A stretch of 64,000 bases of DNA, taken from positions 6,401,299 through 6,465,298 of the forward strand of contig NZ_JAGKQQ010000001.1 of NCBI RefSeq assembly GCF_017939745.1, written 5' to 3'. The stretch comes from Gemmata palustris (GTDB lineage: Bacteria; Planctomycetota; Planctomycetia; Gemmatales; Gemmataceae). The position numbers and the translations under genes are program-made. The notes under the pieces are model-generated. The model was given only the letters and a program-made list of their open reading frames with translations, did not search any database and was not told the origin of the DNA. The number at the start of each line of letters is the position of its first letter. Positions within the stretch are counted from its first letter, which is position 1. Below, in pieces: positions 1 through 64,000 of the stretch.

Positions 1-562
1 GTACACCACGCTCGTGCTACGCACGGCCGACGACAACGCGACCGCGGCCCGCGCCGTCTCCGACTACCTCAACCGCGGGTACACGCAGGCGAGCCTGAAG
101 GCGTTCGCCGAAACGGACTATTACAACGAGTTAACGAAGACCAACGAGACGTTCTTGACGTGGATCGTGTTCCTGGCCGGGGTGATGGCGGTCGGCGGCA
201 TCTTCGGCGTGATGAACACGATGTTCGCTTCGATCGCGGCCCGCATCAAGGAAGTCGGGGTGTTGCGCATCCTCGGGTTCAAGCGCTGGCAGATCCTCAT
301 TTCGTTCATGATCGAGTCGCTGGCGATCGCGTTCGTCGGCGGCGCGGTGGGGTGCGCGCTCGGTTACTTCGCCAACGGCTTCGAGGCCGCGAGTACGCTC
401 TCGGGCGGTCAGGGGGGCGGTAAGAGTGTCACCCTTAAGATGGTCGTGGACTACCAGATCCTCGCGGCCGGGATGCTGTTCACGCTCGTGATGGGTCGGC
501 TCGGGGGGCTCGTCCCGGCGCTCTCCGCGATGCGGATGGAAATCCTCGATTCGCTCCGGTGA
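1..562 (+). CDS. ABC transporter permease, FtsX/MacB type, C-terminal part (5' end outside window)
   Basis: The reading frame is open to the left edge, so only the last ~187 residues are present. The visible part has the usual end of a MacB/FtsX-like permease: a transmembrane helix (FLTWIVFLAGVMAVGGIFGV), the cytoplasmic coupling segment NTMFASIAARIKEVGVLRIL, then two more hydrophobic helices and a short tail. In this family the permease works with an ABC ATPase to drive export or extraction of lipids, peptides or lipoproteins across the inner membrane; the ATPase would be upstream, outside the window. A GTG codon at position 14 is only an internal in-frame codon. The family call is firm; the substrate cannot be told. 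Confidence 0.85.
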   Translation, partial: YTTLVLRTADDNATAARAVSDYLNRGYTQASLKAFAETDYYNELTKTNETFLTWIVFLAGVMAVGGIFGVMNTMFASIAARIKEVGVLRILGFKRWQILISFMIESLAIAFVGGAVGCALGYFANGFEAASTLSGGQGGGKSVTLKMVVDYQILAAGMLFTLVMGRLGGLVPALSAMRMEILDSLR

Positions 563-575
563 TCCCACGTCAGAC

Positions 576-596
576 CGGGACGCAGAGTGCGTCCCG
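576..596 (+). terminator. Hairpin downstream of ABC permease
   Basis: A perfect 9-bp stem (CGGGACGCA / TGCGTCCCG) with a 3-nt loop begins 13 bp after the permease stop codon. No clear T-run follows, so it may terminate weakly or stabilise the mRNA end. The rest of the 563-822 gap shows nothing else I can support. Confidence 0.45.
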
Positions 597-822
597 ATTC
601 GCACGACCCCGACCGAGGCAACATTCCGGTTGGGGTCCGTGCAGCCGCACCAGGTGCAAAGCCTTTCGCCGAAAGCACTAAAGAGCAATATCGCGCCACG
701 AGATGATCGGCGCGTGACAACTCCCTGAAGGCAGAGTAGACTTCTCATACATCCTGCCAAATAGCCCACCCGCCACCTGCCGCCTTCTCTCCCACCAAAT
801 CGCCACGTTTCGAGGTCGGGCC

Positions 823-1719
823 ATGCCCCACACTGCCTACCTTTTCCCCGTACCGCTCGTGTGCCTCCTCGCGTGCTGTGCGCCCGATTGCTGCGCTGCG
901 GAGGACCAGGAGCAGTTTGAAGAAAAGACCATTGCGCGCTGTGCCGAGCGGGTGCTGAAAACCGCCAAGAACGACCGCACGCTCTGGATCAAGGAACTGG
1001 AAGCCGCGTTCCCGGGCAAAGTGATGCACGCGGGCACCGAAGAAGAGTACGCGACGTGGTTCGCGCTGCTCGCTGGCAAGAACAACGAATGGCGCCGGGA
1101 CGCCGACGCTACGGGCCTCGCGGAACTGTTCGACAAAGTGGTCCAGCGGCTGGAACTCGGCCCGGTACCGTCCATCACGCGCGACGAGTTCACGAGGTAC
1201 GCGAAGAAGCTCATGAAGGACCACCCCGCGCCGGGAGGGAACGCGGGCGACCCGGCAGAGGACGCGGACAAGGTGTTCCGCGTGCTCGACCGCGACGGCA
1301 ACGGGGAACTGGCGAGCGAAGAACTGACCGTGGGTTTGAAGGACGAGAAACAGCACGCCGACGCGGACGGGAACGGGCGCATCACAAAGGACGAGTACCG
1401 CGGCTACTTCCAGCGCAAGGTGACGTTCAAAGTAGACCAACTCTCGGCCGCGGCCAAAACGAACGAGAACCCGCAAGCCCGCGGACCGGACGGCAAGCCG
1501 AAACCGGGGGCGGGGGTGCCGGAATGGTTCGCCACGCTCGACACCGACAAGGACGGCCAGATCGCGCTCTTCGAGTGGCGCAAGGACGGGCGCCCCATCG
1601 CACTGTTCAGCGAAATGGATCTCAACGGCGACGGCCTACTGACCCGCGACGAGTACCTGCGTTACGTGCGGATGACCGAGAACAAGCTGAAACAAGACCG
1701 TCGCGAAGGGAAAGAGTAA
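823..1719 (+). CDS. Secreted EF-hand calcium-binding protein
   Basis: 298 residues. The N-terminus is hydrophobic and Cys-rich (about residues 5-26) and looks like a signal peptide; the protein is probably exported. Four EF-hand calcium-loop motifs are visible: DRDGNGELASEE near residue 156, DADGNGRITKDE near 180, DTDKDGQIALFE near 240 and DLNGDGLLTRDE near 266. The Asp/Asn/Gly pattern at loop positions 1, 3, 5 and 6 and the Glu at position 12 are kept, so calcium binding is plausible. EF-hand proteins of this kind are numerous in planctomycetes, usually with unknown partners. No enzymatic domain is seen in residues 30-150. The gene stands alone; its neighbours give no functional hint. Confidence 0.85.
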   Translation: MPHTAYLFPVPLVCLLACCAPDCCAAEDQEQFEEKTIARCAERVLKTAKNDRTLWIKELEAAFPGKVMHAGTEEEYATWFALLAGKNNEWRRDADATGLAELFDKVVQRLELGPVPSITRDEFTRYAKKLMKDHPAPGGNAGDPAEDADKVFRVLDRDGNGELASEELTVGLKDEKQHADADGNGRITKDEYRGYFQRKVTFKVDQLSAAAKTNENPQARGPDGKPKPGAGVPEWFATLDTDKDGQIALFEWRKDGRPIALFSEMDLNGDGLLTRDEYLRYVRMTENKLKQDRREGKE

Positions 1720-1734
1720 GACAAACAAAGTGTC

Positions 1735-1891
1735 CACCCGCGGGGGCCACTTTCCCGCCGTGAGGCGCAAACACTCCCGGTCCCTCCGCAAGGAGGAGGC
1801 GAACCGGGGTGTTGAGACGAAGACCAACTTCGTGGGGCTTCAGCCTTCCGCGGCGTATCGCCGCAGCTCGTGGCGCTGACCCCCGCGGGTG
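1735..1891. repeat. Possible intergenic repeat bounded by 12-bp inverted arms
   Basis: The gap 1720-2008 holds no convincing gene. CACCCGCGGGGG at 1735-1746 is the exact reverse complement of CCCCCGCGGGTG at 1880-1891. Between them lie smaller palindromes, for example CGGCGTATCGCCG. The layout resembles a short non-coding repeat element, but only one copy is in the window, so repeat status is inferred. Confidence 0.35.
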
Positions 1892-1946
1892 AACGCCATC
1901 AATGTAAAGCGCCGATCGTCGCGTGCAATGTCGGAAACACAACGCC

Positions 1947-1984
1947 AAAAGCCGGCCCTCCAAAGGGTCGGCTTTTGTTTTTTA
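1947..1984. terminator. Rho-independent terminator, bidirectional
   Basis: AAAAGCCGGCCC pairs with GGGTCGGCTTTT (one G:T) across a 6-nt loop and is followed on the plus strand by GTTTTTT. On the minus strand the stem base itself supplies TTTT. It lies between the EF-hand gene (plus) and the Gly/Tyr-rich gene (minus) and could serve both. Confidence 0.75.
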
Positions 1985-2008
1985 CTACCCGGTCTCGGTC
2001 CGTGCGGC

Positions 2009-2344
2009 TTACCAGCGTCGGTTGCCGTAACCGTTCCAACCGCGGTTGTAGTACGGGCGCGAGTAGTAGCTGCCGTAGTTGTAGCCGTAGCTCGGGTACG
2101 CACCGGAGCCGATGCTCAGCCCGAACCCGCCTGTGTTTAAGTTGAACCCGGAGCCGTAGTTGTAGTACCCACCGGCCGGGTACACGTAGGGCGCGGTGTT
2201 GATGCTCGGGTACACGACGACCGGGCGCGTGTTGTAGTACCCGCCGTAATAGCCACCGTTGTACCGGGGCGGTCGGGCGTCGGCGGAGCCGGCGGACATC
2301 GTCAGCGCGCCGGCCGTAACCAGTGATAGAATGGCGAATTTCAT
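2009..2344 (-). CDS. Small secreted Gly/Tyr/Asn-rich protein
   Basis: 111 residues from the ATG at 2344, chosen because the protein then opens with a classic signal peptide (MKFAILSLVTAGALTMSAGS, cut probably after SADA) and because AGGACG stands upstream as a ribosome binding site. The longer upstream frame has no such signals. The mature part is dominated by Gly, Tyr, Asn and Ser, with YGGYY-type runs, as in structural or cell-surface proteins of planctomycetes. No catalytic motif is visible and no function can be assigned. The following minus-strand neighbour has a similar architecture, which suggests a pair of envelope proteins. Confidence 0.7.
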   Translation of the reverse strand: MKFAILSLVTAGALTMSAGSADARPPRYNGGYYGGYYNTRPVVVYPSINTAPYVYPAGGYYNYGSGFNLNTGGFGLSIGSGAYPSYGYNYGSYYSRPYYNRGWNGYGNRRW

Positions 2345-2464
2345 GATGTGCGTCCTATGGTGTTGGGCGAAGTGGGCAGTGGCGGAGGGCGTTCCATTAT
2401 ACGAACGCAAACGACCGCCGGGGTTGCGCCCGGCGGCCGGAAATTTCACGTTTTCGCGGTTCGA

Positions 2465-2770
2465 TCAACGGTGATGGTGGTAGTGGCCGTAGTACGGGCG
2501 ACCGTAGAAGCCGTAGGCCGGGTACGCGCCGCCAATCGTCACCCCGAGGCCCGGGCGCACGACGGTTACTGCGGGGTAAATAGGGGGCGCAACAACCACC
2601 ACGGGCCGGGCAACGAGCACGGGCGGTGCGGCGACCATCACCGGCGGCGGGGAAACGAGCACGGGCGCAGCGCCCGGCGAGACGAGTTCGACGGGCGGTT
2701 GGGCCGAGGCCGAGGAACCAGAAACCGCTAACGCGAGAGCCGCTGCGAGGGACAGGATACCGAGCTTCAT
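2465..2770 (-). CDS. Small secreted Pro/Val/Ala-rich protein with Gly/Tyr/His tail
   Basis: 101 residues from the ATG at 2770, preceded by GGAGATC at suitable spacing. It opens with a clear signal peptide (MKLGILSLAAALALAVSGSS, cleavage near ASAQ). The mature chain has repeated short motifs such as APPVLVARPVVVVAPP, then a Gly/Tyr stretch and a terminal HYHHHR. The composition matches low-complexity secreted proteins that often occur several times in planctomycete genomes. It is probably transcribed with, or parallel to, the Gly/Tyr-rich gene after it. Function unknown. Confidence 0.65.
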   Translation of the reverse strand: MKLGILSLAAALALAVSGSSASAQPPVELVSPGAAPVLVSPPPVMVAAPPVLVARPVVVVAPPIYPAVTVVRPGLGVTIGGAYPAYGFYGRPYYGHYHHHR

Positions 2771-2930
2771 GACCTGATCTCCACCAGAACGGCAGGGGCT
2801 TGAGCTGAGTTCTCCGTGCAGCAGACGCAAACGAGAGGCCCGCTTGCGCGGGGTCAGCGCGGCTCGCACGGGTGCGGCGAGCAGGGCATAGCGATTGTGC
2901 CGGTTCGGTAAAATGGCAGATACAAATGGC

Positions 2931-2955
2931 AAAGGGCCGGCAGAGCCGACCCTTT
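2931..2955 (-). terminator. Terminator of the sigma-like gene
   Basis: On the minus strand AAAGGGTCGGC pairs with GCCGGCCCTTT around a 3-nt loop, 26 bp after the stop of the gene ending at 2981. The T-run is short (TTT at the stem base), so it is a moderate candidate. Confidence 0.55.
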
Positions 2956-2980
2956 AAAAGATGCACGAGTGTCGTCGATC

Positions 2981-3580
2981 TTAAACGTTGCCGAAGTGGT
3001 GCTGCAACTTCCTGATGGCCTTGTACTTCTCGTCGCTCACGCGCTCGACGGTGGTCGCCAGTTCCGCGGCGATCTCGGGCACCGGCCAGCCGTCCGCGGT
3101 CAGTTCCAGAATCCGGCGCTGGCGCGGGCTGAGTTGCTCGGCGGCGGCCTTCGCCACGGCGTCGCGGTCATCGCGGGTCGTGTTTGCGACGGGTTGCCGG
3201 TCGGGTAAGTCGGGCGACAGCGCGGCGAACTTGCGCGCCCGCTGTGTGCGCTTCTTCACCGCGTCGATGGCGCGGAGGAACTCGCGGCGCTCGTCCGTCT
3301 CACTGTCCACCAGCACCGTGCCCCACTTGTCCGCTTCGACGCGCTCGAGCAAGCGGACGAAGACGGCCTGGGTGCAGTCCTGCCACCGGTCGGCCGGTAA
3401 GCGGGCGTTCCGCCAGCACGTCTGGCAGTACTTGCTGATGTCGGTGACGGCTTTCGAGCTGGGCGCTGCGGTCGCGGTCGATGCGGCGGCCCGGGCCGGC
3501 GACGTGGCGAGCGCGGTGCCCAGCACCATCGCCACCATCACGTTGCGGGAAGAGCGCGTTGTGGGCAAATATCGGGTCAT
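2981..3580 (-). CDS. ECF-like sigma factor protein with an N-terminal hydrophobic or signal-like segment
   Basis: 199 residues from the ATG at 3580, preceded by GGGACG. The C-terminal third (LSPRQRRILELTADGWPVPE and on to KAIRKLQHHF) matches sigma-70 region 4, a helix-turn-helix that would contact the -35 box. Residues ~55-85, with ADRWQDCTQAVFVRLLERV, resemble region 2. Unusually, residues ~15-32 (VMVAMVLGTALATSPARA) look like a signal peptide or membrane anchor, which is unexpected for a cytoplasmic sigma factor. Either it is membrane-tethered, or it is a sigma-derived protein with another role. No anti-sigma gene is adjacent. The sigma-like fold is fairly sure, the function less so. Confidence 0.7.
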   Translation of the reverse strand: MTRYLPTTRSSRNVMVAMVLGTALATSPARAAASTATAAPSSKAVTDISKYCQTCWRNARLPADRWQDCTQAVFVRLLERVEADKWGTVLVDSETDERREFLRAIDAVKKRTQRARKFAALSPDLPDRQPVANTTRDDRDAVAKAAAEQLSPRQRRILELTADGWPVPEIAAELATTVERVSDEKYKAIRKLQHHFGNV

Positions 3581-3850
3581 ACGGTCGCGTCCCAAAATCA
3601 AGGAGCGAAGTTCTGCCAATTATAGCGACAGTGAGTGGGGACATTCTCGTCGACCGGGAAAGAAAAATTCTCGGCGTCGGAAGTAGGCCGTTGCGGTAAG
3701 CTGTGGCCGAAGCACCCCACCCAAATCCGCTCCTTGTAAAAGAGCGGGTAAACAGAATTCGCCTCGTGGCATGTTCTCTTTCTGGGAATTCCCCTTTTCT
3801 CTGATGAAGAAGGGGCGGGGTCAGGTTCTTTTTACCCGGGACTTCCACCC

Positions 3851-5560
3851 ATGCGCCGATTGCTGCCTCTCCTGCTACTCGCCCCAACTCTTGCACTCGC
3901 TGACGAACCGAAGCAACCCGAACCCGTGCCGAAGGGCACCACGTTTAGCTTTAACTTCAATAAGAGCAAGGTCTTCCCGGGCACCACACGAAACGTGACC
4001 GTGTTCGTGCCGGCCCAGTACGACGGCAAAACGCCCGCGTGCGTGTACGTAAACCAGGACGGCTTGCCCGGTTACGTCGGCCCGACCTTCGAGAAGCTTA
4101 TTGCGGCGAAGGAGATGCCAGTCACGATCGCGATCGGCGTGACTCCCGGTGTCGTTCCGGCAGCCAACAAGGACGCACTCGCGCGGTTCAACCGCAGTTA
4201 CGAATACGACGGGCTCGGCGACGCCTACGCGCGCATGCTGCTCGACGAACTGCTCCCGGAAGTCGAAACCAAGACCGCGAGCGGTGACCGCAAGATTATC
4301 CTCTCGAAGAAGGGCGCGGACCGCGCCATCGGCGGCGCCAGTAGCGGGGCGATTTGTGCGTTCACGGTCGCGTGGGAGCGCCCGGATGCGTTTACCCGCG
4401 TGTTCAGCACCATCGGCACCTATGTCGGGCTCCGCGGTGGGGACATCTACCCCACGCTGATCCGCAAATTCGAGCCGAAGCCGATCCGCGTCTTCCTCCA
4501 GGACGGCAGCAAAGACCTCAACATCTACGGCGGCGACTGGTGGATGGCGAACCAGACGATGCAGCGCGCGCTGGTGTTCGGCGGCTACGAAGTGAAGCAC
4601 GAATGGAACGACGGCGGACACGACGGCGGGCTCGCTGCGAAACCGTTCCCCGAAGCGACGAAGTGGCTGTGGAAGGACTGGCCCGAGGCGCCGAAGGCCG
4701 GGGAGGGGTCGTCGCAGTTGAAGGAGATTCTGATCCCAAGCGAGGGGTGGAAGCTCGTGGGTGAGGGCTACAAGTTCACCGAAGGACCGGCGACCAACGC
4801 GAAGGGTGAAGTGTTCTACAACGACGTGGGCGCGGCGAAGACGTACAAGGTCGTGGACGGCAAACCGGTCGAATGGCTCGCGGACAGCAAGCGCGGTGAC
4901 GGTCAGCGCTTCGGCCCGGACGGGAAGTTGTACGCGAATGCTGCGGGCGTGAACAAGATCCTCGCGTGGGACGCCGAGGGCAAAGCGACCGAGTTCGCGG
5001 CCGGCTTCAAGGGGAACGATCTCGTCGTGCTGAACAGCGGCGCGATCTACGACACTGACCCGTTCGAGACGCCGGGCAACAGCAAGGTCTACTACATCTC
5101 GCCGAAGGGCGAAAAGAAGGTCGTTGATACCGGTCTGAAGTTCGCGAACGGCATCACGGTGTCGCCGGACCAAACGCTGCTCTACGTCGCGGACAGCCGG
5201 ACGCACTGGGTTTACAGCTACTCCATCCAAGCCGACGGCACGCTCGCGAACAAGCAGAAGTATTACCACCTCTACGTCCACGACCGCGACGACGACTCGG
5301 GTGCGGACGGGCTGCGCGCGGACCGCGACGGCCGGTTGTGGGTCGCGACCAAGGCGGGCCTACAGGTGTGCGATCAGGCGGGCCGCGTGAACGGCATCAT
5401 CCCCACGCCGAACGGCAAGGTCTCGAACCTGACGTTCGGCGGCGAGAACATGGACGTGATCTACGCGACGTGCGGCGAGAAAGTGTACAGCCGCAAGGTG
5501 AAGGTGAAGGGCGCGAACGCATTCGAGAAGCCGTTCAAACCGACCGCCCCACGGTTGTAA
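3851..5560 (+). CDS. Secreted two-domain enzyme: esterase fused to SMP-30/gluconolactonase-like propeller
   Basis: 569 residues. A signal peptide (MRRLLPLLLLAPTLALA) leads to an enterochelin-esterase-like alpha/beta hydrolase (about 25-280) with the nucleophile elbow GGASSGAIC, Ser164 as predicted nucleophile, and a C-terminal HDGG segment near residue 257 that could supply the His. From about residue 295 a second domain begins (FTEGPATNAKGEVFYND), typical of the SMP-30/gluconolaconase/LRE family, a six-bladed metal-binding propeller that hydrolyses sugar lactones. The fusion suggests coupled ester and lactone cleavage on a carbohydrate-linked substrate in the periplasm. Both halves look complete and the frame is uninterrupted. 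The substrate is unknown. Confidence 0.88.
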   Translation: MRRLLPLLLLAPTLALADEPKQPEPVPKGTTFSFNFNKSKVFPGTTRNVTVFVPAQYDGKTPACVYVNQDGLPGYVGPTFEKLIAAKEMPVTIAIGVTPGVVPAANKDALARFNRSYEYDGLGDAYARMLLDELLPEVETKTASGDRKIILSKKGADRAIGGASSGAICAFTVAWERPDAFTRVFSTIGTYVGLRGGDIYPTLIRKFEPKPIRVFLQDGSKDLNIYGGDWWMANQTMQRALVFGGYEVKHEWNDGGHDGGLAAKPFPEATKWLWKDWPEAPKAGEGSSQLKEILIPSEGWKLVGEGYKFTEGPATNAKGEVFYNDVGAAKTYKVVDGKPVEWLADSKRGDGQRFGPDGKLYANAAGVNKILAWDAEGKATEFAAGFKGNDLVVLNSGAIYDTDPFETPGNSKVYYISPKGEKKVVDTGLKFANGITVSPDQTLLYVADSRTHWVYSYSIQADGTLANKQKYYHLYVHDRDDDSGADGLRADRDGRLWVATKAGLQVCDQAGRVNGIIPTPNGKVSNLTFGGENMDVIYATCGEKVYSRKVKVKGANAFEKPFKPTAPRL

Positions 5561-5754
5561 GGAGCACAGGATGACTGGTTCGTAGGTCGGGCGGTGCCCA
5601 ACGTGTTTGGCATTGTGAAAGTTGCGTTGGACGCGGCTCAACCGACCGGTCGTCCCAAGATACTTTCTGGTACTATCTCGAGGTGGTGGCGGAGCAATCA
5701 GAGACTCTGTCCACCACCTCACGATGGAACGCAACACCCTGGAGCTTCCGCACT

Positions 5755-6714
5755 ATGTCCCAGCTTCGCGTCGCCCTCTTCGCCGTGCTCCCGATGGCGC
5801 TACTCGCCGGGTGTCAGCCCAAAGGTATCCCCGCAACCGGGCTTACCAACCCGGACGGCAAAACAACACTCGCGGACGCCCGCAAAGGGTTCGTTACCAA
5901 GCTCGCCCGACAACAAAAATCGAACAAAGCCGTCGATGAACCACCCGCAAACCTGTTCCGCGCGGTGCAGTACGAGGCGCCTGTTGGCAAGTGTGCGGCG
6001 TACCTGACGCCCAACCCCAAAGACGGCAAAAAGCACCCCGCGATCATCTGGATCACTGGTGGTGACTGCAACACCATCGGCGAGGTGTGGAACCCCGCTC
6101 CGGCCAGCGACGATCAGACCGCCAGCCAGTACCGTGAAGCCGGCATTGTGATGATGCTCCCGTCACTGCGAGGGGGAAACAAGAACCCCGGCTCGCAGGA
6201 GAATTTTTTCGGCGAGGTGGACGACGTGCTCGCCGCCGCGGAGTACCTTGCCAAACAGGAGTTCGTCGACCCGACCCGCATCTACCTGGGCGGGCACAGC
6301 ACCGGCGGCACGCTCGTGATGCTGGTCGCGGAGTCGTCGCCCAAGTTCCGTGCGGTCTTCTCGTTCGGCCCTGTCGAAGACGTTTCGGGCTATTCCGCAG
6401 ATTACCGGTCCGCGGTCAACATGTCCGATGCGCGCGAGGTCGAACTCCGCTCACCCGGCCGCTGGTTACACTCGATCCAGTCACCGACGTTCGTTTTTGA
6501 AGGGGTCAACGATGGGAACCTGAGTTCCCTTCAGGCGATGGCACGAGCGTCGAACAACCCGAAAGCGAAGTTCTTCGCAATTAAGGGAGCGACGCACTTC
6601 AGTGTCCTCGCCCCGGTCAACAAATTGGTCGCGAAGAAGATCCTCGCGGACACCGGTGCGGAACCGAACCTGACGTTCACGGAAGCCGAACTGAACCAAC
6701 TCTTCGGCCGGTAA
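5755..6714 (+). CDS. Lipoprotein alpha/beta hydrolase (dienelactone hydrolase/peptidase-like)
   Basis: 319 residues from the ATG at 5755. This start gives a lipoprotein signal peptide, MSQLRVALFAVLPMALLAGC, with lipobox LAGC; the extra upstream frame starts at a GTG without signal. The body is an alpha/beta hydrolase of the prolyl-oligopeptidase/dienelactone class: PAIIWITGG oxyanion strand, GGHSTGGTLVML nucleophile elbow (Ser in GHSTG), and a late KGATHFSVL with the likely catalytic His. It would be anchored to a membrane facing the periplasm. The preceding gene is also a secreted hydrolase, 194 bp upstream on the same strand. Substrate unknown. Confidence 0.85.
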   Translation: MSQLRVALFAVLPMALLAGCQPKGIPATGLTNPDGKTTLADARKGFVTKLARQQKSNKAVDEPPANLFRAVQYEAPVGKCAAYLTPNPKDGKKHPAIIWITGGDCNTIGEVWNPAPASDDQTASQYREAGIVMMLPSLRGGNKNPGSQENFFGEVDDVLAAAEYLAKQEFVDPTRIYLGGHSTGGTLVMLVAESSPKFRAVFSFGPVEDVSGYSADYRSAVNMSDAREVELRSPGRWLHSIQSPTFVFEGVNDGNLSSLQAMARASNNPKAKFFAIKGATHFSVLAPVNKLVAKKILADTGAEPNLTFTEAELNQLFGR

Positions 6715-6761
6715 ACCACGGTCAGTTGGGGAGCACAACAGGCTCGTGTCGAGGAGCGAAG

Positions 6762-7913
6762 GTGAACGATCGCGACGCACTGTTAGCGGCGATTCTGGCT
6801 CAACCCGATGAGGATACGCCGCGATTGATTTACGCGGACTGGCTCGATGAAAATGGCGAGCCAGACCGCGCCGAGTTTATTCGCCTACAGTGCCGGCTTC
6901 CGCACCTATCACGCCGCACGGCCGAAGCGAAACGACTAATTGCACGCGAAACCGAACTCCGTGCGCAGCTCTTCAAACACCTCGACAAGTTGCCGTTCAC
7001 CAAAATTAGCTACCGCCGTGGGTTTGTGGATTCGATCACGTCCGGGCTGCAACTCTTTGCCAAATACGCACCTGAGTTACGAACTGAAGATACGCCAGCA
7101 TTTGAGTTGATTCTCGAAAGTGACGAGGAAGATGATGAACAGATGGAGGTGGCTGACTACGGTCGCGAAAGCCTCATTCTCCCAATCGTGAAGCGACACG
7201 AACTTCGTCGGTGCATTTCCTTGGACTCACAATTCTACCTCCACGGGGAAACTGCGATAGCATTGTTCAGTTCGCGAAATCTAACCGCTCTGCGCCGGTT
7301 ACGAGCCACCGGGGACGCCAGTGATGCTTTTGAAGAGTTAGGTGCTTCGACATTCGCGAATCTCCGATGGCTGAACCTTCACAATAACGACGACCTTGAC
7401 CACCACCCGCCTGAGATCCGGCAAATCGTCTGTTCAAAGTATCTTGTAAATCTCGAACATCTAGACCTCGGCGACTGCAACCTCGATGACGAATGTCTGA
7501 AGTCACTGACAACAACGCAACATCTCAAACGACTACACTATCTGGACATTTCAGGTAGCAAATTCAGAAGTGGGCTTCCCAATTTCTTTCGTTCGGACAG
7601 TCTTCCCGCGCTGACCGAGTTAGACCTGTCCGACCCTCAATACTGGTTTTGGCCCGTTCCCGAAATAAATGAATACGTGAAACTTCTGGCGGATACACCG
7701 CGAATCGAACGGCTCACGAAACTGGCACTTCGCCGAAGCAAGCTTACCGATGAAGGTGCAATTGCGCTCGCCATGTCGCCGCGCAAATTGCAACTGACGC
7801 GATTGGATTTGTGGGGAAACCAGATTAGTGCAACCGCAAAGCAGGCACTGGAAAACCGATTCGGGCGTGGCGTATGCACCTACCGCCAGCCCGGTGACCG
7901 CAACCGTCGGTGA
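6762..7913 (+). CDS. TIGR02996 repeat-companion domain protein with leucine-rich repeats
   Basis: 383 residues from the GTG at 6762, chosen because GGAG lies 6-7 bp upstream and because the family normally begins directly with the domain (VNDRDALLAAILAQPDEDTP). Residues 1-50 are the TIGR02996 domain, with YADWLDENGEPDRAEFIRLQ as its signature. From about residue 180 the chain becomes leucine-rich, with units such as LRWLNLHNN, LEHLDLGDCNL, LHYLDISGS and LTRLDLWGNQI, likely an LRR solenoid for protein binding. There is no signal peptide. GC content is lower than in most neighbours. Such proteins form large paralogous sets in Gemmataceae; their role is unknown. Confidence 0.85.
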   Translation: MNDRDALLAAILAQPDEDTPRLIYADWLDENGEPDRAEFIRLQCRLPHLSRRTAEAKRLIARETELRAQLFKHLDKLPFTKISYRRGFVDSITSGLQLFAKYAPELRTEDTPAFELILESDEEDDEQMEVADYGRESLILPIVKRHELRRCISLDSQFYLHGETAIALFSSRNLTALRRLRATGDASDAFEELGASTFANLRWLNLHNNDDLDHHPPEIRQIVCSKYLVNLEHLDLGDCNLDDECLKSLTTTQHLKRLHYLDISGSKFRSGLPNFFRSDSLPALTELDLSDPQYWFWPVPEINEYVKLLADTPRIERLTKLALRRSKLTDEGAIALAMSPRKLQLTRLDLWGNQISATAKQALENRFGRGVCTYRQPGDRNRR

Positions 7914-7939
7914 AGAAGCCGCGTTCCTCAATTGCGGCT

Positions 7940-9973
7940 CTACGCGCTCCGATACGCGGCTTCGAGGTGCTTCACGTAAGTCGCGGCGTCCGTGAGCGGC
8001 GAGTGTGCCACCATGTCGCGGAGGCTGGAACGCAGGTCGGCGAGTGCGTCGCGCTGGTCGGCCCATGTTGCGGCCAGCGTCACGAGTTGTTCGGGGGTGT
8101 CGGCGATAAATTCGGGCAACCCCAGTGCGTTCAGCAGACTCATGCCCTGGCGCCCGCGCGCGTCGTGGCCCGCTACCGTCAGTACCGGGACGCCCATCCA
8201 CAGCGAATCACACGTCGTCACTGCACCGCCATACGGGAACGGGTCGAGCGTCACGTCGAGCGGCTGGTACGCCTCGAAATAGTCGCTGCCCGAGAGCCGG
8301 TACACGAGTTCCAGCCGATCGGAGACGATCCCGCGTTGTGTGAAGCGCGCCGCGATCTCTTCCGACGAACTCACCGACTGCCCCGCGAGTAGCACCAACC
8401 GCGACTTCGGCACGGCCTTCAGGATCTCGGCCCACGCACCCACGCACGCATCGGACAGTTTGCCGGGGTGGTTCAGGCACCCGAACGTGAACGCGCGCCG
8501 GCTCGCGGGCAGTGGGTTCGGTGCCGGGGCGTTTTCCGGCGGGACGTACAGCCAACTGAGGTCGGGCAGGCGCAGGAGCTTCTCGGTGTACAGCGATTCC
8601 GCACCCGGCGGGTCGATCTGCCCGTCTGTGACGCGAAAATCCAGCGCCCGCATCCCGGTCGTCGCGGGGTAGCTGAAGAGGCCGATTTGGGTCGGCGCGG
8701 GGCCGCGCGCGAACACGAGCAGCCGGTTCCCCGGCGCGTGCCCGTTCAGATCCACAAGGATGTCGATTTCATCCGAGCGGATGAGGTTCGCGGCGCGGTC
8801 GTCCGGGAGGCCGGCGATCGGCTTCCACGAATCCGCGAGCCGGCGCAGGCGGTCGTAGTCCTCGCCCTGCCGACCCGAGTTCGGGTACGCGGTAATGTGG
8901 AACTGTTTGCGATCGTGGTGCGTGAGCAGCGTTTCCAGAAACGCGAACGCCGCTCGCGACCGGAACTCGCCGAACACGTACCCCACGCGGACCCGCCCGG
9001 GAGCGTTCGGGTCGCGCTTGCGCGGGCGCTCCGCGGGAGCCAGTGGGTCCGCGAACGCGGTGGCCCAGGTCACGTGCTCGTCGCGCAACTGTTCCGGTGT
9101 GAGCGTCGAGGAGAACAGCAGGTTACTGAGGAGCGAGCTTTGTGCGATCGGGTTCGGAGCTAACTCGAGCGCCCGGCGCAGCGCCTCGACCGCTTCCGTG
9201 GTGCGGCCCTGGTCGCCGAGGCTCGTGCCCAGGTTCGCCCACGCATCAACGAAGTCGGGCCGGAGGTGAACCGCCATCCGGTACGCGACCTGCGCGTCGT
9301 CCGTGCGGCCGGCGGCTTCGTAGGCCACGCCCAGGGCGTTGTGCGCTTCGGGGTAGTCCGTGCGGAGCGCAACCGCGCGTTCCAGTGTTTCAATCGCCTC
9401 GTCTGTTTGACCGGCCGCGGCGAGGTGGAGCCCCAAGTTGCAGTAGCCCCGCGGCGAATCCGAGAACCGCGAAACCACCTCGCGGAACGCGGCGATGGCC
9501 TCGTCGCGGCGCCCGCACCGGGCGAGCGCGTCGCCGAGCAGGTTCAGCCCGTCGGCCACGTCGGGGGTCACGGTGACCGCGCGCGCGAAGCACTCCACCG
9601 CGCGCGGCCAGTCGCCGCCGTCGCTCACCGCGAGCCCCAGGTTCACGAGCACCAGGGGGGCGTTGGGCGATAATCGCAGGGCGTCTTCGTACAGCGGCAC
9701 CGCCCGCGCGGAGCGCCCCGTGCGGCGGTACAGGTTCCCGAGGTTGAAGAGCGTGTTGAGCTGATTGGGGTCGGACGCGATCGATTCGAGGTAGAAGCGC
9801 TCGGCCTCGTCGGTCTCGCCGCGGTGGGCGAGAATCGAGCCGAGGTTGGTCAGGCACGCGGGGTGCCCCGGGATCGCTTCGAGGAGCTGTCGGTACCCCT
9901 GCTCGGCTTCGTCAAGGGCACCGCTCTGGTGTGCGGCGACGGCGCGCTGGAACAATTCGTCCGGGGTGGCCAC
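7940..9973 (-). CDS. TPR protein with SPINDLY/O-GlcNAc transferase-like glycosyltransferase domain (GT41 type)
   Basis: 677 residues. Residues 1-285 hold about eight TPR units (for example ACLTNLGSILAHRGETDEAE). Residues ~310-677 match the GT41 catalytic region: RVRVGYVFGEF, DILVDLNGHAPGNRLLVFA, FTFGCLNHPGKLSDACVGAW with the Lys expected to contact UDP, ILKAVPKSRLVLLAG, and TCDSLWMGVPVLTVAG. In animals OGT adds O-GlcNAc to Ser/Thr; bacterial relatives glycosylate proteins or act on unknown acceptors. The His residues normally found after the first motif (DFxxH type) are replaced here by Arg/Ala (EFRSRAAF), so activity or donor may differ. Convergent with the LRR gene. Confidence 0.9.
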   Translation of the reverse strand: MATPDELFQRAVAAHQSGALDEAEQGYRQLLEAIPGHPACLTNLGSILAHRGETDEAERFYLESIASDPNQLNTLFNLGNLYRRTGRSARAVPLYEDALRLSPNAPLVLVNLGLAVSDGGDWPRAVECFARAVTVTPDVADGLNLLGDALARCGRRDEAIAAFREVVSRFSDSPRGYCNLGLHLAAAGQTDEAIETLERAVALRTDYPEAHNALGVAYEAAGRTDDAQVAYRMAVHLRPDFVDAWANLGTSLGDQGRTTEAVEALRRALELAPNPIAQSSLLSNLLFSSTLTPEQLRDEHVTWATAFADPLAPAERPRKRDPNAPGRVRVGYVFGEFRSRAAFAFLETLLTHHDRKQFHITAYPNSGRQGEDYDRLRRLADSWKPIAGLPDDRAANLIRSDEIDILVDLNGHAPGNRLLVFARGPAPTQIGLFSYPATTGMRALDFRVTDGQIDPPGAESLYTEKLLRLPDLSWLYVPPENAPAPNPLPASRRAFTFGCLNHPGKLSDACVGAWAEILKAVPKSRLVLLAGQSVSSSEEIAARFTQRGIVSDRLELVYRLSGSDYFEAYQPLDVTLDPFPYGGAVTTCDSLWMGVPVLTVAGHDARGRQGMSLLNALGLPEFIADTPEQLVTLAATWADQRDALADLRSSLRDMVAHSPLTDAATYVKHLEAAYRSA

Positions 9974-10083
9974 GGCTCCCTCCGGGAGCTGGGGAAAGGG
10001 CGAAGCGAGGAATGCAAACGGGTGCGAAGGGTCGCTCCACTTCTCGCTTTTTCCTTATTACCCTTTTTCGTCCGTATTGCCAA

Positions 10084-10326
10084 CTATTCCCCGACGTAGG
10101 GCAGCAGGCCCATGAACCGCGCCCGCTTCACCGCGGTGCCGACCTCGCGCTGGAACGTGGCGCACAGCCCGGTTCGTTTCCGGCTGGACAGTTTGCCCTG
10201 GCTGGTCAACATCTTCTTGAGGTTGCTCACGTCCTTGTAATCGACGAACGCGGGGCGCGGGCACCCGTCTTTAGTGCAGAACCGGCACCGCCCCTTGCGC
10301 GACCTACCCAGCTTCTTCCGATTCAT
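10084..10326 (-). CDS. rpsR: 30S ribosomal protein bS18, zinc-type
   Basis: 80 residues from the ATG at 10326, with GGTGGAG as ribosome binding site; the longer frame upstream is spurious. Conserved bS18 segments are clear: CRFCTKDGCPRPAFVDYKDV near the start, LTSQGKLSSRKRTGLCATFQ in the middle and VKRARFMGLLPYV at the end. Cysteines 14, 17, 22 and 55 are arranged as in zinc-binding (C+) versions. bS18 binds bS6 on the platform of the small subunit. In many bacteria rpsR lies between rpsF/ssb and rplI; here it stands alone, 111 bp after the TerB-like gene end, so it may use its own promoter. Confidence 0.96.
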   Translation of the reverse strand: MNRKKLGRSRKGRCRFCTKDGCPRPAFVDYKDVSNLKKMLTSQGKLSSRKRTGLCATFQREVGTAVKRARFMGLLPYVGE

Positions 10327-10437
10327 GTCACTCCACCTGACCCGTGTGAAACTGCACCGACAATTCCGGTATTTTCGGAAAGAGTTAGGGTAGGTGGCGG
10401 GGCCACAAGTGTCAACGGAGTCTGTGGCATTGAGGTA

Positions 10438-10506
10438 CCACCCGCTCGTTGCCACGCGCGGTTCGCCAATGGTCCCGGTGAACCGCGCGTGGCAACGAGC
10501 GGGTGG
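10438..10506. repeat. Palindromic repeat, perfect 27-bp arms (family copy 1)
   Basis: Positions 10438-10464 are the exact reverse complement of 10480-10506, with a 15-nt loop. The arm contains ACCCGCTCGTTGCCACGCG. It starts 5 bp after the stop of the minus-strand TerB-like gene and so could act as its transcript end, though there is no T-run. Related 30-bp sequences occur at 21666 and 31582, so this is a dispersed family, not a simple terminator. Confidence 0.85.
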
Positions 10507-10511
10507 AGCAA

Positions 10512-10940
10512 CTACACGCCCAGGTCTTTTTTCAGGGACGAGTACCAGTCGCTGAACCAGCCGGTGCGCACCTTGTTGTTGCCCGTGGACTCCATGACCT
10601 GCACTACCATTTTCTTCAGTTCGCGGTCGGTCTTCTTGCCCTGGGCCGCGCGCTTGACGTTGCCGAAGATGAGGTCGAATTCCTGTTGGTCGATCTTCCC
10701 GTCGTTGGCCGCGGCGGTCGCGAGCTGGTCCTCGATCTGCTTGAGGATGCGCGACTCCAGAACGTAGCTGAACTCGTCGCACACCTGCCCCAGCGCGGCC
10801 AGCGCGCTCTCGACGGTGACGCCGAGCTCGATGGCGATGCGGACGATCTCCCGCTCCTCGTTCCGGTCGATGTACTTGTCGTCGTAGGCGCGGGCCTTGA
10901 TCTCGTTGACGATCCGCTTCTTGGTGTCGTCGGGTGACAT
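10512..10940 (-). CDS. TerB-like helical protein
   Basis: 142 residues, wholly alpha-helical in character, acidic and lysine-rich, without signal peptide. Segments such as DDKYIDRNEEREIVRIAIEL and NDGKIDQQEFDLIFGNVKRA resemble the TerB/DjlA-type helical bundle, whose Asp/Glu pairs can bind divalent metal; the second segment also resembles an EF-hand loop. In known systems TerB takes part in tellurite resistance and membrane stress complexes, but no other ter genes are near, so I do not assign a pathway. The ATG at 10940 is preceded by GGAGACC. A large palindromic repeat follows the stop at once. Confidence 0.6.
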   Translation of the reverse strand: MSPDDTKKRIVNEIKARAYDDKYIDRNEEREIVRIAIELGVTVESALAALGQVCDEFSYVLESRILKQIEDQLATAAANDGKIDQQEFDLIFGNVKRAAQGKKTDRELKKMVVQVMESTGNNKVRTGWFSDWYSSLKKDLGV

Positions 10941-11110
10941 GGTGGGTCTCCTGCGTCGGCCGGACGGGGTTCGGGGCGGGCACGGCCCGCGTATCGGGTA
11001 TTCGTTGAGCCGCGCGCGATCTTGGCGCGGGCGAGTGCCCGAATTCTAGCCGCCCGCGTTCGACCCGCAATCACGGATTTCACCGAACCCGCACCCACCG
11101 CGGATCATCT

Positions 11111-11527
11111 TTACTTCTTCTTTTTCTTCTTCCCCACCGGCTTGGCAGCGTCCCCGGGTCCGGCGCTATCCGTTTCGGGCGCGTGTGCCTCTCCACCGTC
11201 GGAATCGTGCGGCACACTGGCCCCTACCCCCGCACCAACGAGGGACGCGAGGAGCTTCTTTTTCTTTTTCCCCTTCTTCCCTTTCTTGGGCGGGAACGTG
11301 CCTTCCGGCGGCTCGGTCAGGTCTTCAATGAGTTGACCGGGGCGCACGCCCAGCGCACCCGACAGGGCCAAAATCGTACTCGCCCGCGGGTCCGCCTTCC
11401 GCCCCTGCTCCATCTTCGTCACGAGAGAGAGACTCAAATCGGCCCGGTCCGCGACTTCTTGTTGTGATAAACCCGCTGCCGCTCGCAACGTCTGCAACCG
11501 GTACGCGATGTTCTTCGACAACCCCAT
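11111..11527 (-). CDS. XRE-family transcriptional regulator with Lys-rich tail
   Basis: 138 residues from the ATG at 11527, preceded by GAGGGG. Residues 5-65 are a Cro/C1-type helix-turn-helix: LQTLRAAAGLSQQEVADRAD, then LSLSLVTKMEQGRKADPRAS. The rest is low-complexity: a Lys/Gly block (KKGKKGKKKKK), a short hydrophobic stretch, an acidic stretch, and a terminal run of lysines. The basic tails may add nonspecific DNA affinity. A perfect 26-bp palindrome lies 58 bp upstream of the start and is a candidate autoregulatory operator. The target genes are unknown; the next minus gene is the TerB-like one. Confidence 0.85.
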   Translation of the reverse strand: MGLSKNIAYRLQTLRAAAGLSQQEVADRADLSLSLVTKMEQGRKADPRASTILALSGALGVRPGQLIEDLTEPPEGTFPPKKGKKGKKKKKLLASLVGAGVGASVPHDSDGGEAHAPETDSAGPGDAAKPVGKKKKKK

Positions 11528-11584
11528 AAAGCCCCTCTGAGAATTGTGTGGGAAGTGTGTAGGCACAGAAATGATAGCAATGAG

Positions 11585-11610
11585 TCAGGTGGCACTCAAG
11601 TGCCACCTGA
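11585..11610. promoter_or_regulatory. 26-bp perfect palindrome upstream of the XRE regulator (candidate operator)
   Basis: Arms TCAGGTGGCACT and AGTGCCACCTGA with a 2-bp centre. It sits 58 bp upstream of the XRE start, a place expected for an operator of a dimeric repressor. It could instead be part of the palindromic repeat cluster just beyond it (11634-11754) or a hairpin ending the HEAT/TPR transcript. Confidence 0.4.
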
Positions 11611-11633
11611 GAAAAATTTGACGCGCGCAAATG

Positions 11634-11754
11634 TAGCACCGGGCTTCCACCCGGTGCTACGAACGCCGGCCCCTCCGGGGCGAAGACCAGGGCCTTCATT
11701 GCCTTTCCGCCGCGGAGCGGCCGGCGTTTATAGCACCGGGCGGAAGCCCGGTGT
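11634..11754. repeat. Compound palindromic element of ~120 bp
   Basis: The left half (11634-11683) and right half (about 11709-11754) are imperfect inverted copies, both holding a CACCGGGC hairpin unit and an ACGCCGGCC unit. The left half contains a self-hairpin, TAGCACCGGG / CCCGGTGCTA. It lies just after the stop of the HEAT/TPR gene on the minus strand. The structure suggests a mobile REP/MITE-like element; only one copy is in the window. Confidence 0.7.
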
Positions 11755-11758
11755 GTTC

Positions 11759-12430
11759 TCACTCCCCGAGCGCTTCGAGCGCGCGGACGGTTTCGTGCAG
11801 GTCGAGGTTGGGGTTGATCTCGAGCGCTTGCCGGAAGGCGCGAAGGGCGGCGCGCGGGCGGTTCAGCTTTAAAAAGCACTGTCCCATCCCGGCGGCGGCG
11901 CCGAAGTGGTGCGGGTTCAGCCGCAGAACGGTCTCACAGTCCTCGGCGGCGCGGGCGAACTCGCCGCGCTTGAAGAACCAGATCGCGCGCTGGTTGTGGA
12001 CCTCGGCGAACCCCGGCGCCTCGCGCAGGAGGCTCTCCAGTTCCGCACGGGCCTTCGCCGCGTCGGGCTCCCGGGTGGCCTCTTGGAGGCGCTGGGTTTG
12101 TTCCTCGGTGCCCGCGCGGAACCAGAGTTCCCAAAGCGAATCGGTGGCGAAGTGGCGCACGAGCGGGTCCTCGTCCCGCAGGGCGACCGCGGTCGCCGGG
12201 ACCGACTCGGCCGTGCCGGTCAGCCCGATCGCACGCGCGGCGGCCCGGCGCGCGGTCACGGCACCGGTGGCCAGAATGCGCTGGAGCGTGCCCTCGGTGT
12301 AGTGCGCGCGGGCGGCGTCGCGGAACGCGCGCAGCGCGCCCTGGGCGCCGGCCGTCCACAAATCCTCATCATCTCCCAGGCGGAACTCCGGCAATCGGTC
12401 GAACAGCTCCACCAACAGCGGAACGGACAC
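11759..12430 (-). CDS. HEAT-repeat and TPR protein
   Basis: 223 residues, no signal peptide. The first half reads like HEAT/armadillo helices (RRAAARAIGLTGTAESVPAT; ALRDEDPLVRHFATDSLWEL). The second half holds TPR units: AEVHNQRAIWFFKRGEFARA, CETVLRLNPHHFGAAAGMGQ and ALRAFRQALEINPNLDLHET. Both repeat types mediate protein contacts, so an adaptor or scaffold role is likely. No enzymatic motif is seen. The 164-bp gap to the divergent Wzz-like gene probably holds both promoters. Confidence 0.8.
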   Translation of the reverse strand: MSVPLLVELFDRLPEFRLGDDEDLWTAGAQGALRAFRDAARAHYTEGTLQRILATGAVTARRAAARAIGLTGTAESVPATAVALRDEDPLVRHFATDSLWELWFRAGTEEQTQRLQEATREPDAAKARAELESLLREAPGFAEVHNQRAIWFFKRGEFARAAEDCETVLRLNPHHFGAAAGMGQCFLKLNRPRAALRAFRQALEINPNLDLHETVRALEALGE

Positions 12431-12594
12431 GGCGCAGCCCTCTCACACACGGACCCTACGCCACTTTAGTGCGCGGGGCGGGTGTCACACCAGCCCGCGC
12501 CGCGAATTGTGAGCGGGCGATTGACGCGCGAACAGCGCCGGGGTTAACTGGTAAGGCGAACGATCCCTCTTAAACTCAAAGAAACGCCCCGCTC

Positions 12595-13566
12595 ATGACG
12601 CCCGAACCCCCTTCGCCCGCGCCCCCGCGCAAGAGGCGCACGCGCCTCATCATTGCCTTGGTTCTGGTACTGAGCGGGTGGGCCGTGGCCCTGTTCGCAC
12701 TCACTCGCGCCCCGAAATCCGAGTCCGAAGGCCCCGGCGCCACCGTCGTGTTCCACATTAACCGGACCCCGCCCGTGTTGTTTCCGGGACAGGCCGTGAC
12801 CGACCCGTTGGAGTTCGAGTCCTATCGCCAAGCGCAAGCCATAGCCGTCCGCCGGCGCCTGACCCTGAATAGCGCCCTGAAGAGCAAAGACATCGCGCAG
12901 CTCTCTGTTGTGAGCAACGAATCGGACCCAGTTGCTTGGCTCGAAGACGCCCTCCGCGTGTCGTTCGACCCGTCTTCGGAGTACATGCGCGTGGAACTCG
13001 ACGGTGAGGCCGCGGACGAACTTGTGGCGGTCCTCAACGCGCTCACAAAAGCCTACCTGATGGAGGTGGAGGCGCGCGACAACAGGTACCGACGCGAGCG
13101 GCTCAAAAAACTGGAAGACGTGAACCGGGGGTACCGCACCGAGGTGGATCAGCACCACAAACGCATCGATACAATCGCAACGACGCTCGGTTCGAGGGAC
13201 GGGACTACTTTGGCCATCGTGGATTCGTTCATCAAGGACGACCTGCGCGCCGCGATGCGCGATTTACAAACTCTCCAGGACCAGAGGGCCGTTCTCGAGG
13301 CCGACCCCAAAGCCGTCGATTCCCCCGAAGCCAAGAGCGTGCGCGCGCGGGAACACGTGGCACAGGCACGAGTGGATGCCAACAAAGCTCAAGTCAGTAA
13401 GTCTAATGAATATCGAATTGAATTGGGGCGCATTCAGCAGTCGATTCGGGTCACGGAGCGCCTGCGCCAGAAGATCGCAGACGAAATCGAGATGATAAAA
13501 ATCAACCTCGACGTGCCCGGGCGCGTCACGGTCTCAGATCCCGCATTCGTGCGCTCGCCCCGGTAA
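12595..13566 (+). CDS. Membrane-anchored coiled-coil protein, Wzz/GumC-like
   Basis: 323 residues. A basic, Pro-rich N-terminus leads to one transmembrane helix (RLIIALVLVLSGWAVALFAL, residues 17-36). Residues ~55-170 resemble the chain-length determinant (Wzz) periplasmic domain, especially DALRVSFDPSSEYMRVELDG followed by AADELVAVLNALTKAYLMEV, as in GumC/EpsF-like proteins. From 170 to 310 the chain is a long charged coiled coil. The usual second transmembrane helix and kinase domain are missing. Such proteins steer polysaccharide export, but no polysaccharide genes lie nearby. The family assignment is by pattern and needs a profile search. Confidence 0.6.
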   Translation: MTPEPPSPAPPRKRRTRLIIALVLVLSGWAVALFALTRAPKSESEGPGATVVFHINRTPPVLFPGQAVTDPLEFESYRQAQAIAVRRRLTLNSALKSKDIAQLSVVSNESDPVAWLEDALRVSFDPSSEYMRVELDGEAADELVAVLNALTKAYLMEVEARDNRYRRERLKKLEDVNRGYRTEVDQHHKRIDTIATTLGSRDGTTLAIVDSFIKDDLRAAMRDLQTLQDQRAVLEADPKAVDSPEAKSVRAREHVAQARVDANKAQVSKSNEYRIELGRIQQSIRVTERLRQKIADEIEMIKINLDVPGRVTVSDPAFVRSPR

Positions 13567-13633
13567 CCAGTGTAGAAACAACGGCGGCCGAGGTTCCCCC
13601 GGCCGCCGGCGCGCGATTCCGCTCGCGTCACGC

Positions 13634-14194
13634 TTATTTCAGCGATTTCACGAACTCCAGCACTTCCTGCGGGTGGTCCTTCGGGGCCACCTTCTCGTAA
13701 ATCTTGGCGATCTTCCCGTCCTTATCGACCACGAACGTGATCCGCTTCGGGGTCGTTCCGCCGGCCTTACCGAGAATCCCGAGCTCCTTGATGAGCTTCA
13801 GGTCGGTGTCGGCGAGCAGCGGCATCGGCAGTTTCTCCTTGTCGATGAACTCCTGCTGCTTCGCGACGGTGTCGCCGCTCACGCCGAGGAGCACCACGTT
13901 CTCCGGGAGCTTGTTCTCCTTCACCAGATCGCGGAACCCGCACGACTCGACCGTACACCCGGGGGTCAGGGCCTTCGGGTAGAAGAACACGACGACCGTT
14001 TTGCCCTTCAGGTCCGCGATGGAGACGGTCTTCGCGTCCTTCTTGACCTTGTCGATCTGCGCCGCGGCCAGCGGCACGTCGGGGAACTTGTCCCCGACCT
14101 TCACCTTCAGCGTGGTGTCGTCAGCGCTCATAGCGGGTCCAGCCATTACACAGACGATCGCCGCGGCGACGGTCTTGGCAGCGAAACGCAACAT
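13634..14194 (-). CDS. Exported thiol peroxidase, PrxQ/BCP-type peroxiredoxin
   Basis: 186 residues from the ATG at 14194, with a strong GGAGG. A signal peptide (MLRFAAKTVAAAIVCVMAG, cleavage near AMSA) places it in the periplasm. The AhpC/TSA fold is clear: VGDKFPDVPL, KTVVVFFYPKALTPGCTVES and GVSGDTVAKQQEFIDKEKLP. The peroxidatic Cys80 (in TPGCT) and Cys85 are five residues apart, the atypical two-Cys arrangement of PrxQ/BCP. It would reduce peroxides with thioredoxin-like donors. The stop is 65 bp from the convergent Wzz-like gene. Confidence 0.93.
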   Translation of the reverse strand: MLRFAAKTVAAAIVCVMAGPAMSADDTTLKVKVGDKFPDVPLAAAQIDKVKKDAKTVSIADLKGKTVVVFFYPKALTPGCTVESCGFRDLVKENKLPENVVLLGVSGDTVAKQQEFIDKEKLPMPLLADTDLKLIKELGILGKAGGTTPKRITFVVDKDGKIAKIYEKVAPKDHPQEVLEFVKSLK

Positions 14195-14384
14195 GGTGCC
14201 TCCAGAGTTCGGACGGGGCGGAAACGGGACGGGCGTTCGGCGGGACCGCGCCATTCTCGACACCCGCCGGGCGCCCGGCAAGGGGCGGTCCGGCGTTTCG
14301 GCCCGGCGCCGGGTAATTGGCCCGAACCCTTACCCGCCCGGGGCGGCTCTATTACTAAAGAGTATCGCGAAATCAGAAACCCCG

Positions 14385-14413
14385 TTGACGACGTTAAGAC
14401 CACGGGTTAAGAG
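14385..14413 (+). promoter_or_regulatory. Candidate promoter of infC
   Basis: TTGACG at 14385-14390 and TAAGAG at 14408-14413 are 17 bp apart and lie about 80 bp upstream of the infC start. The match to a housekeeping promoter is moderate, and nothing else supports it. Confidence 0.3.
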
Positions 14414-14481
14414 TTATGTGTTAAGGGTTGTGCGGAACGGGCCGCTGGTGCGGCCCTCGCGGAACCCCGTTACTGGTTACA

Positions 14482-14496
14482 GGAGTTACGGCAATC
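14482..14496 (+). promoter_or_regulatory. infC ribosome binding site and probable ATC start codon
   Basis: GGAG at 14482-14485 is followed after 8 nt by ATC at 14494-14496, in frame with infC. The first ATG (14545) has no purine-rich site upstream, only GC-rich sequence. In E. coli infC starts at AUU, and IF3 represses its own rare start codon; an AUC start here would allow the same control. Confidence 0.6.
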
Positions 14497-15195
14497 CCAC
14501 CATTCGATCGTAGTAATGCCCCCCGCGGCCCGGCCGGCCCGCGCATGAACGAACAGATCCGCATTACCCCCATTCGTCTCATCGGTGCCGAGGGCGAGGC
14601 CCACGGTATCGTCCCCACCGCGCAGGCCCTCGAGATGGCCCGCGAAGCCGGCATGGACCTCGTCGAAGTGGCCGACAAGGAGCGGCCGCCGGTGTGCAAG
14701 ATCATGGACTTCGGCAAGTTCAAGTACGCCCAGTCCAAGAAGAGCCACCAGAAGACGCACCAGCAAAAGCTCAAAGAGATTCGCGTTCGCCCGAAAACCG
14801 GCGACCACGACATTCAAACAAAGATCAACCAAGCGCGCCAGTTCCTCGAGCACAACGACAAGGTGCAGGTGAACGTGCTGTTCCGCGGGCGCGAGATGCA
14901 GCACATCGAAGAGGGCCAGCGGGTGATGAACCAGGTGCTCGAAGCCCTGGTCAACGACTGCAAGCTCGAAATGCCGGCGAAGATGGAAGGCAAGCGCATG
15001 GTCGCGCTCCTGGCCCCCAAGAGCAGCGGGCCGGAAAAGGGCGGGAACCAGAGCGCGGCCAAACCCAAACCGAAACCCAAGCCGCCGGTCACCCCCGGGG
15101 CCGCACCGCCCCCGGCGCCCGCCGCGACCGCACCGAGCGCGCCGCCTGCCGGAGCCGCACCCGCGAAGCCGCCGGCCCCGCCGCCGAAAGCATGA
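14494..15195 (+). CDS. infC: Translation initiation factor IF-3 with Pro/Ala/Lys-rich tail
   Basis: About 233 residues if translation begins at the ATC codon 14494. IF-3 features are plain: N-domain MNEQIRITPIRLIGAEGEAH and AGMDLVEVADKERPPVCKIM, linker KSHQKTHQQKLKEIRVRP, and C-domain VQVNVLFRGREMQHIEEGQR. IF-3 binds the 30S subunit, blocks early 50S joining and proofreads the start codon and initiator tRNA. After residue ~175 a tail of ~60 residues follows, rich in Pro, Ala and Lys (AKPKPKPKPPVTPG), absent from classical IF-3. rpmI and rplT, the usual partners, are not downstream; the next gene is opposite. Confidence 0.95.
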   Translation: MPPFDRSNAPRGPAGPRMNEQIRITPIRLIGAEGEAHGIVPTAQALEMAREAGMDLVEVADKERPPVCKIMDFGKFKYAQSKKSHQKTHQQKLKEIRVRPKTGDHDIQTKINQARQFLEHNDKVQVNVLFRGREMQHIEEGQRVMNQVLEALVNDCKLEMPAKMEGKRMVALLAPKSSGPEKGGNQSAAKPKPKPKPPVTPGAAPPPAPAATAPSAPPAGAAPAKPPAPPPKA

Positions 15196-15289
15196 GCTCG
15201 GCGGCCCGCACCTCATCGCCCTGTCGCCCCGCCGATTGTCGTTCCGGGCGGTCCCGGCCCCCGGAACTGTATTACCGAAGAAGCCCCTT

Positions 15290-16747
15290 CTACCCTGCGG
15301 CCCGCAGCGTCTCCGGCCACGGCCACACTGCGATCGTCGTCCCGTGTTCCGAGTGGCCGGTGTTGTACGCCACCGCCAGCGCTTCGCCGCCGGGCGAAAA
15401 CTCGACCTGCCCCCCGCGCCACGACAAATCTTCCAGCACCGCCCGCACGAACCCCAGCGATTTTCCGTTCGACACGTCCCAGAACCCGATCCACCCGCTC
15501 TCGGCCTCGGCCGTGATCGCGTAACTTCCGTCCGGGCTGTACGCTAAATTCGTCGGCTGGTGCCAGTCCGGGATTTTCAGATCGACCGTCGGCCCCCCCT
15601 CCAGCGGAACGTGTCGGACCAGTACGCGGGACGGGTAGAACGATTGGCGCCGAACCAGGGCGCCCGAGCCGTCGGGCGCCAGGGCGAACTCCGTGGGCGC
15701 AGCGAACCCGCCCGGCAGTCCGTCGAACGCATCGCGGCGCACGGCGTCCGAGGTTCCGCGATCCACGTTGAGCGTTTTCAATTCGCCGCTGTACGTCGTC
15801 CCCAACAGCCGGGAGCCGTCCGGAGAGTACCGGAGCGCTGCGAACCCCTCGAACGCCGTGCGCCGCATGTACTGCGGCTGGGCGGCGGTGAGGTCCGCGG
15901 TGAACGCCTGCTGGTACGAGAGCAGCGTGAGCCGCGACCCGTTGGGCGCGAGCGCTCCGCGGCCCCAAATTCGCCTACTGTGGAGCACGAGTTCGAGGTC
16001 GCGTGTACCGGACTGCCACCGGTACACGGTGCCGTCGTGGAGAGCAACGACCGCACCGGTTTTCGTTGTCGCCATTCCGATGACCAGGTTGCCGAGCTTC
16101 CGTTTCCCGACCACGGATGTACCGTCCGCGCGGTCCACGGTGCGGAACGCACCGGACAGGTGCTGGCCGATGAGCTGGCGCCCGTCCGGGCTGAACCCGA
16201 ACCGCGACAGGTGCGGGGACCACTCGCCGAACTGCCCGAACCCGCCGGCCGGCGCGCCGCCTTCCGCGCGCCGGTCGAAGCACGGCCCACAGGTGTCGCC
16301 CATCCAGCCGAGCGATTCCGGCGTGCCGAGCGCCCCGCACCGGCACACGGCGATGTACCGCTCCGTGTCCTGCTCGCGCACGCCCAGCACCGCTTCCGGG
16401 TAGACGTGCCACCACGGGGGGAGCGCGCGCAGTTCGACTTCGCGGCGCAGGCGCGCGAACCGGTGCCGCGTGCGGCCAATAATGCGGACGTGCTTGCGCC
16501 CGGCCGGGTCGGTCCACCACGCCGCGATCACCTCCGGCACCGCGCGCCCCCCGCGACACGACCGGCGCCGACCCTCGGGTCCGCTGCGGAGCACGTCGTG
16601 TGCGAAGCGCCCCCAGAACGCCGCGTCGCGCGCCATCAGGTTGGTCAGGGTCTGGTTCTCGCGGTTCGCGGCCTTCATCGCCTTGCCGAGCACGCCGGTC
16701 AGCGCGCCCTCGTCGGGGTCGATGAACCGCTTATCAAAGGTCGCCAT
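15290..16747 (-). CDS. WD40/propeller-like protein with N-terminal zinc ribbon
   Basis: 485 residues, no signal peptide. Residues 1-130 are not recognised. At about 133-158 a zinc-ribbon pattern is seen: CRCGALGTP ... GDTCGPC. From ~175 on the chain shows repeated beta-propeller blades with SPDGRQLIG, ALAPNGSRLTLLS, YSPDGSRLLGTTYSG, APDGSGALV, YSPDGSYAITAE and FSPGGEALAVAYN, like WD40/YVTN blades. This points to a protein-binding scaffold. Such zinc ribbon plus propeller proteins recur in Gemmataceae. No operon partner is visible; the start is divergent from the exchanger gene 210 bp away. Confidence 0.75.
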   Translation of the reverse strand: MATFDKRFIDPDEGALTGVLGKAMKAANRENQTLTNLMARDAAFWGRFAHDVLRSGPEGRRRSCRGGRAVPEVIAAWWTDPAGRKHVRIIGRTRHRFARLRREVELRALPPWWHVYPEAVLGVREQDTERYIAVCRCGALGTPESLGWMGDTCGPCFDRRAEGGAPAGGFGQFGEWSPHLSRFGFSPDGRQLIGQHLSGAFRTVDRADGTSVVGKRKLGNLVIGMATTKTGAVVALHDGTVYRWQSGTRDLELVLHSRRIWGRGALAPNGSRLTLLSYQQAFTADLTAAQPQYMRRTAFEGFAALRYSPDGSRLLGTTYSGELKTLNVDRGTSDAVRRDAFDGLPGGFAAPTEFALAPDGSGALVRRQSFYPSRVLVRHVPLEGGPTVDLKIPDWHQPTNLAYSPDGSYAITAEAESGWIGFWDVSNGKSLGFVRAVLEDLSWRGGQVEFSPGGEALAVAYNTGHSEHGTTIAVWPWPETLRAAG

Positions 16748-16957
16748 CGAGCTCCCCCGTCCGCCCGAATTTCAATTGTGCCCAATGATAACCGATGGCG
16801 GGGTACACCACCGCGCCGGTTGATTCGGTACGCGCAGCGCGTCAACGGCGCTTTTTGGACCTCGTGTGCGAGGCGCGTGGAACGAAAGATCCCCGCGCGG
16901 ACTCTCACCCCATAGTTTCAAACTCGTCGGGCGCTTCCATTCCGGCCGGAGTGACGA

Positions 16958-17902
16958 ATGTCGGAGTTCGTGGTGCTATTCGCGGTCGGGCTGCTGCTAC
17001 TCGCGGTCGGTTCAACGGCCCTCGTGCTCGGCGCGGCCCGCCTCGACCGGGCCACCGGGCGCAGCGCGTTCGCGGTCGGGTTGGTCGCGGTCGGCTTCGG
17101 GCCGTGTGTCGCGGGCCTCGCGTTCGATCTCGCCGCGGTACTCCACAAACTCCCGCGCCTCGCGATGGGTAACGTCATCGGCGGCAACATCGCGAGTATC
17201 GGGCTCGTACTCGGCGCCGCAGTGCTCGTGCGCCCGATTACGGGAACGGCGAAACTATTCGCCACCGCGATCCCACTCGTGATCGTGGCGGCACTCTTGT
17301 TTTGGTTCTTGGCACGCGACAACAAAGTCGAACGCATCGAAGCCGGCGTGCTGTTGGTCGCGGGCCTGGGAGCACTGGCCCTCCTGATTCACAAAGCGCG
17401 CCAAGAATCTGAGCCAGTGAAAGCGGAATTTGCGGCGTGGGTGCCGAACCGCCTGTCGATGTGGACCGCGGGGGGGCTGGTACTTGCGGGATTGGGCGCG
17501 TTAATTGGTGGCGCCGTTCTCGTTACCACCAACGCGAACGAAACGGTGCGCCGATTATCGCTCGATTCGCACCGACTCGGACTGGTTTCGGCCGGCGTGA
17601 TGGCGCTGCCGGCCCTGGTTGCCGCCGTCTGTGCCGCGCGACGCGGGCGCTCGAACCTTGTTCTGGGCCTCGCCGTCGGTCCGGCCCTGTTCAATCTGCT
17701 GTTGGTCGTCGGCACCGTTGCGATGGTGCGCCCGCTCCTCGTGATCGAGGGCGCGATCCTGAACGAAGTGCCCGCTATGGCACTCTTCACACTGCTGCTC
17801 GTTACTCCGCTGGCGAACGGGCTCCGGGTGTCGCGCGGGGAGGGGGCGATCCTCCTCGTCGCGTGCGCCGGATTCGTCGCGTGGCAGGTCACGAAGAAGT
17901 AA
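16958..17902 (+). CDS. Sodium/calcium exchanger family membrane protein (CaCA)
   Basis: 314 residues with about ten hydrophobic helices. The two inverted alpha-repeats that form the ion sites are recognisable: GFGPCVAGLAFDLAAVLHKL then RLAMGNVIGGNIASIGLVLG, and in the second half PALVAAVCAARRGRSNLVLG then LAVGPALFNLLLVVGTVAMV. In YrbG-like exchangers these read GNVxGSNI; the second repeat is less conserved here, so ion specificity is uncertain. CGGAG precedes the ATG. The 3' end overlaps the convergent MFS gene by 14 bp. Confidence 0.85.
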   Translation: MSEFVVLFAVGLLLLAVGSTALVLGAARLDRATGRSAFAVGLVAVGFGPCVAGLAFDLAAVLHKLPRLAMGNVIGGNIASIGLVLGAAVLVRPITGTAKLFATAIPLVIVAALLFWFLARDNKVERIEAGVLLVAGLGALALLIHKARQESEPVKAEFAAWVPNRLSMWTAGGLVLAGLGALIGGAVLVTTNANETVRRLSLDSHRLGLVSAGVMALPALVAAVCAARRGRSNLVLGLAVGPALFNLLLVVGTVAMVRPLLVIEGAILNEVPAMALFTLLLVTPLANGLRVSRGEGAILLVACAGFVAWQVTKK

Positions 17903-19472
17903 CTTGGGCCTCGGCCTTCGCGGTGTCTTCGTCGAGGTACTTCGCGCCCCAAATCCACAGCACGCCACTGATTGGGATCAGCATCGACACGCCGACGAAC
18001 GCCGTGTGCAGGCTCGACAGGTCGGACACGAAGCCGATGATGAGCGGCGAAATCGCGTCGCCGAGAGCGTGAATCACCAGGATGTTGATCGCGAACGCGG
18101 TGGCGCGGATCTCCGAACGGGTGACGTTCGCCAAAATGGTGTTCGCGGGGCCGGTGTTGAAGAACAAGAAGAACACGGCCACGAACAAGAACGCCCACGC
18201 CAGCGGGAACGAGACGAACAGCATCCCCAGGAAGAACGGGAACGCGATCACCATCCCCCACCCGGCGACCTGGAAGTACGCCCCCTTCACCCCGCGCTTC
18301 CGCAAATAGTCGCCAAAAGTCCCGCCCAAAAGTGTCGCGATCAACCCTCCGATCACCACGATGCCGCCGATATAAGTGCCAATAGCCCCGTTGGTCAAAT
18401 ACCCTTCGGCCGGACTCGCGTCCAGGATATCGGCTTGGTAGCTGGTGACTTCCGCTTCGGTCAACAGTCCGGGTGTGCTCGGCGTCCCCTTCAATCGGGC
18501 TTCGGCTTGGGTGAGCGTCAGCACGTCCGGGCCGGCCCCCGCTTCGAGCTTGTTCGTGACTGCTTCCGGCACCATCAGGCTGCCGTCGGAGCGCCGAAAC
18601 CGTTCTTCGGTTCGGAGCCGATCGATCGCTTTCGTGTCGAGTGTGAACCGGGCCTCGCGCTCGAACACGTAGAGCTGCATGACGGTCGCCACGCCGCCCA
18701 ACACGAACGTGGACGCCGTCATTCCCGCGCAGCACAGCACGAAGGAGCGGTTCAGTTTCAGCTCCTTTAACACCGCCCAGTAACTCGGGCCGTGAACACC
18801 CGCTCCGGCGTTCCCGTTAACGCGAGCGAGTTCTTCCTGTGCCCTGTGCCGCGGAGTTTCCTTCATGAAGAAGCACAGCACACCCAATACGAGCCCGGGA
18901 ATCACAGCGAGGTAGAACGCCCCGCGCCACCCGAGCGAGGTTTCCGCCACCTGCGAACCGATCACGAAGCCCAGCGCGCTACCGACCGGGATGGCCACGT
19001 AGAACCACGCCATCACCCGCCCGCGGTGGTCCACCGGGTACATGTCGGAGAGCATCGCGGGCGCGACGGGGCCGTAAGCCGCTTCACCGATCCCGACCAG
19101 ACAGCGCGTGAGGAACAGAATCAGGTAGCCCGTCGCCAGCCCGGTCCCCCCCGTCGCGAGGCTCCAACCGATCACCGCGACGCCGACCAGGAGCCACCGC
19201 GACAATCTGTCGCCGAGCCGCCCGAACACCGGGGACAGGCACATGTACGCGACCATGAACGCGGTCGTCAGCGCACCGAGCTTGGTGTTCACCCACTGCG
19301 CGTCGGACGGGAAGATGGTCGCGTCCCGCTTGATCTTGGGCAGCGTGGCCGAAAGGATTTGGCGATCGATGTAGTTGAACAGGTTGATACCGATGAGCAG
19401 CGCCAGCGCCCACCCGGCACCCGGTATCGCTTTGCTCGGCCCGGCCGAATCGGTTGCGGTTCCGGTGTGCAT
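17889..19472 (-). CDS. MFS transporter, spinster-like, with large inter-helix insertion
   Basis: 527 residues from the ATG at 19472. Twelve hydrophobic helices are expected: NLFNYIDRQILSATLPKIKR opens the first, and the A-motif appears as GRLGDRLSRW. The signature RCLVGIGEAAYGPVAPAMLS is typical of the spinster/hexuronate-like branch. Between the helices around residues 270-380 there is a long hydrophilic stretch (YVFEREARFTLDTKAIDRLR through AEGYLTNGAIG), larger than usual. The family moves small organic molecules by proton coupling; the substrate is unknown. The terminator of the upstream minus gene lies just before this start. Confidence 0.88.
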   Translation of the reverse strand: MHTGTATDSAGPSKAIPGAGWALALLIGINLFNYIDRQILSATLPKIKRDATIFPSDAQWVNTKLGALTTAFMVAYMCLSPVFGRLGDRLSRWLLVGVAVIGWSLATGGTGLATGYLILFLTRCLVGIGEAAYGPVAPAMLSDMYPVDHRGRVMAWFYVAIPVGSALGFVIGSQVAETSLGWRGAFYLAVIPGLVLGVLCFFMKETPRHRAQEELARVNGNAGAGVHGPSYWAVLKELKLNRSFVLCCAGMTASTFVLGGVATVMQLYVFEREARFTLDTKAIDRLRTEERFRRSDGSLMVPEAVTNKLEAGAGPDVLTLTQAEARLKGTPSTPGLLTEAEVTSYQADILDASPAEGYLTNGAIGTYIGGIVVIGGLIATLLGGTFGDYLRKRGVKGAYFQVAGWGMVIAFPFFLGMLFVSFPLAWAFLFVAVFFLFFNTGPANTILANVTRSEIRATAFAINILVIHALGDAISPLIIGFVSDLSSLHTAFVGVSMLIPISGVLWIWGAKYLDEDTAKAEAQVTSS

Positions 19473-19510
19473 CGGTGGGCTCTCCGAGTGTGAACGAAAA
19501 CGGTCGCTAA

Positions 19511-19549
19511 AAAAACACAAACTCCCCGCGCCTCGAGGCGCGGGGAGTT
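19511..19549 (-). terminator. Strong rho-independent terminator
   Basis: A perfect 30-bp palindrome at 19520-19549 (arm AACTCCCCGCGCCTC) is followed on the minus strand by TTGTGTTTTTTT. It lies 60 bp after the stop of the secreted Pro/Gly-rich gene and just upstream of the MFS start, so it separates the two transcripts. Confidence 0.85.
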
Positions 19550-19608
19550 CAAGATAGTAGCTGGCGCGGCGGCCGAACACCGCGCCGATTAACCGCTTTC
19601 CGTGCCAA

Positions 19609-20397
19609 TTACTTCTGGCCGGAGCGGTAGCCGGTGTTCACGATCGGCCCCTGCGCGGGCTGCTGGGCGGCCCGGTAATCCGGTTGAGCGTACTTGTAAC
19701 CCGCGGGGGCCGGTTGTTCGCTCGGCGTGGAAACCACACGGCCCTGCCACGTCGGTTGAACGGCGGGACCCTGCGTACCGCGCGCCGGCATCATCACCGC
19801 GCCGGCGCCCATTCCCGGGGGCATCGGTTGCGGCTGCATCGGGGGAGCGGGTTGGCTGTACCCCGGCTGCCCCGGGGACGAGTACCCGCCCGCGTAGGCG
19901 CCCCCGCACGCGGACGCACAGCCCGTGGCCGATGTGCAACCGAACAGGCCCTGAATCGGCGTGACATACGGGGTGGGCCGCATCTTCGGGAGCTCGGTCT
20001 TCGAGGGCTGGAAGCACAACCACGCCTTCATCCGGTCCCAGCACGTCCGCTCCCGGCCCGACTCGCACCCGACCGGCCCGCAGCTCGTGGGGCCGCACGC
20101 GCCGTAGCCCCCACCGATGCCCGGCGGGAGCGGCGGCACCGTGTACCCCGGTGCGGGAGCGGCGGGCGCTTCCGTGTACCCCGCGACGACCGGGCTGCGG
20201 ACCGGGGACCACGTGGTCCGCGCGAACATGCGCGAACCGCTCCCGCCCCACGCTCCGCCGGCCGGCGCGACCAAGCTCCCGTTGTGCAGCACCGGAGGCG
20301 GAACGACGGGCGCGGTCGGTGCGAGCCAGCCGTCTTGTGCGCCCACCGGGGCCACACAGCACACCCCCGCCATAGCCGCGATGTAAAATCGTTTCAT
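19609..20397 (-). CDS. Secreted Pro/Gly/Cys-rich low-complexity protein
   Basis: 262 residues from the ATG at 20397, with GGAGG upstream. The signal peptide is MKRFYIAAMAGVCCVAPVGA. The mature chain is rich in Pro, Gly and Ala, with Cys-containing patches (GACGPTSCGPVGCESG, GCTSATGCASACGG) and a short more ordered segment (RTCWDRMKAWLCFQP). Cys spacing suggests disulphides outside the cytoplasm. Proteins of this style are common and fast-evolving in planctomycetes and may belong to the cell surface. No domain is recognised. Confidence 0.75.
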   Translation of the reverse strand: MKRFYIAAMAGVCCVAPVGAQDGWLAPTAPVVPPPVLHNGSLVAPAGGAWGGSGSRMFARTTWSPVRSPVVAGYTEAPAAPAPGYTVPPLPPGIGGGYGACGPTSCGPVGCESGRERTCWDRMKAWLCFQPSKTELPKMRPTPYVTPIQGLFGCTSATGCASACGGAYAGGYSSPGQPGYSQPAPPMQPQPMPPGMGAGAVMMPARGTQGPAVQPTWQGRVVSTPSEQPAPAGYKYAQPDYRAAQQPAQGPIVNTGYRSGQK

Positions 20398-20590
20398 AGT
20401 TCCGCCTCCGTGCGGATTGAGGTGATCCAACACCTCAAAGTTTCGACCGCCGGGGCCGGAAAGTGCAGGGTTAGAGGTTGTAGCGAAGGTGAAGAGCTTG
20501 CGCACGATCGGCACAACCGGCACAGATTACCAAGCGGCCCGTTTCAGGCGAGTGACTGGCGAGGGGAGAAAGGCGTGCGGTTAGCCGGTA

Positions 20591-21526
20591 TCACCACTCC
20601 GAGTCGTCGAAGAGAGAGGGCTGAACCGTTCGGCGCTTCGGTGCGGGGCGGTTCACGCGCGCGGCGGCACGGTTCGCGGAGTTGGGGCGCCGCACGAGGG
20701 TGATCGTCTTCGCCGCCACATCTTGCCGCGCCGTAATGACTTCCGTTGTCGGATTCAGCGCAACGAGGGCTTCGCGTCCCGCCACTGCTGCGAGTTCCGG
20801 CTTATTACAATCTTTGCTCAAGTGTAGTTGAACGAGGTGTGAGGGGAACCCCTCCCCCGACCGCCCCGCGATGGTCGCGGTCAGTTCCGCGGCCTGCTTG
20901 TTCGAGAGGTGCCCCATATCGCCGAGGACGCGATCAACGAGGAACTTGGGTCGCGGACTGGCCCGCTCCATCAGTTCGTCGTGGTTGTACTCCAGCGCGA
21001 GCACGTCCACGCCCGCGAACGCGGAAATCAACTCCGGCGAGCTACAGCCGAGGTCGGCCGCGTAGCCAATCGACCACGCGGGCGCGGGCTGGTGCTCGTC
21101 GAGGCCGTCCACGCGGAAGGCGTAAGTGGGCACGGAATCGTGTGACACGCGGATCGGCAAACAGGTGAGGTTCTTCGTGAGTTCGATGGGGCGCCCGTCG
21201 GCGTACTCGCGCGCGAGCCCCGCCGCGTTGAAGGTGGCGAACGACGACGCGACCCGCTCCATGTGAGCGAAGTGCTTGGCGTGGCCGTACATCGGAATGC
21301 GCCGGCTCCGCAGGTCGGCGAGGACGGCGTCCTTCCAGTGGTCCGTGTGCGTGTGCGTGAGCACAACGGCCGACACGCGCTCCCACGACGCACCGATCGA
21401 CTGGAGGCGCGCGGTGAGGAGCCGCGGGTGCAACCCGCAATCGATGAGCAGGCCGAACCCGTCGAGTTCGAGCAAACTGGCGTTCCCGCCGCTGCCGCTC
21501 GCCAGAACTGTGAACCGGGCCGTCAT
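20591..21526 (-). CDS. Metallo-beta-lactamase fold hydrolase, YycJ/WalJ-like
   Basis: 311 residues from the ATG at 21526, preceded by GGGGAAG. The MBL signature is present: GSGGNASLLELDG at the start, then HTHTDH (His58, His60, Asp62, His63) as metal ligands, RVSHDSVPTYAFRVDG, and YNHDELMERA. This is the YycJ/WalJ pattern; members have been linked to DNA-end processing as 5' exonucleases. The C-terminal ~40 residues are basic and Pro-rich (PAPKRRTVQPSLFDDSEW) and end in a QxxLF-type segment that resembles a sliding-clamp binding motif (QPSLF), which would suit a DNA repair role. The last point is inference. Confidence 0.85.
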   Translation of the reverse strand: MTARFTVLASGSGGNASLLELDGFGLLIDCGLHPRLLTARLQSIGASWERVSAVVLTHTHTDHWKDAVLADLRSRRIPMYGHAKHFAHMERVASSFATFNAAGLAREYADGRPIELTKNLTCLPIRVSHDSVPTYAFRVDGLDEHQPAPAWSIGYAADLGCSSPELISAFAGVDVLALEYNHDELMERASPRPKFLVDRVLGDMGHLSNKQAAELTATIAGRSGEGFPSHLVQLHLSKDCNKPELAAVAGREALVALNPTTEVITARQDVAAKTITLVRRPNSANRAAARVNRPAPKRRTVQPSLFDDSEW

Positions 21527-21665
21527 CGGATGATCTTCCCCCGGTAACTTCAACCACCGCGCCGGGCGGGACATAAGTCGAAGTAAATATGAAGGTAAGT
21601 TTTACCCGCGCGCGAACCGCATTAAAAGGGCGGTAGGTTTAGGCGTCGTTCCGGCCGGGGAAACG

Positions 21666-21710
21666 CTACCCGCTCGTTGACACGCGCGGTTCGCCAAGAG
21701 GCTCAGGCGA
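21666..21710. repeat. Palindromic repeat, family copy 2 (partial)
   Basis: Positions 21666-21695 match the left arm of the 10438 repeat at 28 of 30 bases. Only a short inverted piece (GGTTCGCC / GGCGAACC) remains on the other side, so the element is truncated. It lies 15 bp beyond the stop of the minus gene ending at 21725, the same placing as copy 1. Confidence 0.75.
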
Positions 21711-21724
21711 ACCAGTGCCTCGCC

Positions 21725-22447
21725 CTACTCCTTCCCCAGCACCAGATCCACGACCCAGCACCCGCGCACGTGTGGCCTCGGTCCACGACAGTGATCGAGC
21801 ACGTCGGGGCTGTCGCACCCGGCGTCCTGGAGCGCGTCGGCTAGGATCGACATCGCGCTGAAGTCGCGGGACTCGTACATCTGCGATGCAAGCGTAAGAA
21901 CCGTGGAGGTGCGCCAGGAGGGGGAGAAGGTAACAGGGCGAAACGGGTTCCCGAAGATGTCGCGGAGCAACACGCACTGTGCGGCGTATTCCTCCAGCCT
22001 TCGCGAGTGGATTCGCCAAGCCCATTTGATTTCAGTCTCGTTCTCTACAGCACTTTCGATTGATGCGGCTGCCTGGTCCGCAACTGTCGCGGCATTACTC
22101 CACACTCCGTCCCTGTCCCAATCAGGTGAATCGTTATCCCAGAAAGAGAGGAGGCGATACGCACTAAAAGCCCAGTCTCGCAATGCCGCGGGTTGCGACA
22201 TGTCCTCGTAGACGGGCTCTCGCGCTTTCGCTCTGGCCTCCTCACACCGATCCCATCCGGCAAGTCCATCCGCATACTCTTCGACGACTTTGACGAGATT
22301 ACGCGAGCGATGGTCGGAGAAAGAGTGCCAGTAACGTCGGCGACACTCGCAAAGGAATATAAGCGTTTTCCGTTTCGATCGGCGAACCCAATCCGTTGCC
22401 AGCATTGGCTTCGCGACAGTGGAACTGAGCCATTCCGCCTCGGTCAT
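21725..22447 (-). CDS. Conserved Gemmataceae protein with TEAEW start and RDIFGNPFRP motif
   Basis: 240 residues, no signal peptide. It starts MTEAEWLSSTVAKPM and carries LLRDIFGNPFRPVTFSPSWR near residue 163 and a C-terminal HVRGCWVVDLVLGKE. I recognise these segments as those of a paralogous family that is frequent in Gemmata and often joined to TIGR02996 proteins. No reaction is known. The many Trp, Arg and acidic residues and the predicted helices suggest a compact cytoplasmic protein. GC content is lower than average here, as in the LRR protein at 6762. The start is a simple ATG with weak upstream signal. Confidence 0.65.
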   Translation of the reverse strand: MTEAEWLSSTVAKPMLATDWVRRSKRKTLIFLCECRRRYWHSFSDHRSRNLVKVVEEYADGLAGWDRCEEARAKAREPVYEDMSQPAALRDWAFSAYRLLSFWDNDSPDWDRDGVWSNAATVADQAAASIESAVENETEIKWAWRIHSRRLEEYAAQCVLLRDIFGNPFRPVTFSPSWRTSTVLTLASQMYESRDFSAMSILADALQDAGCDSPDVLDHCRGPRPHVRGCWVVDLVLGKE

Positions 22448-22648
22448 CGGTCGCTCCCTGGAATCGCTTTTAGCATGACCGATCCGCGGCTACGGTGCTA
22501 GTCCTCGGTGTCGGCTGCGGTGAATTCGATCGTCCAGAGAGAGTTTCCAACTTGTGAACGGCTGGCAGCGGGCGTTCATGTCGCGCGAGGATGAAGGCGG
22601 CCACACGAAACGACTCGCGGGCGGAACTCCGGCTCTCCGACGAAATAG

Positions 22649-22801
22649 TCAAGCGCCACGACAACGCATTCTCATTACATGGCGCCGCGGATCGATCGCT
22701 TCAACCGCAATAAAGCCGCGTTCATGTCGAGTCAGGATGACAGGGCGGTTCCGACGTGAAGAAGCAAACTGTTGGACCAGGTGATTCAAGGCAAGCGCCA
22801 T
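22649..22801 (-). CDS. Small ORF resembling a Phd-type antitoxin start (doubtful)
   Basis: The gap 22448-22942 holds no sure gene. This 50-residue frame reads LVQQFASSRRNRPVILTRHE then RGFIAVEAI, which resembles the N-terminal part of Phd/YefM antitoxins (pattern PVxLTRxGxPxAxLxxx). A second, weaker piece with FILARHERPLPA lies about 144 bp further along the minus strand. No toxin gene is adjacent. It may be a decayed remnant or a chance likeness. Confidence 0.25.
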   Translation of the reverse strand: MALALNHLVQQFASSRRNRPVILTRHERGFIAVEAIDPRRHVMRMRCRGA

Positions 22802-22942
22802 TCGATAGCCACCGCAGGATACGTTTTGCTCACATGCCCCCACAAAGTTAAAAAACTAACAAGAGCGTCCCTTTTGGCGTACCGCTTGCTCTCAATATTC
22901 TTTCTGGTAACAATGTGGCCATCGAAGAATCGAGGATTGGCT

Positions 22943-23416
22943 ATGCTCCGCGTGTTTGGCGCTGTCGCGGCCTTTCTGGTGTGCCTCCACACCAGCGCGG
23001 CTCCTCCCGTCGCGAACCCGACCGAATCCGCCACCACCGCTGACAAGGCTCTGGCGTTTGACGGGAAGATTGTTCCGCTCGCGGACGCGCTGAAGAAGCT
23101 CGGTGTGAAGCCCGATGCGGACACCGCCGGGGTCGCTCTCGTCACCGCCGATGGCACCACTTACACACTCGTGAAAGACGAGAAAACACGCCTGCTTTTC
23201 CTCGATCCGCAGCTCCACAACCGTGACGTGCGACTCACTGCAAAGGTGCTCCCCGGCACGCGCGTTCTGCACGTCGAGCGCGTGCAAACGATCAAGAGCG
23301 GGAAGGCCTTCAACGTGGATTACTGGTGCGAACAGTGCCAGCTCGATGCGACCGAGCCGGGGCCGTGCAAGTGCTGCGGTGGCGAGACCGCCCTGCGCGA
23401 ACTCCCGGCCAAGTAA
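22943..23416 (+). CDS. Exported protein with C-terminal zinc-ribbon-like Cys cluster
   Basis: 157 residues from the ATG at 22943, which gives a signal peptide (MLRVFGAVAAFLVCLHTSAA). The body has beta-rich segments (GVALVTADGTTYTLVKDEKT, NRDVRLTAKVLPGTRVLHVE) and ends with CEQCQLDATEPGPCKCCGGE, four to five cysteines arranged like a metal-binding or disulphide knot. This pattern is known from small planctomycete periplasmic proteins of unknown role. The upstream frame to 22772 lacks a better start. A clear terminator follows. Confidence 0.75.
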   Translation: MLRVFGAVAAFLVCLHTSAAPPVANPTESATTADKALAFDGKIVPLADALKKLGVKPDADTAGVALVTADGTTYTLVKDEKTRLLFLDPQLHNRDVRLTAKVLPGTRVLHVERVQTIKSGKAFNVDYWCEQCQLDATEPGPCKCCGGETALRELPAK

Positions 23417-23438
23417 GTAGCTCATTGCTTCTACTCGG

Positions 23439-23477
23439 CACCCCAATCGGTTGATTCCGGTTGGGGTGTTTCGTTTC
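23439..23477 (+). terminator. Rho-independent terminator
   Basis: CACCCCAATCGG pairs with CCGGTTGGGGTG (one G:T) around a 6-nt loop, followed by TTTCGTTTC. It is 22 bp after the stop of the preceding gene. Confidence 0.75.
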
Positions 23478-23623
23478 TCGTAGCGCGGTCACGCTGCGCC
23501 CTCGCCTGGTCAGTTCCTGCCCACCATTCGGCGCATTCAGGCTAAGCAAGAACCCGGCACGGCTCTTGCTGGCTGCCCACCGCTACCCAACGTGTGCATC
23601 CGTTCCTCCAGGAGTGACCCCCG

Positions 23624-24784
23624 ATGAAGTTCGGGCGACAGGTCGCGCTCGCGACCATGATGATGGTTCTCGGCATGTCCGCCGTTACGGTCGGCGGCGC
23701 GCAGGAGAAGAAGGAGCAGCCCAAAGAGAAACAGAAGGGCGGCGCCAAGCAGAAGACCTGGGACGAAGTCGCGGACGCGGGGGTCGCGTACCTCAAGACC
23801 ACACAGGCCGAAGACGGCACGTGGAGCAAGACGAGTCACCCGGGCATCACCGCCGTCGTGCTGACGGGCCTGTTCAAGAGCGGCAAGGCGACCGCGGACG
23901 ATGCGTTCGCGGCGAAGGGGCTGAAGTTCGTCGAGACGCTCGTGGACGAGAAAGAGGGCCACATCGCGGCCGGCGAGAACCTGCGCCACAAGTTCTACAC
24001 GACGAGCGTGAACCTCCAGGCGCTCAAGGCGTCCGGCTCCAAGAAGTACGACAAGGTGATCGCGGACGCGGTCACGTACTTCAAGAAGGGCCAGGTCGGT
24101 TCGGCCGACGGCAAGAAGGAGGATGACTCGAACTACGGCGGCTTCGGGTACGGCCCGGGCACGCGCGGCGACATGTCGAACACGCACTTCGTTCTCGATT
24201 CGCTCGTCGCGGCCAATGTTCCGAAGGACGACGAGGTCTACAAGAAGACGCTCGTGTTCGTGAGCCGGTCCCAGAACCTGGAGAGCGAAGCCAACAAGTT
24301 GCCGTGGGCCGGGAAGATCAACGACGGCAGCTTCATCTACGTCAACGGCTCCGCACCCGGCGGGACCGCCGCCGCGGACGCCGCGCGCCCGGGCTACGGC
24401 AGTATGACGTATGCCGGGCTCAAGAGCCTCGCGATCTGCGGCGTGAGCAAGGACGACCCACGCCACAAGAAGGCGCTGGAGTGGGTGGCCAAGAACTACT
24501 CCGTGGACCTCAACCCGGGTCGCGCGGAAGGGGCCGGCGGACAGGGTTACTACTACTACCTCGTCGCGATGGCCCGGTGCTTCCACACGCTCGGCGTCGA
24601 TGAGGTGGTGGACGCGGCCGGGAAGAAGCACGACTGGCGCGCCGAGATCACCCGCGCGCTCACGTTCCGGCAGCGCAAGGACGGCAGTTGGGGCAACGAC
24701 TTCACCACCTGGATGGAAGGCGATCCGAACCTCGATACGGCCTTCGCGCTGATAGCGCTGAGTTACACGAAGCCCAAAAAATAA
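23624..24784 (+). CDS. Exported prenyltransferase/squalene-oxidase repeat protein
   Basis: 386 residues. A signal peptide (MKFGRQVALATMMMVLGMSA) is followed by a Lys/Glu linker. The rest shows alpha-alpha toroid repeats of the squalene cyclase/prenyltransferase superfamily: VAYLKTTQAEDGTW, GGFGYGPGTRGDMSNTHFVL, GYGSMTYAGLKSLAICGVS, GGQGYYYYLVAMARCFHTLG and LTFRQRKDGSWGND, with the QxxDGxW-type ends. Being exported, it is unlikely to cyclise squalene; such secreted versions are common in planctomycetes and may bind or modify a polymer. The catalytic DxDD motif is not present. It is preceded by a terminator, so it starts a new transcript. Confidence 0.85.
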   Translation: MKFGRQVALATMMMVLGMSAVTVGGAQEKKEQPKEKQKGGAKQKTWDEVADAGVAYLKTTQAEDGTWSKTSHPGITAVVLTGLFKSGKATADDAFAAKGLKFVETLVDEKEGHIAAGENLRHKFYTTSVNLQALKASGSKKYDKVIADAVTYFKKGQVGSADGKKEDDSNYGGFGYGPGTRGDMSNTHFVLDSLVAANVPKDDEVYKKTLVFVSRSQNLESEANKLPWAGKINDGSFIYVNGSAPGGTAAADAARPGYGSMTYAGLKSLAICGVSKDDPRHKKALEWVAKNYSVDLNPGRAEGAGGQGYYYYLVAMARCFHTLGVDEVVDAAGKKHDWRAEITRALTFRQRKDGSWGNDFTTWMEGDPNLDTAFALIALSYTKPKK

Positions 24785-24948
24785 TCGCCCCGGTTATCAA
24801 TCTGTAATGCGGTCGTCTTGTCATCCGGAACAGACGGTTGGCGTGGCGATCGCATTACCTAGAATCTCTCACACCCCACAAAGCGCGAACCGTTCATCTG
24901 CCAAACTGCTCGCAATGCGCTGCTGATAATCACCTTTGGAGACGCCCC

Positions 24949-26058
24949 GTGCCCACGAAGAAAAGGATCGGCTTCACGCTGATCGAATTGCTAGTTGTTA
25001 TCGCCATCATCGCTATTCTCATCGGCCTGTTGTTGCCCGCGGTTCAGAAGGTGCGCGAAGCCGCCGCGCGCATGAAGTGCCAAAACAACCTCAAGCAGAT
25101 CGGCCTCGGCGTTCACATGTACGACCAGACCCAGGGGGTGCTGCCGAACATGAGCTTTTGCGGCGGCGGCTGCGAGGACACTAACCCGGGCATGCAGAAC
25201 ATCTTTTTCCGCTTTCGCCACTACCCGGTGGCCTTCGAGCTGCTGCCCTACGTCGAGCAGGACAATCTCTACAAGCAGTTCAACCTCAACAAGTCCGGGA
25301 CCGACAACACGACCCCCGGGATCGCTGGCGGTCAGACCAACCTCCAATTGTCTTCTCAACCCTTGAGCGTCTTCCTTTGCCCGTCCATGCCGGCCCCGGT
25401 CAACCCCGTATTCGCCGGCTACGCGAGCTACGGGTGGAACCGCGGCAACAGCGACGTCCGCTCCCCCGCCCAGTCCGGCGACATCTTCAAACCGGGGCAG
25501 GCATACGGGTTCACACCCTCCGACGGGGTGTTCATCTCGGCGATGGACGCCGGCCTGAGTTACGACGGCGGCGTGGCGCTGGCAGCCAAGCACACCGCCG
25601 ACCCGACCTGGTGGCAACCCCCCAACACGTACAAGATCAAGCTCCAAAGCATCACCGACGGGCTGTCCAACACGATTGCCGCGGGCGACATGCACAACAT
25701 CCTCAAGGGTTACACCACGACGACCGTGAACAGTGTGTCCATCGGCACCACGGCGGTGGAGTCGGGAGGCCCGATCGCCTGGGGAGCCAGCGGCGGCGAC
25801 TACTACAGCGAGGGGCGCACCACGGTGCCGATGAACACGCTCACCGGACCGTACTACAGCCGGAGCATCACGGACCCGGCCGCGCTGCACGACATCCTCT
25901 TCAAGAGCCCGATTTACTCGTTCCGGAGCACGCACACCGGTGGGTGCAACTTCCTGTTGTGCGATGGATCGGTGAAGTTCATCACCCAGTCCATCAACAT
26001 GACCACCTACATGGCGCTCGGCAGCCGCAACGGGGGCGAGGTGATCGGTGACTACTAG
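24949..26058 (+). CDS. DUF1559 pilin-like protein (module 1)
   Basis: 369 residues from the GTG at 24949, with GGAG 8 bp upstream. The N-terminus is a type IV pilin-like leader: a short basic segment, then [20 protein letters not shown], to be cut after Gly by a prepilin peptidase and methylated on Phe. Next comes the DUF1559 block [20 protein letters not shown]. The C-terminus has the family H-X9-DG motif ([19 protein letters not shown]). These proteins are greatly expanded in planctomycetes and are thought to form pseudopilus or surface structures. The two following lipoprotein genes are in the same operon; the next one overlaps this stop by 11 bp. Confidence 0.93.
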
Positions 26059-26467
26059 TCGCGCACTGGTCGCCCTGGTCTGCGCGGCGGTGGCCGGGTG
26101 CGGCGGGGGGCTGTCGGCCCCGACCACCGCCCCGGTGTCCGGTACGGTGCAGTTTAGGGGCAAGCCGGCCGTCGGGGTGAAGGTGACGTTCCACCCCAAG
26201 TTCGACATGGGGTCCGTCAAGTTCACACCGAACGGGCTGACCGACAAGGACGGCCGGTTCACCCTGAACACCGCGGCGCCGGGCGACGGCGCACCGCCGG
26301 GCGAGTACGCGGTGACGTTCGAGTTGCCCCGCGTGACCGCGGACCAGCGCGGGTTGGACACCGAGGTGGACGTGTGGAAGGGGAAGTATTCCGACCCGGA
26401 GAAGAGTACCTTCAAGGTGACCGTCCAGAAGGGCGATAACGCCCTCGAAACCTTTAAACTCGACTGA
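26048..26467 (+). CDS. Lipoprotein with carboxypeptidase-regulatory-like beta domain
   Basis: 139 residues from the GTG at 26048, inside the end of the DUF1559 gene, suggesting translational coupling. Lipobox VAGC follows a short hydrophobic stretch. The remainder has a beta-sandwich look: [40 protein letters not shown] and [11 protein letters not shown], the pattern of transthyretin-like or carboxypeptidase-regulatory domains in planctomycete lipoproteins. It is probably an outer-leaflet or periplasmic lipoprotein that interacts with the DUF1559 product; this is inferred from the recurrent pairing. Confidence 0.8.
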
Positions 26468-26475
26468 CGCCCGCC

Positions 26476-26997
26476 ATGCGCCCCTTCCTGTTGTTTGTCC
26501 TCGCAGCTCTCGCCGGGTGCGGTCAACCGACCGCGCCCGCGATCGCCCTGTACCCGGTAGAAGGCCAGTTGGTCGTCAGCGGCATTCCGGCGGTGAACGC
26601 GCAGGTCGCGCTCCACCCGATCGGTGAACCGACATCAAGCTATCACCCGGTTGGCACGACCGGGGCGGACGGGCGGTTCCGCCTCACGACGCGCACGACC
26701 GGGGACGGCGCGCCGGCCGGGGAGTACGTCGTCACGGTCATCTGGACCAACCACGAGTTGTTCGGCGGCGACTGCCCGTGCGGTGCCGACCCGACACAGC
26801 ACGACCGCCTCTGCGGGGCTTACGCCGATCCCGCAACGTCGCGACTCCGCGCGACGATTCGAGCTCAGCACAACGAGATCGCGCTCGAGGCGACGGTGGG
26901 GGCGGGCGGGCGCGGGTGGAACTTACCCCGGTTGCAGGACGCCGGTAAGAAAAGCGACCGACCCGCGCCGACCGAACGTGATCGCGGACGGCCGTAA
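26476..26997 (+). CDS. Lipoprotein with carboxypeptidase-regulatory-like beta domain, second copy
   Basis: 173 residues. MRPFLLFVLAALAGC is a short lipoprotein signal with lipobox LAGC. The core, VEGQLVVSGIPAVNAQVALH then GADGRFRLTTRTTGDGAPAG and EYVVTVIWT, parallels the preceding lipoprotein, so the two are diverged paralogues. It adds a Cys-containing loop (GDCPCGADPTQHDRLCG) and a polar C-terminal tail. It is the last gene of the DUF1559 operon, 8 bp after the previous stop. No enzyme motif is present. Confidence 0.8.
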   Translation: MRPFLLFVLAALAGCGQPTAPAIALYPVEGQLVVSGIPAVNAQVALHPIGEPTSSYHPVGTTGADGRFRLTTRTTGDGAPAGEYVVTVIWTNHELFGGDCPCGADPTQHDRLCGAYADPATSRLRATIRAQHNEIALEATVGAGGRGWNLPRLQDAGKKSDRPAPTERDRGRP

Positions 26998-27193
26998 CAC
27001 GCGCGCCGGGAGCACTTTCGCTCGATCATTTCATTGAGATTCACGCAGTCGCACGCGGTCGGAACATTCCGCACATTCCGATTGCGATCTTCGATCGCAC
27101 AAGCTAATATCCTAGGTTAGCTACAAGCCGTGCTGCCTGCTTTCTCACACCTGCCTCCCTTCCCACCTGTCTGCTCTCCTATCGGAGCCTCTC

Positions 27194-28483
27194 ATGTTGA
27201 CCTTCTGGGGCGAACGTCAGCGGTACTGTGACAACATCAACCGTCGGAACTTCCTCCAACTCGGAGCGTTCGGGGCCGGGCTGACGCTCGCCGACGTGCT
27301 CCGACTCAAGGCCGCGCAAGACCCCAGTGCCACAAAGTCCACGCCGCAAAAAGCGGCGATCATGATCTACCTGCCGGGCGGCCCGTCGCACATGGATATG
27401 TACGACCTCAAGCCCGAAGCCCCGATGGAGTTCCGCGGCGAGTTCAAGCCCATTCGGACCAACGTGCCCGGTGTGCAGATCTGCGAACACATGCCGCTGC
27501 AAGCCCGCATGTGGGACAAGCTCGCCTGCGTTCGCTCCCTGATTTCCACCGAGGAACACAGCGACTCGCTCGTGAGCACCGGCTACAGCGAGAGCACCAA
27601 CCGTATCGCGTCGCACCCGGCGTTCGGCTCCGTGATCTCGAAGTTGCGCAGCGACGGCAACAACGACGTTCCCCCGTTCGTCAGCCTCCGCGGGGGCGGC
27701 AGCCCGGGCACCGAACCGGGGTACCTCGGCGTCGGGCACCGGCCGTTCACCCCGAGCGGCGCCGGGATGGAAAACCTCCGGCTCGCCAACGGCGTGAACG
27801 TGAACCGCATGGACGACCGCAAAGACCTGCTCGGCAAGTTCGACACCGCGCGGCGCGAGATCGACGCGACCGGCACCATGAAGGGCATGGACTCGTTCGC
27901 CGGTCGCGCGTTCGACATGATCTCGTCCGGGATCGTCCGCAAGGCTCTCGATCTCAAAAACGAAGACCCGAAGACCCGCGACCGGTACAAGGGGGTCGAA
28001 CAGTTCCTGACCGCGCGCCGGCTCGTCGAAGCGGGCGTCGGGTGCGTCACGCTGAGTTACGGCGGGTGGGACACGCACACGAGTAACTTCAAAGAACTGA
28101 AGCGGATGCTCCCGGAACTCGACCGCGGGATCGCGAACCTCATCAACGACCTGCACGACCGCGGGATGCAGGACGACGTGGTGACCGTGGTGTGGGGCGA
28201 GTTCGGCCGCACCCCGAAGATCAACAACTCGGACGCGGGCCGCGACCACTGGGCGCCCGTGATGAGCGCGATGATTGCGGGCGGCGGCCTCAAGATGGGC
28301 CAGGCGATCGGCAGCAGTTCCGCGAAGGGTGAGTACCCGAAAGAGCGGCCGTACAAGGTGCCGCACCTGCTCAGCACGATTTACGGTGCGATGGGCATCG
28401 ATGCGGGCTACACCTTCCCGAACGGCGCCGGTCGGCCGATGTACATTCTCGATGACCGCAACAAGGTCGAAGAACTGATCTGA
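27194..28483 (+). CDS. DUF1501 protein with Tat-type signal
   Basis: 429 residues. The N-terminus has a twin-arginine motif (NRRNFLQLGAFGAGLT, Arg17-Arg18), as in most DUF1501 proteins. The body shows family motifs: IMIYLPGGPSHMDMYDLKPE, ACVRSLISTEEHSDSL, GYLGVGHRPF, VVWGEFGRTPKINNSDAGRD followed by HW, and a C-terminal YILDDRNKVEELI. The fold is related to the alkaline phosphatase/sulfatase superfamily. In planctomycetes DUF1501 genes usually sit next to a DUF1549/DUF1553 cytochrome-like gene; none is here. The hydrolytic substrate is unknown. Confidence 0.93.
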   Translation: MLTFWGERQRYCDNINRRNFLQLGAFGAGLTLADVLRLKAAQDPSATKSTPQKAAIMIYLPGGPSHMDMYDLKPEAPMEFRGEFKPIRTNVPGVQICEHMPLQARMWDKLACVRSLISTEEHSDSLVSTGYSESTNRIASHPAFGSVISKLRSDGNNDVPPFVSLRGGGSPGTEPGYLGVGHRPFTPSGAGMENLRLANGVNVNRMDDRKDLLGKFDTARREIDATGTMKGMDSFAGRAFDMISSGIVRKALDLKNEDPKTRDRYKGVEQFLTARRLVEAGVGCVTLSYGGWDTHTSNFKELKRMLPELDRGIANLINDLHDRGMQDDVVTVVWGEFGRTPKINNSDAGRDHWAPVMSAMIAGGGLKMGQAIGSSSAKGEYPKERPYKVPHLLSTIYGAMGIDAGYTFPNGAGRPMYILDDRNKVEELI

Positions 28484-28507
28484 GCAAGCAACCATTGCCA
28501 ACAACGG

Positions 28508-28533
28508 AACCGGGAGCCACGTGGCTCCCGGTT
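28508..28533. terminator. Perfect 26-bp palindrome between convergent genes
   Basis: Arm AACCGGGAGCCAC with its exact complement and no spacer. It starts 25 bp after the DUF1501 stop and 14 bp beyond the end of the convergent minus gene. No strong T-run on either side, so it is a bidirectional terminator candidate. Confidence 0.6.
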
Positions 28534-28546
28534 CGCGTTTCGGACG

Positions 28547-28888
28547 TCATCCCTTCGTGGGGCCGAGCGCGATGCTCTCTCCACGCGAGTCGGTCAGGGC
28601 CGTTGCTACGCGCACTTCAAACGTCGTCGCGTAACTAAACGGCGCTTCACGCGACCACAAATTCGGCTCCGGGATCACGCACCGCAGTGATACCACGTTG
28701 TCGCGTGTATCTGTGATCGTAAAGAGGTAGGCGACTTCGATGGTCGAGATGGTTTCGCACCGCGGGCCGATCGCGCGCCCGCTCACTTCGCACTTCGATG
28801 CGGGTCCGCTCAGTTCGACGTGAAAGAGGATCTCCGCCGCGGCCTGGGTGCAGCGAACCGGTTGCGTGCGAATCGAAACGATCTTCAT
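28547..28888 (-). CDS. Hypothetical protein coupled to queA
   Basis: 113 residues from the ATG at 28888, which shares its A with the TGA stop of queA, so translation is probably coupled. The chain is beta-rich and without signal peptide (RTQPVRCTQAAAEILFHVEL; IEVAYLFTITDTRDNVVSLR). PEPNLWSREAPFSYATTFEV resembles the immunoglobulin-like domain of glycoside hydrolase family 2 (PxLWxxxxPxLY), so an Ig-like beta-sandwich is a fair guess. No catalytic residues. A link to queuosine synthesis is suggested only by position. Confidence 0.6.
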   Translation of the reverse strand: MKIVSIRTQPVRCTQAAAEILFHVELSGPASKCEVSGRAIGPRCETISTIEVAYLFTITDTRDNVVSLRCVIPEPNLWSREAPFSYATTFEVRVATALTDSRGESIALGPTKG

Positions 28889-29916
28889 CACAGCACCAGC
28901 ATCGCGTCGCCGTAACTGAAGAATCGGTACTCGTTCGCGACGGCTTCGGAATAGGCCCGTTGCAACAGGTCGCCGCCCGCGAGCGCGCCAACGAGCAGCA
29001 GGAGCGTGGTTCGCGGCAGGTGGAAGTTGGTCACGATCGCGTCCACCGCGCGGAACTCGAACGGTTCGTGAATAAACAGGTTCGTTTCGCCACTAAATGG
29101 GCGAAGTACTCCCGACCGGGCGGCGGTCTCCAGCGTGCGGGTCGTGGTGGTGCCGACTGCGACCACGCGCCCGCCCTTCTCCTTCGTCACGCGGACGGCA
29201 TCAACGACGTCCTGCGTCACCGCGCACCACTCGCTGTGAATCACGTGCTTCGTCGGGTCGTCTTCTTTTACCGGTGCGAACGTACCCAGGCCGACGTGCA
29301 AAGTTACACGCGCCGTGCCGATGTCCTTCGCCGTAAGTCGGTCGAAAAGCGCGGGTGTGAAATGCAATCCTGCCGTTGGTGCTGCGACCGAGCCGATGGC
29401 ATTTGCATTGGCGTAGACGGTCTGGTAGCGCTCGCGGTCGGCGGCTTCTTCGCGGCCCTTGCGAATGTACGGCGGCAGCGGGATGTGCCCGTAGCGCCCG
29501 AGCAGTTCCGGGGGCGTGCCCTCCTGGTCGGGCCGCATGAGCCAGTGGCGCTCGGCCGTTCGCCCGCAGAGCACGAGGCGCAAGTTCGTGTCCGTCACGA
29601 ACGCGGTGCCGATTTCGGGATAGCCGCGGGTCTGCGCGAGCATCTCCCACGAACCGTCTTCGACCGTGCGAAGGAACAAGCCCTCCCACTTCCCGCCGGT
29701 CGATTCGCGCCGACCGATGACGCGCGCGGGAAGTACGCGCGTGTCGTTGAGCACGACGAGGTCGCCGGGGCCGAGTAAGTCGGGTAGTTCGCGGAACGTG
29801 TGGTGCGCGAGTGAGTTTGTTGCGCGGTGGGCAACGAGCAGCCGGGCCGAGTCGCGCTCGGCCGCCGGGTGCTGCGCGATCAAGTGTTCGGGCAGGTGGT
29901 AATCGAAGAAGGGCAC
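28888..29916 (-). CDS. queA: S-adenosylmethionine:tRNA ribosyltransferase-isomerase
   Basis: 342 residues, the usual length. QueA transfers and rearranges the ribosyl part of SAM onto preQ1 in the anticodon of tRNAs, giving epoxyqueuosine. Family segments are plain: MPFFDYHLPEHLIAQHPAAE, GDLVVLNDTRVLPARVIGRR, YGHIPLPPYIRKG, RYQTVYANANAIGSVAAPTA followed by GLHF, THVGLGTF-like LHVGLGTFAPVK, and NFHLPRTTLLLLVGALAGGD. Other que genes are not in the window. The ORF is intact and the next gene starts at its stop codon. Confidence 0.96.
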   Translation of the reverse strand: MPFFDYHLPEHLIAQHPAAERDSARLLVAHRATNSLAHHTFRELPDLLGPGDLVVLNDTRVLPARVIGRRESTGGKWEGLFLRTVEDGSWEMLAQTRGYPEIGTAFVTDTNLRLVLCGRTAERHWLMRPDQEGTPPELLGRYGHIPLPPYIRKGREEAADRERYQTVYANANAIGSVAAPTAGLHFTPALFDRLTAKDIGTARVTLHVGLGTFAPVKEDDPTKHVIHSEWCAVTQDVVDAVRVTKEKGGRVVAVGTTTTRTLETAARSGVLRPFSGETNLFIHEPFEFRAVDAIVTNFHLPRTTLLLLVGALAGGDLLQRAYSEAVANEYRFFSYGDAMLVL

Positions 29917-29928
29917 GGAAGGTTCCGG

Positions 29929-29975
29929 TTCCGAGTTTCGAGTCCCCGTTTCCGATTGGAACTCGAAACTCGGAA
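29929..29975. repeat. Inverted repeat with 15-bp perfect arms
   Basis: TTCCGAGTTTCGAGT at 29929-29943 is exactly complementary to 29961-29975, with a 17-nt loop that itself holds TTTCCGATTGGAA. It lies between the stop of the secreted protein gene (29984) and the start of queA (29916). It may end the first transcript, but there is no T-run after it; repeat or hairpin of unknown role. Confidence 0.65.
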
Positions 29976-29983
29976 TTAAAGGC

Positions 29984-30517
29984 TTATTTGAAGTTCTTCA
30001 GCCACTCGTCGAATTCTTTCTTGTGCTTCTCGACGGTCTTCGCCGGCCCGAGGAGGGTGAGCGAGTACACCGCGTCCTTGCCCTCGAAAATGACGTAAAT
30101 CTGGCGGTAGTTTTCGACCTTCGTGATCTTCGCGTTCGGGTCGAACGGCGGGAACTTCTTGAGGAGGGTGCCGGTGATGTCCTGGTACGTGGCCTCTTGC
30201 TTGCCGATCTTGATCTTGGCAACGGCCGGCTTCTTGTCCGCGGCCAGCTCGAACTTTTTGACCTGGCGGTCGAGGTTCGCGTCCACGGTGCCGCCACCGG
30301 GCGAGGCGAAGAGTGCCAGTTCCGCGTCCTCGGGGTCGCCCTTTTCCTTGGCCAGTTTGAACTGTGCCAGTCGCATTTTGTTCGACGGGGTTTCTTCCTT
30401 CCACCCGGCCGGCGTGGTGGATTTGAGCCCGCCCCACTCGACCGCGACGCCCTTGTCTTCAGCGCCCGCAGCGCCGGCGAAGACCGCAGTCAATACGGAA
30501 GCGAACAGCATACGCAT
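29984..30517 (-). CDS. Exported hypothetical protein
   Basis: 177 residues from the ATG at 30517, giving the signal peptide MRMLFASVLTAVFAGAAGAE. The mature part (VEWGGLKSTTPAGWKEETPS, LALFASPGGGTVDANLDRQV, ITKVENYRQIYVIFEGKDAV, LLGPAKTVEKHKKEFDEWLK) looks like an alpha/beta periplasmic domain that I know from planctomycete hypothetical proteins, where the motif TPAGW is recurrent. No catalytic residues are evident. It is monocistronic or precedes queA, with an inverted repeat between them. Confidence 0.75.
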   Translation of the reverse strand: MRMLFASVLTAVFAGAAGAEDKGVAVEWGGLKSTTPAGWKEETPSNKMRLAQFKLAKEKGDPEDAELALFASPGGGTVDANLDRQVKKFELAADKKPAVAKIKIGKQEATYQDITGTLLKKFPPFDPNAKITKVENYRQIYVIFEGKDAVYSLTLLGPAKTVEKHKKEFDEWLKNFK

Positions 30518-30666
30518 GGAGATGACCCTTCGGAAGGAACAGACTAGTTCCGACACCGGGGACATTCTACACCCGCCGCTCAGAAGTAGAACCCCATCGC
30601 TCGCATCCGTTGGTACTGCTCCGCGAGAGCTTCGGTAAGCTGGCGGTGAATGGGCTGAGTTCCGAA

Positions 30667-31041
30667 CTACGCGGACCGGTGCGCGCCGAGTGCGGGGCGT
30701 GCCCCCACCGCTCGCGGCATCGGGGCAATTTCCGCGGTATCCGGCTCGTCCCCGTCTTCGTTCGCGGCCGGCGGGATAGGTTTCGCCGAAGTGGGAACGG
30801 TGAACTCGTTCGGTTCGGTCGTATCGAACGGAACGCCGGTCACGCTGCTCGGCGCCGGATCGAGTAGAGCATCGGTGTCGGTCACTTCAACGACGTTCGC
30901 CAGCACCACCGGTTCCGCAGGTGCTTGGGCCGCCGACTCCGCGGGGTTCGCGTGAGGTGCGGGGTTCGCGAAGAACGCAAAGTGAACGATCGCGTACCCC
31001 AAAACGGCGCTCACCGCGCTAATTGCCACGACCATTCGCAT
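30667..31041 (-). CDS. Small membrane-anchored or exported Pro/Ala-rich protein
   Basis: 124 residues. MRMVVAISAVSAVLGYAIVH starts a hydrophobic segment that may be a signal anchor; GAGGAG stands 8 bp before the ATG. The rest is acidic, Pro/Ala/Asp/Glu-rich and probably disordered (DTDALLDPAPSSVTGVPFDT). No domain is recognised. It lies 70 bp before pxpC's stop side in the same direction, but no function links them. Confidence 0.55.
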   Translation of the reverse strand: MRMVVAISAVSAVLGYAIVHFAFFANPAPHANPAESAAQAPAEPVVLANVVEVTDTDALLDPAPSSVTGVPFDTTEPNEFTVPTSAKPIPPAANEDGDEPDTAEIAPMPRAVGARPALGAHRSA

Positions 31042-31111
31042 GGCGACTCCTCGTTACTGCCGCGGGACAACAAGCGCGGAGCAATAGCGGTGGGTGGGAA
31101 TTGGGGCAAGC

Positions 31112-32146
31112 TCAACCGATCACGGGTTGTCGCTCGGCGATGAGCAGCCGCGTGAGCCACTCTTGCAGGAACGCAGCGCGCGTCCGGGCCGCGCCTTCTG
31201 CTTCGTCGGATGACACACGCACGAACCGAATGCGGTCGTTTGGGCGGAGTTGGGCGAGTAGGTCGAGATCGGCGCGAATTACGTGTGCGATCTTCGGGTA
31301 CCCGCCAATGGTCTGACCGTCCACGCCGAGAACGATGGGCAACCCGTCGTTGGTGACTTGCACGGCTCCCGGGGCGACCGCCTCCGAAACGAGTTCGCCC
31401 GGCACGCGCGCGAGGGGCGCTCCTTTCAGGCGAAGGCCCATGCGGTTGCTCGCCGCCGATACTGCGTAGTCTTGTGCGAAGAAGGTATCGTCGGTGAACC
31501 AGCCGCGTTGCGGGCCATCAAGGACGCGGATTGGCAGACCTACCCCCCCGTCCCCCCTCCCTGAAGGGAAGGGGGAGAAAACTACCCGCTCGTTAACACT
31601 CGCGGTTCGCCCAGAGATGTCCGACACCTGCTCCCCCTTCCCTTCAGGGAGGGGGGACGGGGGGGTAGGTATCGCTTCACAGAACGGCAAACTGCGCGAC
31701 TCCGTGCGGCTCACCGCGCATCGAAGCACGTCGTCCACTCGAATCGGTTCGAGCGCTGATCGGCTGCCGAGAACTTCTGGCGCCTCGAAGCCCCCGGCGA
31801 CACACAAGTACGCTCGCGCGCCGGTGAGCGTTCCGCCCACGCGGAGCACGTCGCCCGGTTCGAGCGTGAACGTCGTGCCGGGCACCAGCGGGTTTCCGTT
31901 CAAGGTGCTCTGAAACGGCGCGCCGAAGATCACGCACGCAATCGAGTGAAGTGCCTCAACTACTGGCCCCGCAAACGCGACTTCGAGCGCGACCGCGTGA
32001 GGGGCGTTGCCTATAAGTGCGTTGCCCAAGGCGAGTGCCGCGCGGTCCGCCGCACCGCCCACGGGTACGCCGAGTGCCCGGCTGCGTTCACGGCCGAAAT
32101 CGACGAGCAGCGATTGCAACCCGGCTTCGCGAACGATCAGGCTCAT
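31112..32146 (-). CDS. pxpC: 5-oxoprolinase subunit C (biotin-dependent carboxylase-like), with in-frame repeat insertion
   Basis: 344 residues. PxpC with PxpB and PxpA cleaves 5-oxoproline to glutamate using ATP. Family segments: LQSLLVDFGRERSRALGVPV, ALALGNALIGNAPHAVALEV, GGFEAPEVLGSRS, then IRVLDGPQRGWFTDDTFFAQ and DYAVSAASNRMGLRLKGAPL, and near the end VTNDGLPIVLGVDGQTIGGY. Between them residues ~159-203 are foreign: PTPPSPLPEGKGE to FSPFPSGRGDGGVG, encoded by a 133-bp perfect inverted repeat (31538-31670). The insertion keeps the frame and falls in a linker, so the enzyme may still be active. pxpA lies upstream; pxpB is not in the window. Confidence 0.88.
   Translation of the reverse strand: MSLIVREAGLQSLLVDFGRERSRALGVPVGGAADRAALALGNALIGNAPHAVALEVAFAGPVVEALHSIACVIFGAPFQSTLNGNPLVPGTTFTLEPGDVLRVGGTLTGARAYLCVAGGFEAPEVLGSRSALEPIRVDDVLRCAVSRTESRSLPFCEAIPTPPSPLPEGKGEQVSDISGRTASVNERVVFSPFPSGRGDGGVGLPIRVLDGPQRGWFTDDTFFAQDYAVSAASNRMGLRLKGAPLARVPGELVSEAVAPGAVQVTNDGLPIVLGVDGQTIGGYPKIAHVIRADLDLLAQLRPNDRIRFVRVSSDEAEGAARTRAAFLQEWLTRLLIAERQPVIG
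31538..31670. repeat. Palindromic element inserted in frame in pxpC (40-bp perfect arms)
   Basis: 31538-31577 is the exact reverse complement of 31631-31670; the arms contain CTCCCTGAAGGGAAGGGGGA. The 53-nt spacer carries a further repeat (31582-31611). The whole stretch is translated in the pxpC frame without a stop codon, comparable in principle to the palindromic elements described inside Rickettsia genes. Confidence 0.9.
31582..31611. repeat. Palindromic repeat, family copy 3 (single arm, nested)
   Basis: This 30-bp sequence (starting CTACCCGCTCGTT, ending CGGTTCGCC) matches the arm at 10438 and the copy at 21666 with few changes. It lies in the spacer of the larger palindrome, so the two repeats have been combined: nested insertion or a composite element. 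Confidence 0.75.
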
Positions 32147-32149
32147 AAT

Positions 32150-32219
32150 CCTGGGATCGCGGGCGTCTCGCCCGCTTTTTGGATGAGGGGGAAGCGGGCA
32201 AGATGCCCGCGGTCCCAGG
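32150..32219. repeat. Palindromic element between pxpA and pxpC
   Basis: The halves CTGGGATCGCGGGCGTCTCG (32151 on) and CGGGCAAGATGCCCGCGGTC (32195 on, ending CCCAG) are imperfect inverted copies of about 28 bp around a short loop. The unit has small inner hairpins (GCGGGC / GCCCGC). It lies in the short gap between two genes of one operon and could affect expression of pxpC. One copy in the window. Confidence 0.7.
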
Positions 32220-32225
32220 GAAAAC

Positions 32226-32921
32226 TCACGCGAACGCTTTGAGCGTGAACCCGCGCTTCAGAAGGGCCGCGCGAACCGCTTTCGTGAACGCGACCGCGTC
32301 CGGGTTGTCGCCGTGAACGCAGATCGTCCGCACGCCCTTTTCGCGCACCAGCCACTCGATTTGCTTCACGGCTTCATCGGGATCGTGAACGAATGCGTTC
32401 GGCTCTGTTCGCGGTACGAGCGATCCGTCCGGGCGGTAACGGCGGTCCGCGAAGCCTTCCGCGAAGAACGGAACGCGGTCTGTGGCCTCGGCTTCGAGCC
32501 AGGATTGAGGGAGCCCAATGACCGGAAGCTCGAACACTTTGGCGGCATCGATCACACCAACGGCCACGTTCTCGTCGCGGCACGCTTGATTGTAGAGGGC
32601 ACCGTGCGGCTTGACGTAGCGCACCTCTGCGTCACACGCTTTTGCCAACCCCATCAGTGCGCCGAGCTGGTACAGGCACCCGTGCGCGATCTCGCCCGAA
32701 GTTAGATCGAGTTCGCGCCGGCCGAAGTGTTCGCGGTCCGCGTACCCGGGGTGCGCGCCGATCGTGACTCCGAACTGTTTCGCGAGCGCCAGTGTGGACG
32801 CGATCTCGTTCGGTCCGCCGGCGTGCGCACCGCAGCACACGTTCGCGGACGTGATGAGCGGCATCAGCTCGGCGTCAAAGCCGGCGCCCTCGCCGAGATC
32901 CGCGTTCAGGTCGATTTCCAT
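32226..32921 (-). CDS. pxpA: 5-oxoprolinase subunit A (LamB/YcsF family)
   Basis: 231 residues, close to the usual length. Typical segments: MEIDLNADLGEGAGFDAELM (start motif DLNxDxGE), LITSANVCCGAHAGGPNEIA, GVTIGAHPGYADREHFGRRE, VRYVKPHGALYNQACRDENV and VRTICVHGDNPDAVAFTKAV. PxpA is the lactam-hydrolysing partner of PxpBC in cleavage of 5-oxoproline, a damage product of glutamine. The start ATG is only 13 bp from the stop of uppP, and pxpC follows, so the three are likely co-transcribed. Confidence 0.95.
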   Translation of the reverse strand: MEIDLNADLGEGAGFDAELMPLITSANVCCGAHAGGPNEIASTLALAKQFGVTIGAHPGYADREHFGRRELDLTSGEIAHGCLYQLGALMGLAKACDAEVRYVKPHGALYNQACRDENVAVGVIDAAKVFELPVIGLPQSWLEAEATDRVPFFAEGFADRRYRPDGSLVPRTEPNAFVHDPDEAVKQIEWLVREKGVRTICVHGDNPDAVAFTKAVRAALLKRGFTLKAFA

Positions 32922-32934
32922 GAGATCGCCCTGT

Positions 32935-33777
32935 TTATTTGAGCTGCCCGCGCGCGATCAGCCCGAAGATCACCGCAGCGAGAAGCAAGCGGTACACAAC
33001 GAACACGGTCGTGCTGTACCGCTTGAGAAAACTGATTAGGAACGCGATCGCGAGGTACCCCACCACCGCCGATACGAGGAGCCCGACACCGAGTGCCGCG
33101 ATCTGATCGCTCGCGAACAGGGTGGCGCGCTCGTCGTACATCTCTTTCATTCCCGCGCCCAGAATGGCGGGGAGCGAGAGCAAGAACGAGAACCGCGCCG
33201 CGGCGGAGCGCGCGAGGCCCGCGAACAGCCCCGCGGTGATCGTCGTCCCGGACCGTGAGCCGCCCGGCATCAGTGCGAGTGCCTGGAACAGCCCGATCCA
33301 GAGCGCATCGAGCCAGTTGATGTTCGCTTCCTCGCGCGGCGGCAGCCCGCGCTTCGCTCGGCGCGCGACCCACCACTCGGAAGCCGCCATCAACAGCGCG
33401 AACACGATCGCCACGACCGCAATTGGCGTGGGGTGAAAGAAGGTCTTCTTCAGCCACGTCTTGAGTAGAAACCCGATGACCACTGCGGGCACGGTCCCGA
33501 GTACGATGAGCCAGCCGATGCGCGAATCGGGCGTGCTCGCGAACCGCCGGGCGCGGATGTCCGCCCAAAGCCCGTTCAGCATCCGAGCGATGTCCGCGCG
33601 GAAGTATACGAAGACGGCGGCGAGCGTGCCGAGCTGAATCACGACGGTGAAGGCGTCTTCCGGCTTCTCATGCCCGAGCAGTTGTCGTGCGACGAGCAAG
33701 TGTGCCGTGCTGCTGATCGGGAGAAATTCGGTCAGTCCTTGAATCAGGCCGAGTAACGCGGCTTCCCAGATGGGCAT
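32935..33777 (-). CDS. uppP: Undecaprenyl-diphosphate phosphatase
   Basis: 280 residues, polytopic membrane protein (BacA/UppP). It recycles the lipid carrier by removing a phosphate from undecaprenyl diphosphate for peptidoglycan and other glycans. Both catalytic signatures are present: GLIQGLTEFLPISSTAHLLV with the Glu-rich motif at residues 10-29, and ALMPGGSRSGTTITAGLFAG with the PGGSRSG motif. A loss-of-binding allele would give bacitracin sensitivity, known for the family. First gene of the uppP-pxpA-pxpC run; divergent from the next plus gene by 49 bp. Confidence 0.95.
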   Translation of the reverse strand: MPIWEAALLGLIQGLTEFLPISSTAHLLVARQLLGHEKPEDAFTVVIQLGTLAAVFVYFRADIARMLNGLWADIRARRFASTPDSRIGWLIVLGTVPAVVIGFLLKTWLKKTFFHPTPIAVVAIVFALLMAASEWWVARRAKRGLPPREEANINWLDALWIGLFQALALMPGGSRSGTTITAGLFAGLARSAAARFSFLLSLPAILGAGMKEMYDERATLFASDQIAALGVGLLVSAVVGYLAIAFLISFLKRYSTTVFVVYRLLLAAVIFGLIARGQLK

Positions 33778-33826
33778 TCGCCCTCCCCAATCGGTATGAT
33801 GACTCGACTGTTATTCGGAGCATTCC

Positions 33827-34279
33827 ATGCGCGTTTTGCGTTCTACCGTTCTAGCGATCTCGGTAACTGCCGGCGCACTGTTCGCACCGGGAGCGGTCCG
33901 CGCACACGACATGAACGCGACGGTCAAAGTCGGTCCGGAATCGGTTCGCGTGGAGGTCTACTTTGAAGACGATTTGCCCGCTGAATTCGCGAAAGTGAGC
34001 GTGACCAATTCGGCGGGCGCCGAGGTCGCGACGGGCACGACCGACGACCGCGGCGTGTGGACGTTCCCGGCGCTTGCGCCCGGTGAATACGTACTCGCGG
34101 CGAAGTGCATCGGTCACACCGCGACGGTGCCCTTCTCGGTCGCCGGGGAGCCCGAGGCGGCGCCCGTCTCTTACACCGGCGCGCGACTGAACAAAACTGT
34201 TGGTCTGACGGTCGGTGCGGGCGGATTACTCGGTGTTTCCGCGGTGTTTTGGCTGTTGCGCCGGCGGTACCGCGAGTAA
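33827..34279 (+). CDS. Exported beta-sandwich protein with C-terminal membrane anchor
   Basis: 150 residues. A signal peptide (VLRSTVLAISVTAGALFAPG) is followed by VEVYFEDDLPAEFAKVSVTN and DDRGVWTFPALAPGEYVLAA, a carboxypeptidase-regulatory/DUF4198-like beta domain, and at the end a transmembrane helix (VGLTVGAGGLLGVSAVFWLL) with Arg-rich stop-transfer RRRYRE. Similar proteins accompany nickel or cobalt transport genes (CbiM/NikM), but no such genes are here. Kinase gene follows after 30 bp, so they may be co-transcribed. Confidence 0.7.
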   Translation: MRVLRSTVLAISVTAGALFAPGAVRAHDMNATVKVGPESVRVEVYFEDDLPAEFAKVSVTNSAGAEVATGTTDDRGVWTFPALAPGEYVLAAKCIGHTATVPFSVAGEPEAAPVSYTGARLNKTVGLTVGAGGLLGVSAVFWLLRRRYRE

Positions 34280-34309
34280 AATGCCCTGGCCTATCTCCGG
34301 AGTATTTCC

Positions 34310-37300
34310 GTGGCGCCTGAAAATCAAATTTCCACAGATACCCCCAACGAACTCTCCGTCGGTCACACCGCCGATGTTCCACTGGCGGACGGCGCCACGT
34401 CTGAAGCCGAATCGCTGCTGAACCACCTCAAACACGCGGCGAACCTCGCCCCGCGGCCCGTAGCGAGCGCCCCCAACATCCCCGATTACGAGATCCTCGA
34501 AGAACTCGGGCGCGGGGGAATGGGCGTTGTTTATAAGGCCCGGCACCTCCCGTTGAACCGTATTGTCGCGCTCAAGATGGTTCTCACGTCCGAGCACCTC
34601 TCGGTGAGCGAGGTCGCGCGGTTCCGGGCCGAAGCCGAATCCGTTGCCGCGGTGAAGCACCCGAACGTGGTGCGGGTGTACGAACTCAGCCCGTTCGAGT
34701 CCGAACGGCCGTACTTCACGATGGAATTCGTCGAAGGCGGGAGCCTGGCCAAGTTCCTCAAAGCACACGGCCGACTCGACCCGCGCTCCACCGCCGACCT
34801 CATCGCGAACGTGGCCGACGGGCTTCAGGCCGCTCACGACGCGGACATCGTTCACCGCGACATCAAGCCGGCCAACATTCTGTTGAGCGCGGCACGTGGC
34901 GCGCGAAATGCGGAGCGCGAAACCGGTTCGTCTTCGGTGCCCAGTTCCTCACTCCTCACTCCTCACTCCTCGCTCTTCCCACAGGTGTCCGATTTCGGTC
35001 TCGCCAAGCGCCTCGCGTCGGACGTGACGCGGACACAAGGGCCGGCGGGTACCCCGGCGTACATGGCCCCGGAACAGGCCGGCGGAAAGGCCAAGTTCGT
35101 CGGACCCGCCGCGGACGTGTACGCGCTCGGCGCGGTCCTCTACGAGTGCCTCACCGGGAAGCCGCCGTTCGACGGACCCGACCAGTGGGCCATTGCCCAG
35201 CAAGTTCTGGACGCGGCTCCCGTCTCACCGCGGGCCGTCCTTCCGACCGTTCCGCGCGATCTGGAACTGATCTGCCTCAAGTGTTTGGAAAAAGAACCGC
35301 ACCACCGCTACCCCAGCGCTGCGGCGCTGGCCGACGACCTGCGACGGTTCCTCGCCGGGCTCCCGGTGAGCGTGCGCCCCATTGGTCTCATCAAACGCAC
35401 CGCGCGCTGGGCGCATCGGCGCCCGACGGCCGCGGCACTGGTGACACTCACCGCGGGGCTACTGTTCGCAGTTCCGCCACTGGTCGTGTGGGAGCAGGGC
35501 CGGCTCGATCAGCGTGCGGCCGACACTGCCGCCGCGGAGGAAGCGGCGCGATTAGCCAAAGTCGCCGAAGACCGAGAAAAAGACGCTCACGCCGCAACTG
35601 CTAAAGCGGCACGAGCGGCCCTGAAACTCGCTGACGCGCGCGAACTGTTCGCTATTCAAAACAAGCTCCGGAGCCGCGCCGTCGACCGACCGCTGTCCTG
35701 GACGTTTGAGAGCCACACGGACTTGCAAAAGGCCGCGGCCCTCGCAGTGGGCGAACCGACCGCGATGAGCGATCTGCGATCGGCCGCGGCCGTTGCAATT
35801 CTCGGGGCGGACTTACAGGAGCGCCCTCCAATTGTGAAAGGCTTCAGCGCGTCGGCCGCGGCAACCGATCCGAAAACCGGGATGATCGCCATCGGCGAAT
35901 ACTTGGTCTGGACCCCTCTCTCGGTGGGGGTGCGATTAATCGACCCATCGACCGGGGCCGTCGTTCGCGAATTGGCCTTCCCCGCGGGCTTGGTTCGCGA
36001 CCCGATGGGGTACATCAAGAGAGCCCCGGACTACGTCTCTTCACTCGTTTTCAGCCGCGATGGAAAACGCCTCTACGCCGGGACGCGGAGCTCCCAGGTG
36101 GTCCGGTTCGATCTGGACAAGCCGGGAAACGAGCCGGCCAAGACGTGGAAAGCCTCCATCACGTCGCTCGAGCAAATTGCCCTCAGCCCGGACGGGAAGA
36201 CGCTCTACGGTCTGTGTCGCCCCGAGAAGCCGGTACTCGCGTGGGCGACCGAGACCGGAAAGTTGCTCGGAAAACTCGAGCCGGCGGACGCCCCGATCAC
36301 CTCGTTCGCGGTCCTCTCGACCGGCGATGTTGTCACGTGCGACGCTCACCAGATTCGGCGCTGGGCACCGAACCGGCGCCCCACACAGACGGTCACGAGC
36401 ACGGGCGCCTGGCGCCTCGCCGCGACCTCGACCGGCTCGCTGCTCGTCGGGGACGGGCGCGACCTCGTCGTATACGACCGCGACGCGCTCGCACCGCTCG
36501 AACGGTTCGTGACCCCCGAGTTGCGGCGCGGGATTCACGAAGAGTACGTGCGAACGATCGCGGAGCACCCGTCGGGCGCGTTCGTGGCGACCTCGTCCGG
36601 GGACACGGACCGCACCGTGCGGGTGTGGGAGCTCGCGTCCGGTAGGCCCGTGGGTACGGTCTCGGTCACGGGTACGGGGCCGATCGCGCTGGCGTGGTCC
36701 GGTGACGGGAAGACGCTGTTCGCGACGGCCCACGATCAACTCGAGCGGTGGACGTTCCGGGCCACGGACGCCCAACGGTTTGCCTGCTTCAGCGGTTCGG
36801 CGGTGGCAGCGGCGGCTTTCGTTTCAAGTGATCGAATCGCGGCACTCACCGAACCCAACGGGCCGAACCGGGAATTCCTCGTCGGACCGACCGGCACCAC
36901 GAAAACATCTGTCCAAATCCCGGAGCGCGGGGGGAACGGACGGGCGGGGGTTACGGCCGCACCGAACGGCACGTTCTGCATCAGCCCGGCCATGTGCGGG
37001 CTCGTGGCCTGGGGACCGGGTGTCCCGGTTCCCCCGCCGGCGTTCACGAAAGAGATCACGTGGTGCCCGCACTTCGATCCGAGTGGTAACACGCTCTGGG
37101 CGATCGTGTCCGCGTCCGAGGTCATGGCGTTCGACCCGGTTACGAAAGAAGTGCGCGCCAAATGGAGCAACGCGCTGAGTGGCGTTACCAGCGGCGTGGC
37201 GAGCCTGGACGCGCTCGCGGTCGGGCGAACCGTGATCGCCGTGGGCGGGCGCAACGGTTCGGTCTACTCGCTGAAACCGGAAACGTGCGAACTCGTTACC

Positions 37301-37711
37301 GCGTTTCCGGTCCCCCGCGACCCGGTGCAATCCATCGGGCTCGCGCCGGACGAATCACTCATCGTCGCGGGCACGCAGAACGGAAAACTGCGGATCATTC
37401 GCACGGCCGACCAAAAAGAACAGTCCGCGGTTGCCGCGCACCCGGGTGGTGTGACGGCGGTCTCGATTAGTTGCGACGGGACGCTACTCGCTACCGGCGG
37501 GCGCGACCGCGTCGTGCGGTTGTGGAAGCGGGTCGGCGACCGCTTCGAGCCGCTGTTCGCGGTATCCGACCTCAGCGGACCGGTGCGCGAGCTCCAGTTC
37601 CATCCCACCGACAACCGGCTCCTGGTGCTCGTGGCTCAAGAGCGCGCTGTGCGTGTGTGGGACGTAGACGGCTTGAAGACGCAACTCGGGCAACTCAAAC
37701 TCGCGTGGTGA
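34310..37711 (+). CDS. Transmembrane Ser/Thr protein kinase with WD40-like extracytoplasmic domain
   Basis: 1133 residues from the GTG at 34310 (GGAG 8 bp upstream). The kinase domain runs from about 58 to 345: ELGRGGMGVVYKARHLPLNR (P-loop), VALKMV (Lys), VHRDIKPANILL (His182-Arg183-Asp184), DFGLAKRL (Asp228), GTPAYMAPEQ and DVYALGAVLYECLTGKPPF. A transmembrane helix follows (PTAAALVTLTAGLLFAVPPL), then a coiled coil and a long propeller with blades such as FSRDGKRLYAGTRSSQVVRF and ISCDGTLLATGGRDRVVRLW. Between catalytic loop and DFG there are ~25 extra residues (about 193-218), described separately. Typical of planctomycete kinases; ligand and substrates unknown. Confidence 0.93.
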   Translation: MAPENQISTDTPNELSVGHTADVPLADGATSEAESLLNHLKHAANLAPRPVASAPNIPDYEILEELGRGGMGVVYKARHLPLNRIVALKMVLTSEHLSVSEVARFRAEAESVAAVKHPNVVRVYELSPFESERPYFTMEFVEGGSLAKFLKAHGRLDPRSTADLIANVADGLQAAHDADIVHRDIKPANILLSAARGARNAERETGSSSVPSSSLLTPHSSLFPQVSDFGLAKRLASDVTRTQGPAGTPAYMAPEQAGGKAKFVGPAADVYALGAVLYECLTGKPPFDGPDQWAIAQQVLDAAPVSPRAVLPTVPRDLELICLKCLEKEPHHRYPSAAALADDLRRFLAGLPVSVRPIGLIKRTARWAHRRPTAAALVTLTAGLLFAVPPLVVWEQGRLDQRAADTAAAEEAARLAKVAEDREKDAHAATAKAARAALKLADARELFAIQNKLRSRAVDRPLSWTFESHTDLQKAAALAVGEPTAMSDLRSAAAVAILGADLQERPPIVKGFSASAAATDPKTGMIAIGEYLVWTPLSVGVRLIDPSTGAVVRELAFPAGLVRDPMGYIKRAPDYVSSLVFSRDGKRLYAGTRSSQVVRFDLDKPGNEPAKTWKASITSLEQIALSPDGKTLYGLCRPEKPVLAWATETGKLLGKLEPADAPITSFAVLSTGDVVTCDAHQIRRWAPNRRPTQTVTSTGAWRLAATSTGSLLVGDGRDLVVYDRDALAPLERFVTPELRRGIHEEYVRTIAEHPSGAFVATSSGDTDRTVRVWELASGRPVGTVSVTGTGPIALAWSGDGKTLFATAHDQLERWTFRATDAQRFACFSGSAVAAAAFVSSDRIAALTEPNGPNREFLVGPTGTTKTSVQIPERGGNGRAGVTAAPNGTFCISPAMCGLVAWGPGVPVPPPAFTKEITWCPHFDPSGNTLWAIVSASEVMAFDPVTKEVRAKWSNALSGVTSGVASLDALAVGRTVIAVGGRNGSVYSLKPETCELVTAFPVPRDPVQSIGLAPDESLIVAGTQNGKLRIIRTADQKEQSAVAAHPGGVTAVSISCDGTLLATGGRDRVVRLWKRVGDRFEPLFAVSDLSGPVRELQFHPTDNRLLVLVAQERAVRVWDVDGLKTQLGQLKLAW
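34887..34983 (+). other. Low-complexity insertion inside the kinase domain
   Basis: HRD Asp184 and DFG Asp228 are 44 residues apart, whereas kinases of this class have about 18-21. The extra part (ARGARNAERETGSSS, then SSSLLTPHSSLF) is encoded by DNA with a purine-rich section and tandem TCCTCAC heptamers. It looks like an inserted repeat, in frame, in a loop next to the metal-binding site. Confidence 0.6.
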
Positions 37712-37904
37712 ACCGCGAGCACTTCGGCCACCGGCCGGAATGTCCGGTGAAGCCGCGCTTCGGCGCATTCATTTTATGGCACCAGGGGTGTTGATTTTTA
37801 TAAATATGTTCACTAAAATAATTGTAGACCAAGTGGCCGATCGCCAACACGGAGAGAAACGCATTTGGGGTGCAGAAATCGCGGATTCGCGAGTGATGTG
37901 GGCG

Positions 37905-38038
37905 ATTGTTAGCAAATGTTAGCTGTCGGCGCGGATCGGTGAGAAGGCGACAGCGTCAATGAGCTTGAAATTTAGCAGTTGGTGCATCTCGCTCCTATGG
38001 CTCACCCGCAGGGGTCAGAATTGTTAGCAAATGTTAGC
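37905..38038. repeat. 19-bp direct repeats in the AT-richer gap before the IS
   Basis: ATTGTTAGCAAATGTTAGC occurs at 37905-37923 and again at 38020-38038, 96 bp apart. Each copy also contains GTTAGC twice. The whole gap 37712-38066 holds no gene; its first part (37790-37835) is AT-rich. The repeats may be regulatory sites or traces of an earlier insertion. Confidence 0.6.
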
Positions 38039-38083
38039 CTCGTTTCGAGATCCGTGTAACGACCACACGAGCCGCGACCGCAA

Positions 38084-39341
38084 CAGTAGTTTCAAGTGAT
38101 TTGGCAGTGCCGCATGGGAGTTCCTAAGTTCAAGGTTCTCAGGCACTTGAACGGGAGCCTCCCATGCGACGTGGTTACTCTACGATCACCCCGGCGGTGG
38201 TCCACGCACTGACGCGCCGAACGTTGGAACGGGCCCTGGGTTGGACCGACTACAAGCGGTCGGTCACGCGCACCCAGTTGCTCGACCTGGTGCTGTTGAT
38301 CGCGGGCACCACCCGCACGTTGTTCGCGGTAGTGACCCGGTACTTCGGGTTCTCCCACGAGACCGCGCGACAGGCGATGCACGCCAACCGGGGTTCCCGG
38401 GACCAACTCACGGCCCGGTTGGTGGATGCCCTTCACCAGGTGGCGGGGTTCACGCGCCGGGACCGGAGGCGCCGGTGGACGTGTGCCATCGATGTGCATT
38501 ACGTCCCCTTTTATGGGGATCGCAGCACCCCGGGGATCATCGGCGGACCCAAGAAGGCCGGGACCTCGTTCTTTCACGCGTACGCCACCGGGGTACTGAT
38601 TCACAAGCACCGGCGGTACACCGTGGGGCTGATGAGCGTGACGAAAGGAACCAAGCCGCACCAGCAGGTGCAGACCCTTCTGGACCAGGTGGCGGCCCGC
38701 GGGCTCACGGTCCGCGGGGTGGTTCTGGACGCCGGGTTCGACAGCGGGGAGACCCTGTTGCTGTTGCAGGAACGGAACCTGAGCTACACGGTCCCGATGC
38801 GCAAGAAGGGCACCGGTACCAACCGCCGCAACGCCAGCTACACCCAACCCCACGGCACCATCACCACCATGGAGTGGGTCACCGAGAAGAGCCGCAAGGC
38901 GGTATCGACTCGGGTGCTCGTGTGGCAACGGAAGGGCGAATCGCACGCCCGGGTGTACGCGTTCCGCGGGTGGGGCGATGCGACCGCCGTGTCGGAGGCG
39001 AACCGGGCTCGGTTGGGGCGCCGGCGGTACCGAGAGCGGTTCGGGATCGAGACCAGCTATCGGCAGAAGAACCAGGCCCGCGGGTGGACCACCAGCACCA
39101 ACCCCGAGTACCGGTTGCTGCTCGAGGGCGTGGCCCTGCTGTTGCGCCAGGTGTGGGTGTACCTGACGCTCCGGATCGCTCGGGCACGCGGGCTCGCGCC
39201 GACCGCCTGGGTCGCCCAGTTCCCGTTGGCCGAGATGCTCGACTGGCTCACGCAACGGATCCGCTCACGATACCCACGCACACGATGTATTACCCTGCCA
39301 CACAATACACTTACAACCAACGCAACGCCTTGAAACTACTG
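38084..39341 (+). mobile_element. Complete insertion sequence, 1258 bp, IS4-superfamily (ISH3-like)
   Basis: Terminal inverted repeats CAGTAGTTTCAAG (38084-38096) and CTTGAAACTACTG (39329-39341) are perfect over 13 bp. The target duplication is GCAA, at 38080-38083 and 39342-39345. The single transposase gene fills the element and its stop codon lies within the right repeat. Both ends and the duplication are intact, so the insertion is probably recent. It split a palindromic repeat (see 38067-39387). Confidence 0.9.
38164..39333 (+). CDS. DDE transposase of the IS element
   Basis: 389 residues. The catalytic triad can be placed at Asp110 (TCAIDVHYVPFYG), Asp189 (GVVLDAGFDSGE) and Glu296 (YRERFGIETSYRQ), the last with the Y(2)R(3)E(6)-like arrangement of the IS4/IS5 class (RFGIETSYRQ). 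N-terminal residues 1-100 are basic and helical, suited to binding the terminal repeats. The enzyme would cut and insert the element as a DNA intermediate. The frame is intact with no frameshift. The ATG at 38164 is preceded by GGGAG. Confidence 0.92.
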   Translation: MRRGYSTITPAVVHALTRRTLERALGWTDYKRSVTRTQLLDLVLLIAGTTRTLFAVVTRYFGFSHETARQAMHANRGSRDQLTARLVDALHQVAGFTRRDRRRRWTCAIDVHYVPFYGDRSTPGIIGGPKKAGTSFFHAYATGVLIHKHRRYTVGLMSVTKGTKPHQQVQTLLDQVAARGLTVRGVVLDAGFDSGETLLLLQERNLSYTVPMRKKGTGTNRRNASYTQPHGTITTMEWVTEKSRKAVSTRVLVWQRKGESHARVYAFRGWGDATAVSEANRARLGRRRYRERFGIETSYRQKNQARGWTTSTNPEYRLLLEGVALLLRQVWVYLTLRIARARGLAPTAWVAQFPLAEMLDWLTQRIRSRYPRTRCITLPHNTLTTNATP

Positions 39342-39409
39342 GCAAGGGAGCGGTGGCGCTTCCCGCTCCCTTGCGGTCGCGGCTCGTTACGATGGCCATG
39401 AACGACGAT

Positions 39410-40677
39410 TCACACTGTGGCGTTTGGGAAGCGGCCCTTCAGCCGCTTTCGCGCCGGGTTGCTGAGTCGGTACGACACGAACGATCCCCCGCGCAGGTTC
39501 CGCAACGCGGGTGCGTTCATGAGCGCTGCAGCCGCTGCATCGGTCAAACCGCCGGACCCGATCGTGAGCCACTCCAGGCCGGTCAGGTGCGGGCTTCCGA
39601 CAACGGCGCTGATGCCCGATTCGCCGATCCCTTGCGGCAAGTGGAGTCGCTTGAGCGAAGCGGCGCGCGGCGCGTGGAACAGCGTGCGAAGGGTTTTTCT
39701 CCTTCGCGCTGAATGTGGTAACCGTCGAGTGTCAGCACGCGGAGTCGGTCGAAGACCTCGGAATCGGCCAGGAGGCGGGCGCCGTTCTGGTTCAACCCGG
39801 TGATCGTCACCCATTCGACCGGGGCTACGGCCCAAAGCTTCGGCGCAGCACGCACGAGCGTGGTGGGGCTGACCACCGCCACACCGGGGAACCCGCGCCA
39901 GAATCCGGTCCAGCGGACCCCACGCACCGCGGGGAGTTCGGCCCGCCAGCGCTCGCCCAGTTGGAGCGCGAGCTGAAATTCCCGCTGCTGGTCGGGGTCG
40001 GACGCGGGGACCGCCTCGTGTGCCGAACGCTCCGCGAGCCGGCACTGCACCCGGATGAATTCGGCCCGAGCCGGGTCGTCGTGTTCGTCGAGCCAGTCCG
40101 CGTACATGAGGCGCGGGGTGTCTTCGTCCGGGTTCGCGAGAACCGCTCGGAGCAGCCGGTTCTGATCGCTTTCACTGGCGAGGGCGGCCCAACGCGGGCG
40201 CTCGCCGCCGGTGGTCGCTTCGTACCGGAAGGCGCGCACGCCGGTCGAATCGGCGACGACGAGTGCCTTGCCGTCCACGCTGAACGCGGCCACGGCCCAT
40301 TCCCCGGCGCCCGCGACTTCAATGACCTGCTGAACGGCTCCGGCCGCATCGAGGAGATGAACCGCACCGGTGGTCGGATCGAGCACCACGCGCTCGCCGC
40401 CGGGGTGCCGCGTGTGGGCACGCGAATCGTTCTGCGGCGCGCACGCGCCGAGCATCGGGTACGCGGAGCCGTTCCAGGTGACCGCGCCGGTGGTGGGGTC
40501 GAAGTGTTCTTTCGCGTCGGTGGTCGGTGTGAGCTTGTTGATGAACGCGGAGCGGAAGTACCAGAGCGAGAACAGCCCCTGGTCGGTCCACACGAGTACC
40601 TGCCCGTTCGGGTACGGCAGCGACACTCCGCGAACGCGCCCCCGGACCTCGCCGAACGTGTCGAACGGAACCCACAT
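39410..40677 (-). pseudogene. TIGR02996/LRR-like gene broken by a frameshift
   Basis: Two overlapping minus-strand frames form one protein. Frame A (from ATG 40677) encodes residues 1-~330: propeller-like segments (FDPTTGAVTWNGSAYPMLGA), then the TIGR02996 domain (LANPDEDTPRLMYADWLDEH), then RLRVLTLDGYHIQREGEK. Frame B continues with LRTLFHAPRAASLKRLHLPQ, GLEWLTIGSGGLTDAAAAAL and the end KGRFPNATV at 39410. The break is at about 39691-39696, in a run of five A on the minus strand (GGAGAAAAACCC). A sixth A would join the frames. It may be a recent mutation, a sequencing error in a homopolymer, or less likely a programmed -1 shift. Confidence 0.8.
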
Positions 40678-40842
40678 GGCCGCGCCCCAAAATAATTTTC
40701 CGTTAGCTTACCGCAGAGCTGTTTCGGGCACGAGATCGTGAGTGACGGGCAACCAGGATGAGCGTCTCTCGGTCAGTGGCGTTGTTCGGCGGAAGAGCAC
40801 GAATTTGATGGGTACGGAGGGCAGGACGAGTGCAAAATACCA

Positions 40843-40886
40843 ATGAAAAGAAACGAGCCGCTGGGGACCACCCCCAACGGCTCGTT
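40843..40886 (-). terminator. Rho-independent terminator of the deoxyribosyltransferase-like gene
   Basis: On the minus strand AACGAGCCGTTGGGG pairs with CCCCAGCGGCTCGTT (nearly perfect) and is followed by TCTTTTC. It lies about 95 bp after the stop at 40981. The rest of 40678-40980 shows a further small hairpin (near 40896-40922) but no gene. Confidence 0.7.
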
Positions 40887-40980
40887 CCGCCCAAGCCTCC
40901 GACAATGTCCCGCTGACACTGTCGGGGTTGCCATGCCGAAATTAGATAAAGCACGAGGCGTGCCAAACTTTGGGAGCGGG

Positions 40981-41448
40981 TCATTCTGGGTGCTGCGTGC
41001 GGCTCTCGAACCACGTGCGAACTTGCGCGGCCAGCGCCTCGATTGTGCCAACGACCGCAACTTCGGGTCGAGCGAGCTTCAACTGAACTTCGACATCGAT
41101 CCGGCGCTGATAGTCGGGGTGGGTGCCGACGAAGAGGGGCTGCTCGCGGATCTGGGCGCGCCCACCGAGTTCGTAGAGCGCGATCGGACAGAGTGTTTCG
41201 GGCGGGAACCAGAACAGCACCGCGGTGGCTCGCTGGAGGTGCCGGAACTCCCACTCGATTTGCGCGTGCGCGGCGGACGGATAGTCCATCGGGAAGTTGC
41301 GCCGGCGCGGGTTGAGGAGCACGAGCGGCAGGTCCGCGAGCCGCGCGACGATGTCCGCCTGCCAGTCGAACGTGCCGCTAATGCCTCCGGCAAGGAACAC
41401 ACTCGGGCCGGGGCCGTCGAACTCCGTGAGGGCCTCAATGTAGGTCAT
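40981..41448 (-). CDS. Nucleoside 2-deoxyribosyltransferase-like protein
   Basis: 155 residues. Matches the Nuc_deoxyrib_tr2 pattern: PSVFLAGGISGTFDWQADIV, LVLLNPRRRNFPMDY, AQIEWEFRHLQRATAVLFWF and PPETLCPIALYELGGRA, the Glu in YELG region being the usual site of the covalent deoxyribosyl or phosphoribosyl adduct. Related proteins process nucleotides or act in nucleotide-derived signalling and defence. Here the ATG is only 3 bp after the desaturase stop, with GGAG inside the desaturase end, so the two genes are coupled. The functional link is unclear. Confidence 0.85.
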   Translation of the reverse strand: MTYIEALTEFDGPGPSVFLAGGISGTFDWQADIVARLADLPLVLLNPRRRNFPMDYPSAAHAQIEWEFRHLQRATAVLFWFPPETLCPIALYELGGRAQIREQPLFVGTHPDYQRRIDVEVQLKLARPEVAVVGTIEALAAQVRTWFESRTQHPE

Positions 41449-41451
41449 TAC

Positions 41452-42498
41452 TTACTCCGGGGGTTGGCGCCCCTGGCCTTCGCTGGTCGCTCCTTCGGAA
41501 CTCGGCACCGATTCCTTCGCGCCTTCGGCGATGTGTTTGGGAACCTTCACCGCCGCCACGTTCCACGCGAGACCGACGAGTTGCAGGGCGCGGACGAACG
41601 TGAACGTGAGGTCCACCTCCCACCACCGGTGCCCCTGCGAGCACGCGCGCGGGGCCGCGTGGTGGTTGTTGTGCCAGCCCTCGCCGTTGGTGAGGAGCGC
41701 CACGAACCAGTTGTTCCGGCTGCCGTCGTTCGTGCCGTAGTTGCGGTACCCCCAGCGGTGGGACGCGGAATTCACCAGCCAGGTAATGTGCCACACGTAC
41801 ACCGTGCGAACGATCACCGCCCACAGGAACCACTGCACCCCGAATTGCACCGCCGCGTCCGCGGTATCGCAGAACAGGAAGCCGGCCCCGAATCCGAGCC
41901 CGGTGAGCGCGACCGCGTGGGCCAGCCACACGAGCAGCCACTTCTCGCCGCGGTGCAGCCAGCGGAGGAACTTGTCGCCCATCAGGTCGGGGACGTACCG
42001 CGCGTAGGTGTCGAGCTTCTGGCGCCGATCGTCGGCGGTGTAGATCCACTCCATGTGCCCCCAGTAGAAGTGATCCTTGGGGCTGTGCGGGTCGCCCTCT
42101 TCGTCGCTGTGCTGGTGGTGGATGCGGTGCGTACACACCCACCACAGCGGGGAGCCCTCCATGCAGCACACGCCGAACAGCACCCAGAGCCGCTCCAGGG
42201 GCTTGGGGAACTTCGCGGCCGAGTGCGTCAGCATCCGGTGGTAGCCCAGGTTGATCCCGAGCGAACCGAAGATGAAGTTCCCGATGACCAACACGGGAAG
42301 GCCCCACCACACGAACGTGTAGGGCAGGAAGGCGAGCGGGACGAGCAGGTGGACCGACACGATCGCCGCCAGGAACCAGAACACGCGCCGTTTACGGGCG
42401 CGTGCGGCGGGAGCTGATGCTGGTGCGGGGAGCGCGGTCGACTGTTCCGGTGTAGTGGGGATGGGAGCGGGTGCGGACGGAACGGGGACCGTACTCAC
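41452..42498 (-). CDS. Fatty acid desaturase, delta-9 acyl-CoA type
   Basis: 348 residues, membrane protein. The three histidine clusters that bind the di-iron centre are present: HRMLTH, HRIHHQH and HNNHH (in GEGWHNNHHAAPR). Spacing and the hydrophobic stretches fit the stearoyl-CoA desaturase class, which puts a cis double bond into acyl chains and raises membrane fluidity. The N-terminal 35 residues are Pro/Ala-rich and variable, and the last 30 are polar; both may be disordered. It heads a two-gene operon with the deoxyribosyltransferase-like gene. Confidence 0.93.
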   Translation of the reverse strand: MSTVPVPSAPAPIPTTPEQSTALPAPASAPAARARKRRVFWFLAAIVSVHLLVPLAFLPYTFVWWGLPVLVIGNFIFGSLGINLGYHRMLTHSAAKFPKPLERLWVLFGVCCMEGSPLWWVCTHRIHHQHSDEEGDPHSPKDHFYWGHMEWIYTADDRRQKLDTYARYVPDLMGDKFLRWLHRGEKWLLVWLAHAVALTGLGFGAGFLFCDTADAAVQFGVQWFLWAVIVRTVYVWHITWLVNSASHRWGYRNYGTNDGSRNNWFVALLTNGEGWHNNHHAAPRACSQGHRWWEVDLTFTFVRALQLVGLAWNVAAVKVPKHIAEGAKESVPSSEGATSEGQGRQPPE

Positions 42499-42643
42499 GG
42501 AGTATTCCTCGGGGGGTAGGAGCCAGTGGTTGCGGGGTCGGTGTATTCAGTAAAGAATAATACCCACGCGCTGATCCGTCTGCGGTAATTCAATTGTGGA
42601 CCGGAGCGAAGTGGAGCGCCTTACGGGAACTCGGGGACCGGTC

Positions 42644-43414
42644 ATGTCGTTCAGCCCGATGGAACTGATGATCTGTTGCGCCGCGCGCGAACTCGACGAC
42701 GGCAAAACCGTGGCGGTCGGGACCGGGTTGCCGTGCGCCGCGGCCATGCTCGCGCAGCGGACGCACGCCCCGAATCTGGTCATCATGTTCGAGGCGGGCG
42801 GTGTCGCGCCGCTGCTCCCGACGATGCCCGTGAGTGTCGGCGACAGTACCACGTTCCACCGCGCCGTGCTCGCGACCTCGATGGTGGACGTGATGCAGTT
42901 CTGCCAGCGCGGGATGGTCGATTACACGTTCCTCTCGGGCGCCCAGATCGACCCCTTCGGCAACCTGAACTCCACCGTGATCGGCCCGCACGACAAGCCG
43001 AAGGTGCGCTTGCCCGGAAGTGGCGGCGCGAACGATCTCGCATCATTCTGCTGGCGCACGCTGATTGTGATGAAGCACGATGCGAAGAAGTTTGTCGAGA
43101 AGCTCGACTTCCTCACGACGCCCGGCTACCTGACCGGTCCCGGCGCGCGAGAGGCTGCGGGCTTGCCGGCAAACACCGGCCCCCACCGCGTCATCACGGA
43201 TCTGTGTGTGCTGGACTTCGTCCCGGACACGAAGCGCATGCGCGTGAGGAGCCTTCACCCCGGCAAAACTCTGGATCAAGTGCGGGCCGCGACCGGTTTC
43301 GCGCTGGAAGCGTGCGACCCGCTCGGCACCACCGTCGAGCCGAACGCGGAGCAGCTCCACATCCTGCGCACGGAAGTCGATCCGGGGCGGTACATCCTGG
43401 GACGCGCGGGGTGA
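42644..43414 (+). CDS. CoA-transferase beta subunit (glutaconate/3-oxoacid CoA-transferase family)
   Basis: 256 residues from the ATG at 42644, because the family starts MSFSPMELMICCAARELDDG; a GTG at 42596 is possible but adds 16 odd residues. Segments VAVGTGLPCAAAMLAQRTHA, VIMFEAGGVAPLLPTMPVSV, DYTFLSGAQIDPFGNLNSTV and VRLPGSGGANDLASFCWRTL are typical of the B subunit; the SGGAND loop is a good family marker. The enzyme moves CoA between acids by a glutamyl-CoA intermediate. The A subunit normally lies directly upstream, but no plus-strand gene is there, so it must be elsewhere or is not needed. Confidence 0.88.
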   Translation: MSFSPMELMICCAARELDDGKTVAVGTGLPCAAAMLAQRTHAPNLVIMFEAGGVAPLLPTMPVSVGDSTTFHRAVLATSMVDVMQFCQRGMVDYTFLSGAQIDPFGNLNSTVIGPHDKPKVRLPGSGGANDLASFCWRTLIVMKHDAKKFVEKLDFLTTPGYLTGPGAREAAGLPANTGPHRVITDLCVLDFVPDTKRMRVRSLHPGKTLDQVRAATGFALEACDPLGTTVEPNAEQLHILRTEVDPGRYILGRAG

Positions 43415-43416
43415 GA

Positions 43417-44097
43417 TCATGCGTGGAGGCGGTCCCCGAACCGGTTGCTCAGGACGGCACGGGTTTCGGAACTCCAGACGACTGATCGGAAACACAACCG
43501 CGCGAGGGGCACGAGATGTTCACTCGTTGTAAGCGCGTGGGCCGCGCGGGGAGAAACCTCGAACCCGGTCAAGTTGAGCTCTTCGAGTCGTGACACCTGC
43601 GGGCACGATGCGAGGTTCACGATCATTGGTTCACACCCGACCAACCCGCCATCGTATGCGAAGTCCGCATGCAGGCTGAAGCGCTTCCAAGAGGGCGCCC
43701 ACCGCGCCCGAACCAGTTCCTCGACGGTTCGTTTTCGGCCGCCGATGACACACAGGTCGCGGAGCGACCCCACGGACGCGAACACCTCCCAGCGCGCGAG
43801 CAGGTCGCGGACGTTGATCGTCAGTTGCTCGGGGAACCCGCGGCGGAAGTGCCACTCCTCGTCACCTTCCGCCACGAACCCCAACCACGTGCGTTCGTGA
43901 ACCGAGAGCAGGTGCAGTAATCGGGAGTGGGCTTGCGGGTTCGTGTCGCCGCCACGGACGTACTTGATCTGCAATCGAATAAACTCGGCCCGTTCGGGCT
44001 GGCCGTTCTCGTCGAGCCAGTCCGCGAACACGAGGCGCGGCGTGTCCTCATCGGGGTGCGCGAGGATCGCAGTGAGGAGGGCCGATTCGTCACTCAT
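43417..44097 (-). CDS. TIGR02996 repeat-companion domain protein
   Basis: 226 residues. Residues 1-50 carry the domain: ALLTAILAHPDEDTPRLVFA then DWLDENGQPERAEFIRLQIK. The remainder has LRR-like or helical segments (LRDLCVIGGRKRTVEELVRA, VSRLEELNLTGFEVSPRAAH, PLARLCFRSVVWSSETRAVL) ending with a degenerate repeat as in the protein at 6762. No signal peptide. The stop is 2 bp from that of the convergent CoA-transferase gene, with no room for a terminator. Function unknown. Confidence 0.85.
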   Translation of the reverse strand: MSDESALLTAILAHPDEDTPRLVFADWLDENGQPERAEFIRLQIKYVRGGDTNPQAHSRLLHLLSVHERTWLGFVAEGDEEWHFRRGFPEQLTINVRDLLARWEVFASVGSLRDLCVIGGRKRTVEELVRARWAPSWKRFSLHADFAYDGGLVGCEPMIVNLASCPQVSRLEELNLTGFEVSPRAAHALTTSEHLVPLARLCFRSVVWSSETRAVLSNRFGDRLHA

Positions 44098-44126
44098 GAC
44101 ACAATCGTAGCGGGTGAATTGGTTTC

Positions 44127-44378
44127 CTACTCCTTGCCTTTCAGTCGCAAGAGCGATTCCTGTACCAATAGTTTCGCATCGGCCAGAACCCCGAGCAGCG
44201 GAACGAGGTCCGGTGGAGGGGCCTTTCGCTGGCCTTGTTCCAGTCTGTAGTAGACCGTGTGCTGATTGAGCGCGGTTAGTGCGTCGGTGAGTTGATCGAG
44301 CGCCATCGCCAGGTTCCCGGCGTCGTGGCCCATTTGGAACCGGTAATCATCGAGGCGCGAAGCGTTGGCGTCGGTCAT
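44127..44378 (-). CDS. Small hypothetical protein
   Basis: 83 residues, predicted as helices (GNLAMALDQLTDALTALNQH; LVPLLGVLADAKLLVQESLL), no signal peptide or Cys. Codon use is typical of the genome with GC in third positions less marked. It lies 29 bp upstream of the TIGR02996 gene on the same strand and could be co-transcribed. No family recognised; existence is plausible but unproven. Confidence 0.5.
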   Translation of the reverse strand: MTDANASRLDDYRFQMGHDAGNLAMALDQLTDALTALNQHTVYYRLEQGQRKAPPPDLVPLLGVLADAKLLVQESLLRLKGKE

Positions 44379-44458
44379 GAGAGTATCGATTGTCGTGGGT
44401 TACCGGTGAGGCGGAACCGGTCCGCCTCGTGACCAACGTGCCTCGAACCGTGCTCGAT

Positions 44459-45463
44459 TCAGATCTCATATGTCAGCGGTTCGGTGTTCGGCTTCGCGCC
44501 CTTCAGGCGCAACTTGGGCTTCTCTAACACGACGGTCGTGTCCGGTGGGACGCTCTCGGTCAGCCACACGTTCGAGCCGACCACGGCTCGCGTACCGACC
44601 ACGGTCTGGCCGCCCAGGATGGTCGCGTTCGCGTACACGATCACGCCGTCTTCGAGCGTCGGGTGCCGCTTGTAGTTCCCGTGGAGCAACCCGCCGTCGT
44701 CGTCCTTCGTGAAACTCAGCGCGCCGAGCGTCACGCCCTGGTAGAGTTTTACGCCCCGCCCGATGTGGCACGTCTCGCCGATCACCACGCCGGTGCCGTG
44801 GTCGATGAAGAAGCCCGGTCCGATCGTCGCGCCGGGGTGAATGTCGATGCCCGTCTTCGCGTGTGCGAACTCGGTCATCATGCGCGGGATGAACGGCACG
44901 CCCAGGCCGTACAGTTCGTGCGCGACGCGGTAGATCGTGATCGCTTCGAGGCCGGGGTAGCAGAAGATGATTTCGTGGTGGCTGCGCGCGGCCGGGTCGC
45001 CGCGGAACGCGGCCTCCACGTCCAGTTCGAGCGTCTTGCGCACGTCCGCGAGCCGGCGCAGCAGTTCCACCGCTTTCGGCTGGGCAATCTTCTCGCAGTC
45101 CGTGTGCGGCTTGTCCTCGCTCGGGCTCTCCCACGGCTCCGGCACGGGGGCGCTGACGGCCGAGTCGCGTTCGTGGCAGAGTTCGTGGCGCAGCGCGCGG
45201 GCAATTTGTGTCGTCAACTTGTCGTGGAGCGAGTCCACGAGGCTGCCGACGTAGTAGCCGATGTTGCCAATGTGAAGGTTCTGGCGCTTCCCGTAGCCGG
45301 GGTAGAGCACCTCAAAGAGGTCCGCCACGATGTCCGCGACCGCGTCGCGGTTGGGGAGCGGCTCGTGCGCGAGGTGGTTCAGCCGGCTGCATTCCGTGTA
45401 CGTTTCGACGAGCTGGTCCGTGATCGCGGGCAGTTCTTCTTTGAGCCGAACGTCCGTGGCCAT
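44459..45463 (-). CDS. cysE: Serine O-acetyltransferase
   Basis: 334 residues. The N-terminal helical domain (about 1-190) leads to the left-handed beta-helix with hexapeptide repeats: [66 protein letters not shown] and [14 protein letters not shown]. The His in [11 protein letters not shown] and the Asp-His pairs form the active site. It makes O-acetylserine for cysteine synthesis. The length and the [13 protein letters not shown]-type N-domain fit the longer EpsC-like group. The symbol cysE is by function; no other cys gene is adjacent. Confidence 0.93.
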
Positions 45464-46018
45464 GTCTGCTCCCGAAGCGTGAGCGCGAACTCATTGAAAG
45501 GTGACTATCCCGATGGTACGGGTCGGGGACGCGATGCGTCAACAACGCCAAGTGTATGGTCGGGTGGCGAACCGGGTCGGTTCACACAATCTGCTTGTCG
45601 GAAATGTCACAAGGTGCAGCACCGCTCCCTGGCTGTTGCCTGTGCAGTCAGCAGTTTCAGCGCAATGTGAGAACTGTGGCGATGGGGTGAGCGAGTTTTC
45701 ACGAGGTGTAAATTCCGATTTCATAAGCGATTGCTGCGAAATCCAGTGGCCGGACCTACTGGGAGTCATCGATTGGCACACATCGTGCATTAATTCAGTT
45801 GGCGAACCTAAAACTGAAACAGGAAATCGAGCGGAGGGGAGAGGCCGCTCGGCCAACTGACTCAGCGAGGTACTCGCTTAATACAACCGCTCGGGCACTT
45901 GGTAGAGGGGAGAGGCTACCAAAGGTCCGGGCGGTTTGTTTTTTTGCGCTGTCAGTTTGCAAGCGAATCCCTCCCGGGTGCGCTCTTCAAAGTTGAAGAG
46001 CGCACCCGGGAGCGATTT
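45464..46018. other. Intergenic region, no supported gene
   Basis: 555 bp between the starts/ends of cysE and the flippase-like gene. Several short frames occur, but none has a plausible start with ribosome binding site and domain. The middle (45690-45830) is less GC-rich. The only clear structure is the hairpin at 45973-46010. Confidence 0.6.
45973..46015. terminator. Near-perfect 38-bp hairpin with T-run
   Basis: 18-bp arms (CCCGGGTGCGCTCTTCAA and its complement) around 2 nt, then AGCGATTTTT on the plus strand. It lies 8 bp after the stop of the minus-strand flippase-like gene and can end that transcript as a hairpin, though the T-run faces the plus direction. Confidence 0.75.
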
Positions 46019-47230
46019 TTATTTCACTTCCGCTTTGCCTTGTTCCTTGCTCGCTGTTTCTTGATCTTGCTCTTCTTCCATTTCGTGCTGCACTTCGACC
46101 ACTTCGGCCCGCATGCGCAAGAAGACGATGTACCCGATGATGCCGAGGAGCCACTCCACAAGGCGGAGCGAAAGCCGGGCGACGACCCCGAGCATTTCGG
46201 GGCGATCAGAAATCTTGTACAACCATGCGAACGCGGCCTCGCCGACGCCCACGCCACCGGGCGAGATCGGGATCGCCTGCACGATGAACCCGATCGGCGC
46301 GATGACGAAGTGCTCGGAGAGCGACGCGGGTTCGGCCGCCGGGTCATTCGGTGGAAACACGCGGGACGCACAGTGGAACGAGAGAACCAGCGCGCAGTGC
46401 GCGACGGCCGAAATGCACACGCCCAGCACAACAACTTTCAACCGCTGGCGGTACATCCACACCGCGTACCACATTTCGGCGAGCGAGGTGCCGATTTTTG
46501 GCACCCACTTCAACCGCGCCGCGAATCGGTCCACGCGGCGCGTGGGCAACAGGCCCAGTGCCAAAAAGCCGACAATGGAGCCGCTCGCGATCCCGGCCGT
46601 GATGGTCACGATTCGCTGCAGGTCCGCGTTGTTGGTGATGCGCGCGTCGCCCAGCGCCCACGCGATCGATCCCGACACCGCGACGAACAGAATCAGGCCA
46701 AACAGCCCCATCGCGCGGTCCGCAATCACGCTGGCAACGGCCCGCGTTTTGCGCTCCGGGTGAGCCTTAGCGATGAAGTACGCTTTGAGCAGGTCGCCGC
46801 CGACGGACCCGGGGAAAAACGTGTTGTAATAGACCCCAACGAGGCCGAGCCGGTACGCATTACGGACGCTGGTGGGCAGATCGAGCGCACGAACGAGGAG
46901 GTACCAGCGGTACAGTTGAATGCCCGTCGTGGTCGCCAGGAGCAGCGCGGCGGCGATCAGCCACTCGTAGGCAATCGGCCCCTGGAGCAACTGCCCGATG
47001 CCCGGCCCGCCGTTCTGTGGCCCCCAATATTTGTAGATCACATAGGCGAGCAGGCCGAACCCGACGCCGTACTTGAGGAACGGAACCAACCACTGCACCG
47101 CGTGCTTCTTCACCACTTGCCTCCGGGCTGCGTCCGTAATGGGGTGATTGTGCGGTTGTGGTGCGTTTGCGTCTAGCTCAACGGGCGGAGGGTTGACACC
47201 GCGCCCGTGCGCCACTATTTTAATTTTCAC
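46019..47230 (-). CDS. Flippase-like membrane protein (LPG synthetase TM/UPF0104 family)
   Basis: 403 residues with about eight hydrophobic helices. Family markers: GLVGVYYNTFFPGSVGGDLL (the FxPGxxGGD motif), AVASVIADRAMGLFGLILFV (DRxxGL), and IPISPGGVGVGEAAFAWLYK (SPGGVGVGE). This family is like the membrane domain of MprF and moves or binds lipids or glycans. The last 35 residues are acidic and Gln-rich. The assigned GTG start lies 5 bp from the tRNA gene on the opposite strand, which leaves no room for a promoter outside it; the true start may be a GTG further in, near residue 39. Confidence 0.88.
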   Translation of the reverse strand: MKIKIVAHGRGVNPPPVELDANAPQPHNHPITDAARRQVVKKHAVQWLVPFLKYGVGFGLLAYVIYKYWGPQNGGPGIGQLLQGPIAYEWLIAAALLLATTTGIQLYRWYLLVRALDLPTSVRNAYRLGLVGVYYNTFFPGSVGGDLLKAYFIAKAHPERKTRAVASVIADRAMGLFGLILFVAVSGSIAWALGDARITNNADLQRIVTITAGIASGSIVGFLALGLLPTRRVDRFAARLKWVPKIGTSLAEMWYAVWMYRQRLKVVVLGVCISAVAHCALVLSFHCASRVFPPNDPAAEPASLSEHFVIAPIGFIVQAIPISPGGVGVGEAAFAWLYKISDRPEMLGVVARLSLRLVEWLLGIIGYIVFLRMRAEVVEVQHEMEEEQDQETASKEQGKAEVK

Positions 47231-47234
47231 CGAG

Positions 47235-47307
<73 letters not shown>

Positions 47308-47313
47308 CCTCAC

Positions 47314-47348
47314 GCAAGCCCTGGAAGATCCAGGGCTTGCTTCGTTTT
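47314..47348 (+). terminator. Terminator of tRNA-Ala
   Basis: GCAAGCCCTGG pairs perfectly with CCAGGGCTTGC around a 5-nt loop and is followed by TTCGTTTT. It starts 7 bp after the tRNA end. Confidence 0.88.
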
Positions 47349-47361
47349 ATGGGGTAGAGTT

Positions 47362-47406
47362 CTCAGATGGGTCAGGGGAGTCATTGACTCCCCTGACCCA
47401 TCTGAG
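47362..47406. repeat. 45-bp perfect palindrome
   Basis: 22-bp arms (47362-47383 and 47385-47406) around a single T; the arm begins CTCAGATGGGTCAGGGG. It follows the tRNA terminator, so it is not needed to end that transcript. No T-run follows. It may be a hairpin repeat or a site for a DNA-binding dimer. Confidence 0.85.
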
Positions 47407-47442
47407 CTTCGCGCCGGTCGTTCAAGGCACGATAATTGGGGC

Positions 47443-47628
47443 ATGCCCAACCCACCACGTAAACTCACCCACAACAGCCAATCGCTCACAATAAAAGCAT
47501 GGTCGAAAAAAACTGGCATCGGCCTGGAGACGATCCGCAGTCGGATCGATCACTAGGGCTGGGATGTCGCGCGAGCCCTCGCGACCCCTGTTGAGAAGAC
47601 GTTCGGCGCGGGGCCTGCGGTTACATAA
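47443..47628 (+). pseudogene. Short HTH-like gene with an internal TAG stop
   Basis: The frame starts at ATG 47443 and reads THNSQSLTIKAWSKKTGIG then LETIRSRIDH, meets TAG at 47554-47556, and continues without a shift as GWDVARALATPVEKTFGAGP to TAA at 47626. The two parts together match a small helix-turn-helix family common on mobile DNA (pattern: LTIxxWAxxTGIxxxTIxxRIxxxGWxxxxALxxP). The stop replaces the residue before GW, usually Leu or Arg; TTG to TAG is one base change. Most likely a dead gene. Confidence 0.65.
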
Positions 47629-47860
47629 TAATAGATTGATTTTATTATATTAACAATTTAGTATCAATTTGTCAATTGATAAATATATCCGTTGGATATA
47701 TTTATTGAGTTAGGAACGGCTTTAAACGTGACGTGGTAAGGAAATGGTTAACCCGTTGACGGGCTTCACCGTTGGGCAACCAATTTATGGGAGGAATTTC
47801 ACTAATTCGCTTGACAAGACGATTGTTTCAGGAGAAATTGTTAAAACGTGAGTAGAAACT
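47629..47860. other. AT-rich island with small palindrome
   Basis: In a GC-rich genome this stretch, especially 47621-47720, is strikingly AT-rich. It contains AAATATATCC / GGATATATTT (perfect 10-bp arms, 3-nt loop, near 47680-47705) and no gene. TTGACA at about 47812 is a possible -35 box with no clear -10. It may hold the promoter of the following DUF1559 cluster or mark foreign DNA. Confidence 0.6.
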
Positions 47861-47864
47861 GATT

Positions 47865-47933
47865 GGCCCGAGCGCTGGAACGCCCGGGCCATGTCCTAAT
47901 GGAACGGGTCCGTCGCTGGAACGACGGACCCGT
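47865..47933 (+). ncRNA. Twin hairpins with identical CUGGAA loops (candidate structured RNA or leader)
   Basis: Hairpin 1 (47865-47890): GGCCCGAGCG / CGCCCGGGCC, one mismatch. Hairpin 2 (47904-47933): ACGGGTCCGTCG / CGACGGACCCGT, perfect. Both carry the same hexaloop CTGGAA in the context CGCTGGAACG, while the stems differ. Different stems with the same loop imply selection on RNA form. It lies 165 bp upstream of a DUF1559 gene and could be its leader. Confidence 0.45.
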
Positions 47934-48097
47934 GACGGGACAAACGGTTCGCGCTCAACGAGGACGGGACTCGCAAGGTTCTCACCCGTCCGTCACCTCT
48001 CCCGCTGCTCGCTCCTGGTTGTTATCCCTTCACGTATGTGACGATCCGTGGCCGAAGGCCTAACGGCCCTCCCGCGCGCTCGTCCGGAGGACACCCG

Positions 48098-49129
48098 ATG
48101 TCACGGGTGCGGCACGTACACGTCCCAACGGCTCGGCGTGGGTTCACGCTCATCGAGCTCCTCGTCGTCATTGCGATCATCGCGGTCCTGGTCGGACTGC
48201 TCCTGCCCGCGGTCCAGAAGGTGCGCGACGCGGCGGCGCGGGCACAGGGCCAGAACAATCTGAAGCAGATCGGACTCGCGGCCCAGAGCTATCACGACGC
48301 CAACAACAAGTTCCCGCCCGCGTGCGGGTGGACCCCCACTAAGCCGACCGGAACCCCGGGCGGCGCGACTCCCTACGGGACTCCCGGCGGGGTGAACGGA
48401 CCCGCGTTCTTCCACCTGTTCCCGTACCTCGAGCAGGGCAACATCTTCACCGCCAACACCGGCGCGTTCAGTCAGTTTAACTATAACTCCAACACCACCA
48501 CCAACTTCGCCTCCGCGACCTACGCCAACAGGAACGCATCCGGCGGGGGCAGTTACGACTGGAGCGCGCCGGCGGTCAAGGTGCTGATCGCACCCAACGA
48601 CCTAACTGCTTACGACCAGTCTCCGTCCCTGAGCTACATCGCCAACAGTGACGTGTTCGACGGGAAGCGCACGATCCTCGGGATCACCGACGGGAGCAGC
48701 AACACGATCGGGATCGCCGAGGGGTACGGGTACTGCTACTCCTACGGCGAGGGCAGCGGGTCGTGGAACGGTAACGTGTACACGTACACATACTCCTACG
48801 GGTACCGGCTCGGGTACTGGGCCATGAACGCCGAGGACGCCGGGCTGCAGACCTCGAGTTACTCGTGGTCCGATGGGGGCAACACGTACAACTACAACTA
48901 CACGTTCACGGCCGGTGCCCCGGTGTTCGCGCGGGTGGCCGGGAAGACCTTCGAGAACAAACCCCAAGCCTATTCTTGTGACTCCGCGCTCCCCCAATCC
49001 CACTCGAGTGGCTCGATCCAGGTCGGGTTCATGGACGGGAGCGTCCGCGGGGTCCGGGCCGGGGTCAGCACTCCGAGCTGGGAAGCGGCCCTGACACCCG
49101 CTGCCGGTGACATTTCCAATGACCTGTGA
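48098..49129 (+). CDS. DUF1559 pilin-like protein (module 2, first)
   Basis: 343 residues from the ATG at 48098, with GGAGG 8 bp upstream. The pilin-like leader ends [20 protein letters not shown], then [20 protein letters not shown]. The middle is very rich in Tyr, Ser, Gly and Asn ([37 protein letters not shown]), unlike most family members, and may form stacked beta structure. The C-terminal motif is [20 protein letters not shown]. It starts a run DUF1559-lipoprotein-DUF1559 with short gaps, likely one operon for a surface structure. Confidence 0.92.
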
Positions 49130-49147
49130 ACCCGAGGAGGCACTGCC

Positions 49148-49816
49148 ATGCGGACGTGTCTCGCCTCGGCGCTCGTGGCGCTCGTCTTCTGCGTGACCCT
49201 CCTCGGGGGGTGCGGTACGGAACCGGTGCCCGAGGCCCAGTCGGCGCCGACCGACGACGAATCGTTGTCCTTCACGGCCCCAAGGGGTCGCGGAAGGGAA
49301 TCAACCGCTTCCGGTCAAATGGCCCCACGTGCCGGGCCACGCGGCCCCCTGATCATGTCCGCCGGGCCGGGCTTGTTCGCTATTGATCGGGGCGGGGAAT
49401 CGACCGTGTCGGGCAAGGCGACGCTGAACGGCGAGCCCCTCGTCGCGGGCCGGGTGCTGCTGTTTACGACCAACGGACTGGTCCTGTCACCCGGTGCCAT
49501 CGACGGAGCCGGAAGCTACAAGTTGACCGGCGTCCCGGACGGCCCGGCTTCGGTCCTCGTTCTGTTGGACCCCAACGGGCGCGTGGTGCTCCCGTTCGCT
49601 CCGAAAGAGGTGTGGGAGGGCGGTGATCCGCAGCGGGGCACGGTGGCTCCGCGCCTGCCCGGACCGTTCCTGGAACAGTTGCGGTTCACCGTCCCGGCTC
49701 ACGAGCAGGCCCGGTACCGGGCCGCTCACATCCGGTACGGTCGGGGCGGGCCGGCCCATCCTCTCAAGCTGACCGTCGCCGGGAACACGACGTTCGATTT
49801 GGTTCTCACGAGCTGA
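49148..49816 (+). CDS. Lipoprotein in DUF1559 operon
   Basis: 222 residues; GAGGAGG lies 7-8 bp before the ATG. The lipoprotein signal ends VTLLGGC (lipobox LGGC). Residues ~30-80 are low-complexity with charged and Pro/Gly-rich parts. From ~85 on, [20 protein letters not shown] and [20 protein letters not shown] give a carboxypeptidase-regulatory-like beta domain, like the lipoproteins of module 1 at 26048 and 26476, though longer. It begins 18 bp after the DUF1559 stop. Probably an envelope partner of the pilin-like proteins. Confidence 0.8.
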
Positions 49817-49866
49817 GTGCGGTTTTATTTATCGCGGCCGCGCGTGCGGCCCCTTCGGGAGGCGTC

Positions 49867-50856
49867 ATGAGTCGGATATTGATTCGCGCCCGTGCCGGTT
49901 TTACGCTCATCGAGTTGCTGGTGGTGATCGCGATCATCGCGATCCTGATCGGCCTGTTGTTGCCCGCGGTCCAGAAGGTGCGCGAGGCCGCGGCCCGCAC
50001 CCAGGGCCAGAACAATCTGAAGCAACTGGCCCTCGCGGCCCACAACTACGAGAGCGCCAACAGGAAGATGCCCGACGCCTATGGGGACTACTTGTATACC
50101 GGCAAAGATCCGTCCCAAACGTACTATTACACTTACGGGGCCGGGTACGTGGGGAACGTGTTCTACGGGCTGCTACCCTACGTCGAGCAGGACGCGCATT
50201 TCAAGTCCGGCGCGTACACCGGAACCGGGAACATCTACCGACAGGGGAAGTACACCCTCGGGTCGTTCACGGCCAACGTGTCGTGGAAGGCGCCCGGGGG
50301 CAAGATCAAGACGTACATCGCCCCGAACGATCCGACCATCGATAAGGACCCCAAGAACAACAGCCCGGTCAGCTACCTGGCCAACGGTTCGGCCCTGTAC
50401 TCGTCGAAGTCGCTGGCGAAGTTCAACAACGGGACCTCGAACGTGGTGATGTTCTCCGAGGGGTACTCGAGTTGCCAGACCAAAGTCACGTACTACTGGG
50501 ACCCGAGCACGAACTACAATTTCGTCCGCCAGCAGGCGTGGAACTTCGGGGACTATTACTCCAAGGGCGAGCCGTACTCACCCGATCCGTACTACACGAT
50601 CACGCTCTATATCAACGCGTACACCTACGACTACTCGCAGGACCAGTACTGGACGAAGCCCCCGATCGGCCCGTTCCAGAGCCGCCCCAGCGCCGCCGAG
50701 TGCCGGTACGATTTGGCGCAGAGTTTTAGTCTGGGCGGGCTCCAGGTCGTCATGGCCGACGGGAGCGTGCGGACGGTCCGCCAGTCGGTCGGCCAGTACG
50801 CGTGGTACGGGGCCGTTTACGACTGGGACTACGGTGGGGGTACCAACCTCGACTAA
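49867..50856 (+). CDS. DUF1559 pilin-like protein (module 2, second)
   Basis: 329 residues. The leader is [20 protein letters not shown], then [20 protein letters not shown] as in the other copies. The body is Tyr-rich ([39 protein letters not shown]), and the end keeps [20 protein letters not shown]. It is closer in style to its neighbour at 48098 than to the copy at 24949, so the pair may have arisen by local duplication. It follows the lipoprotein gene by 50 bp. Confidence 0.92.
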
Positions 50857-51104
50857 CCGCCCCGTAAGTGCGTTGCTGAGTAATCCATTGATTAAAACAG
50901 CAATTGCAATGGGAATTTAATTAACTGAAGATTTCTTAATAGTCCCGGGGCCGAGAGTCGCTCTCTTCAACGGGTAAGCAGGGTGCGAAATTGTTAAAAT
51001 CTTGCAATTAAGCAGGACCGCGTCGCGGCAAAAAAGGTTGGACTCCTCGAAACCGCGGCTCTCGGTGGCCCAGCAGAACGGCGAAGAAATAAGGGAGTTT
51101 TCGG

Positions 51105-51126
51105 GGTGGGGTGCGCGCACCCCACC
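51105..51126. repeat. 22-bp perfect palindrome
   Basis: GGTGGGGTGCG joined directly to its complement. The surrounding gap 50857-51586 has no supported gene. A second small palindrome, GGCGCATGCGCC, lies about 40 bp further on. Either could be a protein-binding site. Confidence 0.5.
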
Positions 51127-51250
51127 TCGCTCGTGCGCCGTTTCCGGTGATAATGGTAGTTGGCGCATGCGCCGTATGAAAACCTCCGAAAAACTCAAGT
51201 CAATATTTGATAAATAGTTGCGTCGATGCGACAAATCGACTCGCGGGCTT

Positions 51251-51299
51251 CGGTACCAAGAGGTCGCAGGTTCAAGCCCCGATTCGTCAGGGGCCACCA
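51251..51299 (+). pseudogene. tRNA-like 3' remnant (doubtful)
   Basis: GAGGTCGCAGGTTCAAGCCC followed after 14 nt by GGGGCCACCA resembles the T-arm and CCA end of a tRNA. The T-stem does not close and no 5' half with a matching acceptor strand is found upstream. It could be the scar of an integrated element at a tRNA gene. Confidence 0.3.
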
Positions 51300-51310
51300 A
51301 TTTATGCGAG

Positions 51311-51374
51311 TTAAGGGCGAAGCCGCAAATCGTTTTGTGCCCAACGCAGAACCGAGATTATTGACGCGCGACGA
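51311..51374 (-). repeat. Repeat downstream of MCP gene 1, shared with 54376-54441
   Basis: Read on the minus strand it can encode SSRVNNLGSALGTKRFAASP; the other copy gives PARVKNLGFALGMKRFAVSP. Many of the differing bases are synonymous in this frame. Each copy lies 200-240 bp after the stop of an MCP gene. It is either a duplicated flank or a short conserved coding unit. Confidence 0.55.
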
Positions 51375-51514
51375 ACAAACTTCCTCCCTTCGCTGTTGAT
51401 CGACGGGTTGCGATCTCTCATCGACCGGTTGCCGGTGCGTTGGCCGAGCGTACTTCGGCCCGAAAAGCATTCTCAGCGTGGCGGGGCGTGCGCAGAAATT
51501 GGGGCGAACGAACA

Positions 51515-51542
51515 CGGCCCACGGGGACAGTCCCGTGGGCCG
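51515..51542 (-). terminator. Hairpin terminator of MCP gene 1
   Basis: CGGCCCACGGG / CCCGTGGGCCG around 6 nt, 45 bp after the stop at 51587, followed on the minus strand by TGTTCGTTCG. The same hairpin follows MCP gene 2. Confidence 0.65.
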
Positions 51543-51586
51543 AAGTTGAACGAGCGTGGTGCCATCATTCGGAGCCGTGTCGCCGT

Positions 51587-53602
51587 TTAGAACTCGGTGA
51601 ACCCGCCGTCGCCGCCGAGCTGATCGAGCTCGTGCGTGCGCCCGTTCCCGTTGGAGTGGGCGCTCTTGAGGGCCTTGGCGACCGCGGGGCGGGGCTTGGT
51701 GGCCGGGGCCTTGGTCCGGTGCGCGGGGCGCGGGGCCGTGCGCCCGCTCTCACTGAGCTTGAACCGTGCGACGAGGTCGCGGAGCTGACCGGCTTGGTCC
51801 GTCAGGGTCTGCGCGGTCGCCGACATCTCCTCGGTCTGCGAGGCGTTCTTTTGGGTGACCGTGTCCATCTGGGTCACGGCCTTGTTCACCTGCTCGATGC
51901 CCGTGGACTGCTCCTTGCCCGCGGCCGCGATCTCCGTAATCAGGTCCGTCACCCGCTTCACGCTCGTCACGATCTCGCCCAGCGTCGAGCCCGACTGGTT
52001 TACGAGCTCAGTTCCGGCGTCGACCTTCTTGACCGAGTCCTCGATCAGGGACTTGATCTCCTTGGCCGCGGTCGCACTGCGTTGCGCCAGGTTGCGGACT
52101 TCGGACGCGACGACGGCGAACCCGCGCCCCTGTTCCCCGGCGCGAGCGGCTTCGACGGCCGCGTTGAGGGCCAACAGGTTCGTCTGGAACGCGATCTCGT
52201 CGATCGTCGTGATGATGTCCGAAATCTTCTTGGACGAATCGTTGATCTCGCTCATCGCCTCGACCGCGTTGCCGACCACGCGCCCGCCCTTCTCGGCGAT
52301 GTCCCGGGAGGTGCTGGCTAGTTGTCGGGCTTGTTGCGCGCTGTCCGAGTTCTGACGCACCGTGGCCGTGATTTCCTCGAGCGTACTGGCGGTTTCTTCG
52401 AGGCTACTCGCTTGCTCCTGAGCGCCCGTCGAGATCTCGTCGCTGGCGGCGGAGAGTTGCCCCGAGGCGTCGGCGAGTTGCTCGGACACTTCGCGCACGC
52501 CCTCGAGGGCGGCACGCACCGAAACGATCGCCTTGTTCAGTGTGACCGCCATCTGGCCGACGGCGTCCGTTCCCAGGTCCGGCACCTGTTGGGTGAAGTC
52601 GCCCGCCGCCATCGCGTCGACCGTCGTCACGATCGTATCGACCTTTTGCCGCAGGTCCGCCGCTTGAGCCGCATCCCGGTCGGCCTGTTCCTGCTTGACT
52701 TTGGCCTCCCGCTCGGCCTGCTCGTGCTTGGCCGCGGCCTCCCGCTCGGCTCGCTCGCGATCTTTCTCGACCTGAACGCGCTCAGCTTCTTTGGCGGCCA
52801 CGAGTGAGCCGATGGCCGTGTTCAGGGCGACGGCCATACGCCCGACCTCGTCCTGAGAGTTGACCTCGGCCCGCTTGGTCAGATCCCCCTTGGCCACGCC
52901 CTCAAGGACGGTCACCGTTTGCCCGAGCGGACCGGTCACCGACATTGAAATGGCCAGCCCGAGCCCGATGGCCGCGACGACACACCCGGCGATCGTCGCA
53001 AAGAGGGTGAACCGCGCCGACGCATAAGTGCTATTGGCCTGCTTATCCTCGTCTTTGGCGATCTCCGCCTGATTAGCAAAGACGTCTTGAAGGATATCGT
53101 TCAAGCGGTTGGCTGTTTTCAGTTCCCGAATGGTCGCGTCCTCGGCCTTTTCGAGGTCGCGCCGGTCCATGTGGCCGATAATCTCTTCGTGATCGCGCTT
53201 CCAATCGGCGAGGGCACTAGTGGTTTCTTTCCAGAGTGCCGCTTCTTTCCCGACCAAGGGGGTTGATTCGTACCCCTTGATGCCTTCGGCGATCATCTTC
53301 CACCCGTTCTCCATATTGTCCCTGGTGGCTTGGACGAGTTTCTCATCGTTCCGCTTCACGGCGACGATCAGCGTCCGCTCTCCACGTTGCACCCGGAGCG
53401 CTCCGGCCCGTAACTTGTCGAGGGCGAGAGCCGAAGGCACGAGATTGGTGCCGGCATTCACCTGGAACACTCGGAGCTCGCCAAGGGCGTCGAGGGCCGT
53501 GTAGCCGAGGAACGCGCACCCGCAAGCGACGAGGAGGAACCCGCCGATCAGCCGGGGGCCGATGCGGAACTTCATGAGGAAGGCGAGGAGGGACTGGGGC
53601 AT
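51587..53602 (-). CDS. Methyl-accepting chemotaxis protein (receptor 1)
   Basis: 671 residues from the ATG at 53602. TM1 ([20 protein letters not shown]), a helical periplasmic domain of ~165 residues, TM2 ([20 protein letters not shown]), a HAMP domain, a charged coiled coil (residues ~280-330, [20 protein letters not shown]), a second HAMP-like unit ([20 protein letters not shown]), and the signalling domain with hairpin tip [20 protein letters not shown] near residue 480. The C-terminus ends DGGFTEF after a flexible linker; GFTEF fits the aromatic pentapeptide that tethers CheR/CheB. It is preceded by its cheW. The ligand is unknown. Confidence 0.95.
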
Positions 53603-53681
53603 GTTAAGATCTTCCGGTGCGTGGGTTATCGGTTCGTGTGAGGCCAAGAGGCGCAACTGTAGCACCTCGGATGAGTTCCGA

Positions 53682-54170
53682 TTAAGCGGTCAGCGGCAAC
53701 GGTTCGGTCGTGTTGCCGACGAGCCGGTCCACGTTGAGGAGTGACACGAGTCTTTCGCCGGTGCGGGCGATGCCGGTGAGGAACGAGACGTCCACGCCCG
53801 CGCCCAGGTCCGGCGCCGGGGTCACCACCTTGGGGTCCACGTTGAGCACGTCGGAGACGGCGTCGACGACGAGTCCGACGACCTTGGTTCCGACGGTGAC
53901 GACGATGATGACGGTGAACACGGTGTACTCGGCCTCGCGGAGCCCGAGCCGGGTGCGCAGGTCGATGATCGGGACCACGGCCCCGCGCAGGTTCATGACG
54001 CCCTTGATCTCGCGCGGCGTGTTGGGGAGCGGGGTGATCTTCGAGTACCCCTTGATCTCCTGCACGCGCAGGATCTCGAGCCCGTACTCCTCGTCCCCGA
54101 GCCGGAACGCCAGGAACTGACCCCCATCGGCCACGAGTTCGGCCGCCTCATGCTTATCGGGTGAGCTCAC
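53682..54170 (-). CDS. cheW: Chemotaxis coupling protein CheW (copy 1)
   Basis: 162 residues from the GTG at 54170, with GAGAG upstream. Two five-stranded beta subdomains typical of Che[21 protein letters not shown] then [57 protein letters not shown]. The conserved NLRGxVxPxxDLR motif is intact. CheW links receptors to CheA. It sits 79 bp before receptor 1 in the same direction. It is ~85% identical by eye to the copy at 56711, so the cheW-MCP pair was duplicated. Confidence 0.95.
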
Positions 54171-54375
54171 AATATCTCTCTGGGTTAAGGTAAGCGGGAC
54201 GATTCCGGCCGCGCGGGTGGGGTACTCCCGCCCCGGTTCCTGGCTTGAGCTTAACTGTAAGGTGCGCGAATACGCGCTCAGTTATCATCGTGACTTCGGG
54301 TAGGAAATTGCGTGACTACCCTAGCACGCACTCAGAGCGGAACGCGAAGCTGGGACACAATGATTCGGGTCGGGC

Positions 54376-54441
54376 GGTGAGGGGCGAAACCGCAAATCGC
54401 TTCATACCCAAGGCGAACCCCAGATTTTTGACCCGCGCCGG
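54376..54441 (-). repeat. Repeat downstream of MCP gene 2, copy of 51311-51374
   Basis: Aligns with 51311-51374 along its full length, with changes mostly at every third position in the frame reading NLGFALGMKRFAVSPLT on the minus strand. The gap 54171-54675 contains otherwise only the terminator and the promoter region of cheW copy 1. Confidence 0.55.
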
Positions 54442-54585
54442 ACGAGCACTTTCCTTCAGTATTGGGCGCGGAAAATTGGCGCGCACGCGGAGCGCCTCCG
54501 CGGCCGGCGCGACCACCGGGGCCGCGATTCGGCCCGCGCTAAGGGGTCGGGTGTGTGAGGGGGGAAACTGGGGGGTGAACGAACA

Positions 54586-54611
54586 CGGCCCACGGGGTGT
54601 CCCGTGGGCCG
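54586..54611 (-). terminator. Hairpin terminator of MCP gene 2
   Basis: CGGCCCACGGG / CCCGTGGGCCG around a 4-nt loop, 65 bp after the stop at 54676. It is almost the same as the hairpin at 51515, in line with a common origin of the two units. Confidence 0.65.
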
Positions 54612-54675
54612 AAGTTCAAACAGAAGCGGATTATCGGTGGGCGATGGAATCGCCGGGCACTCGCGCCTTCGCCGT

Positions 54676-56667
54676 TTAGAACTCGGTGAACCCGCCGTCG
54701 CTGCCGAGCTGATCGAGCTCGTGCGTGCGCCCGTTCCCGTTGGAGTGGGCGCTCTTGAGGGCCTTGGCGACCGCGGGGCGGGGCTTGGTGGCCGGGGCCT
54801 TGGCCCGGTGCGCGGGGCGCGGGGCCGCGCGCCCGGTCTCACTGAGCTTGAACCGTGCGACGAGGTCGCGGAGCTGACCGGCCTGATCCGTCAGGGTCTG
54901 CGCGGTCGCCGACATCTCCTCGGTCTGCGAGGCGTTGCGCTGGGTGACGGTGTCCATCTGGGACACGGCCTTGTTGACCTGCTCGATGCCCGTGGACTGC
55001 TCCTTGCCCGCGGCCGCAATCTCGGTGATGAGGTCCGTCACACGCTTCACACTCGTCACGATGTCCCCGAGCGTGGACCCGGACCGGTTCACCAAGTCGG
55101 TTCCGGCGTCGACCTTCTTGACCGAGTCCTCGATCAGGGACTTGATCTCCTTGGCGGCGGTCGCACTGCGTTGCGCCAGGTTGCGGACTTCGGACGCGAC
55201 GACGGCGAACCCGCGCCCCTGTTCCCCGGCGCGAGCGGCTTCGACGGCCGCGTTGAGGGCCAACAGGTTCGTCTGGAACGCGATCTCGTCGATCGTCGTG
55301 ATGATGTCCGAAATCTTCTTGGACGAATCGTTGATCTCGCTCATCGCCTCGACCGCGTTGCCGACCACTTGCCCGCCCTTCTCGGCCACGTCCTTGGAGC
55401 TGCTGGCCAGTTGCCGGGCTTGTTGCGCGCTGTCCGCGTTCTGCTTGACCGTGGCCGTGATCTCCTCGAGCGTGCTGGCGGTTTCTTCGAGGCTGCTGGC
55501 CTGCTCCTGCGCGCCGGTGGAGATCTCGTCGCTGGCGGCGGAGAGTTGGCTGGATGCGTCGGCGAGCTGCTCGGACACTTCGCGCACGCCCTCGAGTGCG
55601 GTGCGCACCGAGACGATCGCCTTGTTCATGGCCGAGGCCATCTGACCGATCGCGTCGGTGCCCATGTCGGGCACGTGTTGCGTGAAGTCGCCCGCGGCCA
55701 TCGCGGTCACCGTGGAGACGATGGACGTCACCTTCTCCTGGAGCTCGGCCGCTTGCGCCCGCTCTTGTTCGGCCTGGGCGCGCGTGGCCGCGGTCTCGCG
55801 CTCGGTGCGCTCGCGCTCGGCCGCGGTTTCCTTCTCGGCCCGCTCGCGATCCTTTTGGATCTGGACCCGCTCCGCTTCTTTGGCGGCCACGAGTGAACCG
55901 ATGGCCGTGTTCAGGGCCGTCGCCATGCGACCGAGTTCGTCCTGCGTATCGATTTCCGCGCGCTGGCTCAGATCCCCCTTGGCCACCCCCTCGAGCACGG
56001 TCACGCACCGGGTCAGTGGCGTGGTAATGAGTTGGGCGATCAGGTACCCCAGCACCATGCCACCCAACATCCCTCCGATGACCACACCGATCATCGTTTG
56101 ACGCGCCGAGCGGTACGTTTCCGTCCCGCTCTCGAATGCTTGTTGACTAACCTTAAACTTGGCGTCCCTGAGTCCCCCCATACACGCGACCAGTTGGTTG
56201 GCGCCGATGATCGATGTCTGGAGCGCCTCGAGCGCTTCTTTGTCGCGCCCGGCTTCGGCCAGGGTGTTCGCGTTGTCGAGGCGCTCGATCCACGGTGCGA
56301 CCAGGGGCTTGACCTCGCCGAACTTTTGTTTTGCTTCGGGGGAGATCAGCGTTTTCTCCGCGAGGTCCATGTTGGTTCGGACCTCTTTGAGGTAATGGCG
56401 CGTTTGGTCCGCGCTCTTTCTGCGCTCGTCGGGGGTCTTGGCCAGGATCGTCATCCGCACGTTGCGCCCGGCCAGCGCGATCGAGGTGTTGGTCTCGTCG
56501 ATCGCGTGCATCCCCTTCAGGTGCTTCTCGTAGAGCGTCTCCGAGTTGTCTTGCAGCGTCCCCATACCGGAGATCGCAACGTAGCCCATTACGGCCATCA
56601 GCACCGAGAGGGCTGAGAACCCGAGGAGCAGCTTGGTCATCGTCTGACGGTTGCGGAACCAGTTCAT
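54676..56667 (-). CDS. Methyl-accepting chemotaxis protein (receptor 2), four-helix-bundle type
   Basis: 663 residues from the ATG at 56667. TM1 ([20 protein letters not shown]) is followed by a periplasmic part of the 4HB_MCP type ([40 protein letters not shown]), and TM2 ([20 protein letters not shown]). Then come HAMP, a charged coiled coil, a second HAMP-like segment, and a signalling domain almost identical to receptor 1. The tail again ends DGGFTEF. The sensory half differs fully from receptor 1, whereas the cytoplasmic half is shared: the receptors were formed by domain exchange or one half was homogenised by gene conversion. Its cheW lies 43 bp upstream. Confidence 0.95.
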
Positions 56668-56710
56668 GGGCTTGACTCTCAATTTGACACGAAAAAACGT
56701 TTAATTCGGA

Positions 56711-57196
56711 TTACGCAGTGAGCGCCGCGTCGGTGGTGTTACCGACGAGCCGGTCCACGTTGAGCAGCGACACGAGGCGGTCGTTGGTGCGGGCGATGCC
56801 GGTGAGGAACGAGGTGTCCACGCCCGCGCCGAGGTCGGGTGTCGGGACCATTTCCCGGGCCTCGACGTTGAGCACGTCGGAGACGGCGTCGACGACGAGG
56901 CCGACGATTTTGGTTCCGACGGTGACGACGATGATGACGGTGAACACGGTGTACTCGGCCTCGTGCAGCCCGAGCCGGGTGCGCAGGTCGATGATGGGGA
57001 CCACGGTCCCGCGCAGGTTCATGACGCCCTTGATCTCGCGCGGCGTGTTGGGGAGCGGGGTGATCTTCGAGTACCCCTTGATCTCCTGCACCCGCAGGAT
57101 CTCGACCCCGTACTCCTCCCCGCAAAGCTGGAACGCCAGGAACTGACCCCCGTGGGCCACGAGTTCGGGCGAATTGGGTTTGTCGGGTGAACTCAC
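56711..57196 (-). CDS. cheW: Chemotaxis coupling protein CheW (copy 2)
   Basis: 161 residues from the GTG at 57196. Same domain layout as copy 1, with [40 protein letters not shown] and [20 protein letters not shown]. Differences cluster at the N-terminus (PNSPELVAHGG), around residue 27 (LCGEEYGVE) and in the loop VEAREMVPTPD. Both copies keep the core contacts, so both should couple receptors to CheA. It begins the block of four minus-strand genes. Confidence 0.95.
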   Translation of the reverse strand: MSSPDKPNSPELVAHGGQFLAFQLCGEEYGVEILRVQEIKGYSKITPLPNTPREIKGVMNLRGTVVPIIDLRTRLGLHEAEYTVFTVIIVVTVGTKIVGLVVDAVSDVLNVEAREMVPTPDLGAGVDTSFLTGIARTNDRLVSLLNVDRLVGNTTDAALTA

Positions 57197-57964
57197 AGGT
57201 TCTCTTTTCGGGAGTTAAGGGTGCCGTGTGTTCCGGGGCGCCGGGGGCCCACGCCGGTATCGATCCGGTATCGATCTGGGGTGGGAAGAACCCACCGCGG
57301 CTTCCTGCTTGACTGTGGCCTTGAGACAACGGCCGTTTATCTAATGTCGATTCTTTACTAGCACAGTTGCGTGGTTAACCACGTGTTTTGTGGCGATTGT
57401 TTGGGAAAATGGCGTGGTCGGCCACGGCTTGCTCATTCGCAAGGGCAAGAAGCTCTTCGCAAACGGAGACGTGACGCGCGCTCCGGCCGCAAACAATCCG
57501 GTGACTTTTGGAGAGGCGCCTGACGTGATCGCACGTTGTCGTGTTGAAATCGTGGTGCGACCGACCGGCGCGGTGTAAATCCGTCGGTGGTTTGAGTTAC
57601 TACCGGCGAACTTACGCCGCACCGTCCGCAAGGTCTCACAGCGCGGCAATCGCACGCTCAAATCCATTGAGCTTCCCGTGGCCGATACACGTCTCCTTGG
57701 CGGCGCGCATCATTGCCGATCGGAAGTTATATCTTTAGCGTGATATGTGTTGTTATTCGTTAGTTTGATACTGTATGCAAATTTTCTCCAAGTGCCACGA
57801 TAAGAGCAGGGAGAACCCTTACAGAGGCGGGTAGTAACTCTACCCGTTGACTATTCGGGGCGGATCTCAGAAAAGATGTGCCGCCACTGCGCAGGGGGTT
57901 CTAAGTTTTGGAGCCGATCTCCCGCGGCCCGGCACAAATTCCTCCGAACCCAGGACGGCTGTCT
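57197..57964. other. Divergent intergenic region between cheW copy 2 and receptor 3
   Basis: 768 bp with no firm gene. A 62-residue plus-strand frame (57390-57578, GTG start) is open but has no ribosome binding site or known motif. GTGGTTAACCAC near 57381 is a small palindrome. The part 57720-57800 is AT-rich and probably holds the promoter of receptor 3. Confidence 0.6.
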
Positions 57965-60271
57965 ATGCTCACGCCCATGCTCGCCGCGCTCATGAAAGTC
58001 CGGATCGGCCCGCGGCTGATCGGCGGGTTCCTTTTGATCGCGTCCGGGTGCGCGTTCCTCGGGTACACGGCCCTGGGCGCGCTCGGAGAGATTCGGGCGT
58101 TCCAGGTAAACGCCGCCACCAACCTCGTTCCGGGCCTCATCAACCTCGATAAGGCCCGGGCCGGCGCCCTGCGCGCCCAGCGGGCCGAGCGCACGCTGAT
58201 CGCGTGCGGACAGCGGGGCGACGAACCGGGAATTCGGAGCGCCCGCGAGAGCGTTGAAATCGGATGGAACTCGATGAACGAGGGGCTCAAGGGGTACGAC
58301 GCGCTCCCGCTGGACGAGAAGGAAACTGTGCTTTGGAAACAAGTACAGGCGGCGCTGGGCGAATGGAAGCGCGACCACGACGAGATCATGGGGCTCGCCG
58401 CGCGGCGCGAGTTCGAGAAGGCGGACGAGGCGGCCGCGCGCGAACTGAAGACGGCCAACCGGATGAACGAGCTCCTGCAACAGGTCATCGCCCTTCAAGA
58501 AGAAATCGCCAAGGACGAAGAGGCGCAGGCCAACCGCACGTACACGGCCGCGCGCACCTCGCTTCGGGCGACGATCGCCGGGTGTGTCCTCGCGGCCATC
58601 GGGCTCGGGTTGGTGCTCTCCCTATCGGTCACCGGTCCACTCGGACAGACGGTGGCGGTTCTCGAGAGCGTGACCAGGGGCGATCTCACCAAGCACGCGG
58701 AGATCGACTCCCAAGACGAGGTGGGGCGCCTGGCGGCGGCCCTGAACACGGCCATTGATACGCTCCGGGCGGCCCGCGGGCGCGACGCGGACTTCGCGGG
58801 CCAGATCGCGGCCGTGAGCAAGGCCCAGGCGGTGATCGAGTTCAAGCTCGACGGGACCATCGTGAGCGCCAACGAGAACTTCCTCCAGACGATGGGGTAC
58901 AGCCTGTCGGAGATCCAGGGCCGGCACCACAGTATGTTCGCCGAACCCGCGTTCGCGTCCAGTCCCGAGTACCGCGAGTTCTGGGCACGTCTGAACCGCG
59001 GCGAGTACGTCGCGAGCGAGTTCAAGCGGATCGGTAAGGGCGGCAAGGAGGTCTGGATTCAGGCCTCGTACAACCCGATCTTCGATCTCAACGGTAAGCC
59101 CTACAAGGTGGTCAAGTACGCCACCGACATCACCGTCGCCAAGAACATGGAACAGAAGATCAAAGAGAGCGGCGAACGGGACCGGGAGCGGGCCGCGGAA
59201 CTGCAGCACAAGGTGGCGACAATTACAACCACGGTGAGCTCGCTGGCGGCGGGGGACTTCACGAGGCCCGTCCCGGACCTGGGGACCGACGAGGTGGGCC
59301 AGATGGCCGCGGCGCTGAACCGGGCCGTCGATGCCATGCGCACCGCGCTCGAGGGCGTGCGCGAGGTGTCCGAGCACCTCGCCGACGCCTCGAGCCAGCT
59401 CTCCTCGTCGAGTGGCGAGCTCTCGACCGGTGCTCAGGAGCAAGCGAGCAGCCTCGAAGAAACCGCCAGTACGATGGAAGAGATTACGGCGACCGTCAAG
59501 CAGAACTCGGACAGCGCGCAGCAGGCCCGGCAACTGGCCAGCAGCTCCAAGGACGTGGCCGAGAAGGGCGGGCAAGTGGTCGGCAGCGCGGTCGAGGCCA
59601 TGAGCGAAATCAACCAGTCGTCCAAGAAGATCGCGGACATCATCACGACGATCGACGAGATCGCGTTCCAGACGAACCTGCTGGCCCTGAACGCGGCCGT
59701 GGAAGCGGCCCGGGCCGGGGAGCAGGGGCGCGGGTTCGCCGTCGTCGCCTCCGAAGTCCGCAACCTGGCGCAACGCTCGGCCACGTCCGCGAAGGAGATC
59801 AAATCGCTGATCGAGGATTCGGTCAAGAAGGTCGACGCGGGAACCGAACTCGTGAACCGCTCGGGGGCCACGCTCGGGGACATCGTAACGTCGGTGAAGC
59901 GCGTGACCGACATCATCACCGAGATCGCGGCCGCGAGCAAGGAGCAGTCCACGGGCATCGATCAGGTCAACAAGGCCGTGTCCCAGATGGACTCCATCAC
60001 TCAACGGAACGCCTCGCAGACCGAGGAGGTGTCCGCCACGGCCCAGGCCCTCACGGACCACGCTGAGCAGCTCCGCGACCTCGTCGCCCGGTTCAAACTC
60101 GGTGACGAGGGGCGCGCGGTCCCGCGCGTCACGCCCAAAGTCGGGCGCGCGAAGCCCCCGGCCACCAAGCCCCGACCCGCGGTCGCCCGTGCGATGAGTA
60201 CCGGGAACGGCCGCGCCCACGAACTCGACCGCCTCGGCAGTGCCGGCAACGACGGGTTCACCGAGTTCTAG
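57965..60271 (+). CDS. Methyl-accepting chemotaxis protein with PAS domain (receptor 3)
   Basis: 768 residues from the ATG at 57965. TM1 region [20 protein letters not shown] and the periplasmic part are clear relatives of receptor 1; TM2 is [20 protein letters not shown]. After HAMP a PAS domain is inserted (about residues 282-392): [20 protein letters not shown], then [17 protein letters not shown] and [23 protein letters not shown] domains of this sort often bind haem or flavin and sense redox or oxygen. The signalling domain and tip (near residue 575) match the other receptors, and the tail ends NDGFTEF. Divergent to the cheW-MCP pairs, with its own terminator. Confidence 0.95.
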
Positions 60272-60296
60272 CACTTGCCTCGGCGATATTAACACC

Positions 60297-60335
60297 ACGA
60301 GCGGCCGGGCAGCGCCCGACCGCTCGTTTTTGTTT
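60297..60335 (+). terminator. Rho-independent terminator of receptor 3
   Basis: ACGAGCGGCCGGGC pairs with GCCCGACCGCTCGT (one mismatch) and is followed by TTTTTGTTTG, 26 bp after the stop. Confidence 0.88.
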
Positions 60336-60384
60336 GTGCCGTCCCTTCCACAGAAGCAAAGCTCGACGTGAGGGCGAGTCGGCT

Positions 60385-61299
60385 TCACTTTCGTGGGAAC
60401 TGATCGGTGTTGTCGGTGAACACGGCATCGACCTTCAGTTCCTTCAAGAAGTGAGCCATTTCCTCGCGCACGGACTTGAACTTCCCGGTCTGGCCGGACC
60501 GGAACGTCCAGACGGTCACGCTCAGGCCCAGTTCGTGCGCGTCCGCCACCAAACCCGGGCGGGCCAACACCAGCGCCTTGTTCGGCGCGATCCCGTCGGC
60601 GAATTCTTTGGTGCGCTTCAGTTCGTCTTTGGACGCTTCCCCAGCTCCCAGGAGATACACCAGCGGCAGTTTGCACCCGTGATCCTTCCGCAGCGCCTTC
60701 AGACTCGCCGCGCTGAACGATTGAATGATGATCGGGGTCTTCGGGTCCGCGCCGGGGGTATCGAGCTTGTTCGCCTTCAGCGCTTCCATGAGCGCCTTCT
60801 CCATGTTCAGCCCGAGCTTCCCGTACACCTCTGGGGCTTTCGTTTCTGGAATGATGCCGGCCTTTCCTTTCACTGTGTCAATCATCTGTTGGAACGTGAC
60901 CACGCGCGCTCCGGCGAACTTGGCGTCCTTCCACGATCCGGCGTCGAGTTTCTGAATTTCGGCCAGCGTGAACTCGGCTACCGGCCACGTCTTCTTACCC
61001 CTGATCTCTTTCACGCGATCCGGGTACACCTTGGCGACGTCCGTGGTCCGCTCCAGGGTCGTGTCGTGCAGGCACACGAGCACCCCGTCCTTTGTCATCT
61101 GCAGGTCCGGCTCGACGAAATCGGCCCCGTGCTTGAGAGCCAGTTCGTAGGCCGCGATCGTGTGCTCGGGGGCGTCCGCGGACGCGCCGCGGTGGGCGAT
61201 CAGTGTTGGCTTCGTATACGGCAGAAAAACCTTCGGCTCATCAGTCGCACCCGCGAAAGCAGCCCACGAACCCACGAATAGGGCACAGATCCAGCGCAT
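60385..61299 (-). CDS. Exported glycerophosphodiester phosphodiesterase
   Basis: 304 residues from the ATG at 61299, giving a signal peptide (MRWICALFVGSWAAFAGA). GDPD motifs are all present: LIAHRGASADAPEHTIAAYE (His36, Arg37, Glu45), GADFVEPDLQMTKDGVLVCL then HD (Glu63, Asp65, His78), plus IIPETKAPEVYGK and a late VTVWTF. The enzyme cuts glycerophosphodiesters to glycerol-3-phosphate and an alcohol in the periplasm, using Ca or Mg. The family usually reads VNPExK in the middle; here IPETK. Standalone gene, convergent with receptor 3. Confidence 0.93.
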   Translation of the reverse strand: MRWICALFVGSWAAFAGATDEPKVFLPYTKPTLIAHRGASADAPEHTIAAYELALKHGADFVEPDLQMTKDGVLVCLHDTTLERTTDVAKVYPDRVKEIRGKKTWPVAEFTLAEIQKLDAGSWKDAKFAGARVVTFQQMIDTVKGKAGIIPETKAPEVYGKLGLNMEKALMEALKANKLDTPGADPKTPIIIQSFSAASLKALRKDHGCKLPLVYLLGAGEASKDELKRTKEFADGIAPNKALVLARPGLVADAHELGLSVTVWTFRSGQTGKFKSVREEMAHFLKELKVDAVFTDNTDQFPRK

Positions 61300-61419
61300 G
61301 GTGATCCCCGTTGTGGGCGAAGTGCCGTTAAAGTACGGGGGGACCAATTCGGGGACGGCGAAGTTCGAGTGAAGGTCGCGTGAGCGACGAACGCGGCGAT
61401 TAAACCGTTTCGGCGGTAC

Positions 61420-62736
61420 TCATTGCGCTCCTCCCGCGGGTCGAGCACTGGGCGTCAAGCCGGGTGCCGCGGGTGGTTGGGGGATACGGGTCAGGAGCGT
61501 TGCGCGCAGGCGCCGGAGCTGCTTCTTCGACCAGAAGTACAACGCCCACGGAAACAAGAAGACGAGCACGATCAGCACGATTGCCGCGATCACATAAAAC
61601 TGGTTCTTCGAGGTCAGTTGCGGAACGGGAACCGGGTCTTTGTCCGGCCACGGATCGGCCAGATAGGGGAACGTGTCCGAGAACTCCTTGTCGTTCTTGT
61701 TCGGTCGGCCGCCGGTGGCGGCGTAGGGTTTCGGATCTTTGAGCGCGAAGGACAACTCGAAGAGCTGACAGTCCCCCTGTTTGCACGTCAGGTCCGCGAC
61801 GTCGTCTTCGAGTTGCCGCCCGTTCGGGAACCGCGCATCGAACCGGCGCGTGTACACCATCACGTCCGGTTGGAAGTCGTAGGGGCGCAGGTTGAACACC
61901 GGGCGGATCCGCGTGCGGAGAAAATCGGTTTTCAGCCCCGGGTCTTGGTCCTGTTTGTGGAGCGCGGAAACGTGCTCCTTCGGGGGCAAGGTGTTCAGCA
62001 CATCAAAGCGCGGGAGCTGCGTGCGCTGGCTGCGCCCGACGTGGTCGATCTGTGTGCTGCGGTTGTGCGAGGTGGCCCAAAAGAGGAAGTCCTGCTGCCC
62101 GCCCGGGAAGCAATCGAACGGGATGCTGATCGCCATTGCGATGACGTTGGTCCCGAAGAACATCGGGAAGATGAACGGGTCGTCGCGCACCCCGGAGTAC
62201 CACTGGATGTTGTCGGCCATCTTCGGCCGCTTCCACTCGGTACCTTCCTTGATGGAAACGTCCTTCTCCACGAATTTCGTGTTGTTATCGAGCCGGATGG
62301 TGATGGTGAAATCGGGGTCGATATTCTCCGGCGCTTTGATGGTGCCGCCGTAGCGCGCGAGGTTCGGGTCGTCCTTTTGGAAACTAGCCTCGTTCGCCGA
62401 GTGCAGGTCCGCGTGGATCTTGTACGTGAACTGGTCGAGCCCCTCGAAGGGAGGCGACGCGGTGAGCGAGCGCCGAACGCAGAACACGATGACCAGCCGG
62501 TTCGCTTCTTTGCTGGTGACCGCGCGGGTTCGTTCCGGCTGATCCTTTCCCGCTGGCTCCTTCACGCGCCGAACCATGTCCGAAGCGGGGAACACAAATA
62601 GGTCCGTGATTCCCCCCTCCTGGCGATCGAGAGTGATCGGGTCCGCGTGGTCGGAGGCGGCCACCGGGGTAGCGACCAGCGCGACGAGGAGCGCGGCGGC
62701 GATCCAACCGAGGGGCCGATGGTGCAACGCAATCAT
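61420..62736 (-). CDS. DUF4331 exported protein with C-terminal membrane anchor
   Basis: 438 residues from the ATG at 62736, which overlaps the stop of the upstream gene (ATGA). Signal peptide: LGWIAAALLVALVATPVAAS. The DUF4331 start SDHADPITLDRQEGGITDLF then VFPASDM is characteristic, as is DPNLARYGGTIKAPENIDPD and the sequence FGTNVIAMAISIPFDCF. Near the C-terminus a transmembrane helix (FYVIAAIVLIVLVFLFPWAL) and a basic Pro-rich tail place the end in the cytoplasm. The role of DUF4331 is unknown; some members lie with oxidative or metal proteins. Coupled to the patatin-like gene. Confidence 0.88.
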   Translation of the reverse strand: MIALHHRPLGWIAAALLVALVATPVAASDHADPITLDRQEGGITDLFVFPASDMVRRVKEPAGKDQPERTRAVTSKEANRLVIVFCVRRSLTASPPFEGLDQFTYKIHADLHSANEASFQKDDPNLARYGGTIKAPENIDPDFTITIRLDNNTKFVEKDVSIKEGTEWKRPKMADNIQWYSGVRDDPFIFPMFFGTNVIAMAISIPFDCFPGGQQDFLFWATSHNRSTQIDHVGRSQRTQLPRFDVLNTLPPKEHVSALHKQDQDPGLKTDFLRTRIRPVFNLRPYDFQPDVMVYTRRFDARFPNGRQLEDDVADLTCKQGDCQLFELSFALKDPKPYAATGGRPNKNDKEFSDTFPYLADPWPDKDPVPVPQLTSKNQFYVIAAIVLIVLVFLFPWALYFWSKKQLRRLRATLLTRIPQPPAAPGLTPSARPAGGAQ

Positions 62737-64000
62737 GCTGATTCCCTCGCGGGGACGAAGAGACTGGTGCCGATGTGGTCGCCCAGCGCGCGGTAGCTCT
62801 CCCACTGCGGCTCGTCGAACACTTGGTCGAGGGTCGTTTCGTTCGGGAAGTCGGGGTGCGTGGCCTCGTAGTTGAGAACGTCCGGCGGTTCGTCCCCTGT
62901 GACCGTGGCCTTGATGTACAGCAACCAGGTGTGCGTTCGGCGCGCCCACGGGTCGGTGCTCGCGCTGTCCGCCGGTTGCGGGTAGCGAACGAGGAACAGG
63001 GCCGCGTGCGCGCGTGACGGTTGGCCGGCCGGCACGAGGAGGTCGGCGAGGGTGCCGATGTGCGGCGCGACACCCGCGGGGAACGCAGCGGGCGTCGGGG
63101 CCACTTCGGTGATTTCCGCGCCCAAATCCACCCGCGCGAGGCGCACGAGCCGCGCGAGGTCCGAACCGTGGTGTTGCGGGTCTTCCCCGGCGTCGCACGC
63201 GATCACAAAGGGCACCCGCCGGCGCAGCAACTCGTAAGCGCCGGTGTTCTCGAAGTTCCCGCCGTCGGACAGGTTCCAGTACCGCTCCCACGGACCGGCG
63301 AACCGCCCCGTCAGTTCGGACAATAAGAGCGCTTGCGCCTGAAACAGCGTCGAGAACAGTGCCGTGAGTCGGCGCCCGATCCCGCGTGTTCCGGGAATGT
63401 TGGCGCGCCGGCTCGTGTTCAGGCCGGAGTTCCACCAGTACCCGAGCCGCAGGTTCGCGAGTGTCAGAAGGAGTGCGTGGGCCAGCCCGGTCCGGCGGCC
63501 CATCCCCGGCCCCAACGCCGCGCCCGAGATCGCCATCCACTCGCGCAGTGAAAGTCCCTCAACCCGAACCGGACCGTTGCCCTTTGCGAGAAACGGGTGC
63601 GGCCGAACTTCACCGGGTTCTGCGAGCGGGACGAGTTGCGGATCGGTCCCGTTCGGTAGCCAGAGTGCGTGCCAGTTTTGGGCGACGCTCACCCCCGCCG
63701 GCCCGACGGCCATATTTTCCGCCTGCCGGTCGCGCAGCCCGCGCTGCGAGGCCACGTCGATCGTTTCGTTCACCGCACAGTTGATGAGGTGGAGCGGTCC
63801 GCCGGCCGCGTGCGGCGCGTACTCGGTCAGGGGCACGTCGTCGCCCGGCACAACGTGCGTTACGTTGCGGCCCTCGGGGTGCGTCCGGCGCGCGGGGTTG
63901 ACCGCACCGAGAAACGCTCGGGCCAGACGGCTGGCGTAAATATTGAGCGGCCCAGACCGGTTGATGAACTCCACGCACGCACGCAAACCGAGAAGCAGGC
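62733..64000 (-). CDS. Patatin-like protein, C-terminal part (5' end outside window)
   Basis: The frame is open to the right edge, so the first codon visible is not the start. About 422 residues remain. Segments WNLSDGGNFENTGAYELLRR and PFVIACDAGEDPQHHGSDLA fit the patatin-like phospholipase fold, where the Asp of DGG is the catalytic partner of a Ser that would lie upstream, in the missing part. Other parts (LAHALLLTLANLRLGYWWNS, GAAGLGPGMGRRTG-like sequence) also appear in large planctomycete membrane-linked patatin proteins. The stop overlaps the DUF4331 start by 4 bp, so the two are translated together. Confidence 0.65.
   Translation of the reverse strand, partial: LLLGLRACVEFINRSGPLNIYASRLARAFLGAVNPARRTHPEGRNVTHVVPGDDVPLTEYAPHAAGGPLHLINCAVNETIDVASQRGLRDRQAENMAVGPAGVSVAQNWHALWLPNGTDPQLVPLAEPGEVRPHPFLAKGNGPVRVEGLSLREWMAISGAALGPGMGRRTGLAHALLLTLANLRLGYWWNSGLNTSRRANIPGTRGIGRRLTALFSTLFQAQALLLSELTGRFAGPWERYWNLSDGGNFENTGAYELLRRRVPFVIACDAGEDPQHHGSDLARLVRLARVDLGAEITEVAPTPAAFPAGVAPHIGTLADLLVPAGQPSRAHAALFLVRYPQPADSASTDPWARRTHTWLLYIKATVTGDEPPDVLNYEATHPDFPNETTLDQVFDEPQWESYRALGDHIGTSLFVPARESA

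Follow-up and report, generated by a model that had tools for sequence, protein, structure and literature searches.

The perfect palindrome in the pxpC gene of Gemmata palustris is one member of a dispersed palindromic family, which we designated family A. This family is very probably a small dispersed element residing for the most part within the protein-coding genes of Gemmata-type planctomycetes. Protein-coding palindromes are best known from Rickettsia and Wolbachia, and, judged from sequence, the Gemmata elements are a planctomycete counterpart of the Rickettsia palindromic elements (RPEs), with more than one family, a stronger residence in genes, and turnover at shared sites. The palindrome was found in a stretch of 64,000 nucleotides of the G. 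palustris genome, hereafter the window; the features of the locus are listed in Table 1.

Table 1. Features of the pxpC locus (positions are those of the window)
Feature	Position	Strand	Basis or remark
Family-A palindromic element, 133 bp	31538..31670	-	In-frame PxpC residues 160-203
40-nt arm, right in gene sense	31538..31577	.	Inverted-repeat detection
Other 40-nt arm, left in gene sense	31631..31670	.	Inverted-repeat detection
53-nt spacer, contains CGCTCGTTAACACTCGCGG	31578..31630	.	CGCTCGTTAACACTCGCGG is a motif of a different repeat family
Host gene pxpC (5-oxoprolinase subunit C), 344 aa	31112..32146	-	ORF, Pfam, and NCBIfam
pxpA (5-oxoprolinase subunit A), adjoins pxpC	32226..32921	-	ORF, Pfam, and NCBIfam

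The Pfam family CT_A_B (PF02626) spans residues 25-309 of the pxpC product, and a pxpB-type gene is present elsewhere in the same genome, away from pxpC and pxpA. In agreement with the original prediction, the two arms of the palindrome are exactly (100%) complementary, and the element is open in the pxpC frame, in which it encodes 44 stop-free residues (PTPPSPLPEGKGE...SPFPSGRGDGGVG). The prediction had also stated that the element is translated. The maintenance of a stop-free frame was confirmed, and translation itself is deduced from the frame constraint described below. The single-stranded RNA of the element had a folding energy of −116.2 kcal/mol, compared with −70.6 ± 5.0 kcal/mol for 200 shuffled sequences (z = −9.1), and the family-A arm motif, with up to two mismatches, had 64 matches in the genome, compared with none for the same motif read backwards. 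It is therefore apparent that the palindrome is beyond chance.

A cmscan search against Rfam gave nine matches for the element, mostly to microRNA precursors and none near the gathering score, and an assignment to a known RNA family was rejected. A long hairpin may draw matches to microRNA-precursor models. The gap between pxpC and pxpA (32148-32222) also contains a hairpin-like stretch with sub-threshold matches to microRNA models, where the repeat search gave no arm pair at the settings used. In addition, a second, mostly non-coding repeat is represented by its motif in the spacer of the pxpC element, which gives the impression of a repeat trapped within a repeat; this motif is in frame at 4 of its 29 matches.

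In the AlphaFold2 model of PxpC, the block means were 42-53 over residues 161-200, a low-confidence loop, and outside residues 151-200 all blocks were at least 83 except residues 21-30 (65) and 251-260 (75). The best fold match of the model was E. coli YbgJK (5dud; TM 0.87 by target length). The insert is thus modeled as a disordered, exposed loop on an intact PxpC fold.

A BLAST search of the own genome (9.23 Mb, three contigs) with the pxpC element gave 129 matches; in a first look at BLAST matches, 40 of 170 candidates were scored. Element matches were present in 19 of 59 genomes, 15 of which, the own genome included, belong to the same genus. Family-A copies are 122-136 nt long, with longer composites in addition. 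When complete copies were aligned, they shared the ends ACCTAC...GTAGGT (with some losses), C-rich and G-rich arms, and a variable spacer; the element thus has the terminal inverted repeats of a MITE. The arm-to-arm distance was 69, 72, or 75 in 16 of the 17 complete pairs and 73 in the other. Two copies at unrelated places, one in a polynucleotide kinase-phosphatase gene and the other, on visual inspection, between two genes, had spacers one edit apart, compared with a median of 23 over 120 pairs, which suggests recent copying of family A. A de novo inverted-repeat census of a contiguous 400 kb yielded one A-like unit, which did not suffice to estimate a separate rate.

The coding context of the copies was determined with a home-made dicodon score trained on long ORFs from 1.264 Mb of the genome. 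A site was regarded as in frame when both 300-nt flanks scored best in one frame that was open through the element, and the place census and the random and RAYT controls were both scored with the best of four flank offsets. In the own genome, 29 of the 41 family-A places are in coding sequence and stop-free, and all 29 are in one phase, as expected from the predicted common frame of in-gene copies. The other 12 places comprise six at gene edges or in intergenic regions, four with flanks on the same strand in another frame, one with flanks on opposite strands, and one in the same frame with a stop; the matches at C1:5782815 and C1:6814079 lie outside the place census. When copies were counted by arm motif, 41 of 64 were in frame, every one of them in phase 1, on either strand. 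A second family, family B, was identified genome-wide via its own hairpins. Thirty of its 40 places, taken from the best 60 of 120 matches, are in frame in genes, most with one peptide per orientation. By motif, 14 of the 15 in-frame family-B matches are in a common phase and one is in another; at C1:1681152, one hairpin is read in a different frame.

Random 130-nt spans scored by the same rule were in frame at fractions of 0.531 (contiguous 400 kb) and 0.508 (other windows), and random 17-nt sites at 0.59-0.60. Random entry followed by purging of two of the three phases would give an expected in-frame fraction of approximately 0.32. The combined value for families A and B was 59 of 81 (p = 6e-14 against 0.32 and p = 0.007 against 0.59; element copies are related rather than independent, and these p values are to be taken with caution). 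The result was replicated in relatives with copies picked by DNA similarity alone, of which 11 of 14 in G008, 5 of 6 in G016, and 4 of 6 in G002 were in frame.

Of the 11 in-frame family-A copies, none had a stop in the peptide frame, whereas 10 and 11 of them had one in the other two frames; for the spacer alone, the corresponding numbers of copies were 0, 5, and 6. One of the eight copies not in frame had a stop in the peptide frame. The length of the intact unit was 1 mod 3 in 12 of 12 in-frame copies versus 5 of 9 others (p = 0.021). From this frame constraint we infer that the in-gene copies are read as protein. The perfect 40-bp stem and its energy of −116 kcal/mol would also suit a role at the RNA level, either as an mRNA hairpin (regulation, RNase III) or as a stretch that is skipped or cut out on the way to the finished protein. 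However, a removed stretch needs neither a stop-free frame nor a length of 1 mod 3; in-gene copies are stop-free in the peptide frame while their other frames are closed, and in-frame units keep that length. An RNA-level role in place of translation is therefore highly improbable. Reading of the copies as protein is preferred, and the hairpin may have a regulatory role alongside translation.

The two inverted hairpin arms and the GTAG near the outer ends of family A are reminiscent of REPIN/BIME-type elements, whose movement by a RAYT (Y1 tyrosine transposase) would have brought them into genes by chance, and the genome does encode three RAYT-type (Y1_Tnp) genes (L058, C1:4267594; L059, C1:3636373; L060, C1:4313822). 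However, each of the three adjoins palindromes of its own kind, not of family A or B, and all three were rejected as the partner of these families. When scored in windows of the own genome, the RAYT-linked palindromes were in frame in genes at 3 of 54 matches for L060, 0 of 15 and 1 of 32 for the two motifs of L058, and 1 of 3 for L059. Moreover, family B ends in GTTAGG. Movement by a RAYT is consequently an improbable explanation, and an element residing mainly in genes remains our reading of families A and B.

A search for a transposase gene between family-A ends in 1.26 Mb of the 9.2-Mb genome gave one pair of ends, 1.1 kb apart, whose enclosed gene (L160:9179-10278; C1:1138179-1139278) was not recognizable as a transposase by eye. 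Of the two family-A elements that bound this gene, the upstream one is readable as an in-frame N-terminal extension. No target-site duplication was found in the flanks of 16 copies or at shared sites, where a clean empty allele was absent.

The anticipated recurrence of the peptide in other proteins was observed in many proteins of the own genome and of relatives. According to Pfam and NCBIfam, the hosts include MnmE, RsmB, a NifS-like cysteine desulfurase, Kdo transferase, aldehyde dehydrogenase, penicillin amidase, a UPF0261 protein, a sulfatase, and an E2 acyltransferase with the element in its linker. The polynucleotide kinase-phosphatase (L171:8865-11630) contains two family-A elements at different sites in a single 922-aa frame. 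Separately, a 2269-aa ORF (L149:5114-11920) contains two element places. A Pfam scan of 20 host proteins left one without any family. Among nine hosts examined with NCBIfam, PxpC, MnmE, Kdo transferase, the NifS-like protein, and E2 fell below the cut-off of the specific model and the other four did not; in-gene elements may thus touch annotation.

Among 85 distinct PxpC homologues with both flanks, 12 carry a palindrome in the loop (arms of at least 10 nt). Ten of these are in frame, and the two out-of-frame cases are both MAGs. Among the 73 homologues without a palindrome, the frame is broken in none, and 47 have loops of at most 36 nt. Empty sites, which the original prediction called for, are therefore present; in the pxpC gene of G015, the flanking blocks are 83% and 82% identical, and the loop is 24 nt long. 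Because these 47 homologues hold at most 12 residues at the loop, the possibility that the peptide is the normal PxpC loop was rejected. Likewise, the same residues were seen in none of the palindrome-free homologues. The out-of-frame loci L070 and L067, absent from one protein alignment, are included in these counts.

The PxpC loop is occupied by family A in the window genome, by family A with a nested second palindrome in G010, and by family B in G008. Further palindromes are present in the loop of G001, G003, G004, G007, and G016, and the loop is empty in G015 and G011. The original prediction can thus be refined: several palindrome families have entered the same PxpC loop. The alignment comprised 38 sequences, namely the window and 37 of 80 loci (L249, which has a stop, L244, L246, and L254 were dropped, and L200 is cut at a contig end), and the PxpC tree was built from 36 hand-chosen rows. 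In this tree, G008 and G010 are joined (100/99) and are then joined by the window genome (98/98). Since the group of G008 and G010 adjoins the window genome, family A was probably the earlier occupant, later overwritten in G008. Outside that genus group, L184, L187, L191, and L199 also carry loop palindromes among empty rows.

Thirteen element positions, taken from 28 that had been preselected as in frame, were compared across five relatives (G008, G010, G016, G002, and G014). G008, G010, and G016 usually had an insert of like style at the corresponding site, frequently a composite or from a different family, and in G002 and G014 the sites were more often short or insert-free. The flank-to-flank gap was a multiple of three at 13 of 13 sites in G008, 12 of 13 in G016 (frame broken at the remaining one), 13 of 13 in G002, and 10 of 10 in G014. 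In G010, it was a multiple of three at 5 of 13 sites, two of which contain stops. The G010 assembly is a draft with N in four gaps, and its frame is broken at 8 of 13 sites (for example, L295, L298, L301, L304, L310, and L323). Either the long C/G runs contain sequencing errors or the frames have truly decayed, and true decay would count against the coding reading.

The persistence of inserts at shared sites across species and their frequent position in a loop or between domains of the host proteins would be compatible with retention for useful work as linkers or loops. On the other hand, closely related species can carry different families at one site, and in G008 sites 5515269 and 8208134 have lost the element or keep just a remnant of it. 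Such changing or lost content fits tolerance better than function, and there is little likelihood that usefulness explains the inserts. At the site of the short family-A copy C1:8208134, the UPF0261 gene of G016 (L311) has a long palindrome that is rich in GCGCGGA-type repeats and is bounded by A-like ends.

The outer ends are alike across families and lie at almost the same nucleotide in several species, as would be seen if the different occupants of one site were a single ancient insert that had diverged or been gene-converted with no new insertion. Nested and composite arrangements, in which remnants of one family flank another, argue against this, as do the PxpC-loop palindromes on separate tree branches between empty ones. 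We regard a single ancient insert as rather unlikely, and prefer repeated insertion into tolerated sites. Eight of the 40 family-B places are within 200 bp of a family-A arm, compared with an expected fraction of 0.0024.

Based on these observations, the following course of events is proposed. An element would have entered the exposed PxpC loop in an ancestor shared by G008, G010, and the window genome, and would be transcribed and translated as a disordered, Pro/Gly-rich stretch of approximately 44 residues. From then on, selection acting on the host gene would have permitted mainly changes that keep the frame. Once occupied, the site would tolerate the arrival of further elements, and the family present there would be replaced over time. 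In 16 family-A copies hand-picked as complete, the mean edit distance between arms was 3.0 within a copy versus 4.4 between copies, with 1 of 5000 permutations as low, and 4 of the 16 had a copy-specific inverted (not direct) extension of 6-7 nt past the ends. Hairpin-templated correction, which probably keeps the arms of a copy alike, could yield both features. A bolder proposal, to which we give somewhat less than an even chance, is that these palindromes are a mobile class specialized for coding DNA. Such a class would have one phase in either orientation and a frame-neutral length, would be found in genes above the random level, and would spread chiefly into occupied sites; each host-protein loop would act as a refuge in which the occupant is exchanged from species to species.

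RPEs and their Wolbachia counterparts (WPEs) are described as palindromes of approximately 100-150 bp found in frame in genes of unrelated function and in exposed regions (PMC3767692, PMC10969869, PMC2229807). RPEs occupy shared sites in related species, and in some cases one locus holds RPEs of different groups; the authors of the R. japonica study left undecided whether this reflects a hotspot or divergence (PMC3767692). The Gemmata palindromes are likewise dispersed, approximately 100-150 bp long, in frame in unrelated genes, and at shared sites; the insert also lies in an exposed protein region, here in PxpC only and according to the model. In contrast, they come from another phylum, have C-rich arms and probably other sequences, and are likened to RPEs by kind, not as members of the Rickettsia families proper. 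In R. conorii, nearly half of 44 RPEs are described as lying within ORFs (PMC10969869), whereas 29 of 41 (A) and 30 of 40 (B) places do so here; by the same counts, both families also differ from the largely extragenic REPIN/RAYT elements.

Intragenic GTAG/CGTC REPs of Opitutus terrae and R. conorii are described as palindromic dimers that lie wholly inside ORFs and code for 20-30 and up to 82 residues (PMC3733652). In the available text of that paper, REPs are mostly intergenic, Planctomycetes are mentioned just as carriers of such repeats, and the word Gemmata does not occur (PMC3733652). Unlike those REPs, most places of families A and B are in genes, and the families do not lie beside the RAYT-type genes found. 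MITEs with open frames (ERIC/RU-1, RU-2, and the 107-bp Correia element) are, as far as described in PMC2229807, small inverted repeats sometimes fused in frame; unlike the Gemmata elements, they are primarily intergenic, and target duplications are known for several. In the mitochondria of Nematomorpha, long perfect inverted repeats within coding sequence are described in which both arms encode conserved residues (PMC6649704), whereas the Gemmata arms are an insert missing from most PxpC homologues. PARCELs are coding DNA with dyad symmetry and are thought to be mobile but, unlike the Gemmata elements, are described as tandem 25-residue repeats in proteins without assigned function (PMC2996958). 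In the open-access literature, which lacks most subscription papers, no earlier description of palindromes inside genes was found for Gemmata or other Planctomycetes. What is new is chiefly that the palindromes reside in genes across the genome and that families are exchanged at shared sites.

The Gemmata palindromes provide a second and rich case, from bacteria whose genomes measure 5-10 Mb, and thereby make standing questions testable. One is whether such elements enter genes by choice or only persist in them; others are whether an occupied loop is used again and at what rate core enzymes (here MnmE, RsmB, a NifS-like enzyme, Kdo transferase, PxpC, and others) gain loops from selfish DNA.
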